Source of the DNA: Deltaproteobacteria bacterium
Lineage (GTDB): Bacteria > Desulfobacterota > Desulfobaccia > Desulfobaccales > 0-14-0-80-60-11
Length of the DNA stretch: 64,000 bases
Assembly: GCA_030018495.1 (NCBI GenBank)
Contig: JASEFS010000008.1
Location: 53,781-117,780 of the forward strand
Direction of reading: 5' to 3'
In this document: positions 1-64,000 of the stretch, piece after piece
How the letters are laid out: each line of letters begins with the position of its first letter
Position numbering within the stretch: position 1 is the first letter of the stretch
Translations under genes and position numbers: made by a program
The notes under the pieces: model-generated
Told to the model about the DNA's origin: nothing
Databases searched by the model: none
The model's input: the letters and a program-made list of their open reading frames with translations, nothing else

Positions 1-837
1 CAGATGGGCGAAGCGGCCCTGGCGCTCCAGGTACGCTTCCACGGGCAGGCGGGGGTGGGGCATTTTGGTGTGCGTCACCCGGCCGTCCACGTACTCCTTT
101 AAGGGCCAGATGCCGGTTTTGACTGCGAGCTTGCCTATTTCCACCCCGTCCTTGGGGTCAAAGTCCCACCCCGGCGGGCAGGGGGCCAGGGTCAGGATGA
201 GACGCGGCCCCTTCAGGCTTTTGGCTTTCTCGATTTTTCTGGCCAGGTCCAGGGGTTCAGCCCCCAGGGCCGTGGCCGCGTACGCGGGCTTGTGCGCCGT
301 CCAGATGGCGAAGAGGTCCTTTTTATAGCCCGTGAAGCCGGCCCGGCTCAGGCTGGTGGCGGTGCGGGCCGCGTGGGGCGTGGCTTCGGAGTACTGCTGG
401 CCGGTGTTCCCGAAGCCTTCGTTGTCATAGCAGACATAGAGAAAATCAAGGCCCCGCTCCAGGGCGCTGGAGGTGGCCGCGAGCCCCATGCCGTAGGCCG
501 CGCCGTCGCCGGTCAGGACCACCACTTCCAGATTTTCTTCCGGGTCCATGCGGCCTTTCTGCAAAAGAATGTCCAGGGCGTCCCGGACCCCCTGGGCCCC
601 CGCGGGGGCCGAAGCCATGGCCGTATAGAGCCAGGAGCCCCTGAAGGGCGTGAAGGGATAAGTGGCCAGGAGCGTGAGGCACCCGGCGGCGTTGACGAAC
701 ACCGTCTTCACCCCCAGGATGTCGTAAATCTCGTGCACCGCCTCCAAGCCCCCGCACCCGGCGCACATGGGCGTCCCCGTGCCCAACAGATGGACGGAGG
801 GGAGGGGTTTGGGGGTTTTGGGCTTGGTAGGAGTCAT
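1..837 (-). CDS. porB: 2-oxoacid (pyruvate-type):ferredoxin oxidoreductase beta subunit, C-terminus cut by window edge
   Basis: Open minus-strand frame running off the window edge (absent from ORF track because partial). Translation starts MTPTKPKTPKPLPSVHLLGTGTPMCAGCGGLEAVHEIYDILG and contains the TPP-binding region LTGDGAAYGMGLAATSSALERGLDFLYVCYDNEGFGNTGQQYS. Confidence 0.9.
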   Translation of the reverse strand, partial: MTPTKPKTPKPLPSVHLLGTGTPMCAGCGGLEAVHEIYDILGVKTVFVNAAGCLTLLATYPFTPFRGSWLYTAMASAPAGAQGVRDALDILLQKGRMDPEENLEVVVLTGDGAAYGMGLAATSSALERGLDFLYVCYDNEGFGNTGQQYSEATPHAARTATSLSRAGFTGYKKDLFAIWTAHKPAYAATALGAEPLDLARKIEKAKSLKGPRLILTLAPCPPGWDFDPKDGVEIGKLAVKTGIWPLKEYVDGRVTHTKMPHPRLPVEAYLERQGRFAHL

Positions 838-915
838 GGCTCGTTATTATCCAGGTTACTATAGCTCTGGACAGCAGAGGCGGAGTTTGAATGCCTGAAC
901 TTACTAATGGTCATC

Positions 916-1125
916 TCAGGCATACATGAGCCGCCCTTTGGGCTGCGGGATAGGGCGGCCAAGTTCCTGGGCGGTTTCCAGCCAATGTTGAATAACCACT
1001 TCCACATTGGCCAGGGCCTCCTGGTACGAGGCCCCGTCCGCGGCGCAGCCGGGTAGTTCCGGGACCTCTGCAATAAATGCCTGATCCTCTTCGCTCCAGT
1101 AAATAATCACTTCGTATTTACTCAT
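916..1125 (-). CDS. hicB: HicB-family antitoxin
   Basis: MSKYEVIIYWSEEDQAFIAEVPELPGCAADGASYQEALANVEVVIQHWLETAQELGRPIPQPKGRLMYA, a typical short HicB fold. ATG at 1125 overlaps the end of the hicA reading frame. Confidence 0.85.
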   Translation of the reverse strand: MSKYEVIIYWSEEDQAFIAEVPELPGCAADGASYQEALANVEVVIQHWLETAQELGRPIPQPKGRLMYA

Positions 1126-1377
1126 CTTCCCCTCCTCCCAGCCCATATTTGAGAATCACCTGACGCACCTGTTTGACCTGATAGGGCTTGGCCTTATTTT
1201 CCTTGGGCTGCAGGTTCAGGATTTCTTCCACGCCGTCCTTGAAAAAGATATGGTGACTGCCGCGTGTTCAATAAAGCCCAGATAGCATAATAGATCGCAC
1301 AATCCGGCAAAGGGAATGTTCGCGTCAGCAGTGCCTTTCAATATCCGGAGCAAGAGTTTGTCGTGTTTTCCGGCCAT
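1118..1377 (-). pseudogene. hicA: HicA-family mRNA interferase toxin, frameshifted
   Basis: N-terminal frame MAGKHDKLLLRILKGTADANIPFAGLCDLLCYLGFIEH continues in another frame as TRGSHHIFFKDGVEEILNLQPKENKAKPYQVKQVRQVILKYGLGGGEDE*. The span is 260 nt, one short of 87 codons. Confidence 0.8.
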
Positions 1378-1440
1378 TAGTTTCACAAGTTATCAATGTC
1401 ATAATTTTAGCATAAGAACAGATGAAATAATCTCTTTAGG

Positions 1441-1785
1441 TTACTTGCATCTTTCCAACAGGTAACCACTCAGCCTCTTCAGCAACCGGCGATGGCGCTG
1501 GGGGGAGACAGCCCCGATGCTGCCCATGATGAGCTTTTTGGGGAGCACTGCCAGGAAACCCAGGCGGATAAGCGAATCGGCCAGCAGGCCGCTGCCGGCG
1601 AAATCCTCGTCCCGGCCGGTAATGAGTTCATCAAAATCAGGCACCAACAGGTGCATTTGCGTGCTCAGGCCGCAGACCAGAAAATCTCCGTAGCCCGGCA
1701 TTTCTCTAAGAGCCAGGGCCGGGCGGGGCTTCACTTTACCGTCCGCCTGGGGCAAGGGAGTTAAAATCACCTGGCCTTCCCTCAT
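1441..1785 (-). CDS. PemK/MazF-like toxin (type II TA)
   Basis: MREGQVILTPLPQADGKVKPRPALALREMPGYGDFLVCGLSTQ... matches the MazF/PemK N-terminal pattern. 4-nt overlap with the upstream AbrB/MazE-like gene. Confidence 0.75.
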   Translation of the reverse strand: MREGQVILTPLPQADGKVKPRPALALREMPGYGDFLVCGLSTQMHLLVPDFDELITGRDEDFAGSGLLADSLIRLGFLAVLPKKLIMGSIGAVSPQRHRRLLKRLSGYLLERCK

Positions 1786-2075
1786 GGCTGATATTCCGGA
1801 TTGGGTTCTTTGATTAAGTTTGAAGAATAGTCCGGCTCAGCTTCACCATAAGCCCTCTCCAATTGTCGGGCGGAGAGCTTTCCCCAAGCCTGTTGTTCAG
1901 CGGCGGCAGCCGCCGGCGGGGAGGCTCCCTTGTCCACTACCGCTTTAGGTTTGAAAAGAATCCTCGTGCCATCCAGTTCCGCTTCCATGAGGTCGCCTTC
2001 GCTTATCCCCAAAATATCCCGGAATTCTTTGGGCAAGGTGACCTGGCCGTGCCTTAAGACCTTGACTAGAGCCAT
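1782..2075 (-). CDS. AbrB/MazE/SpoVT-type antitoxin
   Basis: MALVKVLRHGQVTLPKEFRDILGISEGDLMEAELDGTRILFKPK is a swapped-hairpin AbrB domain. Internal ATG at 2075 preferred over the ORF-track start at 2093. Confidence 0.8.
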   Translation of the reverse strand: MALVKVLRHGQVTLPKEFRDILGISEGDLMEAELDGTRILFKPKAVVDKGASPPAAAAAEQQAWGKLSARQLERAYGEAEPDYSSNLIKEPNPEYQP

Positions 2076-2146
2076 ATAATAATTTCCTTTCAATTTTTAT
2101 TACATATTACGTAATTACGTAATTATATTTAAAAAAGCCTGTAAAG

Positions 2147-3394
2147 TCAAGCGGTGTTACCCCCTAATCTGTGCCTCTCAGCCTGCGCGACAGCCTGCAA
2201 TTTCCTCATTTCCCGCAATTCATCTTCAGTATATAGCAGCCGCGGCGGCGGGGCCTGGCCGGTCTGGGCGGCCTGGCGGGTGACTGCGGCCATTTCGTAA
2301 AATTCCTCCAGGCTGATGTCCCGGCCGCCCAGGCCGCCGATAAAGCTCGTAAGCGTTGGCGCATCTTTTTGCCCATAAAGGGCCGAGGCCAACTCCGCAA
2401 AGAGAACGCCGCCCTTGCCCATGGAGATATTTTGGTCGATAACCGCCGCGCCCTTTTTCCCCAGGAGAAGCTCCCGCAAGCGGGCTTCCGGAAAGGGCCT
2501 GAGCAGCCGCGGCCGCACCAGGCCGAGGCGCCGGCCCGCGTCCCTGAGCCGGTCCACGGCATCCACCGCCTTGGTGGCGAAGGAGCCGATCATCACGAAG
2601 ACAAACTCCGCGTCGTCGGCCCGGTAGGCCTCCACTGCGTCATAGCGCCTGCCGAAGTCCCGGGCGAACTCGTCAGAGATTTCATCAAAAACCCTGAGCC
2701 CGTTTAGAGCCGCCAGGTGCATCTCATAGCGGAAATAGGAATACGGCGAGCCGCCGAGGACCGCCACGGCTTGGCTGACGGGTTGGCTGGCACGGAAGCG
2801 GAGGTTTTCCGGGTTAAAAGGCCCCACAAAGCGCTTGACCGCGGCGGCTTCAGGAAGGGTCACCGGCTCCCGGGTGAAGGAGAGATAAAAGCCGTCCAGA
2901 TTGACGATGACCGGCAGGCGCACGCGCCGGTCCTCGGCCAGGCGGTAAGCCATAATAACGCTGTCCAGGACCTCCTGGCAGGTGGCCGCGTGGATTTGCA
3001 GAAAGCCCGAGTCACGGGCCGCCAGGATGTCGTTGTGGTCGGGCTCCAGAGTGATGGGCGCGGACAGGCCCCGGGAGACGTTCACCAGCACGAAGGGCGC
3101 CCGCCAGCCCGCCACGGTGTAGAGCATTTCCATGGCGTAGAGGAGCCCCTGGCTGGAGGTGGCCGTGAAGACCCGCACCCCCGCCGCGGCCGCGGCCCCG
3201 GCTGCGGTCAGCATGGAGTGCTCGGACTCCAGCGTCACCATGCGGCAGTCCATTTCGCCCGCGTCGATCCAAAGGGAGATGGTCTCGATGATCTCCGTCT
3301 GGGGGGTGATGGGGAACGCGGGCACATAATCCACCCCGGCCAACCGCACGCCCCAGGCCGCGGCGCCGTTGCCGGTTAACAAGGTGCGCGTCAT
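2147..3394 (-). CDS. porA: 2-oxoacid:ferredoxin oxidoreductase alpha subunit
   Basis: 415 aa; MTRTLLTGNGAAAWGVRLAGVDYVPAFPITPQTEIIETIS..., with TATSSQGLLYAMEMLYTVAGWRAPFVLVNVSRGLSAP. Confidence 0.93.
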   Translation of the reverse strand: MTRTLLTGNGAAAWGVRLAGVDYVPAFPITPQTEIIETISLWIDAGEMDCRMVTLESEHSMLTAAGAAAAAGVRVFTATSSQGLLYAMEMLYTVAGWRAPFVLVNVSRGLSAPITLEPDHNDILAARDSGFLQIHAATCQEVLDSVIMAYRLAEDRRVRLPVIVNLDGFYLSFTREPVTLPEAAAVKRFVGPFNPENLRFRASQPVSQAVAVLGGSPYSYFRYEMHLAALNGLRVFDEISDEFARDFGRRYDAVEAYRADDAEFVFVMIGSFATKAVDAVDRLRDAGRRLGLVRPRLLRPFPEARLRELLLGKKGAAVIDQNISMGKGGVLFAELASALYGQKDAPTLTSFIGGLGGRDISLEEFYEMAAVTRQAAQTGQAPPPRLLYTEDELREMRKLQAVAQAERHRLGGNTA

Positions 3395-3484
3395 GATTGT
3401 TCTCCCTCGGGGAGAGCCGGGGGATGGTAGCTCCCCCGCCCTCTCTCAAACTCCCCTCCCAACCCACGCATAGATATTCGGGAA

Positions 3485-3533
3485 AACAGGCATCTTGCCT
3501 GTTGAGCACAGGCTGGAAGCCTGTGCTCCCGAG
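3485..3533. repeat. Two adjacent hairpins forming a REP-like element
   Basis: AACAGGCA-tct-TGCCTGTT followed by GAGCACAGGCTggaAGCCTGTGCTC. A related hairpin occurs at 12961-12990. Confidence 0.75.
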
Positions 3534-3535
3534 AT

Positions 3536-3566
3536 GGGATTGGGGGTGGGGGTGTGGGGAAGGGGG
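3536..3566 (+). other. Putative G-quadruplex motif
   Basis: GGGATTGGGGGTGGGGGTGTGGGGAAGGGGG: five runs of at least three G with loops of 1-3 nt. Confidence 0.6.
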
Positions 3567-3582
3567 AAGAGGCCGCCGCCCC

Positions 3583-4521
3583 TTAGCGCCCTCCCCCACT
3601 CATCTCTCCTGCCGCTTCTTCCTCCGGGACGGCCCGGATGGCATGGGAGGGGCAGGAGGACATGCAGATGAGGCAGCCTTTGCAGTGTTCGTAGTCGATC
3701 ACCGGGAAGCCTTCTTCGCTCAGGCTGATGACCCCGTCGGGGCAGAGGCTGCTGCAAATCCAGGCGCAGCGCTTGCAATGCTCATAGTCAATGACGGGCC
3801 TTACGGTGCGCCAGAGGCCCGTCGGCACCTGTTCGCTGGTGGCCGGCGCGAAAATGGCCGGCGCGGCCACCCGGGCTTCATCAAAGGGAAGATCGATCCA
3901 GGCGGGCTTCTCATACTCCTCGGCCGGGCTTTCCGTTGCCTCGGTCACGCAACCGGCATGCTCCGCCATCAGGTCGTAAGCCTGGAGGGCCGCGTCCAGG
4001 TTTTTGGCCAGCACGGCTTCCCCCAGGTGGGCCAGCTCAGTGCGGACTGCTTGAGTCAAAGAATTCCGGGAGATAACCCCGGTCAGCCGGGCCGCGGCCC
4101 CCACGCAGGCCGCGCCGGTAAACTTGGTTGCTTGGAAGTCTCCCTCCGCCGGGGCCGGCAAGGTCAACACCGGGCCGGGGAAATTGAGCCGCTCCCGCCA
4201 CGTTTCAGCCGGCCGGTTGCTGCTGATAAGGAGGACCGAGTGGGCCGTGGCCCCTGAGAGCACGCCGGCCGCGGGGATCGCCGCCAGCGTGTCATCAGCC
4301 ACCACGATGAGGTCCGGGCGGCGGATGATGCCGCGCTCCTGGATATTGCGTCGGGAGGCCCGGACATAGCTGAAGATGGGAGCCCCCCGGCGTTCCGCGC
4401 CGTAGCGGGGGGCATCTTGGACCTCGAAGCCTTCCAGGAAAAAGGCGCTGCCCAGCATGCGGCCCGCGGTCTTCATCCCCTGGCCCCCTCGGCCGTGGAA
4501 GCGGATGCGATACATCGGCAC
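3583..4521 (-). CDS. porG/porD fusion: Fused gamma-delta subunit of 2-oxoacid:ferredoxin oxidoreductase
   Basis: N-terminus MYRIRFHGRGGQGMKTAGRMLGSAFFLEGFEVQDAPRYGAERRGAP (gamma). C-terminus has two ferredoxin-like Cys motifs, CKRCAWICSSLCP and CKGCLICMSSCP. Confidence 0.92.
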   Translation of the reverse strand: MPMYRIRFHGRGGQGMKTAGRMLGSAFFLEGFEVQDAPRYGAERRGAPIFSYVRASRRNIQERGIIRRPDLIVVADDTLAAIPAAGVLSGATAHSVLLISSNRPAETWRERLNFPGPVLTLPAPAEGDFQATKFTGAACVGAAARLTGVISRNSLTQAVRTELAHLGEAVLAKNLDAALQAYDLMAEHAGCVTEATESPAEEYEKPAWIDLPFDEARVAAPAIFAPATSEQVPTGLWRTVRPVIDYEHCKRCAWICSSLCPDGVISLSEEGFPVIDYEHCKGCLICMSSCPSHAIRAVPEEEAAGEMSGGGR

Positions 4522-4527
4522 CTCTTG

Positions 4528-5652
4528 CTAAAAGATTGACCAGCGTCTGATAGCCATGGCCTTTTTCAGCCGCCGGAGCGCGAGGTCATTGGCCGCGTCC
4601 CGGGGCAGTATTTTTCTGATTCTGGACTCCTCCAGCACCAGCCTGGCATTGCTCCGCACTTTTTCCTCAATAGTTTGAAAAACCGCGGCCTGGGTGGCTC
4701 CCCGATACTCCATGGCGGCGCAGGTCACCCCGCCGGCATTGGCAATGAAATCCGGGACACATATGACCCCTTTGTCGTGCAAATATTTTTCGGCTCCGTA
4801 GGTGAAGGGGATGTTAGCGCCCTGCACCACCAGCTTGGCCTTCAGGCGGTGGACGTTGTCTTCGTTCACCACGTCGGGCCGGGCCGCGGGGATCCAGATG
4901 TCGCAATCGAAGTCGATCACTTCGTCCCGGTCGCACTTCCGGCCCTCGGGATAGTCAACCACACTTCGACCGGTCTCTTTTAGTTTTATAAGTTCGTCCA
5001 CCCTCAGGCCGTCGGCGTTATAGACCGCTCCCTGGGAGTCTGCGACTCCCACCAGAACGGCCTTCCGGGCTGCGAGAAAGCGGGCGGTATGTTTGCCCAC
5101 CGCGCCGAAGCCCTGAACAACGAACCGGGCGTTTTCCAGCTTGAAATCACAAAAGTAGCCGCATAACTGGACGGCGACATCCGTTACGTGACTTAAGCCC
5201 CACCCGGTGGCGCCGATCTCGTCCAAGGGGATGCCGCCGATTTCCGCGGGCAGTCCGGCGGCCTGGCCGCCTTCGTCCTTGATCCAGGCCATGCATTCTT
5301 CATCGGTGCCCATATCCGGCCCGAAGATGTATTCCTTGACCTCGCGCAGAGAACAGGCCAGAGCCCGGATGAGCCGCTCCTTATCCGGCTTGGGCATGGT
5401 CGGGTCGCCATAGAGCACCACCTTGGCGCCGCCGTGCGGCAGTCCCGCCGAAATGTTCTTGAAGGTCATGGCTCTGGCCAGGCGGATACACTCCTCGGTG
5501 GTGACGTCGGGAGCCATGCGCACGCCGCCGATGGCCGGACCGGCGGCTACATTGTCCACCACCAGAACAGCTTTCAAACCTATGGAAGGTTCATAAACAT
5601 GGATGATTTTCGCCGGCCCGATCTCATCGGCGTAGTCAAACAGGTCCTCCAT
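4528..5652 (-). CDS. Glu/Leu/Phe/Val dehydrogenase family
   Basis: MEDLFDYADEIGPAKIIHVYEPSIGLKAVLVVDNVAAGPAIGGVRMAPDVTTEECIRLARAMTFKNISAGLPHGGAKVV; Rossmann segment VVQGFGAVGKHTARFLA. Confidence 0.92.
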   Translation of the reverse strand: MEDLFDYADEIGPAKIIHVYEPSIGLKAVLVVDNVAAGPAIGGVRMAPDVTTEECIRLARAMTFKNISAGLPHGGAKVVLYGDPTMPKPDKERLIRALACSLREVKEYIFGPDMGTDEECMAWIKDEGGQAAGLPAEIGGIPLDEIGATGWGLSHVTDVAVQLCGYFCDFKLENARFVVQGFGAVGKHTARFLAARKAVLVGVADSQGAVYNADGLRVDELIKLKETGRSVVDYPEGRKCDRDEVIDFDCDIWIPAARPDVVNEDNVHRLKAKLVVQGANIPFTYGAEKYLHDKGVICVPDFIANAGGVTCAAMEYRGATQAAVFQTIEEKVRSNARLVLEESRIRKILPRDAANDLALRRLKKAMAIRRWSIF

Positions 5653-5962
5653 GAATCGGCCTCCTTTCACCTGGAAACATTATAGAACACCTTTGACCCG
5701 AGAACGAGACTAAGGTGTCAGGGCAGATTTTTTCCCCAGGATTAAATGTTTGTAGCGGTTTGCCTGCTGACTCTACACTGGCGAGCCGGGCGTCATGTAA
5801 TTCGCTTTGGAGAAATTCGATTCGGGCTGAAGCGGTCAAAAAATTGCTAACTATGCCGATTCCTAACTGTCAAAAACAAGTAGAGAGGGTGACGTTGAAG
5901 CTCCGAACGGAGCAAACCTTTTGATGCGATGTGAAACACGAAAGCTCTCGTTAGGAGGTATT

Positions 5963-6517
5963 ATGAAGAAGCTACATTTGGTTCTGGCGCTGCCATTGCT
6001 GGTGGCTGTTTGCACCTCATTAGTCATGCCTGCACCTGGTTTTGCCCAGGGTTATGCAGGCTATACTTACGCACCCCCACCCCCGAATCCCCACACGATC
6101 CCGTGGGTCGGACCTAATACACCATGGGTCTATTACAATGGTGACTGGTTCTATAACGGTGTCCTGCATCATTACTTCGGCCCCAAATACGGATGGGCCC
6201 CGTATTACGCGTATCCCGTTACATACATCATCAGGCCGGTTGAATGGTATGGTCCGAAGTGGAAGGTGTGGTATGAAAGGCACCCTCATTACTGGAATGA
6301 TTTCGTCCGGAAGTATCCCTATTGGCGCCACCACCACCAAGGCCGCCATTATGACGTGGTTTTTTACAACAAATACCATCGCGGCCACGGCGGTGGCTGG
6401 CACAAAGGCTTCCATGACAAAAACCATGTTGACCAACGGCGCGTGGACTTTGATCGCCGCGATTTCCGCCATGATTGGGACAGGGACAGGGATCGCCGCT
6501 ATGATGGACGGCGCTAA
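5963..6517 (+). CDS. Secreted Tyr/Trp/His-rich protein of unknown function
   Basis: Start at 5963 follows AGGAGG at 5952. Signal peptide MKKLHLVLALPLLVAVCTSLVMPAPGFAQ, then an aromatic/His-rich body and an Arg/Asp-rich tail. Confidence 0.75.
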   Translation: MKKLHLVLALPLLVAVCTSLVMPAPGFAQGYAGYTYAPPPPNPHTIPWVGPNTPWVYYNGDWFYNGVLHHYFGPKYGWAPYYAYPVTYIIRPVEWYGPKWKVWYERHPHYWNDFVRKYPYWRHHHQGRHYDVVFYNKYHRGHGGGWHKGFHDKNHVDQRRVDFDRRDFRHDWDRDRDRRYDGRR

Positions 6518-6573
6518 GCGCCCCTTTTGCCGTTAACCGGAGGCAGGCGGTTAACTTGTCCGCGGCCGTGAAC

Positions 6574-6611
6574 AAACAGCCCCGATGCAAATGAAGCATC
6601 GGGGCTGTTTT
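6574..6611. terminator. Rho-independent terminator, probably bidirectional
   Basis: AAACAGCCCCGATGCaaatgaaGCATCGGGGCTGTTTT: GC stem with A/T-rich flanks between convergent genes. Confidence 0.85.
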
Positions 6612-6636
6612 CGCTCCGGCAAATTTTTAAAAATAG

Positions 6637-7164
6637 CTAAGACATTAATTTTACAATAATTATTGCTATAATTATTCCCATAATATCTGCCGTTACACAC
6701 ACGGGAATAAGATATTTGGTCCTCTTGATGCCGACGGCTCCCAAATAGACGGCCAGAACGTAAAAAGTCGTCTCCGCGCTCCCCATGATAACTGCTGACA
6801 TAAGGGTGGCCAACGACTCAGGGCCGGTGGTTTTCACGACCTCGGTAAAAATTCCGAGCGTCGCGGCGTTGGAGAAGGGCTTCACCAAGGCCACCGAGAA
6901 GACTTCCGGGGGCAGATTGAACGGAGACGCCACTGATGAAAAGACGCGTTTGACAAATTCGTGCGCGCCCGAGGCCTGGAAGGTTTTGACCATGAGAAAT
7001 ATGGCCAGGACATAGGGAAAAATCCCCATTATCAGGCCGATGCCGTCTTTAGCCCCCGATACAAAAGAATCATAGACGGACACCCCTCTGGCAAAACCGT
7101 ACACAATCGTGAGAAGGATAAAAAGTGGTATCACATATTGAAAAGCAGCAGTTATGGCATTCAT
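6637..7164 (-). CDS. spmB: Spore maturation protein B-like membrane protein (nucleoside recognition domain)
   Basis: 175 aa; MNAITAAFQYVIPLFILLTIVYGFARGVSVYDSFVSGAKDGIGLIMGIFPYVLAIF. Adjacent to an SpmA-like gene. Confidence 0.85.
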   Translation of the reverse strand: MNAITAAFQYVIPLFILLTIVYGFARGVSVYDSFVSGAKDGIGLIMGIFPYVLAIFLMVKTFQASGAHEFVKRVFSSVASPFNLPPEVFSVALVKPFSNAATLGIFTEVVKTTGPESLATLMSAVIMGSAETTFYVLAVYLGAVGIKRTKYLIPVCVTADIMGIIIAIIIVKLMS

Positions 7165-7745
7165 CAGCTAATCCTGTAACATCTTTTGAATATAACGAGG
7201 ATCACCACAGCAGTTATGGATGATATGACGGTTGAGATGAAAGTCGGCAAAAATATCCAATTGGGGTTGGATGAACCATAGCTTGCCAGCAAGCCGATAA
7301 CCGTAAAGGGAATCAATTGGATACTCGAAGTATTGATGACAATGAAGAGCATCATTTCAAAGGTTACGGTGTCAGGCCGGCGGTTGAGCGTCTGCAGGTC
7401 TTCCATGGCCTTTATTCCCAGAGGGGTGGCCGCATTGCCGATGCCGAGGAAGTTTGCCAGCAGGTTGAGGGTTATGGAAGTTATGGCAGGATGTCCTTTG
7501 GGGATTTTGCCAAACACCAGGGCAATGGCAGGCCGGAAAAAATTTGACAGCTTGTGCATCAAACCGGATTCTTCCAGGATTTTGGTAAGCCCCAGCCAGA
7601 GAGAGACAATGCCCAGGAGATAGAGACAAATTTCCACCGCGGCTTTGCCGGCTTCAAACATAGCCTTCGTGAACTCTTCGGTCCTGCCGTTGACCACGGC
7701 AAACACGACACTGATACACATGACCAGCAGCCATATGGTGTTCAT
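7164..7745 (-). CDS. spmA: Spore maturation protein A-like membrane protein
   Basis: 193 aa; MNTIWLLVMCISVVFAVVNGRTEEFTKAMFEAGKAAVEICLYLLGIVSLWLGLTKILEESGLMHKLSNFFRPAIALVFGKIPKGHPA. Confidence 0.85.
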   Translation of the reverse strand: MNTIWLLVMCISVVFAVVNGRTEEFTKAMFEAGKAAVEICLYLLGIVSLWLGLTKILEESGLMHKLSNFFRPAIALVFGKIPKGHPAITSITLNLLANFLGIGNAATPLGIKAMEDLQTLNRRPDTVTFEMMLFIVINTSSIQLIPFTVIGLLASYGSSNPNWIFLPTFISTVISSITAVVILVIFKRCYRIS

Positions 7746-8117
7746 TTTGCCTGCCTTAGCGCGCTTTTAAGATTCTTGGCCGGGCCCCCTGAGCGCCGCC
7801 GGCCCGGATCCCTCTGAATCTCTCCCCAATTTTGGCGGATGCAGCAGGAAGAGGATAGCAAATTTTTTCCGGGAAATCAGATAAAGATTTGGCCTCTGCC
7901 CAGCGTCATCCTGCGCACTTGAGCAGACGTTCCGGACGAGGGCGGGGGATAGTCATTCGGGAGTTATGCCGTGTCTTTGAAAAATAAAAGCTGCTTAAAG
8001 AAAAAAATGTCTTTTATCGATTAATAGCAGTATCATACAGTCAGCTTCGGGGGAGTCTCACTTATTTACCAAATAACCAAGAATTTCGTTTAGTTACCGA
8101 AGGATTTTGGTGAAACC

Positions 8118-8921
8118 ATGAGGATGCCAGCCATGCGTCGTCTCCTCAGCGGCTTGGCTTTGCTGGTGCTGTGCTGCCAAGGGTCGGGCGTCCTGGCCGA
8201 AGATCAGGTCAGCGTGCCGATTTTGAATTACCACCGTTTCGGCCCGACGGTGGCTGACAGCATGACGGTGACCACGCCGGTGTTCGAAGCGCAGTTGCAG
8301 TGGCTCAAAGACAACGGCTACACCGTCATTCCCTTGAGGACCCTGGTGGACTACCTGCGCGGCCAGGGTCCGCCCCCGCCTGCCAAAGCCGTGGTGCTCA
8401 CCGCGGACGACGGCCACAAGTCGGTGTATACCGAGATGCTGCCCATCGTGCGCCGGCACCGCATCCCCGTCACCCTGTTCATATATCCTTCCGCTATTTC
8501 CAATGCTCCTTACGCCCTGACCTGGGACCAATTAAAAGAATTGCATCAGACGGGTCTTTTCGACATTCAATCGCACACCCTCTGGAGTCCCAATTTCAAA
8601 AAAGACCGGAAAAAACTTGCGCCCGAGGCCTTCCAGAAATTTGTGGAAGAACAGCTCCAAAAATCCAGGGCCATACTGGAGAAAAAGCTTGGGGGAACGG
8701 TGGATCTCCTGGCTTGGCCCTTCGGGATTTATGACGACTTTCTGGAAAAGGAGGCTGAAAAAGCAGGCTACGTGGCGGCCTTCAGCATCGACCGCCGCCA
8801 CGCCGGCGCCAGCGAAAAAATCATGTCCCAGCCCCGCTACCTGATGGTGAACGGCGACGGCGCCAAGGGCTTCGCCGCCATCATCACCGGCCGGGCCGCA
8901 GCAAAGAGACTGGCAAATTAA
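8118..8921 (+). CDS. Polysaccharide deacetylase family protein (CE4/NodB-like), secreted
   Basis: Signal peptide, then VPILNYHRFGPT...KAVVLTADDGHKSVYTEMLPIVRRHRIPVTLFIYPS...LAWPFGIYDDF. Confidence 0.88.
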   Translation: MRMPAMRRLLSGLALLVLCCQGSGVLAEDQVSVPILNYHRFGPTVADSMTVTTPVFEAQLQWLKDNGYTVIPLRTLVDYLRGQGPPPPAKAVVLTADDGHKSVYTEMLPIVRRHRIPVTLFIYPSAISNAPYALTWDQLKELHQTGLFDIQSHTLWSPNFKKDRKKLAPEAFQKFVEEQLQKSRAILEKKLGGTVDLLAWPFGIYDDFLEKEAEKAGYVAAFSIDRRHAGASEKIMSQPRYLMVNGDGAKGFAAIITGRAAAKRLAN

Positions 8922-8968
8922 AGCCGCCCGTGCGGGCGGCGTCGACAAATTGCTGGGGGAGAGCAGGC

Positions 8969-10231
8969 ATGAAGAAACATGGGGGGAGTTTACTGATCCT
9001 GCTGGGAGTCCTGTGCTGGGCCGCGGCCGCGCTGGCCTATGAAGGCAAGGTGATGGACGCGGTGACGGGTGAGCCCATCGAGGCCGCGGTGGTAACCTTG
9101 GGCGAACACGCGGTGCGCACCGACAAAGAGGGCGTCTTTCGCTTGGAAGGGAGCGGAGACAAGCTCAAAGTGCGGGCCGCCGGCTACACGCGGCGCGAGA
9201 TTGCCGCCGCGGATTTAGGCAATCCCTATGCGGACATCGCCCTTACCCCCTTCACCGTGAAGGGGCTCTACCTTACGGTCTACGGCATTGCCAGCGCCAA
9301 GCTTAGGGGCGCCGCGCTTGAAACCGTTGAAAGGAACAAACTCAATGCCCTGGTCATCGACGTCAAGGGCGACCGCGGCTTTATCCCCTTCAAGGTGGAT
9401 TTGCCGCTGGCTGAAAAGATCGGCGCCCAAAAGACCATCCTCATCAAAGACATGCAGGCGCTCATGGCCGGCCTCAAAGAAAGGAATCTCTACCTCATCG
9501 CCCGCATCGTGGTTTTTAAAGACGACCTTTTGGCCGGCGCCGAACCGGAGCTGGCGGTCAGGAAGAAAGGCGGCGGCTTCTTCAAGGACCGGGAAAACCT
9601 GCGGTGGGTGGACCCCTTCCGCCGGGAGGTCTGGGACTATAACATCGCCATCGCCAAGATTGCCGCGGAGTTGGGCTTCGACGAAATCCAGTTCGACTAC
9701 GTCCGCTTTCCCGACAACCGGGGGGTGGCCTTTTCCCAGCCCTCCACGGAGGACAGCCGCACCCAGGCGATCACCGAATTTTTAAGAGCCGCGCACCGGG
9801 CCCTCACCCCTTACAACGTATTGGTGGCCGCGGACATTTTCGGCTATGTGGTGTGGAATGCCAACGACGCGGATATCGGCCAGAAGATCGCACCCATCGT
9901 CGAAGCCGTGGACGTGGTCTCGCCCATGCTCTACCCTTCGGGTTACCACTTGGGCATCCCCAAGTACCGCAACCCCGTGAAGAACCCGTATGAAATTATT
10001 TACCTGTCTTTGAAACGGGCTTATGAGCGCACCGGCGCCTCGCCCCGGCGCTTCCGCCCATGGCTCCAGGCCTTCCGCGACTACGCCTTCGGCGGCGGCG
10101 ATTTCAAAGAGGAACGCATGCGCACCCAAATCAAGGCTTCGGATGATTTCGGGGCCAGCGGCTGGATGTTCTGGAACCCGCGCAACATTTATCCAACCGG
10201 GGATTTTTCGAACATCGGCAAAGGGGGATAG
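8969..10231 (+). CDS. Putative glycoside hydrolase (DUF4015-like) with N-terminal carboxypeptidase-regulatory-like domain
   Basis: YEGKVMDAVTGEPIEAAVVTLGEHAVRTDKEGVFRL followed by LNALVIDVKGDRGFIPF...IQFDYVRFPDNRG...VVSPMLYPSGYH. Confidence 0.8.
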   Translation: MKKHGGSLLILLGVLCWAAAALAYEGKVMDAVTGEPIEAAVVTLGEHAVRTDKEGVFRLEGSGDKLKVRAAGYTRREIAAADLGNPYADIALTPFTVKGLYLTVYGIASAKLRGAALETVERNKLNALVIDVKGDRGFIPFKVDLPLAEKIGAQKTILIKDMQALMAGLKERNLYLIARIVVFKDDLLAGAEPELAVRKKGGGFFKDRENLRWVDPFRREVWDYNIAIAKIAAELGFDEIQFDYVRFPDNRGVAFSQPSTEDSRTQAITEFLRAAHRALTPYNVLVAADIFGYVVWNANDADIGQKIAPIVEAVDVVSPMLYPSGYHLGIPKYRNPVKNPYEIIYLSLKRAYERTGASPRRFRPWLQAFRDYAFGGGDFKEERMRTQIKASDDFGASGWMFWNPRNIYPTGDFSNIGKGG

Positions 10232-10273
10232 TGGTCAGGGAAGAAGATTGGCGCCGGAATATTATTAAAGCAA

Positions 10274-12742
10274 ATGACATTCGGTTTCAAGTCGCGTAAA
10301 AACAAGTCTATGAATCGTTGCCGCCGGCTCTTTCCTGCTTTAGTTGTGCTTATGGGGGCTGTTTTGCTGGGCTTTGCCGTCGGCTGCACCCGCGTGCCGC
10401 CCCCTGCCCCCCCGGTTGAAGCCCCGCGCGTGGTCATCCCGCCCCCGGAGCCTGAGAAACCTGCCGAGCCCCGGCCTGGATTTCCCGAGGTCGAGACGCC
10501 GCGCTTTGCCCGCATCAGCCAGGCGGCCCGACAGGAGATCGCCGCGGGACGCCTCCCCGGGGCCGTCATCCTGGTGGGTCATCAGGGCGAAATCGTCTAC
10601 CGCAAGGCCTTCGGCTTCCGGGCTTTACAGCCCTTGCCCCAGCCCATGACCCCGGACACCATCTTCGATCTGGCCTCCCTGACCAAAGTCGTGGCCACCA
10701 GCACCGCGGTCATGCAGTTGGCCGAACGCGGCCAGGTGGACCTGGATCGTCCGGCGGCAGTGTACTGGCCGGAGTTCGCCCAAAACGGCAAGGGGCGCAT
10801 CAGCCTGCGCCACCTCTTGACCCACACCTCAGGTTTGCGGGCCGAGGTGAACAGCAAGGTCCGCTGGTCGGGCTACCAGGGGGCTTTGGCCGCGATCGCC
10901 GCGGACCGGCCGGTGAACCCGCCGGGTACGGCTTTTCGCTACAGCGACGCCAACTTCATCGTCTTGGGGGAGATTGTCCGGCGGGTCTCGGGTCTGCCCC
11001 TCGATGCGTATTGCGCCCGGGAGATTTTTCAGCCGCTGGGGCTGCATGATACGTCCTTCAAGCCGCCGCCGGGCCGCCGGGCCCGCTTGGCGCCGTCCGA
11101 CCTGCGCTGGGGCGAAGTCCAGGACCCCACCGCTTACCGCATGGGCGGGGTGGCCGGGCATGCGGGGCTTTTTTCCATTGCGGACGATTTGGCCGTATTC
11201 GCCCAGATGCTCATTGATGAAGGCATGTGGCGCGGCCGGCGCATCCTTACTCCCGCGTCCGTGGCCGCCTTGGCGAAGGCCCACCGCCTCCCCGCCAGTT
11301 CCACCCGCCGCGGCCTAGGCTGGGATATCTATTCGCCTTACAGCAAGGAGCACACCGCGTCTTTCCCCCAGGGCTCATTCGGGCATACCGGCTATACCGG
11401 CACTTCCATGTGGATCGACCCCAAATCCGAAACCTTCCTGATCATCCTAACCAACCGCCTGCACCCTGACGGCAAGGGGCAGGTCAAGCCGCTGCGGGCC
11501 AAGGCTGCGGCTGCGGTGGCCGCGGCCGTGCCCATGGGTCCCCCAGCCGAAGCTGCCTATGGCCGCGTCGGCCCGGAACCGGCGATGGCGGGCCGGGGAC
11601 AGGCAGACGCCATTGAGCGGGTGCAGACCGGGGTTGAAGTGCTGGCGGCCTCGGGTTTCGCGCCGCTGGCAGGCAAAAATGTCGGCATCATCACCAATCA
11701 TACCGGCATCGACGCCGCGGGCCGCTCCACCATCAGCCTGCTCTGCCGGGCTCCCGGCGTCAAGGTGCGCGCCGTTTTCAGCCCGGAGCACGGACTGACC
11801 GGCGAACTGGACGAGAAGGTCGCGTCCGGCCTGGACCCCGCCACCGGCCTGCCCGTCTACAGCCTGTACGGCGACACCAAACGGCCCACCGCCGGCATGC
11901 TTAAGGGCCTGGATGCCCTGGTTTACGACATCCAGGATGTGGGGGCGCGGTTCTATACCTATATCACCACCATGGCCTATGCCATGGAGGCCGCCGCGGC
12001 CGCGGGTCTGGACTTCTACGTGCTGGACCGCCCCAACCCCATCAACGCGGCTGTCGTTCAAGGCCCGGTAATGGACCGGGCTATGAAGTCCTTCATCGGC
12101 TATTTCCCTCTGCCGGTGCGCTACGGCATGACCGCGGGGGAGCTGGCGCGGCTGTTTAATTTCGAAAGCGCGATCGGCGCCAGGCTGCATGTCATTGAAA
12201 TGCAGGGCTACCGGCGGCAAGCATGGTTCGATGAAACCGGGCTGCCGTGGGTCAATCCGTCACCCAACATCCGATCGCTGACCCAGGCGATCTTATACCC
12301 TGGGGTGGCGCTGGTGGAATCCGCCAACGTAAGCGTCGGCCGGGGCACCGCGACGCCGTTCGAGGTCGTGGGCGCGCCCTGGGTTTCGGCTGAGCGGCTG
12401 GCGGCTCATTTAAACCGGCGGAACATTGCCGGAGTGGCCTTCGCACCCGCGACCTTCGTGCCCCGGACAAGCCGCTTCTGCCGGAAACGCTGCGAAGGCG
12501 TGCGCCTGCGGGTGACGGACCGGGACCTGCTCGACGCGCCGGCGCTGGGCCTCGAACTGGCAGCCGCCTTATACCGCCTGCATCCCGGGGAATTCGACAT
12601 CGACCGGACCCTCGCCATGATCGGGGCGCCTGAGGTTCTTCAGGCCATCAAGAGCGGCAAAGATCCGCAAGAAATTAGCCAAAGGTGGCAGCTAAGGTTG
12701 GCTGAATTCCTCCGAATACGCGCCAGATATCTCCTTTACTAG
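10274..12742 (+). CDS. Serine hydrolase (beta-lactamase-like) fused to DUF1343 (NamZ-like exo-N-acetylmuramidase) domain
   Basis: 822 aa. N-half has TPDTIFDLASLTKVVATSTAVMQL (SxxK) and FRYSDANFIVLG (YxN). C-half has GKNVGIITNHTGIDAAGRSTISLL...VFSPEHGLTGELD...DVGARFYTYITTMAYAMEAAAAAGLDFYVLDRPNPIN. Lipoprotein-like N-terminus; start site may be 10310. Confidence 0.88.
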   Translation: MTFGFKSRKNKSMNRCRRLFPALVVLMGAVLLGFAVGCTRVPPPAPPVEAPRVVIPPPEPEKPAEPRPGFPEVETPRFARISQAARQEIAAGRLPGAVILVGHQGEIVYRKAFGFRALQPLPQPMTPDTIFDLASLTKVVATSTAVMQLAERGQVDLDRPAAVYWPEFAQNGKGRISLRHLLTHTSGLRAEVNSKVRWSGYQGALAAIAADRPVNPPGTAFRYSDANFIVLGEIVRRVSGLPLDAYCAREIFQPLGLHDTSFKPPPGRRARLAPSDLRWGEVQDPTAYRMGGVAGHAGLFSIADDLAVFAQMLIDEGMWRGRRILTPASVAALAKAHRLPASSTRRGLGWDIYSPYSKEHTASFPQGSFGHTGYTGTSMWIDPKSETFLIILTNRLHPDGKGQVKPLRAKAAAAVAAAVPMGPPAEAAYGRVGPEPAMAGRGQADAIERVQTGVEVLAASGFAPLAGKNVGIITNHTGIDAAGRSTISLLCRAPGVKVRAVFSPEHGLTGELDEKVASGLDPATGLPVYSLYGDTKRPTAGMLKGLDALVYDIQDVGARFYTYITTMAYAMEAAAAAGLDFYVLDRPNPINAAVVQGPVMDRAMKSFIGYFPLPVRYGMTAGELARLFNFESAIGARLHVIEMQGYRRQAWFDETGLPWVNPSPNIRSLTQAILYPGVALVESANVSVGRGTATPFEVVGAPWVSAERLAAHLNRRNIAGVAFAPATFVPRTSRFCRKRCEGVRLRVTDRDLLDAPALGLELAAALYRLHPGEFDIDRTLAMIGAPEVLQAIKSGKDPQEISQRWQLRLAEFLRIRARYLLY

Positions 12743-12960
12743 TCTGTGTTTCTCTTCTCCAGATCCGATCTGCTTCGCAGCCCGGCAGTTGGCTGTCATT
12801 AAGTCCAGAGTCTTCTCCAAGCGGGACCCTGCGGCCTTCGGAACCTGCCGCCATGGGAGCTTAAGTTTAGCCCGCTTTATTCATGAGCTTTTCAAAATAT
12901 GCGGCAACCCATTGAAATATATAATTAAAACGGGAAGTTCGGAAAAGCGGAGTGTTTTTT

Positions 12961-12990
12961 GCACAGGCTGGGAAAGCCTGTGCCACCGAG
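12961..12990. repeat. REP-like hairpin related to 3504-3533
   Basis: GCACAGGCTgggaAAGCCTGTGCCACCGAG compared with GCACAGGCTggaAGCCTGTGCTCCCGAG. Confidence 0.65.
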
Positions 12991-13148
12991 TCCTTCGGTC
13001 TTTGGCCTGACACTATCCCTGGGGCTATACCTGCAGAGTGAACTCGAGACTGTCCGGAAACTTCTCAGCCGAACTGGAAAGCCTGGCTTGACCTTCCCCT
13101 GCCTGGCGTAAAGTCCGGGCAGGGGAATCTTTTGTTAATGCCGGGATT

Positions 13149-15614
13149 TTAGAGCGCCCTGACTTTCCAGACCTTATCGCAGTACTCCCGGATGGCCCGG
13201 TCCGAAGAGAATTTGCCCATACGGGCCGTGTTGAGGATGGACATGCGGGTCCAGCGCTTCTCATCCCGGAAGATCTGGTCTATTTCGTTCTGCCGTTCCA
13301 CGTAGGACCGGTAGTCGGCCAGCACCAGATATTCGTCGCAGCATAGAAGTGAGTGCACCAGGGGCTGGAACAGGTTCCGGTCGCCGTGGGCAAAAAACCC
13401 TGAGCTGATAAGGTCCAAAGCTTCCTTAAGGTCCGGGTAGTCGCGGTAATAATGGTAAGGGTCGTAGCCCCTGGCCTTCAAGCTTTGGACCTCCTCCGCA
13501 GTAAGCCCGAACAGGAAGAAATTTTCCGGTCCCACCTGCTCTCTAATCTCCACGTTGGCGCCGTCCAGCGTGCCGATGGTCAGGGCGCCGTTCATGGCGA
13601 ACTTCATGTTGCCGGTGCCGGAGGCCTCCTTACCCGCAGTGGAGATCTGCTCCGAGAGGTCAGCCGCGGGGTACACCAATTGGCCGCTCTTCACATTGAA
13701 ATCCGGAAAAAACACCACCTTGAGGCGGTCCCGAACGTCCGGGTCGTTATTCACCACTTCGGCCACGGAGTTGATGAGCTTGATGATGAGCTTGGCCATG
13801 TAGTAGCCGGGCGCCGCCTTGCCTCCGAAGATAAAGGTGCGGGGCGTGATATCCTGCTCCGGCCGGCGCTTCAGGCGGTTATACAGGGTGATGATGTGCA
13901 GTACGTTTAAATGCTGCCGCTTGTATTCGTGAATGCGCTTCACCTGGATGTCAAACAGGGAGGCGGGATTCACGGCCACTCCGGTGCGCTTCCGGATGAC
14001 GTCGGCCAGACGGGTTTTGTTTTCCAGTTTCACCCGGCGCCATTCCCGATGGAATTTCAGGTTTTCGGCAAACTCCTCCAGACGCTTTAGTTCCTCCAAG
14101 TTCTTGACCCAGGTATCCCCGATCTTTTGGCTGATGAGTTTGCTCAGCAGGAGATTGCTCAGGGCCAGAAACCGCCGCGGGGTAACGCCGTTGGTGATAT
14201 TGAGAAACTTCTCCGGCCACATTTCGTAGAAATCCTGGAGCACGGTGCTCTTCAGGAGGTCGGTGTGGAGGGCCGCCACCCCGTTGATGGCATGGCAGCC
14301 CACACAGGCGAGATTAGCCATGCGCACGAACTTCCCGCCGGTTTCCTCAATGAGGGAGAGCCGCCGCACCCGATCCTCATCCAGAGGATATCGAAGCCGC
14401 ACCTCATCCAGGAAACGACGGTTGATTTCAAAGATGATTTCCAGATGCCGGGGCAGGAGTTCGGCAAAAAGGGGCAGCGGCCACTTTTCCAGGGCTTCGG
14501 GCAACAGGGTGTGGTTGGTGTAGGCCAGAGTCTTCCGGGTAATCTCCCAGGCCTGCTCCCAGGGGAGGAAATGCTCGTCCACCAGGAGCCGCATCAGTTC
14601 GGCCACCGCGATGGAGGGATGGGTGTCGTTGAGCTGCACCGCCACCCTTTCATGGAAATTGTCCAGATTTTTATGGCGCATGAGGTGAATGCGAATTAAA
14701 TCCTGGAGCGAACAGGAGACGAAAAGGTGCTGCTGCGCCAACCTCAGGCGTTTGCCCACCTGAGGCTCATCATTGGGATAGAGCACCTTGGTAACGGTTT
14801 CCGAGACCATCTTCTCATGGACCGCGCCATAATAATCACCCACGTTAAAGTCCTGGAAATCAAATTCTTCCACCGCTTCCGCTTTCCACAGGCGCAAGAG
14901 ATTGGCGGTTTTCCCCCGGTAGCCCTGAATCGGGTAGTCGTAAGCCTCCCCTCTCACCACCGCGCCGGGCACCCAGCGCCTGCGCAGGTCGCCGTCGGCA
15001 TCCCTGTAGGCTTCGGTATAGCCTTTCCAACCCACCCGATAGGCGATTTCCGGCCGGCAGATCTCCCAAGGATTTCCCAGTTCCAGCCATTTGTCCGTGA
15101 TCTCCACCTGCCAGCCGTCCCGGATTTCCTGGTCGAAAATGCCGAATTCGTAGCGGATGCCGTAGCCGATGGCAGGCACCTCCAGGGTGGCCAGGGAGTC
15201 CAGATAGCAGGCGGCCAGTCGGCCGAGACCCCCGTTTCCCAGCCCTGGCTCGCCTTCCTGATCCAGCAGTTCCTCGAAATTGAGTCCGTGGTAGGAAACG
15301 GCTTCCTTGACCTGCTCCCATATGCCCAGGTTGATGAGGTTGTTCCCCAATTGAGGGCCAATCAAAAATTCCGCCGACAAATAGGCCACCACCCTGGTGT
15401 CGTCGTTGATGGTCCGCAAAGTTCCCACCCAGTTATGGAGCAGGCGGTCCCGGACCGTGTAGGCCAGGGCCATGTACCAGTCGTTTTTGGTAGCCAGTTC
15501 GGGGGGGCGGCCCTGGATGTAGTAAAGGTTGTCCAAAAGGGCCTGGGACAGGATCTCCGGGCTGAGGCCGGTGCGAATATCTTCTTTTTGTTGCGACTTT
15601 TGCTGCTTTTCCAT
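13149..15614 (-). CDS. glgP: Glycogen/starch phosphorylase
   Basis: 821 aa; VVAYLSAEFLIGPQLGNNLINLG, GNGGLGRLAACYLDSLATL, KEASGTGNMKFAMNGALTIGTLDGANVEI. Confidence 0.96.
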   Translation of the reverse strand: MEKQQKSQQKEDIRTGLSPEILSQALLDNLYYIQGRPPELATKNDWYMALAYTVRDRLLHNWVGTLRTINDDTRVVAYLSAEFLIGPQLGNNLINLGIWEQVKEAVSYHGLNFEELLDQEGEPGLGNGGLGRLAACYLDSLATLEVPAIGYGIRYEFGIFDQEIRDGWQVEITDKWLELGNPWEICRPEIAYRVGWKGYTEAYRDADGDLRRRWVPGAVVRGEAYDYPIQGYRGKTANLLRLWKAEAVEEFDFQDFNVGDYYGAVHEKMVSETVTKVLYPNDEPQVGKRLRLAQQHLFVSCSLQDLIRIHLMRHKNLDNFHERVAVQLNDTHPSIAVAELMRLLVDEHFLPWEQAWEITRKTLAYTNHTLLPEALEKWPLPLFAELLPRHLEIIFEINRRFLDEVRLRYPLDEDRVRRLSLIEETGGKFVRMANLACVGCHAINGVAALHTDLLKSTVLQDFYEMWPEKFLNITNGVTPRRFLALSNLLLSKLISQKIGDTWVKNLEELKRLEEFAENLKFHREWRRVKLENKTRLADVIRKRTGVAVNPASLFDIQVKRIHEYKRQHLNVLHIITLYNRLKRRPEQDITPRTFIFGGKAAPGYYMAKLIIKLINSVAEVVNNDPDVRDRLKVVFFPDFNVKSGQLVYPAADLSEQISTAGKEASGTGNMKFAMNGALTIGTLDGANVEIREQVGPENFFLFGLTAEEVQSLKARGYDPYHYYRDYPDLKEALDLISSGFFAHGDRNLFQPLVHSLLCCDEYLVLADYRSYVERQNEIDQIFRDEKRWTRMSILNTARMGKFSSDRAIREYCDKVWKVRAL

Positions 15615-15706
15615 GGTCTTCCCCTGGAAGCCGTCCTCTTCTGAAAGCTCTCAGGTCCTCCCGGTTGCTTTAGCCGCGTGCAATTGAGGCATGGAAGCAA
15701 ACCTTC

Positions 15707-18139
15707 TCAGCGCCGGCCGCCGCGGAAACCTCCGCCACCGGGCCGGGAAAAGCCGCCGGAGGGCCGGCCGAAGCCTCCCCCGCCCAAGAAAGCCGGGGAA
15801 CCCTGAGCGCGCTGGAAGCTCTGCGTGCGCATCTGGCCCCGCTCCCGGGCCTGGAACTCGCTGTTCATGCGGCCGGCATCAAAACCGGGCCGGGCCTCGG
15901 AGGAAGGCCGGGGACTTCTTTGCGTGATATCCGCCGGTCTTTGGGAAGGCTGAAAGCCGCCGGGCCGGGAGACCTGTTCGGCCGGCCGCGGCCGCGAGGC
16001 AGGCCGGTCCGCAGCCGGGGGCCTGGTCCACTGATTACCCTGCCGCTGCTGCCAGTTGCCTTGGGGGTCCCGACGGTAGACGTTGCCGCCTTTGTCCGCG
16101 AAAACATTGTTCTTGCCGCCGGCCGGACTTACTTGACGGCTGGCCGGCCTGGTGTCGGGCCGGGGCCGCCCGGCTTGGCCGGGCCTGTCAGGGCCGACGC
16201 CGTGACGGTCGCCGGCGCGGGAGACCAGCCGGTTCTCGTTGCCCGGGCGGTTATAGATGTTCGGCCGGTTGGCCGGGCTTACCACCGGATGGATGATGGG
16301 ACGGCCGTCCGGCCAGCGCTTCCCCGGATTCCAGTTCCGGTTGTAGATATAATTGTGATTGATGTTGATGTTGGTGTAATGATAACCGCCGCCGCCCCAC
16401 CAGCCGCCGCCATAGTAGTTGTCATGGCCCCAAATGGCATAGCCGGTGAGCACGCCCATGCCGAAACCCACCAGGCTGGGACCGAGCCAGCTATACGGAT
16501 TGTAATACGAAGGCTGATAGCCCCAGGTCGAGGCGTAAGGATCATAAGCGGCCGCATAGCCGTAAGTGGCCGGCGCGGCCGGCGGAATGTAAGTGGAGGG
16601 GGTGGAGTAGGACGGATAATTGTAGCCCGTGCCGTACACTATAGTGCCGTTGTTCACATAGGACCCGGTGTAGCCCGGGGTGTAGCCCACGTAGGCCGTG
16701 TCCGCGGTGGAGTCATAGACCTTCACGTATTTGGCATTGTAGTGAGGATTGCTGGGAGGAATTTTGTTCACCTCCTCGGGGGGATGCACTGAAACTTTCC
16801 AGGGGCCGTGGGCTGAATCCGCCTCATACCAGACGCCCTGGTCCACGGCGTAATATTTGGTCCCCTGCTTGAACACCGTTTTGCCGGTGTTCACCGCGTA
16901 CTCCAAGTCGGTGCCGGAAATCTTGTCAAATTTGGGGTCGCCCGCGTACTTGACCTGGGTGGTGGCTTTTTTCCGGTCGATGGCCGCGGTCTGGGGGATG
17001 TGGTTGTCCAGGACCGCTTCCTTGGCCTGCTGGGAGCCGGCCACGTTCACCAGGACAAAACCCTTGGTGGATTCCGGCGGAATCTTGGCGAAGTCGCCGG
17101 GGAGCTGGTCCGGGGCCATGTAGGACCAGGGCCCGTCCTGAAGGGATTTACTCTTGAACCAGCGCCCGGAGAGCAGAGTGTAGTATTCCTGGGAGCCGGT
17201 GTCCATGAAGATGTTGCTTTCGGTGTTGCTCACGAACAGGAGATCGGTGCCCTTGATGGGAGTAAACTGCGGCTCGCCGTCGGTGACCAAAAGCTCGGCA
17301 GGCTCAGTGCTGACAATGACCTCGGGCATTTCGCCCGCGGTCTTTTCCACTTCTTTCCGGGCCGGCTGCTTGCCGGTCTTTGGGACGGCCTTTTGCTCGG
17401 CTTCCTTCATTTTGGCTGCCAGAGACTGAACCGGCCCGGGCAGGGTCTTAACGTCCTGCCATTGGCCGGTGACTTCCGAGGCGCTCAGCCAGGCGTCGCC
17501 TCCTTTAAGGTAGTAAGCCTTGCCCTCCGGATCATAGGCCATGATAAAGGGGGTGTTGGCCACCCTCATGAGCTTGGAATCCGGGATCGGCAGGAGCTTG
17601 GGCTCGCCGTCCAGCGGCACCAGGACCGCGGGATGGGATTTGAAAATGACTTTGGGCGGCTCATTCTTGAGGCCCGCGTCTGCCGCGTGCTCCTTCTCCA
17701 CCAACGCCAGGGCCGCGAGCAGGCGGTCCAAAGAAATGGTGGTGGACCAGTCTTTTATTTCTTGGTTCACGAAGGTTTTCAGGTTCTCCAACTGCTCGGG
17801 TTTGGCGTCGTGGAACTTGGCATCCGTGACTTTGACTTCGTCAATGGTGGCCATGCGGGTGTCCCGGTCCGTCACTACCCTGCCGGTCAGCCAGAGGACG
17901 CCGAATTCCGGCTGCTTCCACTCCTTTTTTTGAACCGAAACCGCGGCGTAGGCGGCAAGTTTATCGCCTTTCAGGTCCTCCACTTGGGGCTGATACAGGA
18001 TGACCGTGCCTTTGGGGTGCTCCAGGCGCTTGGGCCAGGGGTCCGGCGCCGCCCCCGCCGGCCGGTTGAGGACCAAGAGAACCAGCATGATGAGCATGGC
18101 CGCGCCCAGCAATTTCTTCCCTTCCGTTAAGCTTTCCAT
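15707..18139 (-). CDS. Secreted/membrane-anchored protein with internal repeats and Gly/Arg/Pro-rich C-terminus
   Basis: 810 aa; N-terminal hydrophobic segment, three degenerate SGTDLxYVxNT...YYxxxxGxWYxxxSLxGPW repeats, then Tyr/Pro/Gly-rich and Arg/Pro-rich low-complexity regions. Confidence 0.7.
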   Translation of the reverse strand: MESLTEGKKLLGAAMLIMLVLLVLNRPAGAAPDPWPKRLEHPKGTVILYQPQVEDLKGDKLAAYAAVSVQKKEWKQPEFGVLWLTGRVVTDRDTRMATIDEVKVTDAKFHDAKPEQLENLKTFVNQEIKDWSTTISLDRLLAALALVEKEHAADAGLKNEPPKVIFKSHPAVLVPLDGEPKLLPIPDSKLMRVANTPFIMAYDPEGKAYYLKGGDAWLSASEVTGQWQDVKTLPGPVQSLAAKMKEAEQKAVPKTGKQPARKEVEKTAGEMPEVIVSTEPAELLVTDGEPQFTPIKGTDLLFVSNTESNIFMDTGSQEYYTLLSGRWFKSKSLQDGPWSYMAPDQLPGDFAKIPPESTKGFVLVNVAGSQQAKEAVLDNHIPQTAAIDRKKATTQVKYAGDPKFDKISGTDLEYAVNTGKTVFKQGTKYYAVDQGVWYEADSAHGPWKVSVHPPEEVNKIPPSNPHYNAKYVKVYDSTADTAYVGYTPGYTGSYVNNGTIVYGTGYNYPSYSTPSTYIPPAAPATYGYAAAYDPYASTWGYQPSYYNPYSWLGPSLVGFGMGVLTGYAIWGHDNYYGGGWWGGGGYHYTNININHNYIYNRNWNPGKRWPDGRPIIHPVVSPANRPNIYNRPGNENRLVSRAGDRHGVGPDRPGQAGRPRPDTRPASRQVSPAGGKNNVFADKGGNVYRRDPQGNWQQRQGNQWTRPPAADRPASRPRPAEQVSRPGGFQPSQRPADITQRSPRPSSEARPGFDAGRMNSEFQARERGQMRTQSFQRAQGSPAFLGGGGFGRPSGGFSRPGGGGFRGGRR

Positions 18140-18421
18140 GAAAACTCCTATTTTCTAATGCGGCTCATTGTTAATGTTTCGAGTTTATTGAGTACATACG
18201 GTTATTCTTACCACTTATGGAGTCAAATGTCCTTAGGCGCCATCATTATTTCGGCTGATTTCCTTTGTCCTGAGGAAAAACCCTGTTTTCCAAAGGCAAA
18301 GACTTTAGAAGTTATGATGAGATTGCGCCCCGTAAGGCGATATGAGACCCGGAAGGCAATACAGTCAGTCCTATCCGCCTTCGACGACGTTTATTTTTTA
18401 AACGGATTGCAATTCCTGAAC

Positions 18422-20647
18422 TTAACCGCCGTAACCGAAGCGCCTTAATCTAAGGGAATTCGTCACCACGCTGACGGAGGACAGGGCCATGGCGACCGCG
18501 GCGACTTCGGGGCTGAGGCGGCCGGTCGCGGCCAGAGGGATGGCCACTACATTGTAGCAGAAGGCCCAGAAGAGATTCTGGCGGATGATGCGCATCATGC
18601 GGCGGGAGAGGCTGATAGCCTTGGGAATGAGGGAAAGGTCGTCCCGGATAAGGGTGAGGTCCGCGGCTTCCAGGGCCACGTCCGCGCCGGTGCCCAGGGC
18701 CACCCCCACATCGGCTTGGGCCAGGGCCGGGGCGTCGTTGATGCCATCCCCCACCATGGCCACTACTTCACCGGATTTTTGCAGATCGGCGATGACTTGG
18801 GCCTTATCCGCGGGGAGCACTTCGGCGATGACCCGGCGGATGTCCACCTTGTCGGCCACTGCCTGTGCGGTCAGGCGGTTGTCGCCGGACAGGAGCCGGA
18901 TGGACAGGCCCATTTCACGGAGAGCGCGAACCGTCTCCAGGGCGCCTGGCTTGACTTGGTCCGCGGCCGAGATGAGACCTTTGGAATAGCCGTCTACAGC
19001 CAAAAAGACCGCGGTCTTGCCTTCGTGCGCCATCTGGTCCTGATAGCGCTCCAGGTCGACGAAGGGTATGCCGTTCATTTTCATGAAAGCCAGATTGCCC
19101 AAAACCACCTTTTGGCCGTTGAGGCTGGCCTGGACGCCCATTCCCGGCACTGCCTGGAATTCTTCCACCGGCGGCGGCTTGAGGCGTTTTTCCGCAGCGA
19201 ATCGGGTGATGGCCTCGGCCAGGGGGTGTTCGGACTTTTCCTCCAAAGCTGCGGCATAGGCCAGCACCTGGACTTCTTTCCAGTCCTCCCAAGCCCAGAC
19301 ATCGGTGATCACGGGCTTGCCGGTGGTCAGGGTGCCGGTTTTGTCAAAGATTACTGTGGTAAGACGATAAGCCCGCTCCAGAGGCTCGCCGCCCCGGATG
19401 AGGATGCCCATTTCCGCGCCCCGGCCGGTGCCGACCATCACCGCGGTGGGAGTTGCCAAACCCATGGCGCAGGGGCAGGCGATAATCAGCACCGCCACGG
19501 TGTTGATCAGCGCCTGGGTAAAGGCCGGCTGTGGGCCCCAATGGAACCAGGCCGTGAAAGTGAGGCCCGCCAGGAAAACCACTACGGGCACAAAAATCCC
19601 CGCCACCCGGTCCGCCACCCGCTCGATGGGGGCCTTGCTGGTCTGAGCCTGCTCCACCAGGCGGATGATTTGGGATAAGACCATGGCATCGCCCACCCGG
19701 GTAGCCTTGAAAACGAGAAAGCCCCGCTGGTTGATGGTGCCCCCCCAGACTTCATCCTCGGGCTTTTTGACTACCGGTATGGCTTCGCCGGTGAGCATGG
19801 ATTCATCCACGCTGCTGATGCCTTCCTGCACTACGCCATCCACCGGAATTCTCTCGCCCGGCCGGACCAGCACCAAATCTCCGGCCGCCACCTCCTCCAG
19901 GGGCACTTCCACTTCCTGCCCCTCCCGGCGCACCCGGGCGGTGGCAGGCGCCAGGGCCAGGAGGCGCCTGATGGCCTCCGAGGCCCGGCCGCGGGAGCGG
20001 GCCTCCAGCCAGCGGCCTAGCAGGATAAAGGTGATGATCATGGCGGTGGTGTCGTAGTAAACCGCCATCTTCTGGCCGAACGCGGTCACAGCCGCGGGAA
20101 AGAGGGTGACCCAAACGGAGTAGCCGTAGGCCGCGGAGGTGCCCAGGGCCACCAGAGTGTCCATATTGGCGGAGAAATGCCGCAGGGCTTTAAAAGCGCC
20201 GCGGAAGAACGCGGCCCCGGAGTAAAATAATACCGGCGTTGTCAGGGCCAAGAGCAGCAGGTGCAAAGTACGCGGGGGGAGGTCCGGAAACACCGGCAGA
20301 AAATGGAGCATGGAGAGGGCGAAAACCGGCAGACTCAGAAAGAGGGCGATGAGAAACCGCCTCTTGAATACCTGGGTTTCCGCTTCCGCGGCAATCTCCA
20401 GGGGGCGCCGCTCGCCGGCCTGGACCCAGCTCTCCACCTGATAGCCGGCCTCCATCACCTTGGTTCGCAAGCTGTCCAGAGTGACCTGGCCCGGGTCGTA
20501 CTGGACCAGGGCCCGGCGGGTGGCCAGATTGACCCGGGCTTCGGCCACGCCCGGGACGTTTTTGAGGGCGCGCTCCACCCGGGCCACGCACGCGGCGCAG
20601 TGCAGTCCTCCCAAAGTCAGGGAAATTTCAGCTTGTTCCTGCGGCAT
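18422..20647 (-). CDS. copA: Heavy-metal (copper-type) P1B ATPase
   Basis: HMA domain [19 protein letters not shown] motif [13 protein letters not shown], phosphorylation site [12 protein letters not shown] motif [11 protein letters not shown]. Confidence 0.95.
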
Positions 20648-20883
20648 AGCCGGTTTCTCTTCTTTGTTGCTCTATCTTCAATTAACCATTTTCAGAGCTT
20701 AGCCGACATCATCTGGCTCTGGCAGAAACGCCGCTCTTCTTTATGCAGCTTTTGGAATAATGTGGCAGGATAGCTCCCAAGCAATTAACATTTCAAGAGA
20801 AATCTTTTAATTTGTCAATAAAAACCGACATCGATTTTTCGCCTTGGTCATCCATCTTGCCCTGCCGGGCAATTGTTGGTACC

Positions 20884-22335
20884 ATGGGGGGCATGGGCAA
20901 GCTTATAAAAACTCAATGGGACAGGAAAGCCGGGCAACTTATGTGGCTCGTGCCCCTGGCGCTGCTGGGGCTTTTGGCTTGGTGGAGCGTCAAAAAGCTG
21001 GATTGGGACGACCCCTGGATTAATCTGGGCGAAGAAATCGAAGTAATCGGGGCGAAGACCTCACTGACGGTTAAAGCCGGAGACGGCAAGAGCGGGCTCC
21101 GCGAGTTGGTGGTCAGCATCAGGCAGGACGGCCAGGAAAAGGTGGCATTTACCCGCAGCTTTCCTCCCGGAGGGGAGCCGGGCCGGGAAGAGGAAGTGCC
21201 CCTCGCCATTGAGGCCAAAACCCTGGGGCTGAAGGAGGGCAAGGGGACCCTCACCGTGGCCGTCAAAGACCGCTCCTGGCGCAACGGTTTCAAGGGCCGC
21301 ACCCGAATCTTGACCAGGGACGTGGTCATTGACCTGGTGCCCATAAATCTTGCTTTTCAATCAGTCAACCATCTTATGCACTATGGTGGCACCGGCCTGA
21401 TACTTTATCATCTTAACAAAGAGGTAAAGGAAAGCGGCGTGGTCGTGGGCGGTCATCTTTACCGGGGATTCCCCAATCCCAAGGGAGCCAAGGGGGACTA
21501 TATGGTCCTGTTTCCCATCCCGTTGGAGCCGGCTGAGCCTTACCAGATGGAGCTGGTAGCCCGGCCGCAATGGGGACCGGAAGTAAAGCGCATGATTCCC
21601 CTTAAGCTGAAACCCCGGCGCTGGCGGCACGATGACATGAACCTTTCCGAAGGCTTCCTCCGCCAAGTGGCCGCGACTTTTTCGACCGCAGGAAGCCCTG
21701 TAGAGGCTTATCTTGCAGTCAACCGGGAGATGCGCCGGGCCGATCACGACAAGATCAGGGAGGTCTGTCGGGAGAGCCGGCCCGAACAGCTCTGGAGCGG
21801 GGCTTTTCAGCGATTCCTGGGCAAACCCATGGCCCGTTACGGCGACAAGCGCACTTATATTTTCGACGGCAAAAGCATAGATCAGCAGGTGCATCTGGGC
21901 GAAGACCTGGCTTCCCTGGAAAGAAGCCCGGTGCCGGCAGCGAATCACGGGGTGGTGGTGTTTGCCGAATCTTTGGGGATCTACGGCCAGGCCGTGATTC
22001 TGGACCACGGCTTGGGGGTTTTCTCCTTATACGGGCATCTGAGTCAGATAGACGTGGCCAAAGGGGACCGGGTGGAGAAAGGCCAGTCTGTAGGACGCAC
22101 CGGGACCACCGGCTTGGCCGGGGGCGATCACTTGCATTTCTCCATGCTCCTCCAGGGGGAATTTGTGGACCCCCGGGAATGGTGGGACCCCCAATGGCAC
22201 AAAGACCAAGTCCAGGGGGTGTTGACGGCGCAGGCCCCTGCCGCTCCGGTGGCGGCCGCGGCCGGCGCCTCGGCTTCCTCCGAGCAAAGCAGCCCCCGGA
22301 AAGGAAAAAGCAAGCGAAGACCGACCAGGCGCTGA
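20884..22335 (+). CDS. M23-family peptidase with N-terminal membrane anchor
   Basis: MWLVPLALLGLLAWWSVKKL anchor; LytM motifs HLGEDL and GGDHLHFSML; in-frame ATG at 20884 preferred to the TTG start in the ORF track. Confidence 0.9.
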   Translation: MGGMGKLIKTQWDRKAGQLMWLVPLALLGLLAWWSVKKLDWDDPWINLGEEIEVIGAKTSLTVKAGDGKSGLRELVVSIRQDGQEKVAFTRSFPPGGEPGREEEVPLAIEAKTLGLKEGKGTLTVAVKDRSWRNGFKGRTRILTRDVVIDLVPINLAFQSVNHLMHYGGTGLILYHLNKEVKESGVVVGGHLYRGFPNPKGAKGDYMVLFPIPLEPAEPYQMELVARPQWGPEVKRMIPLKLKPRRWRHDDMNLSEGFLRQVAATFSTAGSPVEAYLAVNREMRRADHDKIREVCRESRPEQLWSGAFQRFLGKPMARYGDKRTYIFDGKSIDQQVHLGEDLASLERSPVPAANHGVVVFAESLGIYGQAVILDHGLGVFSLYGHLSQIDVAKGDRVEKGQSVGRTGTTGLAGGDHLHFSMLLQGEFVDPREWWDPQWHKDQVQGVLTAQAPAAPVAAAAGASASSEQSSPRKGKSKRRPTRR

Positions 22336-22544
22336 AAACCTCACTTATTTTTGCCAGGCATGACGGGGAGCAGCCGATTTGAGCTGCTCTCCGATTTTAG
22401 TTCCCCGGTTCGGGAAATTTATCCTCCCCGGCCGCGCCTTTTTTTGATAAACATTACCTATGCCCGGTTTTGTGAAACCGGGCTAATTTCTCTGCCGGCC
22501 GGTTCCCTCAGGCACATCATCTCTAACGGAGGTTATCGATATAC

Positions 22545-23168
22545 ATGAAAGCCAGACCCACCATCCTTAAGATCAATCCGGACAATCCCCAGGAACGTTT
22601 GCTGCGCCAAGTGGTGGACGCGCTGGAAGCCGGCGATCTCATCGGCTATCCCACGGACACCGGCTACGCCCTGGGCTGCGACCTGTACAACACCAAAGGC
22701 ATAGCCAGACTTTACCAGATCAAGCGGCGGCCGCTGTCCAAACCTTTCAGCTTCATCTGTGCCGACCTCAAGAACATCAGCGAGTACGCCCTGGTGGGCA
22801 ATTACGCCTATAAAACCATGAAGCGGCTGCTGCCCGGACCCTATACCTTCATCCTGGAGGCCTCCCGGCAAGTGCCCAAAATTCTGCAAACCAAACGCAA
22901 CACCGTGGGCATCCGGGTGCCCAACCATCCTATTGCCCTGGGATTGATCGCCTTGCTCGGGCATCCCATCATCTCCACCGGGGCCAACCTGGCTGGCAGC
23001 CTGGCGGAAAGCGACCCCTACGAGATCGCCGAAATGTTCAAAGGCCATCTGAGCATTGTCATCGACGCGGGTATTATTCCGCCCGCGCCCAGCAGCGTCA
23101 TTTCTTTGATTGACGATGTGCCCGAAGTGATTCGGGAGGGACAGGGGGACGTGAGCGCGTTTGCGTGA
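22545..23168 (+). CDS. Sua5/YciO/YrdC/YwlC family protein
   Basis: IGYPTDTGYALGCDLYNTKGIARLYQIKRRPLSKPFSFICADL...GPYTFILEASRQVPKILQTKRNTVGIRVPNHPI; ggagg upstream. Confidence 0.92.
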   Translation: MKARPTILKINPDNPQERLLRQVVDALEAGDLIGYPTDTGYALGCDLYNTKGIARLYQIKRRPLSKPFSFICADLKNISEYALVGNYAYKTMKRLLPGPYTFILEASRQVPKILQTKRNTVGIRVPNHPIALGLIALLGHPIISTGANLAGSLAESDPYEIAEMFKGHLSIVIDAGIIPPAPSSVISLIDDVPEVIREGQGDVSAFA

Positions 23169-23186
23169 GGGATGAACAAAGACTGC

Positions 23187-23250
23187 ACCACAAAGGCACA
23201 AAGGACACAAAGAAATTTGTGACACTTTGTGCCTTCGTGTCTCGGTGGTT
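23187..23250. repeat. Palindromic CAAAGRCAC-type repeat upstream of GxxExxY gene 1
   Basis: ACCACAAAGGCACAAAGGACACAAAGAAATTTGTGACACTTTGTGCCTTCGTGTCTCGGTGGTT, an imperfect inverted repeat. Confidence 0.8.
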
Positions 23251-23279
23251 AGTGTTCTATTGGCTATAATTCACCAATT

Positions 23280-23693
23280 ATGCCTTCGAAAGGCCTCAAT
23301 CCTCCTTATGAACCCTTACTCCCTTTGTTAAATAAGACCGCCCACCAAATCGTGGATGCTGCTTATAAAGTGCATTCAAATCTTGGGCCCGGTCTCTTGG
23401 AGAGCGTTTACGAGATTTGCCTTGAACACGAATTGCGTAAAAAGGGCCTGTCCGTAAAGAGGCAAATGGGCCTACCCATCATTTATGAAAACCTGTACTT
23501 AGATGGCGGCCTGCGTTTAGACATGCTAGTGGAAAGTTGTGTGGTGGTAGAAATTAAAGCAGTAGAAGTTCTCCTGCCGGTACATTTTGCCCAGGTCCTG
23601 ACTTATCTTAAGCTCTCCGGCCACCGCTTGGGCCTTCTTGTTAATTTTAACGTTGCCATGATCAAAGAAGGCCTCAAACGCATAATTTTATAA
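23280..23693 (+). CDS. GxxExxY protein, copy 1
   Basis: NKTAHQIVDAAYKVHSNLGPGLLESVYEICLEHELRKKGLSVKRQ...VVVEIKAVE; GLLESVY matches GxxExxY. Confidence 0.9.
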   Translation: MPSKGLNPPYEPLLPLLNKTAHQIVDAAYKVHSNLGPGLLESVYEICLEHELRKKGLSVKRQMGLPIIYENLYLDGGLRLDMLVESCVVVEIKAVEVLLPVHFAQVLTYLKLSGHRLGLLVNFNVAMIKEGLKRIIL

Positions 23694-23760
23694 ACCACAA
23701 AGACACGAAGACTCAAAGTGTCACAAAATTTAAAAACTTTTCTTTGTGTCTTTGTGTTTA
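23694..23760. repeat. Palindromic CAAAGACAC-type repeat downstream of GxxExxY gene 1
   Basis: AACCACAAAGACACGAAGACTCAAAGTGTC...TTTTCTTTGTGTCTTTGTGTTTA, an inverted repeat. Confidence 0.8.
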
Positions 23761-23771
23761 ATTTCTTTTGG

Positions 23772-24662
23772 TTACCGGAACCAGGAGGGCAAAAACGCCG
23801 GCACCGGGTAGAGAAATGCCAGATTGTTCAAGCTGTCCTGAATGTCCTGGCCTAAAAGGAAATTCAGAAAGGAAAGGCGGGGCTTTTTCGGGAATTCGGT
23901 TTCCACCTTGCCCTTGATGCCCCCGAGGCGGCCGGCTTTTTCCACCGCGTCTTCGAAATTGCCCATTTCGTCCACCAGGCCCAGTTCCTTGGCCTTCTGG
24001 CCGGTATAGACGCTGCCGTCCGCCAACTGCTTCACCTTCTCCACGGGAAGCTTGCGGTTGCGGGCGATATCCGCAATAAATTGCTGATGAATATCATCTA
24101 ACAGCGTTTGCAATACGGCTCGCTCCTCCGGGTTCATGGGGCGGAAGGGCGAACCCAGGTCCTTCAAATTCCCGGCCTGTAATGAATAAAAATCCACCCC
24201 CAGCTTTTTGACCAGTTCTTCTACGTTCACCAGTTTCATGATTACCCCGATACTGCCGGTGGCGGTGCCGGGGTTGGCCATGATGAGGTCCGCGGCGCAG
24301 GCCACGTAGTAGCCGCCCGAGGCTGCCACTGTCCCGCATGAGGCCACCACTTTCTTGGTTTTTCGGAGCTTCTCGATCTCCCGCATGATTTCCTGAGAGG
24401 GGCCCACGGCTCCCCCGGGGGAATCGATCCGGACCACGACGGCCTTAATGTGATCCTCTTCCTGAAATTTGCGGAGATCTTTCAAGGTGGGCAGCGATTT
24501 GGTGATCAGTCCGTTGACTTCAATTACGCCCACCTTGTCTTTGGTATAGAAGAGAGAATCCTTTTTCCACCAGGTTATGGTGATAAGGATGAGGCCCACA
24601 AAGAAGACGAGCGCCAGGGCGACAATCAGGCACGAGGAGAGAACGGGGCGTTTTTGCTCCAT
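23772..24662 (-). CDS. sppA: Signal peptide peptidase SppA (short form)
   Basis: N-terminal TM; IKAVVVRIDSPGGAVGPSQEIMREIEKLRKTKKVVASCGTVAASGGYYVACAADLIMANPGTATGSIGVIM. Confidence 0.94.
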   Translation of the reverse strand: MEQKRPVLSSCLIVALALVFFVGLILITITWWKKDSLFYTKDKVGVIEVNGLITKSLPTLKDLRKFQEEDHIKAVVVRIDSPGGAVGPSQEIMREIEKLRKTKKVVASCGTVAASGGYYVACAADLIMANPGTATGSIGVIMKLVNVEELVKKLGVDFYSLQAGNLKDLGSPFRPMNPEERAVLQTLLDDIHQQFIADIARNRKLPVEKVKQLADGSVYTGQKAKELGLVDEMGNFEDAVEKAGRLGGIKGKVETEFPKKPRLSFLNFLLGQDIQDSLNNLAFLYPVPAFLPSWFR

Positions 24663-24673
24663 ATTTTTTTAAC

Positions 24674-26602
24674 CTATTTTTGGCCTTGTTTTTCCTCCAA
24701 GGTTTCCCGAAGAATCTCACCCAGGTTGGAGGTAGCCTCATGCGAAGGTTTCATGTAATCACGGTAAGTGCGCTGCTCCTCCTCGGTTTCCAACCGGCGG
24801 ATGGACAGGCCGATGCGGCGCTCCTGGGGCGAGCTGTGAATTACTTTGGCTTTGATGACGTCACCCACCTTGAGCGCGGCCATTTTGTCCTTATCCCTGC
24901 TCAGTTCCGAGATGTGCACCAGCCCTTCGATGCCTTCCTCGATTTCCACAAATAACCCGAAATCGGTGATGTTGGTGATGGGGCCGGATACGGTGGCTCC
25001 CACGGGAAAACGCGTGTCAATGGTTTCCCAGGGATTGGGGACCAGCTCTTTAATGCTCAGAGAGAAGCGCTCGTTTTCCTTATCGATCTGCAGAACCTTG
25101 GCCTGAACCGTCTGGCCTTTCTTATAGACTTCCGAGGGGTGCTTGAAGCGTTTGGTCCAGGAGATATCGGAGATATGGACCAAACCGTCGATGCCTTCAT
25201 CAATGCCGATGAAAATGCCGAAGTCCGTGATATTCTTGATTTTCCCTTCAATGATGGAGGCCACCGGGTATTTTTCGCCGATCACCTCCCACGGGTTGGG
25301 CTCCACCTGCTTGAGGCTTAAGGAAATGCGCTTGCGGTCCGGCTCCACTTCCAGGACGACCACTTCCACCACGTCGCCCGCGGTGAGAATCTGGTTCGGG
25401 TGGCGGATCTTGCGGGTCCAGGACATTTCCGAAATATGAATCAAACCTTCGACGCCCGGCTCCAATTCCACAAACGCGCCGTAGTCCGTGAGGCTGACAA
25501 CCTTGCCGGTGACCCGCGCCCCGATGGGATACTTTTCATGCACCAGGGTCCAGGGGTCGGGATGGAGCTGTTTGTATCCCAGGGAGATGCGCTCCTTATC
25601 CTTGTCGAAGCTCAACACTTTGACGGCGATGGTATCGCCCACCTTGAACAGGTCCGAGGGATGGCGGATGCGGCCGTAGGAGAGGTCGGTGATGTGCAGG
25701 AGGCCGTCCAGCCCTCCCAGGTCCACGAAAACCCCGTAGTCGGTGATATTCTTGACCACGCCTTCCACTACTTTGCCTTCCTCCAGGGTGGCAAGCAAGG
25801 TGGCCTTGGCTTCGTTTTTGACCTTTTCCAGCAAAGTGCGCCGGGACAGCACCACATTGCGCCGCTTGCGATTGAACTTGAGGACGTTGAAGGTGCAGCG
25901 CTGGCCGATGTAACTATCCGGATTGCGCACCGGGGCCAAGTCCACCTGAGAGCCGGGCAGAAAGGCAAGGATGCCGCCCAGGTCTACAGAAAGGCCGCCC
26001 TTCACCTTGGCCACGATGGTGCCTTCCACCACACCCTCGTTGTGATAGGCGTAGCTGATTTCCTCCCAGATTTTTATGCGGGAGGCTTTATTTTTAGAAA
26101 GAAGGAGAGGTCCTTCTTCATCTTCGCGGCTTTCTAAGAGGGCCTCCACCTGGTCGCCCACCCGAGCGGTGATCTCACCATCCGGAGTAGCGAACTCGGA
26201 GATGGGAATCTGCCCTTCGCTCTTGTAGCCGATGTCCACCATGACGTAGTCTTTGGTGAGGGAGACGATGCGGCCCTTTACCACTTCCCCTTCCTGCACC
26301 CGCCTGAGGCTTTCCTCGTAGAGTTCGGACATCTGCTCCATGTCCGCCTCCTCTGTCGGGATTTCCGGAAAGACCGGGAGTTCGGCAGCTTTTGACGGGG
26401 CCTCCGGTTCAGCGGCAGCTTCAGCTTTCGCAGGAGGTCCCTCGGCTTCTGCCTCGGAGCCCTCGCTGCTTGCCGTTGCTTCGGCTTTAATCTCTTCAGT
26501 CACAGCAGCAGGCTGGGTTTCTGTTCCTTCCTCCAGGGAAGGGGTGTCAAGCTCTTCAGGAGAGCTTTGAGTGAATTGGTAGTCTTTTTCCAAAAAGTCC
26601 AT
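24674..26602 (-). CDS. rpsA: 30S ribosomal protein S1
   Basis: Six tandem S1 domains (e.g. VVEGVVKNITDYGVFVDLGGLDGLLHITDLSYGRIRHPSDLFKVGD) with an acidic N-terminal extension. Confidence 0.95.
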   Translation of the reverse strand: MDFLEKDYQFTQSSPEELDTPSLEEGTETQPAAVTEEIKAEATASSEGSEAEAEGPPAKAEAAAEPEAPSKAAELPVFPEIPTEEADMEQMSELYEESLRRVQEGEVVKGRIVSLTKDYVMVDIGYKSEGQIPISEFATPDGEITARVGDQVEALLESREDEEGPLLLSKNKASRIKIWEEISYAYHNEGVVEGTIVAKVKGGLSVDLGGILAFLPGSQVDLAPVRNPDSYIGQRCTFNVLKFNRKRRNVVLSRRTLLEKVKNEAKATLLATLEEGKVVEGVVKNITDYGVFVDLGGLDGLLHITDLSYGRIRHPSDLFKVGDTIAVKVLSFDKDKERISLGYKQLHPDPWTLVHEKYPIGARVTGKVVSLTDYGAFVELEPGVEGLIHISEMSWTRKIRHPNQILTAGDVVEVVVLEVEPDRKRISLSLKQVEPNPWEVIGEKYPVASIIEGKIKNITDFGIFIGIDEGIDGLVHISDISWTKRFKHPSEVYKKGQTVQAKVLQIDKENERFSLSIKELVPNPWETIDTRFPVGATVSGPITNITDFGLFVEIEEGIEGLVHISELSRDKDKMAALKVGDVIKAKVIHSSPQERRIGLSIRRLETEEEQRTYRDYMKPSHEATSNLGEILRETLEEKQGQK

Positions 26603-26641
26603 GAAAAACAATCCCCCTTATCAGGATTCCTCTAATATTCA

Positions 26642-27325
26642 TTATCCGGTCCGGGCCAGGGCATCCCTGATCACGGCCAGACAGGCGCTCGTTACTTCCT
26701 CCGGCGTCATGCTGGTGGTGTCGATGTGAATGGCGCCGACAGGCGCTTTCAAAGGCGATACGGTCCGGGTTTCATCCTGGCGGTCCCGCGTCGCCAGTTC
26801 GCGCATAGTTCCTTCAAGATCAATGCCAATTTGTCCGCTCTGCCACTCATCCCGGCGCCGGGCCGCCCGAGTGGCCAGGTCAGCGGTAAGAAAGAATTTG
26901 ACCTCGGCCTCGGGAAAAACGACGGTGCCCATATCACGCCCCTCAGCCACCACGCCGCGGTTGCGGGCCAGGTTCCTCAAGCACGCCGTAACCCACCGGC
27001 GCACCTGGGGCACAGCCGCCACCCGGGAAGAGGCCTGGCTTACTTCCGGAGTGCGCAATTCCTGGGCCACCTCCCGCCCGTCGATGAGCACGCGAAAACC
27101 GGCTTCATCAAAGGCGATGTGAGGCTTAAAATCTGCAAAGAAGGCCGACAAAGCCGCCGAATCCTGCACATCCACCCGGCGCCTCAGCGTCTCCCAGGCC
27201 ACGGCCCGGTACAGGGCGCCGCTGTCCAGATAATGGAAACCCATTGCCCGGGCCAGGCGTTTCGCGGCGGTGCTTTTCCCGGCCCCTGCGGGGCCGTCTA
27301 TGGTGATAATGCTTTGCCGCCCCAC
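26642..27325 (-). CDS. cmk: Cytidylate kinase
   Basis: ITIDGPAGAGKSTAAKRLARAMGFHYLDSGALYRAVAWETLRR...VVAEGRDMGTVVFPEAEVKFFLTA. Confidence 0.95.
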   Translation of the reverse strand: MGRQSIITIDGPAGAGKSTAAKRLARAMGFHYLDSGALYRAVAWETLRRRVDVQDSAALSAFFADFKPHIAFDEAGFRVLIDGREVAQELRTPEVSQASSRVAAVPQVRRWVTACLRNLARNRGVVAEGRDMGTVVFPEAEVKFFLTADLATRAARRRDEWQSGQIGIDLEGTMRELATRDRQDETRTVSPLKAPVGAIHIDTTSMTPEEVTSACLAVIRDALARTG

Positions 27326-27332
27326 CTGAGAA

Positions 27333-28445
27333 CTATAACCCCAAAACCTTTTTAAGCGCCTTCAGGAAGCGCTCATTTTCCTCCGGCAGCCCTACGTTTA
27401 CCCGGATGCAGTCCGGGAAATCGTAAGACTCCATGGCCCTTATGATGACGCCCTCGCGGAGCATGGCCTGATAGACTTCCTGTCCCGGCCGGCCGATGCG
27501 GATGAGGATGAAGTTGGCCTGAGTAGGCACAATGGCCAGTCCCAGCCGGGTCAGTTCCCGGCAGAGGAAGTCCCGGCCCCGGCGCACCAGGTCTAAAGTG
27601 CGCTCCAGAAAGTCGACGTCCTCAAGTGCGGCCCGGGCCCCCGCCTGCGCCAGGCGGTTGACATTAAAGGGGAGGCGCAGTCGGTTCAGGAAATCAAGCA
27701 ATTCGCTGGGCCCGTAGCCGTAGCCGACCCGCAACCCGGCCAGACCGTAAGCCTTGGAAAAGGTGCGCAGGACCACCAGGAGACGGTCCTCCGCCAGGTA
27801 CTCCAGGCCGCGGGGAACCTCGGGGTCGTCGGCGAATTCAATATAGGCCTCATCCAGAACCACCGTGACGGTGGCCGGAACGGCTGCCAAAAAGGCCTCC
27901 CACTCGGCCCGGGAAAAAACGGTGCCGGTAGGATTATTGGGGTTATTCAACAGGACGAGTTTGGTTCGGGGAGTCACTGCTTGAGCCACCGCGGGCAGGT
28001 CAAGGTGCATGTCCCTCAAGGGCACGGCGCGAAAGACGCCGCCCACCGCCCGGGTCAACAGGCCGTACATGAGAAAAGTGTGGGCGGTGCTCACCACCTC
28101 ATCCCCCGGGGACACCAGCGCCCGGACCAGGAGGTCCAGAATTTCGTCGGAGCCGTTGCCCAAAATCAGTTGTTGGACCTTGATGCCCAAATGGCGGCTC
28201 AATTCCTCTTTTAAGTAATAGGCGTGGCTGTCAGGATAACGGTGCAGGCTGGCGAGTTCGGCCTGAATCGCGGCCAGGGCCTTGGGTGAGGGCCCTAAAG
28301 GATTTTCATTGGAGGCAAGCTTGATGGCGTCGGTCAGGCCCAGTTCCCGGGCCAGTTCCTCCAGGGGTTTGCCCGCTTGATACGGGGTCAATTGGGAGAG
28401 ATGTGGCTGAATCAGCGATGTTATGCTTGCCGCGGTCTGCGCCAT
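27333..28445 (-). CDS. hisC: Histidinol-phosphate aminotransferase
   Basis: IKLASNENPLGPSPKALAAIQAELASLHRYPDSHAYYLKEEL...VVLDEAYIEFADD...LLVVLRTFSKAYGLAGLRVGYG; ATG at 28445 preferred. Confidence 0.93.
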   Translation of the reverse strand: MAQTAASITSLIQPHLSQLTPYQAGKPLEELARELGLTDAIKLASNENPLGPSPKALAAIQAELASLHRYPDSHAYYLKEELSRHLGIKVQQLILGNGSDEILDLLVRALVSPGDEVVSTAHTFLMYGLLTRAVGGVFRAVPLRDMHLDLPAVAQAVTPRTKLVLLNNPNNPTGTVFSRAEWEAFLAAVPATVTVVLDEAYIEFADDPEVPRGLEYLAEDRLLVVLRTFSKAYGLAGLRVGYGYGPSELLDFLNRLRLPFNVNRLAQAGARAALEDVDFLERTLDLVRRGRDFLCRELTRLGLAIVPTQANFILIRIGRPGQEVYQAMLREGVIIRAMESYDFPDCIRVNVGLPEENERFLKALKKVLGL

Positions 28446-28853
28446 AAAAAAAACATTATGTGGATTTCCGGGGAAAGCCAGAGGAGCCTTTGAGTGAGTG
28501 GGATCGTGAGAGTGATCAAGTGAAGCGGTAAACGATGCCAACGCTTAAGGCGCAGGGCCCAATCCCAGACACTTGGACGGGGCCGCCTCCTTTTCCCTTA
28601 TCCTGTTGTATTTTAGTTAGTTACGGTTAAATTATGCAGCCGTTTTCGGTAAATTGTACAAAATCATTTCTTTCATACCGCAAATTGCTTGTAAATGCAA
28701 GAATTTTCGGGCGCGGTAAGATTCCGTCTCTCGGGCAAAAGAACTGGCAGACCTGACGGCTGTTTTTACTATTATACCTGAAATTGCGACTTTGCAAAAG
28801 CTTCACTTTTCCTTTGGGACTGCGGCTTTCGGGCAAGAGGAGGCAAGCGCGCC

Positions 28854-30935
28854 TTACGGCTTCCGGATGATCCGGGCATCCACCGCCCAACAACCTGCCG
28901 GGGAGGCGATCAGCGGGTTTATATCGCATTCCTGCAGTTCGGGGTGCTCGACCGCCAGGCGCGACAAATTCGCCAAAGCCTGGGCCACCGCGTCCAGGTC
29001 AACCGGGGGCTCGCCCCGGAAGCCGGTGAGAAGGCGGTAAGACCTTAATTTTGCCAGCAGGGCGTGGGACTGGGCCATGCTCAGCGGCGCCAGGGTTTGG
29101 GCGGTGTCCCGCCAAATTTCCGTATAGACGCCCCCCAGGCCGCACACCATTACCGGCCCGAAAGTGGCGTCCTGCTTGACGCCCAAGAGAAGTTCCCGCC
29201 CTTGGGCCTGCTTTTGCACCAGGATGCCCTCCAGGCTTGCCTGGGCATTATCGCTTTGCACCTTTTCCTGCAAGCTGTTAAAGGCCCGGCGCACCTCCTC
29301 ATCATTGGAGAGATTGAGCACCACTCCTCCCTTATCGGACTTGTGGAGCCACTCGGGGGCGATCACCTTGAGGACCACCGGGTACCCCAGTTCCCGGGCC
29401 AGGTCTGCGGCCTCCCCGGCTGACTGGCACAAAGCGCCGGGCACAGTGGGAATCCCATAGGCCGACAAAAACTCCAGAGCCGCTTCACCCAGCAGGTTTT
29501 GCTCGGCCCGATGCGAGAATTTCCCAGGAGCGGGGGCAGAGATATTCAGATTCTCCGCAGGCACGGATTTGATCAGGTGATACTGGTGCAGACGCGCCAG
29601 CCCGTGGGCGGCCTGCTCCACGGAAAAATAGCAGGCTACTCCCTCCACCCTTGCCAAATTCCGGTTCAGCTCATCCCGATAGTCCCCGTAAAAAGCGAGT
29701 ACCAGGGGTTTGCCGAAGCGTTCCAGGTTCAGGGAGGCCACGAACTCGGGGGTGACGATATTGTTGCGGTGCAGGGGTGAAGACAGGCCCGGCAGCATGG
29801 CCATGACGCCGTCGATTTCCGGGTCGGCCAGAAAGCCCGCGATGGTTTCTTTGGCCACTTTGAGGAAATCCCCCGTCTTCATGCCGATGGGCCAGAGGTC
29901 CACAGGGTTGTGCAGGCGGTGCCAGTAGGGGCCTAAAGGCTCCACGGCCTCCTTGACGGCCTGCGGCAGACGGCCGGGTTGGAGGCCTGCCGCGGCCAGA
30001 GCGTCCAGGGCGATGATGCCCAAAGCGCCGCTGGGAGTGGCGATGCCGATCCTGGGGCCTTTGAGGGGCGGGAGTTTCCGCAAGGCCTGGATGGTGTCCA
30101 GCAAGTCCTGGGCATTTGCCGCCCGCATCACTCCGGCCCGCTCGAAGGCCGCGGAAAATACGTCGTCTGCGCCCACCATGGAGGCGGTGTGGGAGAGCGC
30201 GGCACGGGCCCCGGCTTCGCTCCTGCCGGTTTTCAAGACCACTATGGGTTTGGCGCGGCTGAGGCGGGCCGCAACCTCCAAAAATCTTCTCCCGTTAACC
30301 AGGCCCTCCATGTGCAAGGCAATCACCTCGGTTTCCGGGTCGCGTTCCAGATACTCCAAAAGGTCCTCAAAGCCCACGTCGCAGGCGTTGCCGATATCGA
30401 CGGCCTTGCCTAGCGGGCCGGTGAAGGACTCGGAACCCACCTGGGGCGCGCCGCTTTGGGCGATAAGGGTCACCCGCGGCGGCTGCATCACCCGGGGAAC
30501 GTCCACGAACGCGGTGGTGAAGCCGGTGAAGTTGTTCATGACGCCCATGGTGTTGGGGCCGACGATGCGGGCATTATGTTCTTTCGCCAAAGCCGTCAGC
30601 CTGGCCTGAAGTTTTCTCCCCTTGTCGTCGGCGTCCGCAAAGCCCTGGGAGATGATGACATATCGGCGGATCCCTTTGGCCAGGCAATCTTCGATGACGT
30701 GCACCACCCGGTCCCGGGCCAGGGCGATGACGGCCAGGTCCGGCGCCTCAGGCAGGTCGCGGATCCGGGAATAAGCCTTATGGCCCAGAATTTCTCCGGC
30801 CTGGGGATGGACCACAAAAATCTTCCCGCGGTAGCCGAAGCGCAGCATCATTTCCAAGCCGTTGTAAGCCCCGACGCCGGTTTGCCGGGAGACGCCGACT
30901 AACAGGACGGAGCGGGGATTGAAGAAAAGTTCCAT
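28854..30935 (-). CDS. Acetate/acyl-CoA ligase (ADP-forming), fused alpha-beta
   Basis: 693 aa; CoA-binding N-terminus FFNPRSVLLVGVSRQTGVGAYNGLEMML, GPNTMGVMNN, C-terminal ATP-grasp LGYPVVLKVIAPEWLHKSDKGGVVLNL. Confidence 0.9.
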   Translation of the reverse strand: MELFFNPRSVLLVGVSRQTGVGAYNGLEMMLRFGYRGKIFVVHPQAGEILGHKAYSRIRDLPEAPDLAVIALARDRVVHVIEDCLAKGIRRYVIISQGFADADDKGRKLQARLTALAKEHNARIVGPNTMGVMNNFTGFTTAFVDVPRVMQPPRVTLIAQSGAPQVGSESFTGPLGKAVDIGNACDVGFEDLLEYLERDPETEVIALHMEGLVNGRRFLEVAARLSRAKPIVVLKTGRSEAGARAALSHTASMVGADDVFSAAFERAGVMRAANAQDLLDTIQALRKLPPLKGPRIGIATPSGALGIIALDALAAAGLQPGRLPQAVKEAVEPLGPYWHRLHNPVDLWPIGMKTGDFLKVAKETIAGFLADPEIDGVMAMLPGLSSPLHRNNIVTPEFVASLNLERFGKPLVLAFYGDYRDELNRNLARVEGVACYFSVEQAAHGLARLHQYHLIKSVPAENLNISAPAPGKFSHRAEQNLLGEAALEFLSAYGIPTVPGALCQSAGEAADLARELGYPVVLKVIAPEWLHKSDKGGVVLNLSNDEEVRRAFNSLQEKVQSDNAQASLEGILVQKQAQGRELLLGVKQDATFGPVMVCGLGGVYTEIWRDTAQTLAPLSMAQSHALLAKLRSYRLLTGFRGEPPVDLDAVAQALANLSRLAVEHPELQECDINPLIASPAGCWAVDARIIRKP

Positions 30936-31136
30936 GTATCACCAATAAATAATTTGATTGCTATAAACAGAACAGCCGCTTGTATAAAAAAACGAGGGCC
31001 TGCCTCGATTATTCTTGCCCAGGGTGAGCTAATTTATTGCCGGAGCACAAAATATTATCGCTCATACCGGCCTCTCCTACAAGAAAAGCATTTTGATGAG
31101 GGTTTCCGCTACGACTTTTGGTCTGGGTCGTTTCTT

Positions 31137-31171
31137 CCTCTCCCCCCTGGGGAGAGGATCGAGGTGGGGGG
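31137..31171. repeat. REP-like CTCTCCCC/GGGGAGAG element
   Basis: CCTCTCCCCCCTGGGGAGAGGATCGAGGTGGGGGG. A related inverted copy appears to run off the window end at 63962-64000. Confidence 0.6.
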
Positions 31172-31196
31172 AAAAACCTGATAGGGGCCGGCGAGT

Positions 31197-31937
31197 TCAG
31201 TCCTCCGCCAGCATCTCCTGGAGTTCCAGGGCGTTTTGGGCCGCGTAGCCTGCCTGGTCGTTGTCGAAATAGCAGAACACGTCCTTGCCCCGGTCGGTCC
31301 AGGCTCTGATGTCCCTGGCCCATTTCGCCAGCGTCTCCCGGTCATAGCTGCCCGCATAAGCGCCGTCAGGGCCGTGAAGCCGGATGTAAACAAAATCCGC
31401 GGTCACTTCCTTGGGCGAAAGGTAGCCGGCTATTTCAAAAATACAGAAGGCTGCGCCGCGGTCGGCCAGGACCTGAAAAGTCTCATCATTAATCCAGCGC
31501 GGATCGCGAAATTCCAGGGCGAAACGGAAGTTTTGCGGTAGAGCCGCCAGAAAAGAACGCAGCCGCTCCGCATTGAAGGACCAGTGAGGCGGCAGTTGAA
31601 AAAGGATGGGCCCGAGTTTTTCTCCCAGATCCGTCATTCTCTCCATGAACTTGGCCAGTGATTCCTCCGGATCCTTGAGCTTCTTCATGTGGGTGATGTA
31701 GCGGGAGGCCTTGGCCGCAAAGATGAAGTCAGAAGGCACCGTGTCCTTCCAGGTCTTGAGAGTCGAGCTTTCCGGCAGCCGATAAAAGGAATTGTTGATT
31801 TCAGTGGTATGAAACTTCTGGCAGTAAAACTTGAGAAAATCCTCCGAGGCCACGGACCTGGGATAGAACGGCCCCTTCCAGTGCCCGTAATGCCAACCCG
31901 AAGTGCCGATGTGAATTCGCTGTCTATTAGCCATCAT
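31197..31937 (-). CDS. DUF72 domain-containing protein
   Basis: RIHIGTSGWHYGHWKGPFYPRSVASEDFLKFYCQKFHTTEINNSFYRLPESSTLKTWKDTVPSDFIFAAKASRYITHMKKLKD. Confidence 0.92.
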   Translation of the reverse strand: MMANRQRIHIGTSGWHYGHWKGPFYPRSVASEDFLKFYCQKFHTTEINNSFYRLPESSTLKTWKDTVPSDFIFAAKASRYITHMKKLKDPEESLAKFMERMTDLGEKLGPILFQLPPHWSFNAERLRSFLAALPQNFRFALEFRDPRWINDETFQVLADRGAAFCIFEIAGYLSPKEVTADFVYIRLHGPDGAYAGSYDRETLAKWARDIRAWTDRGKDVFCYFDNDQAGYAAQNALELQEMLAED

Positions 31938-31967
31938 CCAATTAACTTAAGCAGCAACAAACTTCCG

Positions 31968-32435
31968 TCAAGTTTCGCCTTGATGGGCTTTTAAGGTAAG
32001 TACCGGACAGGAAGCCAGTCGCACCACTTTTTCGGCTACGGAGCCGAAAATGAAGCGGCCCCAGCCCGTATGGCCATGGGTGGCGATGATAATCAAATCA
32101 ATTTGGTGCTCCTGGGCCGTCCGGATGATTTCCTGGGCCGGGTCGCCGGGAGTCAGCACCGACTGAACGGCCAGGTCTGGAGGCACCCTCTCCTTGATCA
32201 CCGCTTGCAGGGCTTTTTCTGAGGACCCAACCAGTTCCTGCTGATAAAGGGGGAGATCAAATCCCGGCGCAAAAGTGGCTTCGGTTACCGGCCCGGGAGA
32301 AGGAATGGGCGGGATGACGTGCATCACCCAGAGTTCGGCCCCGAAATGCCGGGCCACCTCTCCGGCCACCTTGAGAGCTTCATAGGAAGGCTGGCTGAAA
32401 TCCGTAGGGCAGAGAATTCTTTTGACGGCAAGCAC
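31968..32435 (-). CDS. Universal stress protein
   Basis: VKRILCPTDFSQPSYEALKVAGEVARHFGAELWVMHVI...IDLIIIATHGHTGWGRFIFGSVAEKVVRLASCPVLTL. Confidence 0.95.
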   Translation of the reverse strand: MLAVKRILCPTDFSQPSYEALKVAGEVARHFGAELWVMHVIPPIPSPGPVTEATFAPGFDLPLYQQELVGSSEKALQAVIKERVPPDLAVQSVLTPGDPAQEIIRTAQEHQIDLIIIATHGHTGWGRFIFGSVAEKVVRLASCPVLTLKAHQGET

Positions 32436-32480
32436 CGGAGCCTCCTGGTCCGAAGAGCTGGTTGACCGCCTGCTGCCGTT

Positions 32481-33365
32481 TTATTGGGCTCGCGGCCTGA
32501 TAATGATGGCTTCTCCCGGCGGCGGAACCCGGGGCGGCACATACAACCCCCCCTGAAGATTGCGCACCTGATCCTGCTCGCCGGGCAGCCCGTCGCCGAA
32601 GGGCGGCAGACTCCCGTCAGCGAGCGGCTTGCCGGGAAACCGGAAACCGGCGGGCGGCGTATCCAAAGGAAACACCGACGCCCGGGAGCCGTCCAGAAGG
32701 TCCAGGAGGTTTTCCAATGGCTTGACGTCGTCCCTGGTAAACGGCACCGGCGGCGTTGGCGGCTGATCGGCACCCACCTGGGTGTATTGTCCACTTTTTA
32801 CCAGCATCAGGCCCGCGATCTCCGGAAAAATGTTCCTCACTTCCAGACCGCATCTTTCAGGAATGACAGTCCTGTTAGTTTCACAGGCCCGGTAGACATA
32901 AATGTCAGTGCGATTGGGAAGCAAATACGTGAGCCACTCCGTGCCCCTCACCCCCATCACCGCGGTATGCGTTTTTATCACAAAATCCGGCTGGTCCGCC
33001 TGATAGATTTTGGCTACCGCGGTTTTCACCAGTCCCAGGAATACCTGGAGCACCGCCTGGCGCTGGCCTTTTTGGGGATCGAAGAGGTATTGCTCCACGG
33101 CCACCCGGCTTTCCGGCCCGATGGTCAGGACGGTGTCATCCACAAATTGGATCTGCGCCCTGGAGGCTGACTTGGTGCGGACGATATCACCCACCTCTAC
33201 CTCGCCGTTAAGCTGCGCAGGAGCGGCGGGAAGTTTTCCTTGCCGGAGAAAATCTACCCGCCCCTGCACCTGGATGAAACGGCCCGCCGCGGCCTGCGCC
33301 TGCACCACCGCAACCAAGCCCACCAGCAGCACCAGGAGCAGGCAGAAAAATCTGTTGGGTTTCAT
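32481..33365 (-). CDS. FecR-domain secreted protein
   Basis: Signal peptide; FIQVQGRVDFLRQGKLPAAPAQLNGEVEVGDIVRTKSASRAQIQFVDDTVLTIGPESRVAVEQYLFDP...VMGVRGTEW. Confidence 0.88.
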   Translation of the reverse strand: MKPNRFFCLLLVLLVGLVAVVQAQAAAGRFIQVQGRVDFLRQGKLPAAPAQLNGEVEVGDIVRTKSASRAQIQFVDDTVLTIGPESRVAVEQYLFDPQKGQRQAVLQVFLGLVKTAVAKIYQADQPDFVIKTHTAVMGVRGTEWLTYLLPNRTDIYVYRACETNRTVIPERCGLEVRNIFPEIAGLMLVKSGQYTQVGADQPPTPPVPFTRDDVKPLENLLDLLDGSRASVFPLDTPPAGFRFPGKPLADGSLPPFGDGLPGEQDQVRNLQGGLYVPPRVPPPGEAIIIRPRAQ

Positions 33366-33456
33366 AGCTCACCTCTATATCGCGCCGAGCCAGCGGCTTT
33401 CTCTTCCATATTGCCGGCGGCAGCTTTCAGCATCCCGGTTATCCTAAATAAAACAA

Positions 33457-34977
33457 TCAGTATCTGTACCCCAGTTGACCGCCGATGATGTGGCGCCGGT
33501 AATCATAAAGGGCGATATTGGAGTCGTCCCGCACATAGTAATAGTGGGCGTTGACTTCCAATCCCTTCCAAATATTATAAACGCCCTCGACCCCCAGCAT
33601 GTAAATGGTGTCATCCCGCTTGGGGTTGGCCGTAAACGGATTGCCGTCAAAGAAATTGTTGGTGTAAGGCTGAAAAGCCACTTCCATGAACCCCCGGACC
33701 TTAAACCGGTCCGTCAGCGGATATAAGGCCGTCAGGGAAACGCGGTAGGTATTGTTGTCCCAATTGTCTCCCGACGTGAAAAAATGTTCATAAGTGAAGC
33801 GCAACTGGAGAAAGCCCTGTTGATTTTTGAAGAAATAATAGCCGGCCAGGGACGCGGCCAGGTTGCGGCCGGTGCGGTCGTCTTCCTGGATGAATATCGG
33901 GTACCAATAATACTGGCGGGCCAGGCGCAGGTTGCCTTCGATGCCCCAGCGGGACCCGAACATGTAGAGATATGAAGGAGTCAAGGTGAAGGCAGTGTAA
34001 TATTTGCTGGAATCAACCGCGGTGTAGTTGAAAGTGAAAGGCAGCCAGAACCTGCTGTTGCTCCAGGTGTACATGGGCATGAGCCCTGCAACGTTGCTCC
34101 ACATGTCAAAAGCGGTGAGGCGGCGGTGAAAATTCTGGTAATAAGAGTAAAAGCCCCAAACCGCCCAGGGACCGCGCGGCAGAAAGTTGTATTCCAGGGT
34201 AGCCGTCTGGGTGTATACCATGTCTCCCTGCCCGGACACCACCTGGGCCGCGACCGGATCACCGGGTTGCAAGGTGACATTGGAGTCCCAGTCAAACCCC
34301 GCCGCGGCATTGAAGCGAAACCGCCGGGCATCCGGGGTCCGGAACTCCAGGGCCTGGACATATCCCTGCGCCAGCGATGCGGTTTGGGAGAGCGGGTCAA
34401 GCCGAATGGCCTCCTGCAGAGTGCGGCGGGCCTCGCCATAGCGATCCTGGGCCGCCAGGGCCATAGACTCCTGGAACTTGGCTTCCTGGGCCAGCTTGGG
34501 GTCTTTCTGGGCTTGGCGGAAGTGCTCCGCGGCCTGGGAATACTTTCTTTGTTTATAGGCCGCCATGCCCTTTAAAAAGGCGGTTTTCCCGGGTTCATAG
34601 TTCACCGCCTGCACCGCCTGCAAATGCGGCTCGGCCTGGCTCGGCTTGTCTAGGGCAATGAGGGTGTCAGCCAAAAGAAGTTGGGCTTCCGGATAATCCG
34701 GCTTAAGCCGCAGGGCCTCTTCCAGGAAGCGCTGGGCTTCCGCATACTGCAACAGGCGCCGGTTCACCTGGCCGAGCAAAAAAGCTTTTTCCGCAGTTTT
34801 GGGCCCCTTTTGCCAGGATCGGTTCAGCAGCTCCAGGGCTTCTTCGTAATTCTCCAGGCGCAACTGCTGAGCTGATTGTTGAAGGAGGGGGTCATCGGGG
34901 GGTGTTTCGGACCGGCAAAACGTGGGGCATGCCAGTGACCAGGCGCTCAACAGGAACAGAAGAATAATTGCCGCCAT
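33457..34977 (-). CDS. TPR-containing outer-membrane beta-barrel-like protein
   Basis: Signal peptide, several TPRs (YAEAQRFLEEALRLKPDYPEAQLLLADTLIALDK), C-terminal half of alternating aromatic beta strands ending GGQLGYRY. Confidence 0.8.
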   Translation of the reverse strand: MAAIILLFLLSAWSLACPTFCRSETPPDDPLLQQSAQQLRLENYEEALELLNRSWQKGPKTAEKAFLLGQVNRRLLQYAEAQRFLEEALRLKPDYPEAQLLLADTLIALDKPSQAEPHLQAVQAVNYEPGKTAFLKGMAAYKQRKYSQAAEHFRQAQKDPKLAQEAKFQESMALAAQDRYGEARRTLQEAIRLDPLSQTASLAQGYVQALEFRTPDARRFRFNAAAGFDWDSNVTLQPGDPVAAQVVSGQGDMVYTQTATLEYNFLPRGPWAVWGFYSYYQNFHRRLTAFDMWSNVAGLMPMYTWSNSRFWLPFTFNYTAVDSSKYYTAFTLTPSYLYMFGSRWGIEGNLRLARQYYWYPIFIQEDDRTGRNLAASLAGYYFFKNQQGFLQLRFTYEHFFTSGDNWDNNTYRVSLTALYPLTDRFKVRGFMEVAFQPYTNNFFDGNPFTANPKRDDTIYMLGVEGVYNIWKGLEVNAHYYYVRDDSNIALYDYRRHIIGGQLGYRY

Positions 34978-35148
34978 TTCCGCCTCTCGCTCGAAGTCGT
35001 GGGCACCGGATATTATTAACGTTGGTTACCATAGCATGTACCTTGAATATTTTCAAAGTTTTTTAGACAGATAGCGTTTTATCGCGAACATCTCCCGGGC
35101 TGCTTTTTGTAAAGCGCCGGGAGAGAAATGCAGGCAAATTTAAGATGG

Positions 35149-35490
35149 CTAAGCCGGCTGCCGGTTCCAGCGGGCAATTTCCTCGCACAACATATAGACT
35201 TCCTGGCTGTTGAAGCACCAAGTCAAGCCGGGTACGGAAGAATCATTGACCGCCTGGTATTCAGTAATTTGCGGACCGTGGAATTTGAGGACAGCTACTA
35301 TGTATAAGCCTTCATGCAGTCGGCTTTGGGAGATCCTCACGCCGTAGTCGTTCTTAAACCGGACCAATACCTGGTATTCCGATATCAGGGAGGAGGACCG
35401 CAGCGACGCGACGCTGCTCGCCAAACCTCCGAAAAATACATCAGGAGGAGGCCAGAAATCAGGCCATCCTTGTAAGGAGTTCATTTCCAT
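35149..35490 (-). CDS. Hypothetical protein, 113 aa
   Basis: Isolated intergenic ORF, MEMNSLQGWPDFWPPPDVFFGGLASSVASLRSSS...; no family recognised. Confidence 0.5.
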   Translation of the reverse strand: MEMNSLQGWPDFWPPPDVFFGGLASSVASLRSSSLISEYQVLVRFKNDYGVRISQSRLHEGLYIVAVLKFHGPQITEYQAVNDSSVPGLTWCFNSQEVYMLCEEIARWNRQPA

Positions 35491-35640
35491 CCGTAAACCT
35501 GTTCAGGGTTTTTTTTCCACCATCGCTCTGACGCATCGTTAAAAGTTCGCTCGCATCTTGGAGCCTGAGCATTATCACTTTCTTTACATCTTAAATTCTT
35601 CCGCGCGTTTGTTCCTGCTCTGCCTGGTCTTGCGAAGTCA

Positions 35641-35817
35641 TTAATAAAGCTTCAGACCGGCTTTCGGGTCAGGCTTGCCGGGTGGCAAATTCACCAGAAT
35701 GTTTTCTTTTTCCTCCACCACACCGCTGCCGCCGCATTCCGGGCAGACACCGTTCAAATAGGCGATCAAAGTGTAGCAGGTCGGACACTCCATAAAGCGC
35801 TTTTCTTTATTTGCCAT
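35641..35817 (-). CDS. Small zinc-ribbon protein, 58 aa
   Basis: MANKEKRFMECPTCYTLIAYLNGVCPECGGSGVVEEKENILVNLPPGKPDPKAGLKLY*, CPxC...CPEC knuckles. Below the ORF-track length cutoff. Confidence 0.7.
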   Translation of the reverse strand: MANKEKRFMECPTCYTLIAYLNGVCPECGGSGVVEEKENILVNLPPGKPDPKAGLKLY

Positions 35818-36136
35818 GGGGTGACCCCCCTTTTCTCCCAGGTTAGCTTAACCATAAAGCAGCCCGGGTTACGAAAAGGTTACAAAAAGAATTCTCCCCA
35901 TCTCCGGCTAACATTGAATAATATTTACTATATTTGAGAGGTCGCAGTTAAACGGGGGCAATTCAGGGAAAAAATAATTGCCCCTACGCCAATGTTTCAC
36001 TTGAAAGCGAATGCCAAGTCCTGTTTCCCAAAAGAAGCCGGGAATCACTTGACACTAAACTGCACCACAGGTAACTTCTTAATTACCGGTCAATTCATTG
36101 TTTTTCAGCAAAGCCGATCCTTTTAAGGTGGCAGGG

Positions 36137-39100
36137 ATGCAGCCGTCAGTGCACATCGCCAAAATCATCCCGCCTCAGGTTCCTCAAATACTCCCTCGCC
36201 CGCGCCTGATTAATAGCCTGCAGCAGCAAGAAGACAAAAAACTTATCCTGATATTGGGACAGGCGGCCCAGGGCAAGTCCACCCTGGCGGTGTCTTACGT
36301 CAACGCCTCTCCGGTGCCTTCGGCCTGGGTCAATCTCGGCCCCGAGGACACCGATGCGGTGACTTTGTTTTATCTGCTCGGGCACGCCTTGCAGCGGATC
36401 TTGCCAAAGGCGGATTTTTCCGCCGCCCTGTCCTATCCGGCCGTCGCCATGGGCCCCCGGGAGGAAGGGCCTCTTTACCGGAATTGGCTGGAGGCCCTCC
36501 TGGATCGGGTCCCCGGCAGGGTTAACATTATCCTGGACGGCCTGGACCGGCTCAGCCCCGGGGCTTCGGCTTTCCGGCTTTTACAGGCACTCCTGGCCGT
36601 GTTGCCCTCCAAATGCCGCTTGTTTATTCTCTCCCGGGAAATGCCGCCGGTGGATATCAGAAATCTGGCGGAGCACCAGGAGGTCTTCCGGCTGAACAAC
36701 GCGGATTTGGCCTTTAATCTCAGCGAAACCACCAAATACTTCCACACCATCCGCAACTTTCACCTGTCCGCCGGGTTGATTCAGCGCATTCACAGCCTCA
36801 CGGAAGGCTGGATCGGCGGCTTGGTGCTTTTCTGCGACTCCCTGGACTGGGTCCCGGAAAGCCAGCGGGAACGATACGTTTCCCAGGAACTGGCGGGGAA
36901 ATTTATCTGGAACATCTTCCATTACTTCGGCGAGCGGATATTCTCCCTGGTGCCTCGGGAAGTGCAGGAATTCCTTATCAAAACTTCCATCCTGGAGGTG
37001 GTGGAGCCTGATTTCGTCAAGGACGCTATGGGCCTTGACAGCCCGGAAGCCATCCTGGAGGAGTTGGTAAAGCGGAACCTCTTTGTGCAGCCCATTTACG
37101 ATAAAAAGAAGGGATTTTCCTACCGGTATCATCCGCTCTTCAAAGAATTTTTGCAGGGTAAATTCCAGACTTTGATGGCCCGGGAGCACCAAGCGGATTC
37201 TTATTATAACGCCGCGTCCCTGTCCGAGCGCCGCGAGGATTTGGAGGCCGCGGTGCGCTATTATCTCAAGGCGCAGGCTTACCCCGAAGCCGCCCAAGCC
37301 ATTGAGCGGGCCGGCCTGGAACTGGTGCGCCTGGGTAAAACCTCGGAACTGGCCCAATGGCTGGCGGCCCTGCCCGCGGACTTGGTGCGGCGAAAACCCT
37401 GGCTCCTCTTCTACCACTATATGACCGGGCGATTTCAAGGGTCCGAGGAGCATCTGGCGAGCCTTCAGGAAGCGTACGCGCTCTTTGCCGAGCAGGCGCA
37501 GACGCAGGGACTTCTTCTGTGCCTGGCGTATTTTTTGGAAACTTCCTTTTCCAGGGGCCGCCAGGCAATCCCCTCGGTTCACACTTTGCTGGCCCAGGCT
37601 GAGGCTCTGGTGGAGTCTCCGGCGGCGCGCGCCTTTCCCCTGGAGCAAGCCATTCTCTGGTGCCAGATAGGCTTTGCGCATTTTCTCCGCACCGGCAATT
37701 CCCGCAAAGGTGTATGGGCCTGTCAAAATGCTTACCTCTTGGCCCGGGATTTAGGCATCATTCCGCTGCAGTTCAGCGCCCTGGCCTACAGCCTGGGATG
37801 TCTCGCGTTTTTGGGGGAGTTCCAGCGGGCCGAGGAGGTCATCAGTGAGGCCCAGAAGTTGTGGGACAAATGCCCTCATCCAGAATTGCGCGCCGTCTAC
37901 TATGTTAATTTATGCAACTACCTATGGCTCAAAGAAGATTTTGCGGCCGCGGCGGCCGCCCTGGGCCAGGCGCAAGAAGCCGCTACGCAGCATGGCCTCA
38001 CCCATCTTCAGCATGTGGTGCTGCTGTACGATCTTGTTTTGAAAATCTACCAGGGGGATTTTCGCGCCGCGGAAGAGGTCGGCATCGGCTTGGCCGGTTT
38101 ACTGTTTTCGGCGGGCAATATGGTCATGTACGGCAGCGCCATGTTTCACCTGGGACTCGGCTATTACCGCCGGGCAGATTACCGCAAGGCCCGTGAGCAT
38201 TGCGCCCGCGCCGCGGAGATTCTCTCGTCCCACGAGGGCCAGTCCGATTTCTACCTGTTTATGGTCAAAATTATTTCGAGTCTGGCGGCTCTTCACTTGG
38301 GAGAAGACGCGGAAGTCGAGCAGGGCTTGGCAGAGGCCCACGCCCATTTTCAAGACATCGAATCCCATATATTTTTAAAAGAATCCCACTTGGCCCTGGC
38401 CCTGTGGAAATGGCGGCAAGGTGACACCGCCAGGGCCCGGGACCATTTGGAGGCCGGCCTGAAAATCGCCCAGGATCGGGACTTTTACCTGAACCTGTTG
38501 CTAAACCGCAAGGACATGCTCAGGGTCTGTACGCTGGCCCTGGAACTGGAGGCCGCGGCTGTCTGGGATTATGCCTCCCGCTGCCTCAGCCGTTGCCTGC
38601 CTGATTTGGCCGATGCCGAGCTCGCCCGGCTGGCCCGGCATCACAACCGGGAAATCGCCGACAAGGCCTGGGAAATACGGAAAACCATTCACCGGGCCAA
38701 CCTTCCCAGACTGCGCTTCCAGACCCTGGGAGGCTTCCGCTTCTGGCGGGGCGAGGTGCTGGTGGATGACAAGGAATGGGAGGGGCATCAGCCCCAACTG
38801 CTGCTCAAGGCCATCATCGGCCGCGGCTCCAAGGGGGTCCCCAAGGACGTCCTCATGGAAGACCTCTGGCCCGAAGCCCCTCCTGACCTGACGGAAAAAA
38901 ACTTCAAAGTCAACCTCCACCGCCTGCGCAAAGTCCTGGAGCCGGTCATGAACAAGACCTACGGGTCTTCCTATGTCCATCTCAAGGCAAACCTCATCTC
39001 CCTTGACCCGGAACTCTGCCATCTGGATATTGATGATTTTCTCTCGGCTTTGAGAGAGGCCGAGAGGGAGGAGGAGCAGGGCAACGCCAAACAGGCCGTT

Positions 39101-39502
39101 TCTCTATACCAGCGGGCCGCGGAATTGTACGGCGGGCCTTTTTTGGCAGAGGAGTTGTACCACTCCTGGGCGGAGGCCAAAAGAGAGGAATTGCAGGGGA
39201 AATATCTGGAGCTCCTGCACCGGCTGGCCAAACTGTACGAGGCTCGGGGCTCCGTGCTCAAGGCCATCGACTGCTGGAAGCAGGTGATCCAGACCGACCC
39301 CCTGGCCGAGGGGGCCAGCCGGAACCTGATGCTCCTTTACGCCAAAAGGGGCATGCGCAACGCCGCGCTCAGGGTTTATGAAGAGTGCCGGCAAGCCCTG
39401 CAGGAAATGTTGAACGCCGAGCCTGAGGAAGCAACCACGGCCATTTACCGGAAAATTCAGGAAAGCGCCGCCAAGTCAAAACCCGCCGGGCCGGGGGCGT
39501 GA
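36137..39502 (+). CDS. MalT/SARP-type STAND transcriptional regulator with C-terminal winged helix and BTAD
   Basis: P-loop LILGQAAQGKSTLAVSYV, long helical repeat region, winged helix LRFQTLGGFRFWRGEVLVDDKEWEGHQPQLLLKAIIGRG...LWPEAPPDLTEKNFKVNLHRLRKVLEP, then a BTAD-like TPR domain. Confidence 0.88.
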   Translation: MQPSVHIAKIIPPQVPQILPRPRLINSLQQQEDKKLILILGQAAQGKSTLAVSYVNASPVPSAWVNLGPEDTDAVTLFYLLGHALQRILPKADFSAALSYPAVAMGPREEGPLYRNWLEALLDRVPGRVNIILDGLDRLSPGASAFRLLQALLAVLPSKCRLFILSREMPPVDIRNLAEHQEVFRLNNADLAFNLSETTKYFHTIRNFHLSAGLIQRIHSLTEGWIGGLVLFCDSLDWVPESQRERYVSQELAGKFIWNIFHYFGERIFSLVPREVQEFLIKTSILEVVEPDFVKDAMGLDSPEAILEELVKRNLFVQPIYDKKKGFSYRYHPLFKEFLQGKFQTLMAREHQADSYYNAASLSERREDLEAAVRYYLKAQAYPEAAQAIERAGLELVRLGKTSELAQWLAALPADLVRRKPWLLFYHYMTGRFQGSEEHLASLQEAYALFAEQAQTQGLLLCLAYFLETSFSRGRQAIPSVHTLLAQAEALVESPAARAFPLEQAILWCQIGFAHFLRTGNSRKGVWACQNAYLLARDLGIIPLQFSALAYSLGCLAFLGEFQRAEEVISEAQKLWDKCPHPELRAVYYVNLCNYLWLKEDFAAAAAALGQAQEAATQHGLTHLQHVVLLYDLVLKIYQGDFRAAEEVGIGLAGLLFSAGNMVMYGSAMFHLGLGYYRRADYRKAREHCARAAEILSSHEGQSDFYLFMVKIISSLAALHLGEDAEVEQGLAEAHAHFQDIESHIFLKESHLALALWKWRQGDTARARDHLEAGLKIAQDRDFYLNLLLNRKDMLRVCTLALELEAAAVWDYASRCLSRCLPDLADAELARLARHHNREIADKAWEIRKTIHRANLPRLRFQTLGGFRFWRGEVLVDDKEWEGHQPQLLLKAIIGRGSKGVPKDVLMEDLWPEAPPDLTEKNFKVNLHRLRKVLEPVMNKTYGSSYVHLKANLISLDPELCHLDIDDFLSALREAEREEEQGNAKQAVSLYQRAAELYGGPFLAEELYHSWAEAKREELQGKYLELLHRLAKLYEARGSVLKAIDCWKQVIQTDPLAEGASRNLMLLYAKRGMRNAALRVYEECRQALQEMLNAEPEEATTAIYRKIQESAAKSKPAGPGA

Positions 39503-39692
39503 TTTTTTTTCCCGTTGGCCGCAACCGGCCGAAAAAAAAGTCCGCGTTCCTGTCATTAGTTCAAATAGCTGCTGTTATGCATTAGTTAGACAAGCGTCAT
39601 CTTTTCCCATTTTAACCCGTTTGTAACCGCCCCCCCTGTAAATTCAAGACAAAACCTGAAGAATTCAGCTCAGTGTCCAGGAGGTGACGGAC

Positions 39693-40262
39693 ATGCTGAA
39701 TCCCATTTCTTACCGCCGGCTTTTCACCCTGTCCAACGGCCAGAAAGTCAAGTGCAGGCTGCTTAACGGCCAGGACCAGGATGGTCTCCTCTGCCTGTAT
39801 CAAACCGCTCCGCCGGAAGACACCTATTTTTTGAAACAGGATGTGAAGGACATGGTTTCCCTCGAAAATTATTCGGACCAGCCGACGCCGCGCCGCATCT
39901 TTTTATCCGCACTGGAAATGACCCAGGGCCGATTTATCGCCACGGCACAAATGGAGCGGGGTATCGGATGCTCCAAGCACATCGGCGAAATCCTGCACAT
40001 CTTTGTAGCCCGGCCGTTTCACAACCTGGGATTGGGGAGCCTTTTGCTCGGGGAGCTCATAGACCTCTCCCAAGCGGAAAAGCTCCATTGGCTGAGGGCT
40101 GAAATAGTGAGCGAGCACAAAGCAGCCCTCAAGGGATTTCTCCGCAAGGGTTTCAAGATCAGGGCCACCCTGGAGGATTTTTTTATCGGCCGGGACGGCG
40201 CCACCTACGATGTGGTTTTGCTGACCCGTTCTTTGCTTAAAGATTATGGCGATGATATCTGA
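39693..40262 (+). CDS. GNAT-family N-acetyltransferase
   Basis: AGGAGG at 39679-39684 ahead of ATG 39693; acetyl-CoA motif HIFVARPFHNLGLGSLLLGELIDLSQ. Confidence 0.8.
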   Translation: MLNPISYRRLFTLSNGQKVKCRLLNGQDQDGLLCLYQTAPPEDTYFLKQDVKDMVSLENYSDQPTPRRIFLSALEMTQGRFIATAQMERGIGCSKHIGEILHIFVARPFHNLGLGSLLLGELIDLSQAEKLHWLRAEIVSEHKAALKGFLRKGFKIRATLEDFFIGRDGATYDVVLLTRSLLKDYGDDI

Positions 40263-40439
40263 GGGGAAACCCTGACACTGCCGCGGCCTGTTTTTTTCTT
40301 TACTTTTTTCCCCATAATTGATTAATCATGTCTCAGTGGCGGCGAATGCCATGGGGGCAGATGCGCCGGCGCGGTTTTACCGATAACGCTGGGCTCCGTC
40401 TGCCGGTTGCAAGCCTTGCCCCTGAGGGCCGGTGCGGCG

Positions 40440-40937
40440 ATGACCGACACGCAAATTTTTAAGAAAATCTTCTTGTTCCAGGATTTGCTCGAAGAAGAGG
40501 TGCAGAAAGTCTTAGGGCTTACGGCGCTGAGGACTTTTCCCGCCGGCCAGGTCATTATTCACGAAGGCGAAGCCGGGGACAGCATGTTCATCATGTGCCA
40601 GGGGGAGGTGGAAATTACCAAACGCCTCGGCTTGGTACTGGATGAAGAAGCCCCCCGGGAGCGCATCATCGTCCGCCTCAAGGCCGAAGAGGGCGTCTGT
40701 TTCGGCGAAATGGCCCTCCTGGAGAATGAGCCTAGATCGGCTACGGTCACCGCGCTTACGGAGTGCCAGCTCCTGGAAATGGGACGGGAAAATTTCCTGC
40801 GCCTGGTGCAGCAGAATTGCGAAATGGGCAGCAAGATCCTGCTGCGGCTGGCCCAGCTCCTGTCACGCTACTTGCGCAAGACCAACCAGGATATGGTGAA
40901 GCTCACCACCGCCATGGCCATCGCCCTGGGACGGTAA
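40440..40937 (+). CDS. Cyclic nucleotide-binding (cNMP/CRP-like) domain protein
   Basis: TQIFKKIFLFQDLLEEEVQKVLGLTALRTFPAGQVIIHEGEAGDSMFIMCQGEVEITK...GVCFGEMALLENEPRSATVTALTECQLLEM. No DNA-binding domain visible. Confidence 0.9.
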   Translation: MTDTQIFKKIFLFQDLLEEEVQKVLGLTALRTFPAGQVIIHEGEAGDSMFIMCQGEVEITKRLGLVLDEEAPRERIIVRLKAEEGVCFGEMALLENEPRSATVTALTECQLLEMGRENFLRLVQQNCEMGSKILLRLAQLLSRYLRKTNQDMVKLTTAMAIALGR

Positions 40938-40948
40938 GGCCCGGCTCT

Positions 40949-41512
40949 TCAGACATAAATTTCTCCCAATCGCTGAGGCTCCCCTAACCTTTCTTCCGCG
41001 AGCAGCCCCTGATTGAGCAGCAAAGTCTCCATTTTTTTCAGGGCCGCGAGAAATTGGGACCACAGGATGGGGCCTATGGTGATCAACCGGTTGATCCGGC
41101 AGGGACGGCCCCGTTTGGAAATGGCCGAGGTCTTCAGCAGAATAAAGGTAATGCCCCGGAAGTCCTGGTGCTCAAGATAAATTTGTTCCTGGGAGTTCTT
41201 CTCGAGAACGTTGCTGTTGGAAAAGACTGACCGGACTTCAACCTCCGGGGTGGTCTGCTGCACCCAGACCGGAAAAGCGCCTTTCAACGGCGCCAGCCTC
41301 GCCACCGCGTCGCAGAAATGGCGCCAAAGTTTTAGATTGATGATCGCCCCTTGATCCGTGGGCACAGCTTTGCCCTTGATCTCATCCAGGGCATAAACCC
41401 GCAAGTCCACATGCCTCTCGCCGTGATGCTGCCTTAAACTCAAACGGATTTCTTCCCGATTGCTCCGGGAGACGACGATTGGGTCAATACCTTCCCAGAT
41501 AATCTCAGGCAT
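40949..41512 (-). CDS. Protein with N-terminal region resembling a PC4/p15 transcriptional coactivator domain
   Basis: Start placed at ATG 41512: MPEIIWEGIDPIVVSRSNREEIRLSLRQHHGERHVDLRVYALDEIKGKAVPTDQGAIINLKLWRHFCDAV. The RxSLxxxxGxxxVDLRxY...PTxxGxxxxLxxW spacing resembles PC4. Confidence 0.5.
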   Translation of the reverse strand: MPEIIWEGIDPIVVSRSNREEIRLSLRQHHGERHVDLRVYALDEIKGKAVPTDQGAIINLKLWRHFCDAVARLAPLKGAFPVWVQQTTPEVEVRSVFSNSNVLEKNSQEQIYLEHQDFRGITFILLKTSAISKRGRPCRINRLITIGPILWSQFLAALKKMETLLLNQGLLAEERLGEPQRLGEIYV

Positions 41513-41633
41513 GGTAATCTCCGGTGCCCGCGATCCGCGTAAAAACTTGCGGAGGTAAAGATTCCGTGTGAGCCGGCGAGGCAGAAAAGCTGATGGCTGC
41601 GCCTGGTCGACAGGCTGCCTTTGGGCCGACCGG

Positions 41634-41939
41634 TCAACCTTCCTGCCGCAGGATGTTTGCGACCTGCTCCAATTTTTCCGGGGTAAGAGGCTTACCCCGC
41701 AATTCTGCGATGATGAGGCTTTGGGCAAATACCAGGGCTTCCAGCTTCTCCAACCTTTTGAAAATTTTTTTAAAGGCCTGACTCGCCATCCGGTCAAGCT
41801 GCTTGTCATTGTCATACAAGGCCAGGAGCGCGGCCTGCAGGTGCGGATCATCAAAGGCATTTGCCAAGACCATCTCCCTGCGAGCGCGAGTTTTTTTGAC
41901 CGCTTTCTTCCGCCGCGGCAGCTTGAGAACCTCTCCCAT
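41634..41939 (-). CDS. Hypothetical protein, 101 aa, basic N-terminus
   Basis: MGEVLKLPRRKKAVKKTRARREMVLANAFDDPHLQAALLALYDNDKQLDRMASQAFKKIFKRLEKLEALV; coiled-coil-like. Confidence 0.6.
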   Translation of the reverse strand: MGEVLKLPRRKKAVKKTRARREMVLANAFDDPHLQAALLALYDNDKQLDRMASQAFKKIFKRLEKLEALVFAQSLIIAELRGKPLTPEKLEQVANILRQEG

Positions 41940-42082
41940 AATTTTCCCCCCTCGAGCCTTCGGATGCCGGATTATTTATTTCAGTATCAAGTCGCGGGTT
42001 ACAAAAAGGTTAACGGGCAGGCAGGGGGGACCAGACCTTTGGCGGACTTTTTCTATTCATGAAATTTTCGGGCCGGCCGATG

Positions 42083-42112
42083 GAGATAAAAAAGGCGGGG
42101 TGAAACCCCGCC
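42083..42112 (-). terminator. Rho-independent terminator downstream of glgA
   Basis: Minus strand reads GGCGGGGtttcaCCCCGCCTTTTTTTATCTCC. Confidence 0.85.
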
Positions 42113-42181
42113 CTGAATGGATCTTAATTTATTTCGCCTGCCGCGGTCAGAAAATCAACGGGTCAGACATCAGGGTAAATG

Positions 42182-43648
42182 TCAGATGTCCCCGGCCGCC
42201 AAGCGCTTATAAAGGGTCAGATATGCCTTAGCCGAGGCCTGCCAGGAGAAGTCCTCGGCCATGCAGTTCAGCATGATCTTTCTCCACAGCTTCTTGTCCT
42301 TGTAAGCATCGATAGCCGCGTTCAAGGCCTTGATAAAAGCGGCGGCGGAGTATTCCTTAAAAACAAAGCCGGTGCCGGTGCCTTTGGCCGCATCCACCGG
42401 CTCCACCGTGTCCATGAGGCCGCCGGTGGCCCGAACCACCGGCACGGTGCCGTATTTCATGGAATACATCTGGTTCAAGCCGCAGGGCTCGTAGCGGGAG
42501 GGCATGAGGAACATGTCGGCCCCGGCCTCGATGAGATGGGCCAGCCGGTTGTCAAACGCGATCTTCACCCCCAGTTTGCCGGCGTATTTGGGGCCCACCT
42601 CCTCCAGCCAGAGGTGATATTTTTCGTCGCCGGTGCCTAAAATGACCAGGGGAATGTCCCGGGCCATCAATTCCGGCAGTACCGCGGCTATCAGGTCAAA
42701 ACCTTTTTGGTCCGCCAGCCGGGAGATGATGCCAAGCAGGGGCTGCTTTACCAACTTTTTATCCAGGCCGTAGGCTTCCATCAGGGCTTGCTTGTTGGCG
42801 GCCTTGCCCCTCAGGTCGGCGGCGTCGTAATTGGCCGCGATCAGAGGATCGGTGGCCGGATTCCAGACCCCATAGTCCACGCCGTTGACGATGCCGAAAA
42901 TCGCCTCGGCCCGGGTGCGCAGTACGCCGTCCAGGCCGTAGCCGTATTCCGGAGTCTGGATCTCCTTGCTGTAGCCCCGGCTGACGGTGCTCACCGCATC
43001 CGCGAAGACGATGCCCCCCTTCAGGAGGTTGATCTTGTCGTAATACTCCAGGCCGTTGATGGAAAACAGCGACGGAGGCAGTCCGGTAAAGGGGAACTTC
43101 TCTTTGGGAAACAGCCCCTGATAAGCCAGGTTGTGAATGGTAAGAAGGCTTTTGGTGTCGGCCAGGAGCGCCTCGCCGACCCAGCGATGCCGGAGATATA
43201 CCGGCACCAGCGCGGCCTGCCAGTCGTGGCAATGGATGACATCGGGCTTGAAGGCCAGGGCCCGGCAAGTAGCCAGGACCGAGTCGCTCAAGAAAGCAAA
43301 GCGCTCCAGGTTGTCATAATAATCGCCCCGGGGCGTGCCATAGAGCTGGCTGCGTTCATAGAACTCGTCCCGCTCAATAAAATAAAAAGGAGCGTCGCCT
43401 GCCGCAGGGGTCAGGACGTTGAACTCCAGGCTCAGGGGCCCGGCCGCGGCCGTGAGATTTTCGGCCGCGCAAGTCATGGCGATATTTTTTTGCTTGATCT
43501 GCCCGTAATAAGGCATGATCACCTTGATTTCCGCGCCCAGTTCCTGAAGGGCAAACGGGAGGGTGCCGGCCACATCCGCCAGACCGCCGGTCTTGGCGTA
43601 GGGCACCGCTTCGGAAACGACAAAGAGAATGCGCAGTTGTTTCGCCAT
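42182..43648 (-). CDS. glgA: Glycogen synthase
   Basis: RILFVVSEAVPYAKTGGLADVAGTLPFALQELGAEIKVIMPYY...DVIHCHDWQAALVPVYL...MPSRYEPCGLNQMYSMKYGTVPVVRATGGLMDTVEP. Confidence 0.96.
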   Translation of the reverse strand: MAKQLRILFVVSEAVPYAKTGGLADVAGTLPFALQELGAEIKVIMPYYGQIKQKNIAMTCAAENLTAAAGPLSLEFNVLTPAAGDAPFYFIERDEFYERSQLYGTPRGDYYDNLERFAFLSDSVLATCRALAFKPDVIHCHDWQAALVPVYLRHRWVGEALLADTKSLLTIHNLAYQGLFPKEKFPFTGLPPSLFSINGLEYYDKINLLKGGIVFADAVSTVSRGYSKEIQTPEYGYGLDGVLRTRAEAIFGIVNGVDYGVWNPATDPLIAANYDAADLRGKAANKQALMEAYGLDKKLVKQPLLGIISRLADQKGFDLIAAVLPELMARDIPLVILGTGDEKYHLWLEEVGPKYAGKLGVKIAFDNRLAHLIEAGADMFLMPSRYEPCGLNQMYSMKYGTVPVVRATGGLMDTVEPVDAAKGTGTGFVFKEYSAAAFIKALNAAIDAYKDKKLWRKIMLNCMAEDFSWQASAKAYLTLYKRLAAGDI

Positions 43649-43657
43649 GTCTCCCCC

Positions 43658-43692
43658 GTTGAAAGTTCAAAGTGCAAGGTTCAAAGTTCAAG
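43658..43692 (+). repeat. Heptanucleotide tandem repeat (GTTCAAA/GTTCAAG type)
   Basis: GTTGAAA GTTCAAA GTGCAAG GTTCAAA GTTCAAG: five 7-mers just upstream of the glgA start. Confidence 0.8.
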
Positions 43693-43737
43693 GTCAGGGT
43701 TAATCAGGAGGTTTAAAAATCCCTAACCCCTGACCCT

Positions 43738-43765
43738 GGCACCTGGCACCTGGCACCTGACACCT
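43738..43765 (+). repeat. Heptanucleotide tandem repeat (GGCACCT)
   Basis: GGCACCT x3 + GACACCT; abuts the stop codon of the NYN-domain gene. Confidence 0.85.
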
Positions 43766-44579
43766 AATACTTGTACACCAGGTCAATGTCCGAGGCCACG
43801 AACCCCTTTTCACCTTCATTCAAGGTGAACTCCAGAATGTAATCCCGGCTGGGCAGGTTTTCGGGATGCACCCCGTGAGGCAGGTCCTTTTCCAGAAAAA
43901 ACACCGAAGTATATGGGGACTCTTCCAGCCTGGTGTCCGTCACCCAGAGTTTGCCGAAATCACGAATGAACCGGAAAAAGCCGTAGGAGCGGTCCAGAAA
44001 ATATTTCGTGCACACCCCCCGCACCCGGCTCCCGGGCTCGCCCCAGGGCGGGGCCCCGGCAAAGGGCGGCGCGGTGGGCAGCAGCCCCGGGATAAGGTAC
44101 CCGGGGATGAACAAATCCGCTTCCCGGCGCAGGCGGGTAGAGATGTTGTTGAAGGCCACAAGCTCCACCCGGCAGCCCTTATTCTGCACCATGGTGATCA
44201 CACTACAAAAATCGCCGTCGCCGGTGAACAGATAAATGAGATCAAGGCGGTCTGATTGGGAAATAATATCCAGGGCCATTTCCATGTCTAAATTGGCCTT
44301 GCCGTAAGTACGCCCGGAATCATCTGTGTACCAGCGGATGGGCTTTTCGATAACTTTAAAACCTAAGTCCCTGAGGGTTAAAATGAAGTTTAAGGTGTTC
44401 TTGTAGGCGGGATCCGAAACGGCCCGCTCTTCGTCGATGGCTACATAGGCGTTGAGACGCATGACTTCATCGCCGTTGGCCTGCACAAAGCGGCGGATGA
44501 CCTCGTAGCGCATGCCGTAGCCGCCGTTGCGCATGATATTCATGGAATCTACATAGACTCCCACTTTTCTGCCATTCAT
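43764..44579 (-). CDS. NYN/PIN-like (LabA/DUF88) domain protein
   Basis: MNGRKVGVYVDSMNIMRNGGYGMRYEVIRRFVQANGDEVMRLNAYVAIDEER...DLIYLFTGDGDFCSVITMVQNKGCRVELVAFNNISTRLRREADLFI. Confidence 0.85.
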   Translation of the reverse strand: MNGRKVGVYVDSMNIMRNGGYGMRYEVIRRFVQANGDEVMRLNAYVAIDEERAVSDPAYKNTLNFILTLRDLGFKVIEKPIRWYTDDSGRTYGKANLDMEMALDIISQSDRLDLIYLFTGDGDFCSVITMVQNKGCRVELVAFNNISTRLRREADLFIPGYLIPGLLPTAPPFAGAPPWGEPGSRVRGVCTKYFLDRSYGFFRFIRDFGKLWVTDTRLEESPYTSVFFLEKDLPHGVHPENLPSRDYILEFTLNEGEKGFVASDIDLVYKY

Positions 44580-44685
44580 GTTTATCGAGTTCTGCCTCCT
44601 TGACAGTTTTAAAACATCAACTTCCAGTGCCGCTTCCTCTTTAAACCCAATCACTTGCTGCTCGCCTTCTTAAATATCCCGAAAA

Positions 44686-45657
44686 CTAGAAAAAGAGCCG
44701 CTCCCCCGGCCTGGGGCCGAAAGGTTCGGCATCGGTCAATATCCGGCCGTCCCGCTGCAGACGTTCGGCCAGATAGGCCGGCAGCAGGGGCAGGCCGGCG
44801 GAGAACGCCGCGCCGAACCATAGAAACCGCTCCAGCCCGCGGGCCTTAAGCCGCGCCGCTATTTCGGCGGGCGAGGGCCAGGTGAATTCCGGGCCGGCCA
44901 CATGAAAGCCGTATAGGTCCATAAAGCTGGGGATAAACGCGGCGTAAGCCATAACCTGCGGGAACACCGCCCTCAGGGTGCAGTTGATATCCGGCATCAT
45001 GCGGCCATGGATGCCGGCGGAGCCCGATTGCACGGCCATTACTCCCTGAGGGGCCAGCTTGCGCTTGATTAATTCATACATTTCTTTGGTGAAGAGAGTA
45101 AGGGCCGGGCCTTCTTCCAGAGGTTCGGGCAAATCCACCAGGATTACGTCGAAGGCGCCGTCGGGCTGGGCCTCCAGCCAGCCGCGGCCGTCGGCGAACA
45201 CCAATTCGGTCCTGGGGTCCTGGAAAGAGCCGGCGCTGTAGGAAGGAAGCCACTTTTCGCACATGCGCACCAGCTCTTCGTCGATGTCCACCATCACCGC
45301 CCGGGTGACCGTGTGATGCCGCAGCGCCTCCCGCAGGGTGGCGCCTTCGCCGCCTCCCAGCACCAGCACCTCACGGGGCTCCGGGTGGGCCAGCATGGCC
45401 GGGTGAACCATGGCTTCATGATATATTGCCTCGTCCTTGGCCGCGGACTGCAGCCGGCCGTCCAGGACCAGGACGTGGCCGTACAAGGAACTCACGAAAA
45501 TCTCATATTCCTGGTATTTAGTGCGGCCCCTGGTGATAATCTGTTTTTTCTCGTACGCAATCAGGTCGGCCGGGCTGCCTCTGTCCAAAAACCAGTCGCC
45601 CGCCGGCCACTCGGGTTTCTGCTGCGCTGTCGGTTCCTTTTCCGCCATCGTTTCCAT
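44686..45657 (-). CDS. speE: Spermidine synthase-like polyamine aminopropyltransferase
   Basis: EIFVSSLYGHVLVLDGRLQSAAKDEAIYHEAMVHPAMLAHPEPREVLVLGGGEGATLREALRHHTVTRAVMVDIDEELVRMC. Confidence 0.93.
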   Translation of the reverse strand: METMAEKEPTAQQKPEWPAGDWFLDRGSPADLIAYEKKQIITRGRTKYQEYEIFVSSLYGHVLVLDGRLQSAAKDEAIYHEAMVHPAMLAHPEPREVLVLGGGEGATLREALRHHTVTRAVMVDIDEELVRMCEKWLPSYSAGSFQDPRTELVFADGRGWLEAQPDGAFDVILVDLPEPLEEGPALTLFTKEMYELIKRKLAPQGVMAVQSGSAGIHGRMMPDINCTLRAVFPQVMAYAAFIPSFMDLYGFHVAGPEFTWPSPAEIAARLKARGLERFLWFGAAFSAGLPLLPAYLAERLQRDGRILTDAEPFGPRPGERLFF

Positions 45658-45749
45658 GCCCCTTCTCAGTGCTGATCAGAAAGTTTAAATAAAAAAAGGC
45701 ACCTCCGCAAGTAGCCGAATGGTTACGTAGGAACAAGATCGGCAGGGGC

Positions 45750-46904
45750 CTACCTGGGTCTCTTCCAAAAAGGCAGCCGCAGGAAATGCAGGGAAGAGGG
45801 AACCAGGGCCAGTTCTTTGGTTGTGCGCCGCCAGAAATAGGCCACCAATATTAGAAACAGGAGGTTGGGAAGCCAGGGGGCCAAGGCCGGATTGAGCCGT
45901 CCCTGAACGCCGAGGCGCCAGGAAGCGGTGAAAATTACATAATAAATAAGGAACACGGCGAGGCCCATAATAAGACCCCAAACGCGTCCGTGCTGCTCCG
46001 GGCTCATGCCTAAGGGCACCGCCAGCAGGCAGAGCAGAAAAGCCCCTATCGGCATGGCGAAGCGCTGGTTCAGTTCCACCCTGACGCGGTTATGCTCCTG
46101 CGTGCCGGGCTTAGTGCTCCCGAAAGATTGAACCAGCTCAGCCAGCGTCATTTCTTTTTCAGATTTGCTTTCCTTAAGATTGAGATCAAAAAGGTTCACC
46201 GGCAGCTTGTAGTTCTTGAATTCCACTGTTTGCTGGCGGTGGGCGTCCGGGCTCCAGCGGATCACCCGGCCTTCATTAAGTTGAAGCACCAGGGCCTCCT
46301 GGCCCTGGTCATAGTCCAGCTTGCCGTACTTTGCATATATGGTATGAGGATTTTCCCGGTCCCGCTTGTCGTAGATGAAAATGCCGTCCATCTCTCCCCG
46401 GGGGCCGGCGACCTTGTGAACATAGATCATCAGGCCCGGAAAATCCTTGTTGAAGGTTTGCTCTTGTATGCCCAGATCGGCGCGGCGCTTGACTACATCA
46501 GTCAAAAGCAGTTGGGTCTGATGCCGGGCCCAGGGGGCCCCGTAAACCGTCAGGAATAAAGTCGCCGCCGACGCAGCCAGGGCAAACGCCAGGACAGGCC
46601 GCATGAGCTGGGAAAAACTCAATCCTGAGGATTTCATGGCAATAATTTCCATATCCACGCTCAAGCGGATCAACCCCAGGATAATCCCCACTGTGGCCGC
46701 CATGGGCAGGGTGAAGACCAAAAGGTACGGCAGCAGATAAAAGCAAGCCCGCACGATTTCCGTAAATCCCACGCCCCTCACCACAATCATCTCGGCCAGG
46801 CGCACCACCCTGCCGGAAAAGACGATGATGGTGAATCCCAAAAGACTTACGGCAAAAGGATGGAGAATTTCCAATATGAGGTAACGGGAGAGGATACGCG
46901 ACAT
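45750..46904 (-). CDS. lptF: LptF/LptG-family permease
   Basis: MSRILSRYLILEILHPFAVSLLGFTIIVFSGRVVRLAEMIVVRGVGFTEIVRACFYLLPYLLVFTLPMAATVGIILGLIRLSVDMEIIAMKSSGLS. Confidence 0.92.
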   Translation of the reverse strand: MSRILSRYLILEILHPFAVSLLGFTIIVFSGRVVRLAEMIVVRGVGFTEIVRACFYLLPYLLVFTLPMAATVGIILGLIRLSVDMEIIAMKSSGLSFSQLMRPVLAFALAASAATLFLTVYGAPWARHQTQLLLTDVVKRRADLGIQEQTFNKDFPGLMIYVHKVAGPRGEMDGIFIYDKRDRENPHTIYAKYGKLDYDQGQEALVLQLNEGRVIRWSPDAHRQQTVEFKNYKLPVNLFDLNLKESKSEKEMTLAELVQSFGSTKPGTQEHNRVRVELNQRFAMPIGAFLLCLLAVPLGMSPEQHGRVWGLIMGLAVFLIYYVIFTASWRLGVQGRLNPALAPWLPNLLFLILVAYFWRRTTKELALVPSSLHFLRLPFWKRPR

Positions 46905-47243
46905 GGCGGCTGATTTTTCAGGTGTATTTATTTCCCTTATCTTATTATTTTCCTGCACATATTACCAAAAGACAACCTTTCCGACGCAGCGAGTTGCCAT
47001 TTCATCCGAAAAGCTATTCCTGGAGGTAAAACTCCTCTCTGTGCCGGAGACGGCACAATGCCCGCGCCTAAGGCAGCGGTTATCAGGACAAATTCGCCGC
47101 CCAAAGCAGGAATTTTTTTCTGGTGAAAGACCGATGCCAAGTTTAATAACATAATTTTAATAATAATTTTAATTAGTTGAACTATGGCCCAATGGTTGCA
47201 CCGGAGCAGCCGGGAACTACGCAAGCATAACAGGAGGGCTTTT

Positions 47244-48494
47244 ATGGGCTCCTTGTCCCTGGCTGCACCCCAATTGCCCGCAACCATTGACCCCGGGCCG
47301 CAATCTCCACCGGTGCAGGAATGGAATCCCGGCAAACGCTGGAACCCGTTCAACAGCCACAAGCTCCTGGCTCATGTGCCGAGATGGCGTCAAATCAGGC
47401 GCAGCCGGCCTTTGCCGCCGCCGGTGCTGGTGACCGTGGACCCCACCAATCTCTGCAACCTGAATTGCGTCTGGTGCAACGCCGCTTTCATACGGGCCCA
47501 ACGCCACAATTCCCTGTCCGCCGAGGCGCTGATGCACCTGGCCGACTTTTTGCCCCGCTGGGGAGAGGGCCAGACAGCCTGGCCACCGGGGGTGGAGGCC
47601 GTGTGCGTGGCCGGCGGGGGCGAACCCCTGTTGAATCCCGCCACCGCCGGGTTTATCGACCGGCTGAATCACCACGGCATTCAAACGGGGCTGGTCACCA
47701 ACGGCACCAAGATCCTGGACTATGTCGATCCCCTCTCCCAGTGCACCTGGATAGGGGTCTCCATCGACGCGGGCACTGCCGCCACCTTCAATGACTTAAA
47801 ACGGCTGAACCCTCAATCCCGCGTGTTCGAGAACCTCATCGAGCACATCGCCATCCTGGTGGATTACGCCAGGTCGCATCATAAACGCCTGGGCTCGGTG
47901 CACCCGTCTTACGGGGTCAGCTACAAGTACCTTCTCTACAACCGGAACAATATCGAGGAAATGTATCGGGCCGCCTGCCTGGCCAAGGAAATCGGCTGCA
48001 AAAACATCCACTTCCGGCCCGCGGGCACACCCTGGGACAAAATCGGCACCGCGGAGGAAATCCTGTTTTCCCGGGAACTCATCGAACTTTATCAGGACCA
48101 AATCCGGCAAACCCTGGAGTTGGACGACGGCGCGTTCAGCGTTTACGGCGTCACCCATAAATTCAATTCTCAGTTTGGCCGGGCCAATTATTTTAAACGG
48201 TGCCACGCCGTGTTCATGACCGCGGTCATTGAGCCGCCCGCCGACCAGGAGGCCCCGGAAGACTCCTTCATTCTGGGCCTCTGCTGCGACCGCCGGGGGG
48301 ACGACAAGCTGGAACTGCTGAACAATTCCACCGACCCGGAAGACATCAATCGAATCTGGGGAAGTCAAACCCATTGGCGCATCCATGACCGCATCAGAGT
48401 GCGGGAGGAATGTCCCCGCTGCACCTATCAGCCTCACAACGAAATTTACGAGGAAGTGATTCTCAACGACAGCATGACTTACAGGTTTATCTGA
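47244..48494 (+). CDS. Radical SAM protein with C-terminal Cys-rich region
   Basis: AGGAGG before ATG 47244; TVDPTNLCNLNCVWCNAAFI (CxxxCxxC), CVAGGGEPLLNP; C-terminal LCCDRRG and ECPRCTYQPHNEIYE. Confidence 0.9.
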   Translation: MGSLSLAAPQLPATIDPGPQSPPVQEWNPGKRWNPFNSHKLLAHVPRWRQIRRSRPLPPPVLVTVDPTNLCNLNCVWCNAAFIRAQRHNSLSAEALMHLADFLPRWGEGQTAWPPGVEAVCVAGGGEPLLNPATAGFIDRLNHHGIQTGLVTNGTKILDYVDPLSQCTWIGVSIDAGTAATFNDLKRLNPQSRVFENLIEHIAILVDYARSHHKRLGSVHPSYGVSYKYLLYNRNNIEEMYRAACLAKEIGCKNIHFRPAGTPWDKIGTAEEILFSRELIELYQDQIRQTLELDDGAFSVYGVTHKFNSQFGRANYFKRCHAVFMTAVIEPPADQEAPEDSFILGLCCDRRGDDKLELLNNSTDPEDINRIWGSQTHWRIHDRIRVREECPRCTYQPHNEIYEEVILNDSMTYRFI

Positions 48495-48506
48495 GGAAAA
48501 GCAATC

Positions 48507-49931
48507 ATGCGCATCGGCGTGTTCGGCCTGGGCAAGTTGGGGCTCTGCTCCGCGGCCTGCTTTGCCGCCAAAGGCCATCAGGTGGTGGGCTTCGACAGCA
48601 ACCCTGAGCACCTGGCGGCGCTCATGGCCGGGGCCTGTCCCATCCGGGAAACCGGACTTGAGGAACTGCTGGCCCTTGCCCGACCCAATTTTACGGTCAC
48701 GGACGCCCCCGACGCCATGGTGCAGGAAACGGACTTTTCTTTTATCATTGTCCCCACTCCCAGCCGGTCGGACGGCAGGTTTGAGAACCATGCCATAGAA
48801 GAGGTGCTTGCCGTTATCGGCCCGGCCTTGCGAGGAAAAAACGACTTTCACGTGGTGAACATCGTCTCCACGGTCATGCCCGGGTCCTGTGAGGGCTCCT
48901 TCCAACCCGTCCTGGAGCGGCTTTCCGGCAAAAACTGCGGCACGGACTTCGGTCTGGCCTACAACCCGGAATTTATCGCTTTGGGTGCGGTGATTGACAA
49001 TTTCCTGAACCCCGATTTGGTGCTCATCGGCGCCTCGGACGAGCGCACGGGCAGGCTGCTGACCGGGCTTTACCGCTCCACCTGCGACAATGAGCCCCGC
49101 TTGGCGGTCATGTCTCTCATCAATGCCGAGATCACCAAACTGAGTTTGAATTGCTTCGTAACCATGAAAATCAGCTTCGCCAATGAGTTGGCCGCAATCT
49201 GCGAAAAAATTCCCGGTGCCGACGCCGCGGTGATAACCGCGGCATTGGGAGAGGACAGCCGCATCGGCCCCAAATGCCTGAAAAGCGGGCTGGGTTTCGG
49301 GGGGCCGTGCTTCCCCAGAGACAACCTGGCCTTCCAGGCCTTCGCCCAGGAGGCGGGGTGGGAGGCCTGCCTGGCTCCCCAGGTGGTGCGCCTCAACCAC
49401 CTGGTCACGGAGCGTCTCCTTAGCCTGATCAGCCGGCACCTCAATCCTCCCGCCCGGGTGGCGCTTCTGGGCCTGGCTTACAAGCCGGACACCCACATTG
49501 TGGAGGAATCCCAATCCCTGCACCTGGCCCGAAAGCTCATGGCCGCAGGGTTCGCGGTGAGGCTGCACGACCCCCTGGCCTTGGACGAAGCCCGGGCCGT
49601 TTTGGGAGAAGGACCGGCCTATTGCCGTAATGCCTGTGATTGTCTCAGACAGACCGACGCGGTGGCGCTCCTGACCAACTGGCCCCATTATGCCGGGCTC
49701 GATTGGGAAAGGATGCATTTCCCGGACGGCCACCATCCTTTACTGGTGGATTGCTGGGGGATTCTCAAGGGGCGTTGCCTGCCGAACTTCCGGTATTTTT
49801 CCCTGGGTTTGGGTCCCCGCCACCCGGTGATCGGACCTCCCCTCCTGACCGGCGATAATCCCAAGTTGACTTTAATAAAACCACACCGGGAGGATGGGGC
49901 GGCCTGGGGCTGTCGAGGAATTAGCCGATGA
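48507..49931 (+). CDS. UDP-glucose/GDP-mannose dehydrogenase family protein
   Basis: MRIGVFGLGKLGLCSAACFAAKGHQVVGFDSN; catalytic region GLGFGGPCFPRDNLAF; LLGLAYKPDTHIVEESQSL. Confidence 0.92.
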   Translation: MRIGVFGLGKLGLCSAACFAAKGHQVVGFDSNPEHLAALMAGACPIRETGLEELLALARPNFTVTDAPDAMVQETDFSFIIVPTPSRSDGRFENHAIEEVLAVIGPALRGKNDFHVVNIVSTVMPGSCEGSFQPVLERLSGKNCGTDFGLAYNPEFIALGAVIDNFLNPDLVLIGASDERTGRLLTGLYRSTCDNEPRLAVMSLINAEITKLSLNCFVTMKISFANELAAICEKIPGADAAVITAALGEDSRIGPKCLKSGLGFGGPCFPRDNLAFQAFAQEAGWEACLAPQVVRLNHLVTERLLSLISRHLNPPARVALLGLAYKPDTHIVEESQSLHLARKLMAAGFAVRLHDPLALDEARAVLGEGPAYCRNACDCLRQTDAVALLTNWPHYAGLDWERMHFPDGHHPLLVDCWGILKGRCLPNFRYFSLGLGPRHPVIGPPLLTGDNPKLTLIKPHREDGAAWGCRGISR

Positions 49932-49944
49932 TTTGGGGGAGACT

Positions 49945-52900
49945 GTGAAAAATTTTCTTTTGGTCAATCCGACCTTCGGGGTGCGCCATCCGCCCTTGGG
50001 GCTGGGCTATCTGGCCGGCTATCTGAAGAAATATTATCCCGGCGGCCATCGCTTCCGTCTAATAGATTACGCCTGGCAGACCGACCGGGACCTGAATGCC
50101 GCGCTAAGCGATTTTCCGCCGGACCTCATCGGCATCACGGCCACCACCAACACCTTCCCGGAGGCCAGGCGCATCGCCGCCCTCATCAAGACCAGGTGCG
50201 CGGCGCCCATTATTATCGGCGGCGTGCACATCACCGCGATGCCCGAGGATCTTCTGGGTTCGCCCTTTGATTTGGCGGTGCTGGGTGAGGGCGAAGAAAC
50301 CTTGCTCAGGGTGGTGGAGCACTTCGACCGGACCGGCGGGGTTCATAATGAACAAATCAACGGCTTGGCTTTTCAATCCGGCGACCGATTGGTGCAGACG
50401 CCGCCCCGGCCCCTGATAGACAACCTGGACCACATCCCCATGCCGGACTATAACCTCTTCGCCATGCGGGATTTCTATACCCGCCCCAAGGCCCTGGCCC
50501 ACGGTTTCTACGCCAAGGGCGCCAGCCTCATGCCCTCCCGGGGCTGCCCTTACGGAGATTGCAGCTTCTGCGGCAGCGGCCTCATGTGGCGGCGCCGGGT
50601 GCGGTTTTTTTCACCCCAGCGGGTCTTCGAGGAAATTCGTTTTTTAATTAATACCTTTGGTCTTAACAGCGTTATTTTTTTGGATGACAACTTCACCACA
50701 AAAAGGGCCTGGCTGGAGGAATTGGCGGCCCTCATCAGCGCCGGCGATTTTTACCCCTTCTTTAAATTCGACTGTGAGTCCATTGCCGAGTATTTGGACG
50801 ATCACAAGGCCCGCCTGCTCAAAAGCATGGGTTGCGAGCGGGTGGAATTCGGCTTCGAATCCGGCTGTCAGCGGATCTTGTCCGAACTGAAAAACCAGCG
50901 GGCCGACGTGGCCAAAAGCATCGCCGCCATAGAACTCTGCAAAAAACACGGCCTCAAAATTTTGGGCAACTTCATCTTCGGCTGGCCGGATGAAACCAGG
51001 GCGGAAGTTCTCGAGACCTATGACTTTATTCAGAAACACCCTATTGATTACGTGGCCTGGCACACTTTGGCGCCCTACCCCGGCACCCGCGTATGGCGGC
51101 TCTGGGAAGAAAAATTTGCTCAAGGCCCTCTCCCCTTCCGCCGGGAGGACTTTTACCACGCCGAAACCTGCAACACCCATTTTGCCTTAAATCCCTATAT
51201 TGACCCGGCCCAGGCCAAAGACATCTATGAGAAAATGCGCCGCCAGGCTTACCTGAGCAACACCCAGGTGGTGCATGAATTGAACCTGACCGCCGGCGAG
51301 CGGGAGGAATTGTGGCAGGCCTTTTGGCAGGATATGGAGCGCCTCAACCTGCGTAAACCCTCAGTCTCCCTGACCAAGCCAAATACCCCGGAAAAACTCA
51401 AAGAACTCAGACAAAGCCGGGAATCGCCTTCCGAGGATTCCCTGGAGTTTATGTGCCGCCGTCTGGAAGGCGAGCCGGAGCTCTCCACCGCCGATATTAT
51501 GGCTGAATTCGACCTCCTGACCGGCCATCCCTGGGAGCATCACACCCAATCTCCGGTCACGAACTATTATGCCTGCCTTTACGGCCTGGCCAGGTCCAGC
51601 CGTCCTTCAAAAATTTTGGAAATCGGCACCGGCTTTGGCCTGAGCGCCGCGGCCCTGCTGAAGGCCAGCCATAATCTCGAACTCCTGGTGAGCCTCGATT
51701 TGGGCATCTTCGGCGACCAGTACGGGTTCGGCGAAAACAACCAGGCCTTTGCCCGGCGCAGGATTCATCATTGGTGCGCCGCTCAGGGCATCCCGGTGGA
51801 GCGCGTAAAATTTTTCCAGGCCAACACCCAGCCGCCGGGCAGGACTGATAATGACAATGTTGAGTGTCAGGCCCCACATTGGAGCGAAATCGCAGACCTT
51901 AAGGAACTGTTGACGCCGGCAAGTTTTGACCTGGTCTTTGTGGATGGGAAGCATACCGAAGACGGCCTCTATAATGACCTGAAGACCTTCTGGCCTTTCC
52001 TCAAGCCGGGCGGCCTGCTCATCTGCGACGACCTGCATGACGAGAGTTACCGCGAAGTTTTCGCCTGGGCGGGCGACGCCCTGGCGTCCTTTGAAAAGTT
52101 CACCGGCGAATTTTCACCGGGCATCGAAGAACATTACATCTGGCCGTTTCCCCGGGTCCTGCCCCCGGGCCGGGAGGGCGTGAGGCCTTTCGGGATCATC
52201 CGGAAAAAGACGGCCGCATCGATGCCGGTCCAGCCGCCGGTCATCCCCCCGTCCTGCCGCGCTTGCCGTGAACAGCCGGATTTTGAGGCGCTTATCAGAA
52301 TCTTGGCCAGGCATCAACAGCGCCTTTATTACCGCGACCAGTCTCCAGCCGGTCTGGCCGCTCTGGTCAAACTGGCCGAAGCACATCAACCCACCAAAAT
52401 CGTCGAACTGGGGACCCTCTCCGGTTTGTCACTCAGGGCCTGGCTGGCCGCGGACACGCAGGCCGAGATTATCGCCGTCGACCTCTCTTTTGCGGCCCTG
52501 CAGCAAAGCTTGAAACCGGCTCCTCTGGACCTCTGCCGGGTGCGGCTGCTGGAGCGAAATATCCGGCAAACGGATTTCCGCCGGCTCTGGGAACCTGGGG
52601 ACCGAGTGCTCCTGTACCTGGATGCCCATGACCAGCCCGATGCTCCTATCATGGAGCACCTCCTGGAGCAGGCCTTGCCCATTCTGCCGGCCGGCAGTCT
52701 GGTGGTGGTGGACGACCTCTGGTACAGCCCGGAAACTTTAACGCCAGCAAATGCTAGGGCTTTCTTCCGCAATCGGGTTTTTCATGAAATCGATCCGCTC
52801 CAATGCTTTTCCGGTGCGTATGCCTCCTACTGGCAGGGCGGCTCTTTCATGGGCTTTGCCGAAGTCGGGCCGTTCATAGCGTGGGTCAATGCCCGTCGAA

Positions 52901-55323
52901 TCCCCTTGAATTTCCAGCGGGATCAAAAATGTGCCTCCTTTGAGTGGCCGGGCGATACCCTTGAATCAAAAACAGTGACAACGCCAAAGCAGGACCAGGT
53001 TCCCGCCATGAGCATCTCTTATCATCCCCTGGCGGATGTGGCGGTTATGACTTCCGGCACCCTGGCCTTCGATGCCCCAACCATAGCGGCCCTCAATCTG
53101 CACCAGGAGGCTGTAAAGGCGTACGGCCTGGGTAGTGTTCCCGACGCCCTGGCCTTCCTGGCCCAGGCCGCAACGCTGCCTCACCGCTTAAGCGGCCTCC
53201 GGTATGGTCAGGCAGTTTGCCTGGCGCGGCTGGGACGTTTTGAGGAGGCAACTGCCTCTCTGGAAGAAGAACTGCGTTTGCCATTCCCCCATGAATATAG
53301 CCTCAGGCTGTTAAGCGACCTGCGCGACCGGCTGAGCGAAGCAGAATCAGTTGGCCCTTTTAAAACCGCACATAATTCGCACTCCCCAGGCCTCACCATT
53401 TTCGCCTGTCCCAAGGCCTTTGCAGGCCATACCGCAATTATTCAAAGAAATGCCATTCTGAGTTGGACGAAGCTTAATCCCGCCCCGGAAATCATTCTTT
53501 TCGGCAATGATCCGGGAGTTGCCGATATCGCCGGGGAATTGGGGCTGCGCCATGTTGCCGAAGTGGACTTGAGCCAAGGGGGGACGCCGTTGGTGAGCAG
53601 TCTCTTGCGCCAGGGCCAGGAGTCGGCTTCCGGCGAGCTGCTGGCATACGTCAATGCCGACATCATCCTGGGTCCCGATTTTATGGACGCGGTGGCTGGA
53701 GCGAGCCGGCATTTCCAGAATTTTCTCATGATCGGCCGCCGCTGGGATGCGGATGTTAAAGACCCCTTGGAGTTCAATGAACCTGACTGGTGGAAGAAGC
53801 TTGTGGCACAGACGGCTGATTCGAGGACCTTGCACGCTGAAAGCGCGCTGGATTACTTCGTGTTTACCCGCAACCTGTGGCCCCAAATTCCGGAATTCGC
53901 GCTGGGGCGCACGGCCTGGGACAACTGGCTGGCAGCCCAGCCGCTGTTAAACGGCGTCCCGGTCGTCGACGCCACCCCCTATGTGACGGCCATCCACCAG
54001 AATCATGACTACAGCCACGTTCAAGGCGGCCACGCCGGAGCCTGGAAAGGCGAAGAGGCCGGCCGTAACCAGGACCTCGCCTGGACTTCACCTTTCCTGG
54101 CTTACAGTTCCCATGCCCCCTGGGAAGTGGCGGAATCAGGGGAAATTGCGGCCAGGGAGAGGCAGCAGCGCTTTCTGGCTTTGGGACGGGAAGGTCTGGC
54201 GATTCTTCGGGAGGGCCGACCGGGGCCGGCTTTGGACAGATTTGATGAAATGCTCAACCTGATGCCGGAAGGCATTCCTGGCCTCCAGTATGTGCGGGCC
54301 TTAGCATTGAATGAACTGGGCCGCCAGGAGGATGCCGTATCGGCTCTCCGGCAGGAGCTGGCCTCCCACTCCACCCACCGCCGGGCTCGGGAACTGCTGG
54401 CAGCCCTGGAAAACACCGGTCGGGAAAGTGCCGGGGGAAATCCCAAGATCAGTGTGGTTATCCCCACTCACAACCGGGCCCGTTATCTGCCGGAAGCCAT
54501 TCAGAGCGTTTTAAACCAGGGCTGCGACGACCTGGAAGTACTGGTGGTTGACGACGGCTCCACAGACGACACCCCTGAAGTCATGGCCGAAATGACCGAC
54601 CCCCGGGTGCGGTATCTTAGGAAGGAAAAAACCGGCGCCCCGGACACCCGCAACTGGGGCATCGCCAACGCCCGGGGGGAGTGGCTCCTGTGGTTGGATT
54701 CCGACGACACGCTTATGCCGGGATGGCTGTCCAAGTTGGCCGGCGTCCTTGCCGACGGCGACGGGGCGGATGTCTATTACGGCAATCTGGTGGTGGTCGA
54801 TGCCGCAGGTCAACCCCTCCGCACCTTGAGATACGAGGATTACGCCGATTCGGCGGACCTCCTTCTCGCCAGCCTCCTGCAAGGGAACCCCATCCCTCTA
54901 GGCGGGTCTCTCACGCGCGCCTCGCTGCTTAGGGAGGCGGGCGGCTTTGACACCGATTTCCCCCGCGCCCACGATTATGAATTGTGGAGCCGCTTGGTCC
55001 TGCAGGCCCGCTTCCGGCACATTAACAGACTGGCCTTGGCCTGGCGCTGGCACGACGGCAATATGTCATCCGGCTCGGTGACCCGGGACTTGTCCTACGA
55101 TGCCGAGATAGTCAAGCGCCTGCTCCGGCGGCATCCTTTGAAGGACTTTTTTCCTGACCTCGATTGGGAGGACTGGCCCCGGGCGCAGGCCCAGGCAGCC
55201 CGTCTCATAAGCGAGATCTTCCGGTGCCACGGGGATGAGGACGCGGCTCGGGAATGGCTTCAGGAAGCTGCCGGGCTTGCGGTTGAATCTCAAACCCAAC
55301 CGGAAGCTGCGGTCCATGGCTGA
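49945..55323 (+). CDS. Giant fusion: B12-binding radical SAM + two methyltransferase-like domains + TPR + GT-A-like domain + TPR + family 2 glycosyltransferase
   Basis: ~1792 aa from GTG 49945. LLVNPTFGVRHPPLGLGYLAGYLKK; SRGCPYGDCSFCGS; ILEIGTGFGLSAAALL (~51.6 kb); IVELGTLSGLSLRAWL (~52.4 kb); LLAYVNADIILGPDF; KISVVIPTHNRARYLPEAIQSVLNQ...VLVVDDGSTDDTPE (~54.45 kb). Confidence 0.88.
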   Translation: MKNFLLVNPTFGVRHPPLGLGYLAGYLKKYYPGGHRFRLIDYAWQTDRDLNAALSDFPPDLIGITATTNTFPEARRIAALIKTRCAAPIIIGGVHITAMPEDLLGSPFDLAVLGEGEETLLRVVEHFDRTGGVHNEQINGLAFQSGDRLVQTPPRPLIDNLDHIPMPDYNLFAMRDFYTRPKALAHGFYAKGASLMPSRGCPYGDCSFCGSGLMWRRRVRFFSPQRVFEEIRFLINTFGLNSVIFLDDNFTTKRAWLEELAALISAGDFYPFFKFDCESIAEYLDDHKARLLKSMGCERVEFGFESGCQRILSELKNQRADVAKSIAAIELCKKHGLKILGNFIFGWPDETRAEVLETYDFIQKHPIDYVAWHTLAPYPGTRVWRLWEEKFAQGPLPFRREDFYHAETCNTHFALNPYIDPAQAKDIYEKMRRQAYLSNTQVVHELNLTAGEREELWQAFWQDMERLNLRKPSVSLTKPNTPEKLKELRQSRESPSEDSLEFMCRRLEGEPELSTADIMAEFDLLTGHPWEHHTQSPVTNYYACLYGLARSSRPSKILEIGTGFGLSAAALLKASHNLELLVSLDLGIFGDQYGFGENNQAFARRRIHHWCAAQGIPVERVKFFQANTQPPGRTDNDNVECQAPHWSEIADLKELLTPASFDLVFVDGKHTEDGLYNDLKTFWPFLKPGGLLICDDLHDESYREVFAWAGDALASFEKFTGEFSPGIEEHYIWPFPRVLPPGREGVRPFGIIRKKTAASMPVQPPVIPPSCRACREQPDFEALIRILARHQQRLYYRDQSPAGLAALVKLAEAHQPTKIVELGTLSGLSLRAWLAADTQAEIIAVDLSFAALQQSLKPAPLDLCRVRLLERNIRQTDFRRLWEPGDRVLLYLDAHDQPDAPIMEHLLEQALPILPAGSLVVVDDLWYSPETLTPANARAFFRNRVFHEIDPLQCFSGAYASYWQGGSFMGFAEVGPFIAWVNARRIPLNFQRDQKCASFEWPGDTLESKTVTTPKQDQVPAMSISYHPLADVAVMTSGTLAFDAPTIAALNLHQEAVKAYGLGSVPDALAFLAQAATLPHRLSGLRYGQAVCLARLGRFEEATASLEEELRLPFPHEYSLRLLSDLRDRLSEAESVGPFKTAHNSHSPGLTIFACPKAFAGHTAIIQRNAILSWTKLNPAPEIILFGNDPGVADIAGELGLRHVAEVDLSQGGTPLVSSLLRQGQESASGELLAYVNADIILGPDFMDAVAGASRHFQNFLMIGRRWDADVKDPLEFNEPDWWKKLVAQTADSRTLHAESALDYFVFTRNLWPQIPEFALGRTAWDNWLAAQPLLNGVPVVDATPYVTAIHQNHDYSHVQGGHAGAWKGEEAGRNQDLAWTSPFLAYSSHAPWEVAESGEIAARERQQRFLALGREGLAILREGRPGPALDRFDEMLNLMPEGIPGLQYVRALALNELGRQEDAVSALRQELASHSTHRRARELLAALENTGRESAGGNPKISVVIPTHNRARYLPEAIQSVLNQGCDDLEVLVVDDGSTDDTPEVMAEMTDPRVRYLRKEKTGAPDTRNWGIANARGEWLLWLDSDDTLMPGWLSKLAGVLADGDGADVYYGNLVVVDAAGQPLRTLRYEDYADSADLLLASLLQGNPIPLGGSLTRASLLREAGGFDTDFPRAHDYELWSRLVLQARFRHINRLALAWRWHDGNMSSGSVTRDLSYDAEIVKRLLRRHPLKDFFPDLDWEDWPRAQAQAARLISEIFRCHGDEDAAREWLQEAAGLAVESQTQPEAAVHG

Positions 55324-57808
55324 AGCGTATCTTGTTAAGCTCAAACCGCGTCTTCGGCTTCTGTTGGTGGCCCATAAACTGCTAGGGTCAGCCCGGGCCG
55401 GCACGGAGAGCTATTGCCTGAGTCTGGGCCAGACCCTGGCAGATCTGGGGGTGGAGGTTGCCTTCTTGGCCCCCCAGGGGCCTCCCCTCCAAAGCAGACA
55501 GGAGGAAATTTCCTGGCAGCGGGGAGACCTGTCCGGCCTGCCCTTTTTCAGCTTTAACCGGATGAATCCGGATATTCTGGCGAGCCTCGAGCATCCCGGC
55601 TTTGAGGCGGCCTTTAAAAATGTCCTCAAACACCATCCTGTTGACCTGGTTCATTTCCATCACACCTATCTGAGTTCCATATCTCTTATCAATGTTGCCC
55701 GGGAAGCGGGGTTGCCGGTGGTGCTCACCCTGCACGACGCCTGGCTGCTCTGCCCCCGGCTGCATTTAATGACTGATCAAGGCCGGTGCTCCGGGCCGGA
55801 GTCGCCGGAGAAATGCGCCGCCTGTCTGGGACCTCTGGCATTGCCGGCCGCGCCGGAGAACCTGGCGGCGTTCCTGGCAAAGCGTCTGAGACTGATAAAG
55901 ACGCTGCTTCCCGGCTGCCGGGTTTTGGCCCCCTCCCGGTTCTTGCGCAACCTCCATTATGAATACGGACTGGCCCGCGGCGGGATCATCCATCAGCCCC
56001 TGGGGCTGAAGGAGATCGGTCCCCTTTTTCAGGAACAGACTGCCTTTCCCCCTAAATTTGTTTTTTTGGGCAATATCATCCCGGTCAAACGGGTGGACCT
56101 GGCCATCGCGGCCCTGGCGCCGTTGGCGGGCCGGGCTTCACTGGAAATCTGGGGTCAGCTTCCCTTCGATATGGAAAAGCAGTTTTTGGAGAGCATCTCC
56201 CCTTATCCCCATATCAGTTATTGCGGTTCCTATCAGCGGGAAGACCTGCCCAGGATTCTGGCCGGCGTGACCGCTACGCTCATCACCTCGGATTTTGAGA
56301 ACTATCCCCTGGTGGTGCGGGAGAGTCTGATGCTTAAGGTGCCGGTCATCGGCGCCCAGACCGGGGGCATTCCCGAAATCGTCGAGCATGGCAAAAACGG
56401 TCTTCTCTTCCGGCCGGGCGACGCCGAAGCATTGCGTCGACAGGTGGAGCGCCTCATCCAACGGCCCCAACTTGCGGAACGCCTCAAACACAATATCAAG
56501 CCGGTGAAGAGTATGCGCCGGGAGGCGGAAGAGCTCTTGGACCTTTACCGCAGTCTGGTTGTCAGAGGGCGCGCTGACCAATCTAATGATAAGGCTGGTT
56601 GTAAAAAGCAGACTTGCACAGCTTCGGCTCCTCTTCTCCCGCTCCCACGCGGCGGCTGCGCCGTTTCGGAGCACACCCCTTCCGGCCGCTGCTCCATCAT
56701 TATTCCGGTATTCAATAACCTGGAACTCACCAGAGCCTGTCTTCAATCCATCCGGGAAAACACAGAACTAGACTCTTATGAAATTATCGTGGTGGACAAC
56801 GGTTCGACGGACGGAACCAGGGACTTCTTGAAAAAAAATGAGGCCGCCGACCTGAGGCCTGTTCTAAACGAGGCCAACCTGGGTTTCGCCAAGGCTTCGA
56901 ATCAGGGTGCCCGGGCCGCTCAGAGCGACCTCCTGGTATTTCTCAACAACGACACCCTAACCACCTCCCGCTGGCTCAGCGAACTGACCGCAGCTGCGGC
57001 CAAAAGCAACAGAATCGCCGCAGTGGGAGCCAAACTTCTTTATCCCGACGACACCGTGCAGCACGCCGGCGTGGTTTTCAATGTTGAAAAGAAGGTCTTC
57101 CACATCTACCAGCACTTTCATCGAGACCACCCGGCGGTGAACAAGGAGAGACAGTTTCAATGCCTCACCGCGGCCTGCCTGCTGGTAAAGCGGGATGTTT
57201 TCTTTGAGGTAGGCTTATTTGACGAACGGTTTGTCAACGGCTTCGAGGACGTTGATCTCTGCCTCAAAATCGGCAACAAGGGTCTGACACTTCTTTATAA
57301 CCCCCGCAGCGTGGTTGTTCATCTGGAAAGCAAGACTCCGGGGCGGCACGCCAGGGAAAGGGAGAATGCCGAGCTCCTGGCCCACAGGTGGCTGCACCGC
57401 ATCATCCCGGACGCGGAGGCGTATTACGCCGCGGACGGCATCATCGTGCACCATATTCGCCAGGAAACCGGAGAGCCCACAGCCGTTATGTTTGACCGCA
57501 ATCCCAACCCTTTTTGGGAGGAAGCGGCGCGTCTTAAAGCCGCGGGCGAAATGGAGGCGGCCTGCGAGCACTATTTGCGGGCCTTGCGCTTCAATCCCTA
57601 CGATACCCGGAAATGGACTATAGGTGCGGAACTGGTGGATTTGCTGGAGCGACTCGGCAGGTCTCAGGAGGCGGCACTTCACCGCAACTGGCTGGCGCAA
57701 CTGCTGCCCGCGGTTTCTCAGACAAAGACGCTAAGACGCAAAATTATCAAGTTTTCCAAGCAAGGCTTGGAAAACGGTGACAACTTTCTTGCCGGTGACG
57801 GACCATAA
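55316..57808 (+). CDS. Fused GT4-type and GT2-type glycosyltransferase
   Basis: N-half: PVDLVHFHHTYLSSISLINVAREAGLPVVLTLHDAWLLCPR...PVIGAQTGGIPEIVEHGKNGLLF. C-half: CSIIIPVFNNLELTRACLQSIRENTELDSYEIIVVDNGSTDGTRDFL...VFLNNDTLTT. ATG overlaps the upstream stop. Confidence 0.9.
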   Translation: MAEAYLVKLKPRLRLLLVAHKLLGSARAGTESYCLSLGQTLADLGVEVAFLAPQGPPLQSRQEEISWQRGDLSGLPFFSFNRMNPDILASLEHPGFEAAFKNVLKHHPVDLVHFHHTYLSSISLINVAREAGLPVVLTLHDAWLLCPRLHLMTDQGRCSGPESPEKCAACLGPLALPAAPENLAAFLAKRLRLIKTLLPGCRVLAPSRFLRNLHYEYGLARGGIIHQPLGLKEIGPLFQEQTAFPPKFVFLGNIIPVKRVDLAIAALAPLAGRASLEIWGQLPFDMEKQFLESISPYPHISYCGSYQREDLPRILAGVTATLITSDFENYPLVVRESLMLKVPVIGAQTGGIPEIVEHGKNGLLFRPGDAEALRRQVERLIQRPQLAERLKHNIKPVKSMRREAEELLDLYRSLVVRGRADQSNDKAGCKKQTCTASAPLLPLPRGGCAVSEHTPSGRCSIIIPVFNNLELTRACLQSIRENTELDSYEIIVVDNGSTDGTRDFLKKNEAADLRPVLNEANLGFAKASNQGARAAQSDLLVFLNNDTLTTSRWLSELTAAAAKSNRIAAVGAKLLYPDDTVQHAGVVFNVEKKVFHIYQHFHRDHPAVNKERQFQCLTAACLLVKRDVFFEVGLFDERFVNGFEDVDLCLKIGNKGLTLLYNPRSVVVHLESKTPGRHARERENAELLAHRWLHRIIPDAEAYYAADGIIVHHIRQETGEPTAVMFDRNPNPFWEEAARLKAAGEMEAACEHYLRALRFNPYDTRKWTIGAELVDLLERLGRSQEAALHRNWLAQLLPAVSQTKTLRRKIIKFSKQGLENGDNFLAGDGP
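57723..57742 (+). repeat. Left copy of the repeat bracketing GxxExxY gene 2
   Basis: CAAAGACGCTAAGACGCAAA, matching CAAAGACGCTAAGAACGCGAAG at 58242-58263. Confidence 0.75.
57751..57775. repeat. Perfect 11-bp-stem hairpin
   Basis: GTTTTCCAAGC-aag-GCTTGGAAAAC, inside the 3' end of the glycosyltransferase ORF. Confidence 0.85.
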
Positions 57809-57851
57809 TTACTACGATTACTCAACTCCTTTTCATTTAACGTGGGCCGTT

Positions 57852-58235
57852 ATGCACGAGAATGACATTGCCAAGCAGATTGTGGACGCGGCTTTTAAAA
57901 TCCACACCGGTTTAGGCCCGGGCCTTTTGGAATCAGTGTATGAGACGGTGCTCGCTTACGAATTGGCCATAAGAGGATTTAATGTCACGCGCCAGGCGGC
58001 CATACCTTTAGTGTATGAAAAACTAAGCTTTGATGAGGGCTTTCGGGCCGACCTGTTGGTGGAGGATAAAGTTATTGTGGAATTGAAGTCAGTGGAAAAG
58101 GTGGCGCCGGTCCACAAGAAGCAGCTTCTCACCTATTTGCGCTTGGCCGATAAGAGGCTGGGGCTGCTGATCAATTTCGGGGAGGCACTGATTAAAGACG
58201 GCATCACCCGGATCGTCAACCGATTGGAAGAATAG
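57852..58235 (+). CDS. GxxExxY protein, copy 2
   Basis: MHENDIAKQIVDAAFKIHTGLGPGLLESVYETVLAYELAIRGFNVTRQ...VIVELKSVEKVAPVHKKQLLTYLRLADKRLGLLINFG. Confidence 0.9.
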   Translation: MHENDIAKQIVDAAFKIHTGLGPGLLESVYETVLAYELAIRGFNVTRQAAIPLVYEKLSFDEGFRADLLVEDKVIVELKSVEKVAPVHKKQLLTYLRLADKRLGLLINFGEALIKDGITRIVNRLEE

Positions 58236-58241
58236 CTCAAG

Positions 58242-58263
58242 CAAAGACGCTAAGAACGCGAAG
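58242..58263 (+). repeat. Right copy of the repeat bracketing GxxExxY gene 2
   Basis: CAAAGACGCTAAGAACGCGAAG. Confidence 0.75.
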
Positions 58264-58272
58264 TTAAAAATA

Positions 58273-58302
58273 AAATGCCGGTCCCTCGAGGGACCGGCAT
58301 TT
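58273..58302 (-). terminator. Perfect palindrome, likely terminator for hppA
   Basis: AAATGCCGGTCCCTCGAGGGACCGGCATTT; minus strand continues ...GGACCGGCATTTTATTTTTAAC. Confidence 0.8.
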
Positions 58303-58340
58303 ATCTTTGCGTCTCCCTTCGCGAGAGATTTCTGCTTTGC

Positions 58341-60398
58341 TTACTTGGCGAGCAAGGGCACGATCAACAAGGCCACGATGTTGACCACCTTGATCATTGG
58401 GTTGATGGCCGGGCCCGCAGTGTCTTTGTAGGGGTCGCCCACGGTGTCGCCGGTGACCGCAGCTTTGTGCGCATCGGAGCCCTTGCCGCCGTAGAGGCCG
58501 TCTTCGATGGCCTTCTTGGCGTTATCCCAGGCGCCGCCGCCGGAGGTCATGGAGATGGCCAGGAACAACCCGGTGACGATGGAGCCGATGAGCATGCCGC
58601 CAAGGGCGATGGGGCCGAGACCCGGGGTGAAGCCCACGATGATGGGGGACAGCACGGGAATCAAGGCCGGAACCATCATCTGGCGCAGCGCGCTCTTGGT
58701 GACGATGTCCACGCAGGTGCCGTATTCGGGTTTGCCGGTGCCTTCCATGATGCCGGGAATTTCGCGGAACTGGCGCCGCACTTCCTCGACCACGCCGCCC
58801 GCGGCCTTACCCACGGCTTCCATGCACAGGGCGCCGAAGTAGTAGGGCAGCAGGCCGCCGATGAACAGACCGGCCAGGACGCGAGGATCAGACAGGTCAA
58901 AGGTCATGGCGCCGGGGAAGGACCGGGAGTACTCAGCGAAAAGCACCAACGCGGCCAGACCGGCGGAGCCGATGGCATATCCTTTGGTAACCGCCTTGGT
59001 GGTGTTCCCCACGGCATCCAGAGGATCGGTGATGTTGCGGATCTCTTCCGGCAGCTCGGCCATTTCGGCGATACCGCCGGCGTTGTCGGTGATGGGCCCG
59101 TAAGAGTCAATGGCCACTACGATGCCGGTCATGGAGAGCAGGGCCACCGCAGTCAGGGCGATGGCATAGAGGCCGGTGCCGGGGCTCTCCAGGCCGCCTC
59201 CCAGTTTGAAGGAGAGGAGGATGGCCGCCACGATGACGATAACCGGGGCGCCGGTGGCCTTCATGGAGATGGCCAGACCCTGGATGACGTTGGTGCCGTG
59301 GCCGGTGGTGGAGGCCAGGGCGATGGACTTCACCGGGGCAAAGCTCTTGGAGGTGAAGTACTCGGTGATGGCCACGATGAGACCGGTCAGGGCCACACCG
59401 ATGACCGCCAGCAGGAAGACGTTAAAAGGAGGAATCACAAAGCCTGCACCCTTGGCAGCCTTGGCGGCCACGCCGGCCATGAACTTGTTGGCCAGGGGAT
59501 AGAAGGCGACAACAGCCAAAATGGCTGCCACGATCAGACCCTTGTAAAGGGCGCCCATGATGTATTCTGATTTGCCCAGTCTGACAAAATAGGTGCCGAT
59601 GACCGAGGCGATGATGGACACGCCGCCAATGACCAGCGGGAAGGTGATGGCGGGGGAGCCGGCGCCGTAAATGGTGTAGGCCAGGAGCATGGCGGCCACC
59701 ACGGTGACGACGTAAGTCTCATACAGGTCCGCGGCCATGCCGGCGCAGTCGCCCACATTGTCGCCGACGTTGTCAGCGATAACCGCGGGGTTCCGGGGGT
59801 CGTCTTCGGGGATGCCGGCTTCCACTTTGCCCACCAAGTCGGCGCCTACGTCCGCAGCCTTGGTGTAGATGCCGCCGCCCAACCGGGCAAAGACGGACAC
59901 CAGAGAACAACCGAAGCCCAGGCCCACCAAGGCGTGCATGGCTTCCTTGGGATCAACCGCCATGAGGAACTTGTAATAACCGGCTACGGAAAGCAGGGCC
60001 AGGCCTACAACCAGCAAGCCGGTGACCGAGCCGCCCCGGAAGGCCACTTTCAAGGCGTGCGCCATGCTGGTGAAGGCCGCCTGGGCCGTGCGCACGTTGC
60101 TCCGTACTGACACGTACATGCCCACATAGCCGGCCATGGCCGAACCGAAGGCGCCGATGACAAAGCCAATGGCGGTATACTTGCCCAAGCCGAACAGGAG
60201 AACGAAAATGACCGCGCCTACCATGGCCACCGTCTTATACTGCCGGTTCAAGAAGGCGTTGGCCCCTTCCCGCACCGCCGCGGAAATCTGCTGCATCCTT
60301 TCAGAGCCGGCATCCTGTTTCAACACCCAGGTGGTGGTGAACAGGCCGTAAGCCACGCCCACCGCGCCACAAAGCAACGCAAAACTCATAATATCCAT
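58341..60398 (-). CDS. hppA: Membrane-bound proton-translocating pyrophosphatase, K+-independent type
   Basis: 685 aa; [77 protein letters not shown] (Lys at the K+-independence position). Confidence 0.95.
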
Positions 60399-60737
60399 CC
60401 GCTACTACCCTCCTTTGGAGTATTGAATTTTTCCAAATAATTATTTATTAGGCCGCTGCAGCCGATGCGCCGTTTCCCATCACCTCCTTGCCCGAAATCA
60501 ACCCATAGCACCGGCCAATTTTTTGCCGGATGTCAATTAATACCCCATATGCCCTGCGAATGTAAAGGAAAAATTTCACAAACAATATCACCCGATTAGT
60601 CGGCAGTGCATGCCTGCACCCTGATAAATTCCATACTACAAGCCGCTTTTTTCGGATTCCAGATTAACGATAGACCTGAAGCAATTCCGGAGCCCGCAAT
60701 TTTTTTCTCATATTGCCTAGATTTTTAGGCTTTTTTA

Positions 60738-61409
60738 TTATGAAGCGGGTTTTTCGGGAGATTTCCCCAAAGGCTCGGGAAGCCGGGGCTTTTCAGAAGA
60801 ATCAACTTCAGGCAAAGGCTTGCCGTCAGCCGGGTCGCTCATAACCACGCCATGGCGTTCGGCCAAATATTGCAGATAGCGCAGCTCCAGGGCCCTCTTT
60901 TGCAGGCGGTAGTTAAGAATCAGGCGCAAAGGAAAATAGAGACCGGCCAAGGCCAAAAGGGCCGCCAAAAGATAGGTGCCGCCCAATCCCAGGGCCTTGA
61001 TAAGCCAGGTGAGGCCCGCGAAAATCCCCCCGCCGAAAAAGGAAAAGGCCAGAATGGCCAAGAATGCCGGCGCCCCGATGAAGAACCAGAGGCGCAGGCG
61101 CCGGGTTTTTTTCCGAGAACCGCGTTCGGGGGAGCCGGCCGACCGCTCCACCGGCGCCATGGCCTGAAAGCCCCGGACAATTACGCCGAAGACGAACACC
61201 AAGGCGATGGGCGCGGCAAAAGCCACCAAAAGGTATTCTTTCCAGGGAAAGGGCACCACTTTGACCGGCCCACCCATGAGTCCCTCATCCATTTGCCAGA
61301 TGAGGGTGAAAAGCAGAATCAACACTTCCACCAAGGCCACCACTACCAGAAAACTGTTGAAGATGTAGCGGCGGTCGAGCGGGTCATAAAAATTGAAAAA
61401 CTTGGACAT
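60738..61409 (-). CDS. Hypothetical membrane protein (about 4 TM)
   Basis: 223 aa; YIFNSFLVVVALVEVLILLFTLIW, YLLVAFAAPIALVFVFGVIV and further hydrophobic segments. Confidence 0.7.
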   Translation of the reverse strand: MSKFFNFYDPLDRRYIFNSFLVVVALVEVLILLFTLIWQMDEGLMGGPVKVVPFPWKEYLLVAFAAPIALVFVFGVIVRGFQAMAPVERSAGSPERGSRKKTRRLRLWFFIGAPAFLAILAFSFFGGGIFAGLTWLIKALGLGGTYLLAALLALAGLYFPLRLILNYRLQKRALELRYLQYLAERHGVVMSDPADGKPLPEVDSSEKPRLPEPLGKSPEKPAS

Positions 61410-61468
61410 GCTGGACCTAAATGGAACTTTGGAAAACGAGGGGTTTTGACTTCCTGGTCAGGAACGCC

Positions 61469-62020
61469 TCACTCGCCGGCATACTCCCACCAATAGAGGG
61501 CCGCGGCAAGAAGCAGCATCAGGATATTTTCCAATATGGGCACAGGGCCGACCTGGCGTTGAAAAAACAGGCCGCAGCCGCAGTCGATTTCCAGGCCTCG
61601 AGCCATGGTTACCGACATGACAATTATAAAAACCAAGGCCAAGGCCGCGATGATCAGGAGGCAGCTCCGGCGTTTGATGCCGCCCACCAGCAGGCCCCCG
61701 GCAGAGAGTCCTAAAACCATGGCGATCCGGCCAGCGGCTTCCAGCAGGTAGCCCAACACCAGAAAGAAGCCGGCGGTTAGTTCCACCCAGGGCAGGACCG
61801 CGGCCACCAGCCCTACCAGACTCTGAGGAAAAAGCCGGTATGCCATCACCGCTTCGGCAAATTGAAAAGGGGCCAGGTGCTTCTGCAGGCCGGCGTAAAA
61901 GAAGACCGCGCCCAACGCCGCGCCCAGGAGGATTGACAGGCTCGAAAGGAGAAAGTTGGCCCGAAGTTTTTCCTTAAATTCCGAGCCCAGGGCATTTGCA
62001 GGGAAAGCCGCATTTCTCAT
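61469..62020 (-). CDS. MauE/DoxX-like membrane protein
   Basis: GAVFFYAGLQKHLAPFQFAEAVMAYRLFPQSLVGLVAAVLPWVELTAGFFLVLGYLLEAAGRIAMVLG...GLEIDCGCG. Confidence 0.8.
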   Translation of the reverse strand: MRNAAFPANALGSEFKEKLRANFLLSSLSILLGAALGAVFFYAGLQKHLAPFQFAEAVMAYRLFPQSLVGLVAAVLPWVELTAGFFLVLGYLLEAAGRIAMVLGLSAGGLLVGGIKRRSCLLIIAALALVFIIVMSVTMARGLEIDCGCGLFFQRQVGPVPILENILMLLLAAALYWWEYAGE

Positions 62021-62029
62021 AAATTCTCG

Positions 62030-62533
62030 TTATTGGGCGGTATCCACGGGATAGCCGGCTTCATCCCAGGCCCGAAACCCGCCCAGGTAGGCGGCTACCT
62101 GGGTAAATCCCTGAGACTGGAGCTTTTCCGCGGCCTGCAGGGCGCTGTCGCAAGCCTCCTGGCCGCAATAGACTACGATCCGGCGATCCTTGGGGAGGCC
62201 CACCAGAAGCTGGACATCTTTATTTTTAAATAAATCAGGGGGCAGATTATAGGCACCTTCGATGTGGAGTTCGGCAAATTCCTCCGGTTTGCGGGCGTCA
62301 ATAAAAAGGGCGCCGGTCTCCCACAAGGCCCTGGCCTGGAGCAGATTAACGGTCTTGACGCCCTGGAACTGCACCTGCCGCCGCGCTTCTCGCAGTTTGG
62401 CGATATAAGCCGGCAGTTCCCCCTGCCAGCCCAGGCTCACCATGGGCCGGTGCTGCATGACGCCGAAGAACGCAGCCAGGAAAAGGAGGTACCCCGCCCA
62501 GAGGATATCACCCGGCCAGAGGGATTTTTTCAT
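62030..62533 (-). CDS. Rhodanese-like domain protein with N-terminal membrane anchor
   Basis: ALFIDARKPEEFAELHIEGAYNLPPDLFKNKDVQLLVGLPKDRRIVVYCGQEACDSALQAAEKLQSQGFTQVAAYLGGFRAWDEAGYPV. Confidence 0.9.
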   Translation of the reverse strand: MKKSLWPGDILWAGYLLFLAAFFGVMQHRPMVSLGWQGELPAYIAKLREARRQVQFQGVKTVNLLQARALWETGALFIDARKPEEFAELHIEGAYNLPPDLFKNKDVQLLVGLPKDRRIVVYCGQEACDSALQAAEKLQSQGFTQVAAYLGGFRAWDEAGYPVDTAQ

Positions 62534-62976
62534 GGATTTTTAGCCTCACCCTCCCCGCCTGCCGCCGTCTCGGCGGACTTATCGTGCGCTTGGGCCACCT
62601 GCCCGGCGCTGGGGTACTTTTTGCCCTCGAAATGCAGGCTGAGAGGCAGGAAGCCTTCGTCCTCACGGGCAAAACCGCCTTCCCGGGTATGATGATAATA
62701 GCGCCACACCCGGCCCGTTTTGAGGTCGGCCAGCAGGATGTTCTTGCCGTCAGTGAGCATCTGGTATCTCTGCCCCGCAACCGCCGCAGAGCCGGCCGGG
62801 GCGGGGGTGGATTCGACCTTCCCGGGAGTCAGCCCCATGGGCTCTTTTTTGACGTTTTCAGCCACTCGGCGGGAGATCTCGTATTCCAGATACGGACCAT
62901 AGAGCCAGAAGGCGCTGGCTGCCGCAACCCCAAGCAGCAAGGCGATTAAAAAACTCCAGCCTTTGCTTTTCGCCAC
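62530..62976 (-). CDS. Hypothetical membrane-anchored protein
   Basis: MAKSKGWSFLIALLLGVAAASAFWLYGPYLEYEIS...; 4-nt overlap with the rhodanese gene. Confidence 0.65.
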   Translation of the reverse strand: MAKSKGWSFLIALLLGVAAASAFWLYGPYLEYEISRRVAENVKKEPMGLTPGKVESTPAPAGSAAVAGQRYQMLTDGKNILLADLKTGRVWRYYHHTREGGFAREDEGFLPLSLHFEGKKYPSAGQVAQAHDKSAETAAGGEGEAKNP

Positions 62977-63159
62977 CTGATACCCCCTTATTGGTAAGAG
63001 AAGCGATTTTTCATGGTTCCGTGTTTAATCGAAGTAAGTGGTCCAACCCCGGGCCGGACCCGCTGATAAATTGAGATTGTATTATACTTTACATTTGCTT
63101 TTGAATCAAAAAGGCCCGGATTCAGCATCAGTCTTGCCTGAAAGACGGAAGCAGGTAAA

Positions 63160-63819
63160 ATGTGGCCAGAGGAGCTTATGGCTCAAAACCTTGCGACCAG
63201 TGTTGCGCCCATAACCGCCGTGGCTTTTGATCTGGGCAATGTTCTGATCCGGGTCGACCACGGCCGTTTCTGTCAGCGTCTGGCGGAAGCCGCCGGGGTC
63301 TCTTCCGTGGAAATCTTTGACGCAGTTTTTAACAGCGGGCTGGAGCCTCAATTTGATACCGGCCGCCTGTCTTCCGAAGAATTCTACCGGGAGGTGTGCC
63401 GACTTTTCGGGATCAATCCGCCGTTTCCTCTTTTTGCTCAATGGTGGCAGGACGTCTTCGACCCTATGGAGGGGATGGCGGAGGTGGTGGCTGAACTGGC
63501 CGGCCTCTATCCCCTTTTCCTGGTTTCCAACACCAATGAGCTTCATTTTGACTATATTTACCGGCGTTTTCCCCTGCTGCGCCACGTGGGGCGCTTTATT
63601 CTCTCTTACCGGGTAGGCAGCCGCAAGCCTGAACCCGCCATTTACCTGAGGCTGATCCGGGAAATTGCCCGGCCTCCGGAGCAATGCCTGTATATCGATG
63701 ATAAGGCCCCTTTTGTGGAAGCCGCCCGCCGCCACGGCCTTCAGGCCTGGCAGTTCATCTCCCCGGCTGATTTCATCAGCCGCCTGGAGCGGTACGGCCT
63801 CTACAAGTCGGCAAAGTAA
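63160..63819 (+). CDS. HAD-superfamily hydrolase
   Basis: AVAFDLGNVLIRVDHGRFCQRLAEAAGV...LFLVSNTNELHFDYI...RVGSRKPEPAIYLRLI...CLYIDDKAPFVEAARRHG. Start may be 63178. Confidence 0.92.
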   Translation: MWPEELMAQNLATSVAPITAVAFDLGNVLIRVDHGRFCQRLAEAAGVSSVEIFDAVFNSGLEPQFDTGRLSSEEFYREVCRLFGINPPFPLFAQWWQDVFDPMEGMAEVVAELAGLYPLFLVSNTNELHFDYIYRRFPLLRHVGRFILSYRVGSRKPEPAIYLRLIREIARPPEQCLYIDDKAPFVEAARRHGLQAWQFISPADFISRLERYGLYKSAK

Positions 63820-63824
63820 TTAAT

Positions 63825-63866
63825 GTTTTCTGTTTTCAGTTTTCAGTTTTCTGTTTTCAGTTTTCA
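63825..63866 (+). repeat. Heptanucleotide tandem repeat GTTTTCW
   Basis: GTTTTCT GTTTTCA GTTTTCA GTTTTCT GTTTTCA GTTTTCA: six consecutive 7-mers just after the HAD gene. Confidence 0.9.
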
Positions 63867-64000
63867 TGCCATCTTTTTGCCTAAACGCTTCCCTCCACCC
63901 TGCAGAGTTTGGGATTTAGGCTGATCATAAAGCTGACCGAGAAACTAGAGGACATTTCAAAACCCCCTCACCTCAATCCTCTCCCCCATTGTATGGGGGA

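Follow-up and report, generated by a model that had tools for sequence, protein, structure and literature searches.

A 1792-residue chain joining B12-radical SAM, methyltransferase, TPR and glycosyltransferase modules in a candidate surface-glycan island of a Desulfobaccales bacterium

We analyzed a 64,000-nucleotide stretch of DNA (hereafter the window) from a Desulfobaccales bacterium and found that a single forward-strand gene (49945..55323) encodes a 1792-residue protein in which a B12-binding domain, a radical SAM domain, two methyltransferases, a TPR block, a GT-A-fold glycosyltransferase, a second TPR block and a GT2 glycosyltransferase follow one another. This protein is part of a wider habit of giant fusions in its lineage, since other giants of its family and a protein of another family also fuse B12-radical SAM to GT2 modules; the two methyltransferases and the GT-A domain distinguish it. 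The series of shuffled giants is a larger finding than the single protein. We consider it fairly probable that the gene belongs to a variable surface-glycan island whose giant multi-enzymes evolve by module shuffling, and that its product glycosylates and O-methylates, with an additional radical step.

The fusion gene and its modules

The longest frame over the gene opens at ATG 49894 and would encode 1809 residues. We prefer GTG 49945, because a GGGGGAG ribosome-binding site stands ahead of it and it lies 13 bases past the stop of the upstream gene; judged from the sequence, this start fits better than the ATG, and it is also the start given in the original prediction. Counted from the GTG, the protein has 1792 residues up to a stop at 55323, and residue numbers in the Pfam output run 17 above this numbering. 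When the bases were shuffled 200 times, no stop-free run exceeded 322 codons, so a frame of this length cannot be due to chance. Third-position GC stays between 0.52 and 0.78 in every 300-base block of the gene, which therefore gives no sign of a frameshift. With its open frame, ribosome-binding site and uniform coding signal, the gene bears out the single polypeptide of about 1790 residues that had been predicted. The predicted domains and their order also held: Pfam confirmed the B12-binding, radical SAM, Methyltransf_24 and GT2 domains, relatives and AlphaFold models backed the second methyltransferase (MT2), TPR helices and the GT-A domain, and each catalytic module carries its expected motifs in a motif scan.

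The B12-binding domain (49945..50334; PF02310, E 3e-19) is without the DxHxxG motif and carries GGVHITAMPE, and the radical SAM domain follows at 50452..51129 (PF04055, E 6e-21). Both pass their Pfam gathering scores, with 69.3 against 32.1 bits and 75.7 against 29.5 bits, respectively. The cluster motif CPYGDCSFC (50545-50571, residues 201-209) has a CX4CX2C spacing, one residue longer than the usual CX3CX2C and also present in a relative at L066 (CPYAKCNFC). While the domain pair and the cluster-binding region are common to the B12-binding radical SAM enzymes BchE, HpnJ, AprD4 and TokK, the module differs from them in its fusion to transferases, in its motif spacing and in falling far under the equivalog cut-offs. 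All NCBIfam cut-offs for named B12-radical SAM equivalogs (BchE, HpnJ, KedN5 and others) were missed by far, the best score being 152 against 481 bits for BchE. Since the closest relatives of the module are only about 35% identical, its radical chemistry is not transferable from them, and the step need not be a methylation. The nearest PDB structures of the radical SAM part are AprD4 (6fd2) and TokK (7kdx), and on this comparison dehydration or epimerisation may be as compatible with the AprD4-like match as C-methylation. Both being antibiotic enzymes, they could also point to a protein that makes a small secreted molecule, aminoglycoside-like or lipid-linked-sugar-like, rather than a surface glycan. 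We regard this as very unlikely, as the alignment covers just about 200 residues with low identity, the island around the gene is without natural-product core genes, and the island of a relative (G007) carries nonulosonate genes.

The first methyltransferase (MT1; 51412..52239; ILEIGTGFG) is a class I enzyme of the Methyltransf_24 family (PF13578, E 9e-21), well over its gathering cut-off (75.2 vs 26.3 bits), and has no close relative among 395 genomes of the phylum. MT2 (52252..52944; IVELGTLSG) is CmcI/O-methyltransferase-like and stays under the gathering cut-off of PF04989, RMNT_CmcI (18.7 vs 23.2 bits, E 0.0016). A profile built from three of its members found SAM-dependent O-methyltransferases in the PDB (4ymg, E 7.5e-5), and its AlphaFold model shows an O-methyltransferase-like Rossmann fold with matches to Rv0187, TomG and COMT-like enzymes. 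TPR block 1 (53002..53319) is homologous to profile-supported TPRs of the relatives at L045 and L062 and is helical in the model, and TPR block 2 (54097..54414) is recognized by its 29% identity to block 1 over 106 residues.

Between the TPR blocks, the GT-A domain (53347..54084; YVNADIIL, which is DXD-like, GRTAWDNW and HQNHDY) was without a match in Pfam and in sequence searches of the PDB. An AlphaFold model built from seven sequences (pLDDT 82, pTM 0.81) was matched by Foldseek to TarP, K4CP, SpsA and GlfT2 with E values around 1e-7 and query-length TM scores of about 0.5-0.58. The modelled middle domain thus has a GT-A fold, and the DXD-like NADI, GRxAWDNW and HQNH are kept in most of its relatives. 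Elsewhere the domain is a gene of 310-345 residues, in several cases within polysaccharide-type clusters, and viral contigs carry it too, in some cases near phage head or portal genes. In three viral contigs a UDP-sugar dehydrogenase adjoins or sits near a stand-alone GT-A-domain gene (L075:4135-6759, L076:1-1394 and L077:3669-6774), an arrangement like that of the window's operon. The middle domain represents a GT-A family that Pfam does not cover and that bacteria and viral contigs have in common. A separate 36-kb viral contig (IMG/VR 3300008516_000636, L074:5038-11154) encodes a 2039-residue mosaic that combines the same GT-A domain with methyltransferase and GT2-like parts and two stretches of GT9, near dNMP-kinase and HslV-like phage genes.

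The C-terminal GT2 (54439..55239) matches PF00535 (E 2.5e-35) and has the DXD and the catalytic-base region (VDDGSTDD, LDSDD, RAHDYELW, WRWHDGNMS). It is 47% identical to a GT2 of the giant at L038. Its nearest solved relative is the K4 chondroitin polymerase of E. coli (K4CP, 2z86/2z87), best matched in its second GT module and itself among the fold matches of the GT-A domain; K4CP has two GT modules only, and its low identity to the window's GT2 cannot fix the donor sugar.

The island around the fusion gene

The fusion gene is the third of four same-direction genes with tiny gaps or overlaps, an operon-like run. Upstream lie a radical SAM gene (47184..48494, PF04055), with distant kin in the islands at L062, L079 and L095, and a nucleotide-sugar dehydrogenase of the UDP-glucose type (48507..49931, TIGR03026, 330 bits). 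Downstream, a GT4-GT2-TPR gene (55316..57808) has its likely ATG at 55316, overlapping the stop of the fusion gene, and its GT2-TPR part is a module common to the giants of the family. The run, all on the forward strand, is followed by a small PDDEXK_3 gene of the GxxExxY type. By synteny, the island is bordered on the left by a lptF/lptG-family gene (45750..46958, PF03739) and on the right by a gene (58341..60398) that we read as encoding an H+-pyrophosphatase (PPase), both on the reverse strand. In the 11-kb island we saw no gene for a polymerase, a flippase or an ABC exporter and no Wzm/Wzt locus, no tRNA or known RNA in the window marks an insertion, and a scan for promoters and terminators did no better than shuffles. 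We regard the 646-residue ORF at 47796-49736, which is antisense to the dehydrogenase and radical SAM genes, as a shadow ORF.

Fused relatives and giant mosaics

The core of the protein recurs as a fusion in other families. In AUK140, a MAG of another family of the phylum (G096/L045/L065), one polypeptide carries methyltransferase, FkbM, MT2, TPR, GT-A and methyltransferase modules in this order, with 58% identity to the window's protein in MT2, about 50% in GT-A and 44% over the whole shared block, and it adjoins a dehydrogenase 57% identical to that of the window. In SURF_34, from a third family (G187/L062/L063), a SPASM radical SAM domain is fused to MT2 and TPR, and another MAG, DeMMO2_3, encodes the same protein on one of its contigs. 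The window's MT2 is 58-61% identical to the fused domains of AUK140 and SURF_34, and a pattern scan of the genome collection recovered MT2 in three records only, AUK140, SURF_34 and DeMMO2_3. The GT-A domain is present in AUK140 (KKMEPIT-IFA...) and absent from SURF_34 (KKMEPIT-RIIKNGG), and this joint, read from the sequences, would represent a near-clean gain or loss of the GT-A module. The DeMMO2_3 contig (binned as Thermodesulfovibrionia; L064) is nearly identical to the SURF_34 contig (binned as Deltaproteobacteria; L063), and one of the two binnings is probably wrong.

The original prediction had allowed that relatives might encode these modules as separate genes, the long frame then being an assembly fusion. 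The first part was found for GT-A, a stand-alone gene in several genomes; assembly error was not, and MT2-TPR-GT-A is fused in AUK140. The stand-alone GT-A genes reflect module swapping rather than misassembly. Because MT2-TPR-GT-A is collinear in AUK140 and MT2-TPR in SURF_34, and because giants with B12-radical SAM and GT2 modules recur, we conclude that the fusion is biological. An assembly chimera or a missed frameshift joining separate genes would agree with the full architecture having been met in one assembly only, but it is extremely improbable given the uniform coding signal along the gene, the collinear homologous block in a single AUK140 polypeptide and the analogous giants in many assemblies of the same family. 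Searches with back-translated peptides found no exact relatives of the full protein in the genome or viral collections, and the MT1-MT2-GT-A block had no match in isolate phages and plasmids. A plasmid search with the full protein returned partial matches, of which the one match over two domains, in plasmid Smac51, proved to be separate genes.

Of the 22 family genomes searched, 13 carry the GT2-TPR module seen in the window's downstream gene, chiefly as part of ORFs 1300-1886 residues long, some of which are ended by contig edges. The giants have modules in common, at about 50-65% identity, in differing order and number. Six of them (G004, G011, G015, G016, G019 and G021) carry B12-binding and radical SAM domains and then GT2 modules in one chain, as does a 2770-residue protein of another family (G059). 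These six, of the form B12-radical SAM-GT2-GT2-GT2, are the same kind of fusion as the window's protein, and three of them (G004, G015 and G016) share its neighbourhood markers, but whereas the window's protein has two methyltransferases, none is listed for those that were scanned (Pfam at an E limit of 1e-8, run on all of the B12-radical SAM giants except that of G011). In a tree, the B12-radical SAM domains of the giants form one clade with 100/100 support, and the window's domain falls outside it. Since an AU test did not reject a single clade of the window's and the giants' domains (p-AU 0.445), we do not claim a separate origin for its fusion. A third kind is a radical SAM-TPR protein of G058, which in the tree falls within a group of stand-alone paralogues from that genome. 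Its locus (L066:1810-19044) spans 17 kb and has about nine frames matching B12-radical SAM; several are close paralogues, and one is joined to a long TPR array. In G025, a 1713-residue giant is followed by what reads as an IscB/RRXRR-HNH-like endonuclease gene (L038:14453-15391).

The content of the neighbourhood is variable as well. The lptF and PPase genes are neighbours in many relatives. Their gap is 1.9-2.8 kb in G022, G024, G025 and G008, holding one gene of the kind that adjoins lptF elsewhere where it was read (G022, G025 and G008). It widens to 21 kb in G012 and to about 18 kb in G007, with extra genes and giants of 1886 and 1671 residues, respectively, each with several GT2 and TPR modules. 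The order in G016 is lptF, one gene, a 1505-residue giant and PPase, and the giant of G004 sits between speE and lptF; overall, G001, G004, G007, G012 and G016 have giants next to lptF, PPase or speE.

The G007 island also encodes PseB, PseC, PseG and PseI over curated cut-offs, a pseudaminic-acid pathway. Pseudaminic acid often decorates flagellin. This, together with flagellin genes in the window's genome and, in the SURF_34 island, a DUF3880/Glyco_trans_1_2 protein whose Maf-like match is sub-threshold, would agree with modules that glycosylate a protein such as flagellin, an S-layer protein or pilin and not a polysaccharide or LPS. We regard protein as a possible but rather unlikely target: the genome's flagellin genes are on contigs C55, C35 and C48 and the island on C62, which led us to set a flagellin link aside, and the proximity of lptF, which may be incidental, points to LPS if anything.

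Proposed function and relation to known fusions

The content of the operon and of the same neighbourhood in relatives supports a role in glycan assembly, in keeping with the assembly line originally predicted. We propose that the protein works in the cytoplasm as a multi-enzyme encoded in a variable surface-glycan island. A donor of UDP-uronate type would come from the neighbouring dehydrogenase. Sugars would be transferred by the GT-A and GT2 modules to an acceptor linked to lipid or protein, and one or both methyltransferases would then O-methylate sugars of the glycan, perhaps capping its end. A radical step on a sugar or nucleotide sugar, either C-methylation or dehydration/epimerisation, may fall to the B12-radical SAM module. 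The TPR blocks would probably serve as spacers between modules and may also dock partner GTs, and the protein would be one of many lineage-specific mosaics arising from module swaps in one chromosomal neighbourhood.

Substrates may also be channelled in cis from module to module. Instead, the fusion might be a convenience of co-expression, its modules serving different glycans or steps with no hand-over, as could be expected of modules that are freely swapped and, for GT-A and B12-radical SAM, are separate genes elsewhere. We think this somewhat unlikely, because giant fusions are common in the family, which suggests that the linkage is useful.

Proteins with several GTs, and fusions of GTs to methyltransferases, are already known. 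A064R of the chlorovirus PBCV-1 (GT-GT-methyltransferase, 638 residues) transfers two rhamnoses and afterwards methylates the last of them at O-2 (PMC9614988). Like the window's protein, it combines two GTs with a SAM methyltransferase in a single chain, and it builds and O-methylates a glycan end; unlike it, A064R is viral, a third of the size, without B12-radical SAM and TPR modules and with one methyltransferase, and its order of sugars is known. In ORF6 of Klebsiella pneumoniae O7, a terminating methyltransferase-kinase is joined to two GT2 modules (PMC11231755). It resembles our protein in having a methyltransferase on the N-terminal side, a spacer and two GT modules on the C-terminal side. 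O7 ORF6 and WbdD-type terminators have a kinase and a coiled-coil ruler, with no radical SAM described, whereas the spacers here are TPR blocks, seen as TPR helices where modelled. Pfam found no kinase in the fusion protein, although an unannotated kinase such as that of O7 could escape it.

These comparisons also bear on the order of reactions. The protein had been thought to methylate and then glycosylate, but domain order does not give reaction order. Since A064R and O7 ORF6, the two most thoroughly studied comparators, glycosylate first and then methylate the end, addition of sugars followed by O-methylation is expected by analogy, the reverse of the earlier view. Full-text searches of open-access papers turned up no account of a B12-radical SAM enzyme fused to glycosyltransferases. 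Within this literature, the apparent novelty is a B12-radical SAM module built into the same chain as glycosyltransferases and methyltransferases.

More speculatively, the giants of the family could be modular glycan assembly lines that join B12 radical chemistry to glycosyltransferases and methyltransferases, with cassette swaps rewriting the surface glycan from strain to strain and module order partly predicting glycan structure; we consider this reading doubtful as a whole. The recurrent giants form a natural module-swap series in one neighbourhood, which makes the relation of module order to glycan structure testable.

Two further genes were noted. The genome carries a second H+-pyrophosphatase gene on another contig (G000:C44:9102-11018), 81% identical to that at 58341. 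Elsewhere in the window, an ORF of 1134 residues (36098-39502) combines NACHT/AAA, TPR and BTAD domains, as in large signalling ATPase-type regulators.
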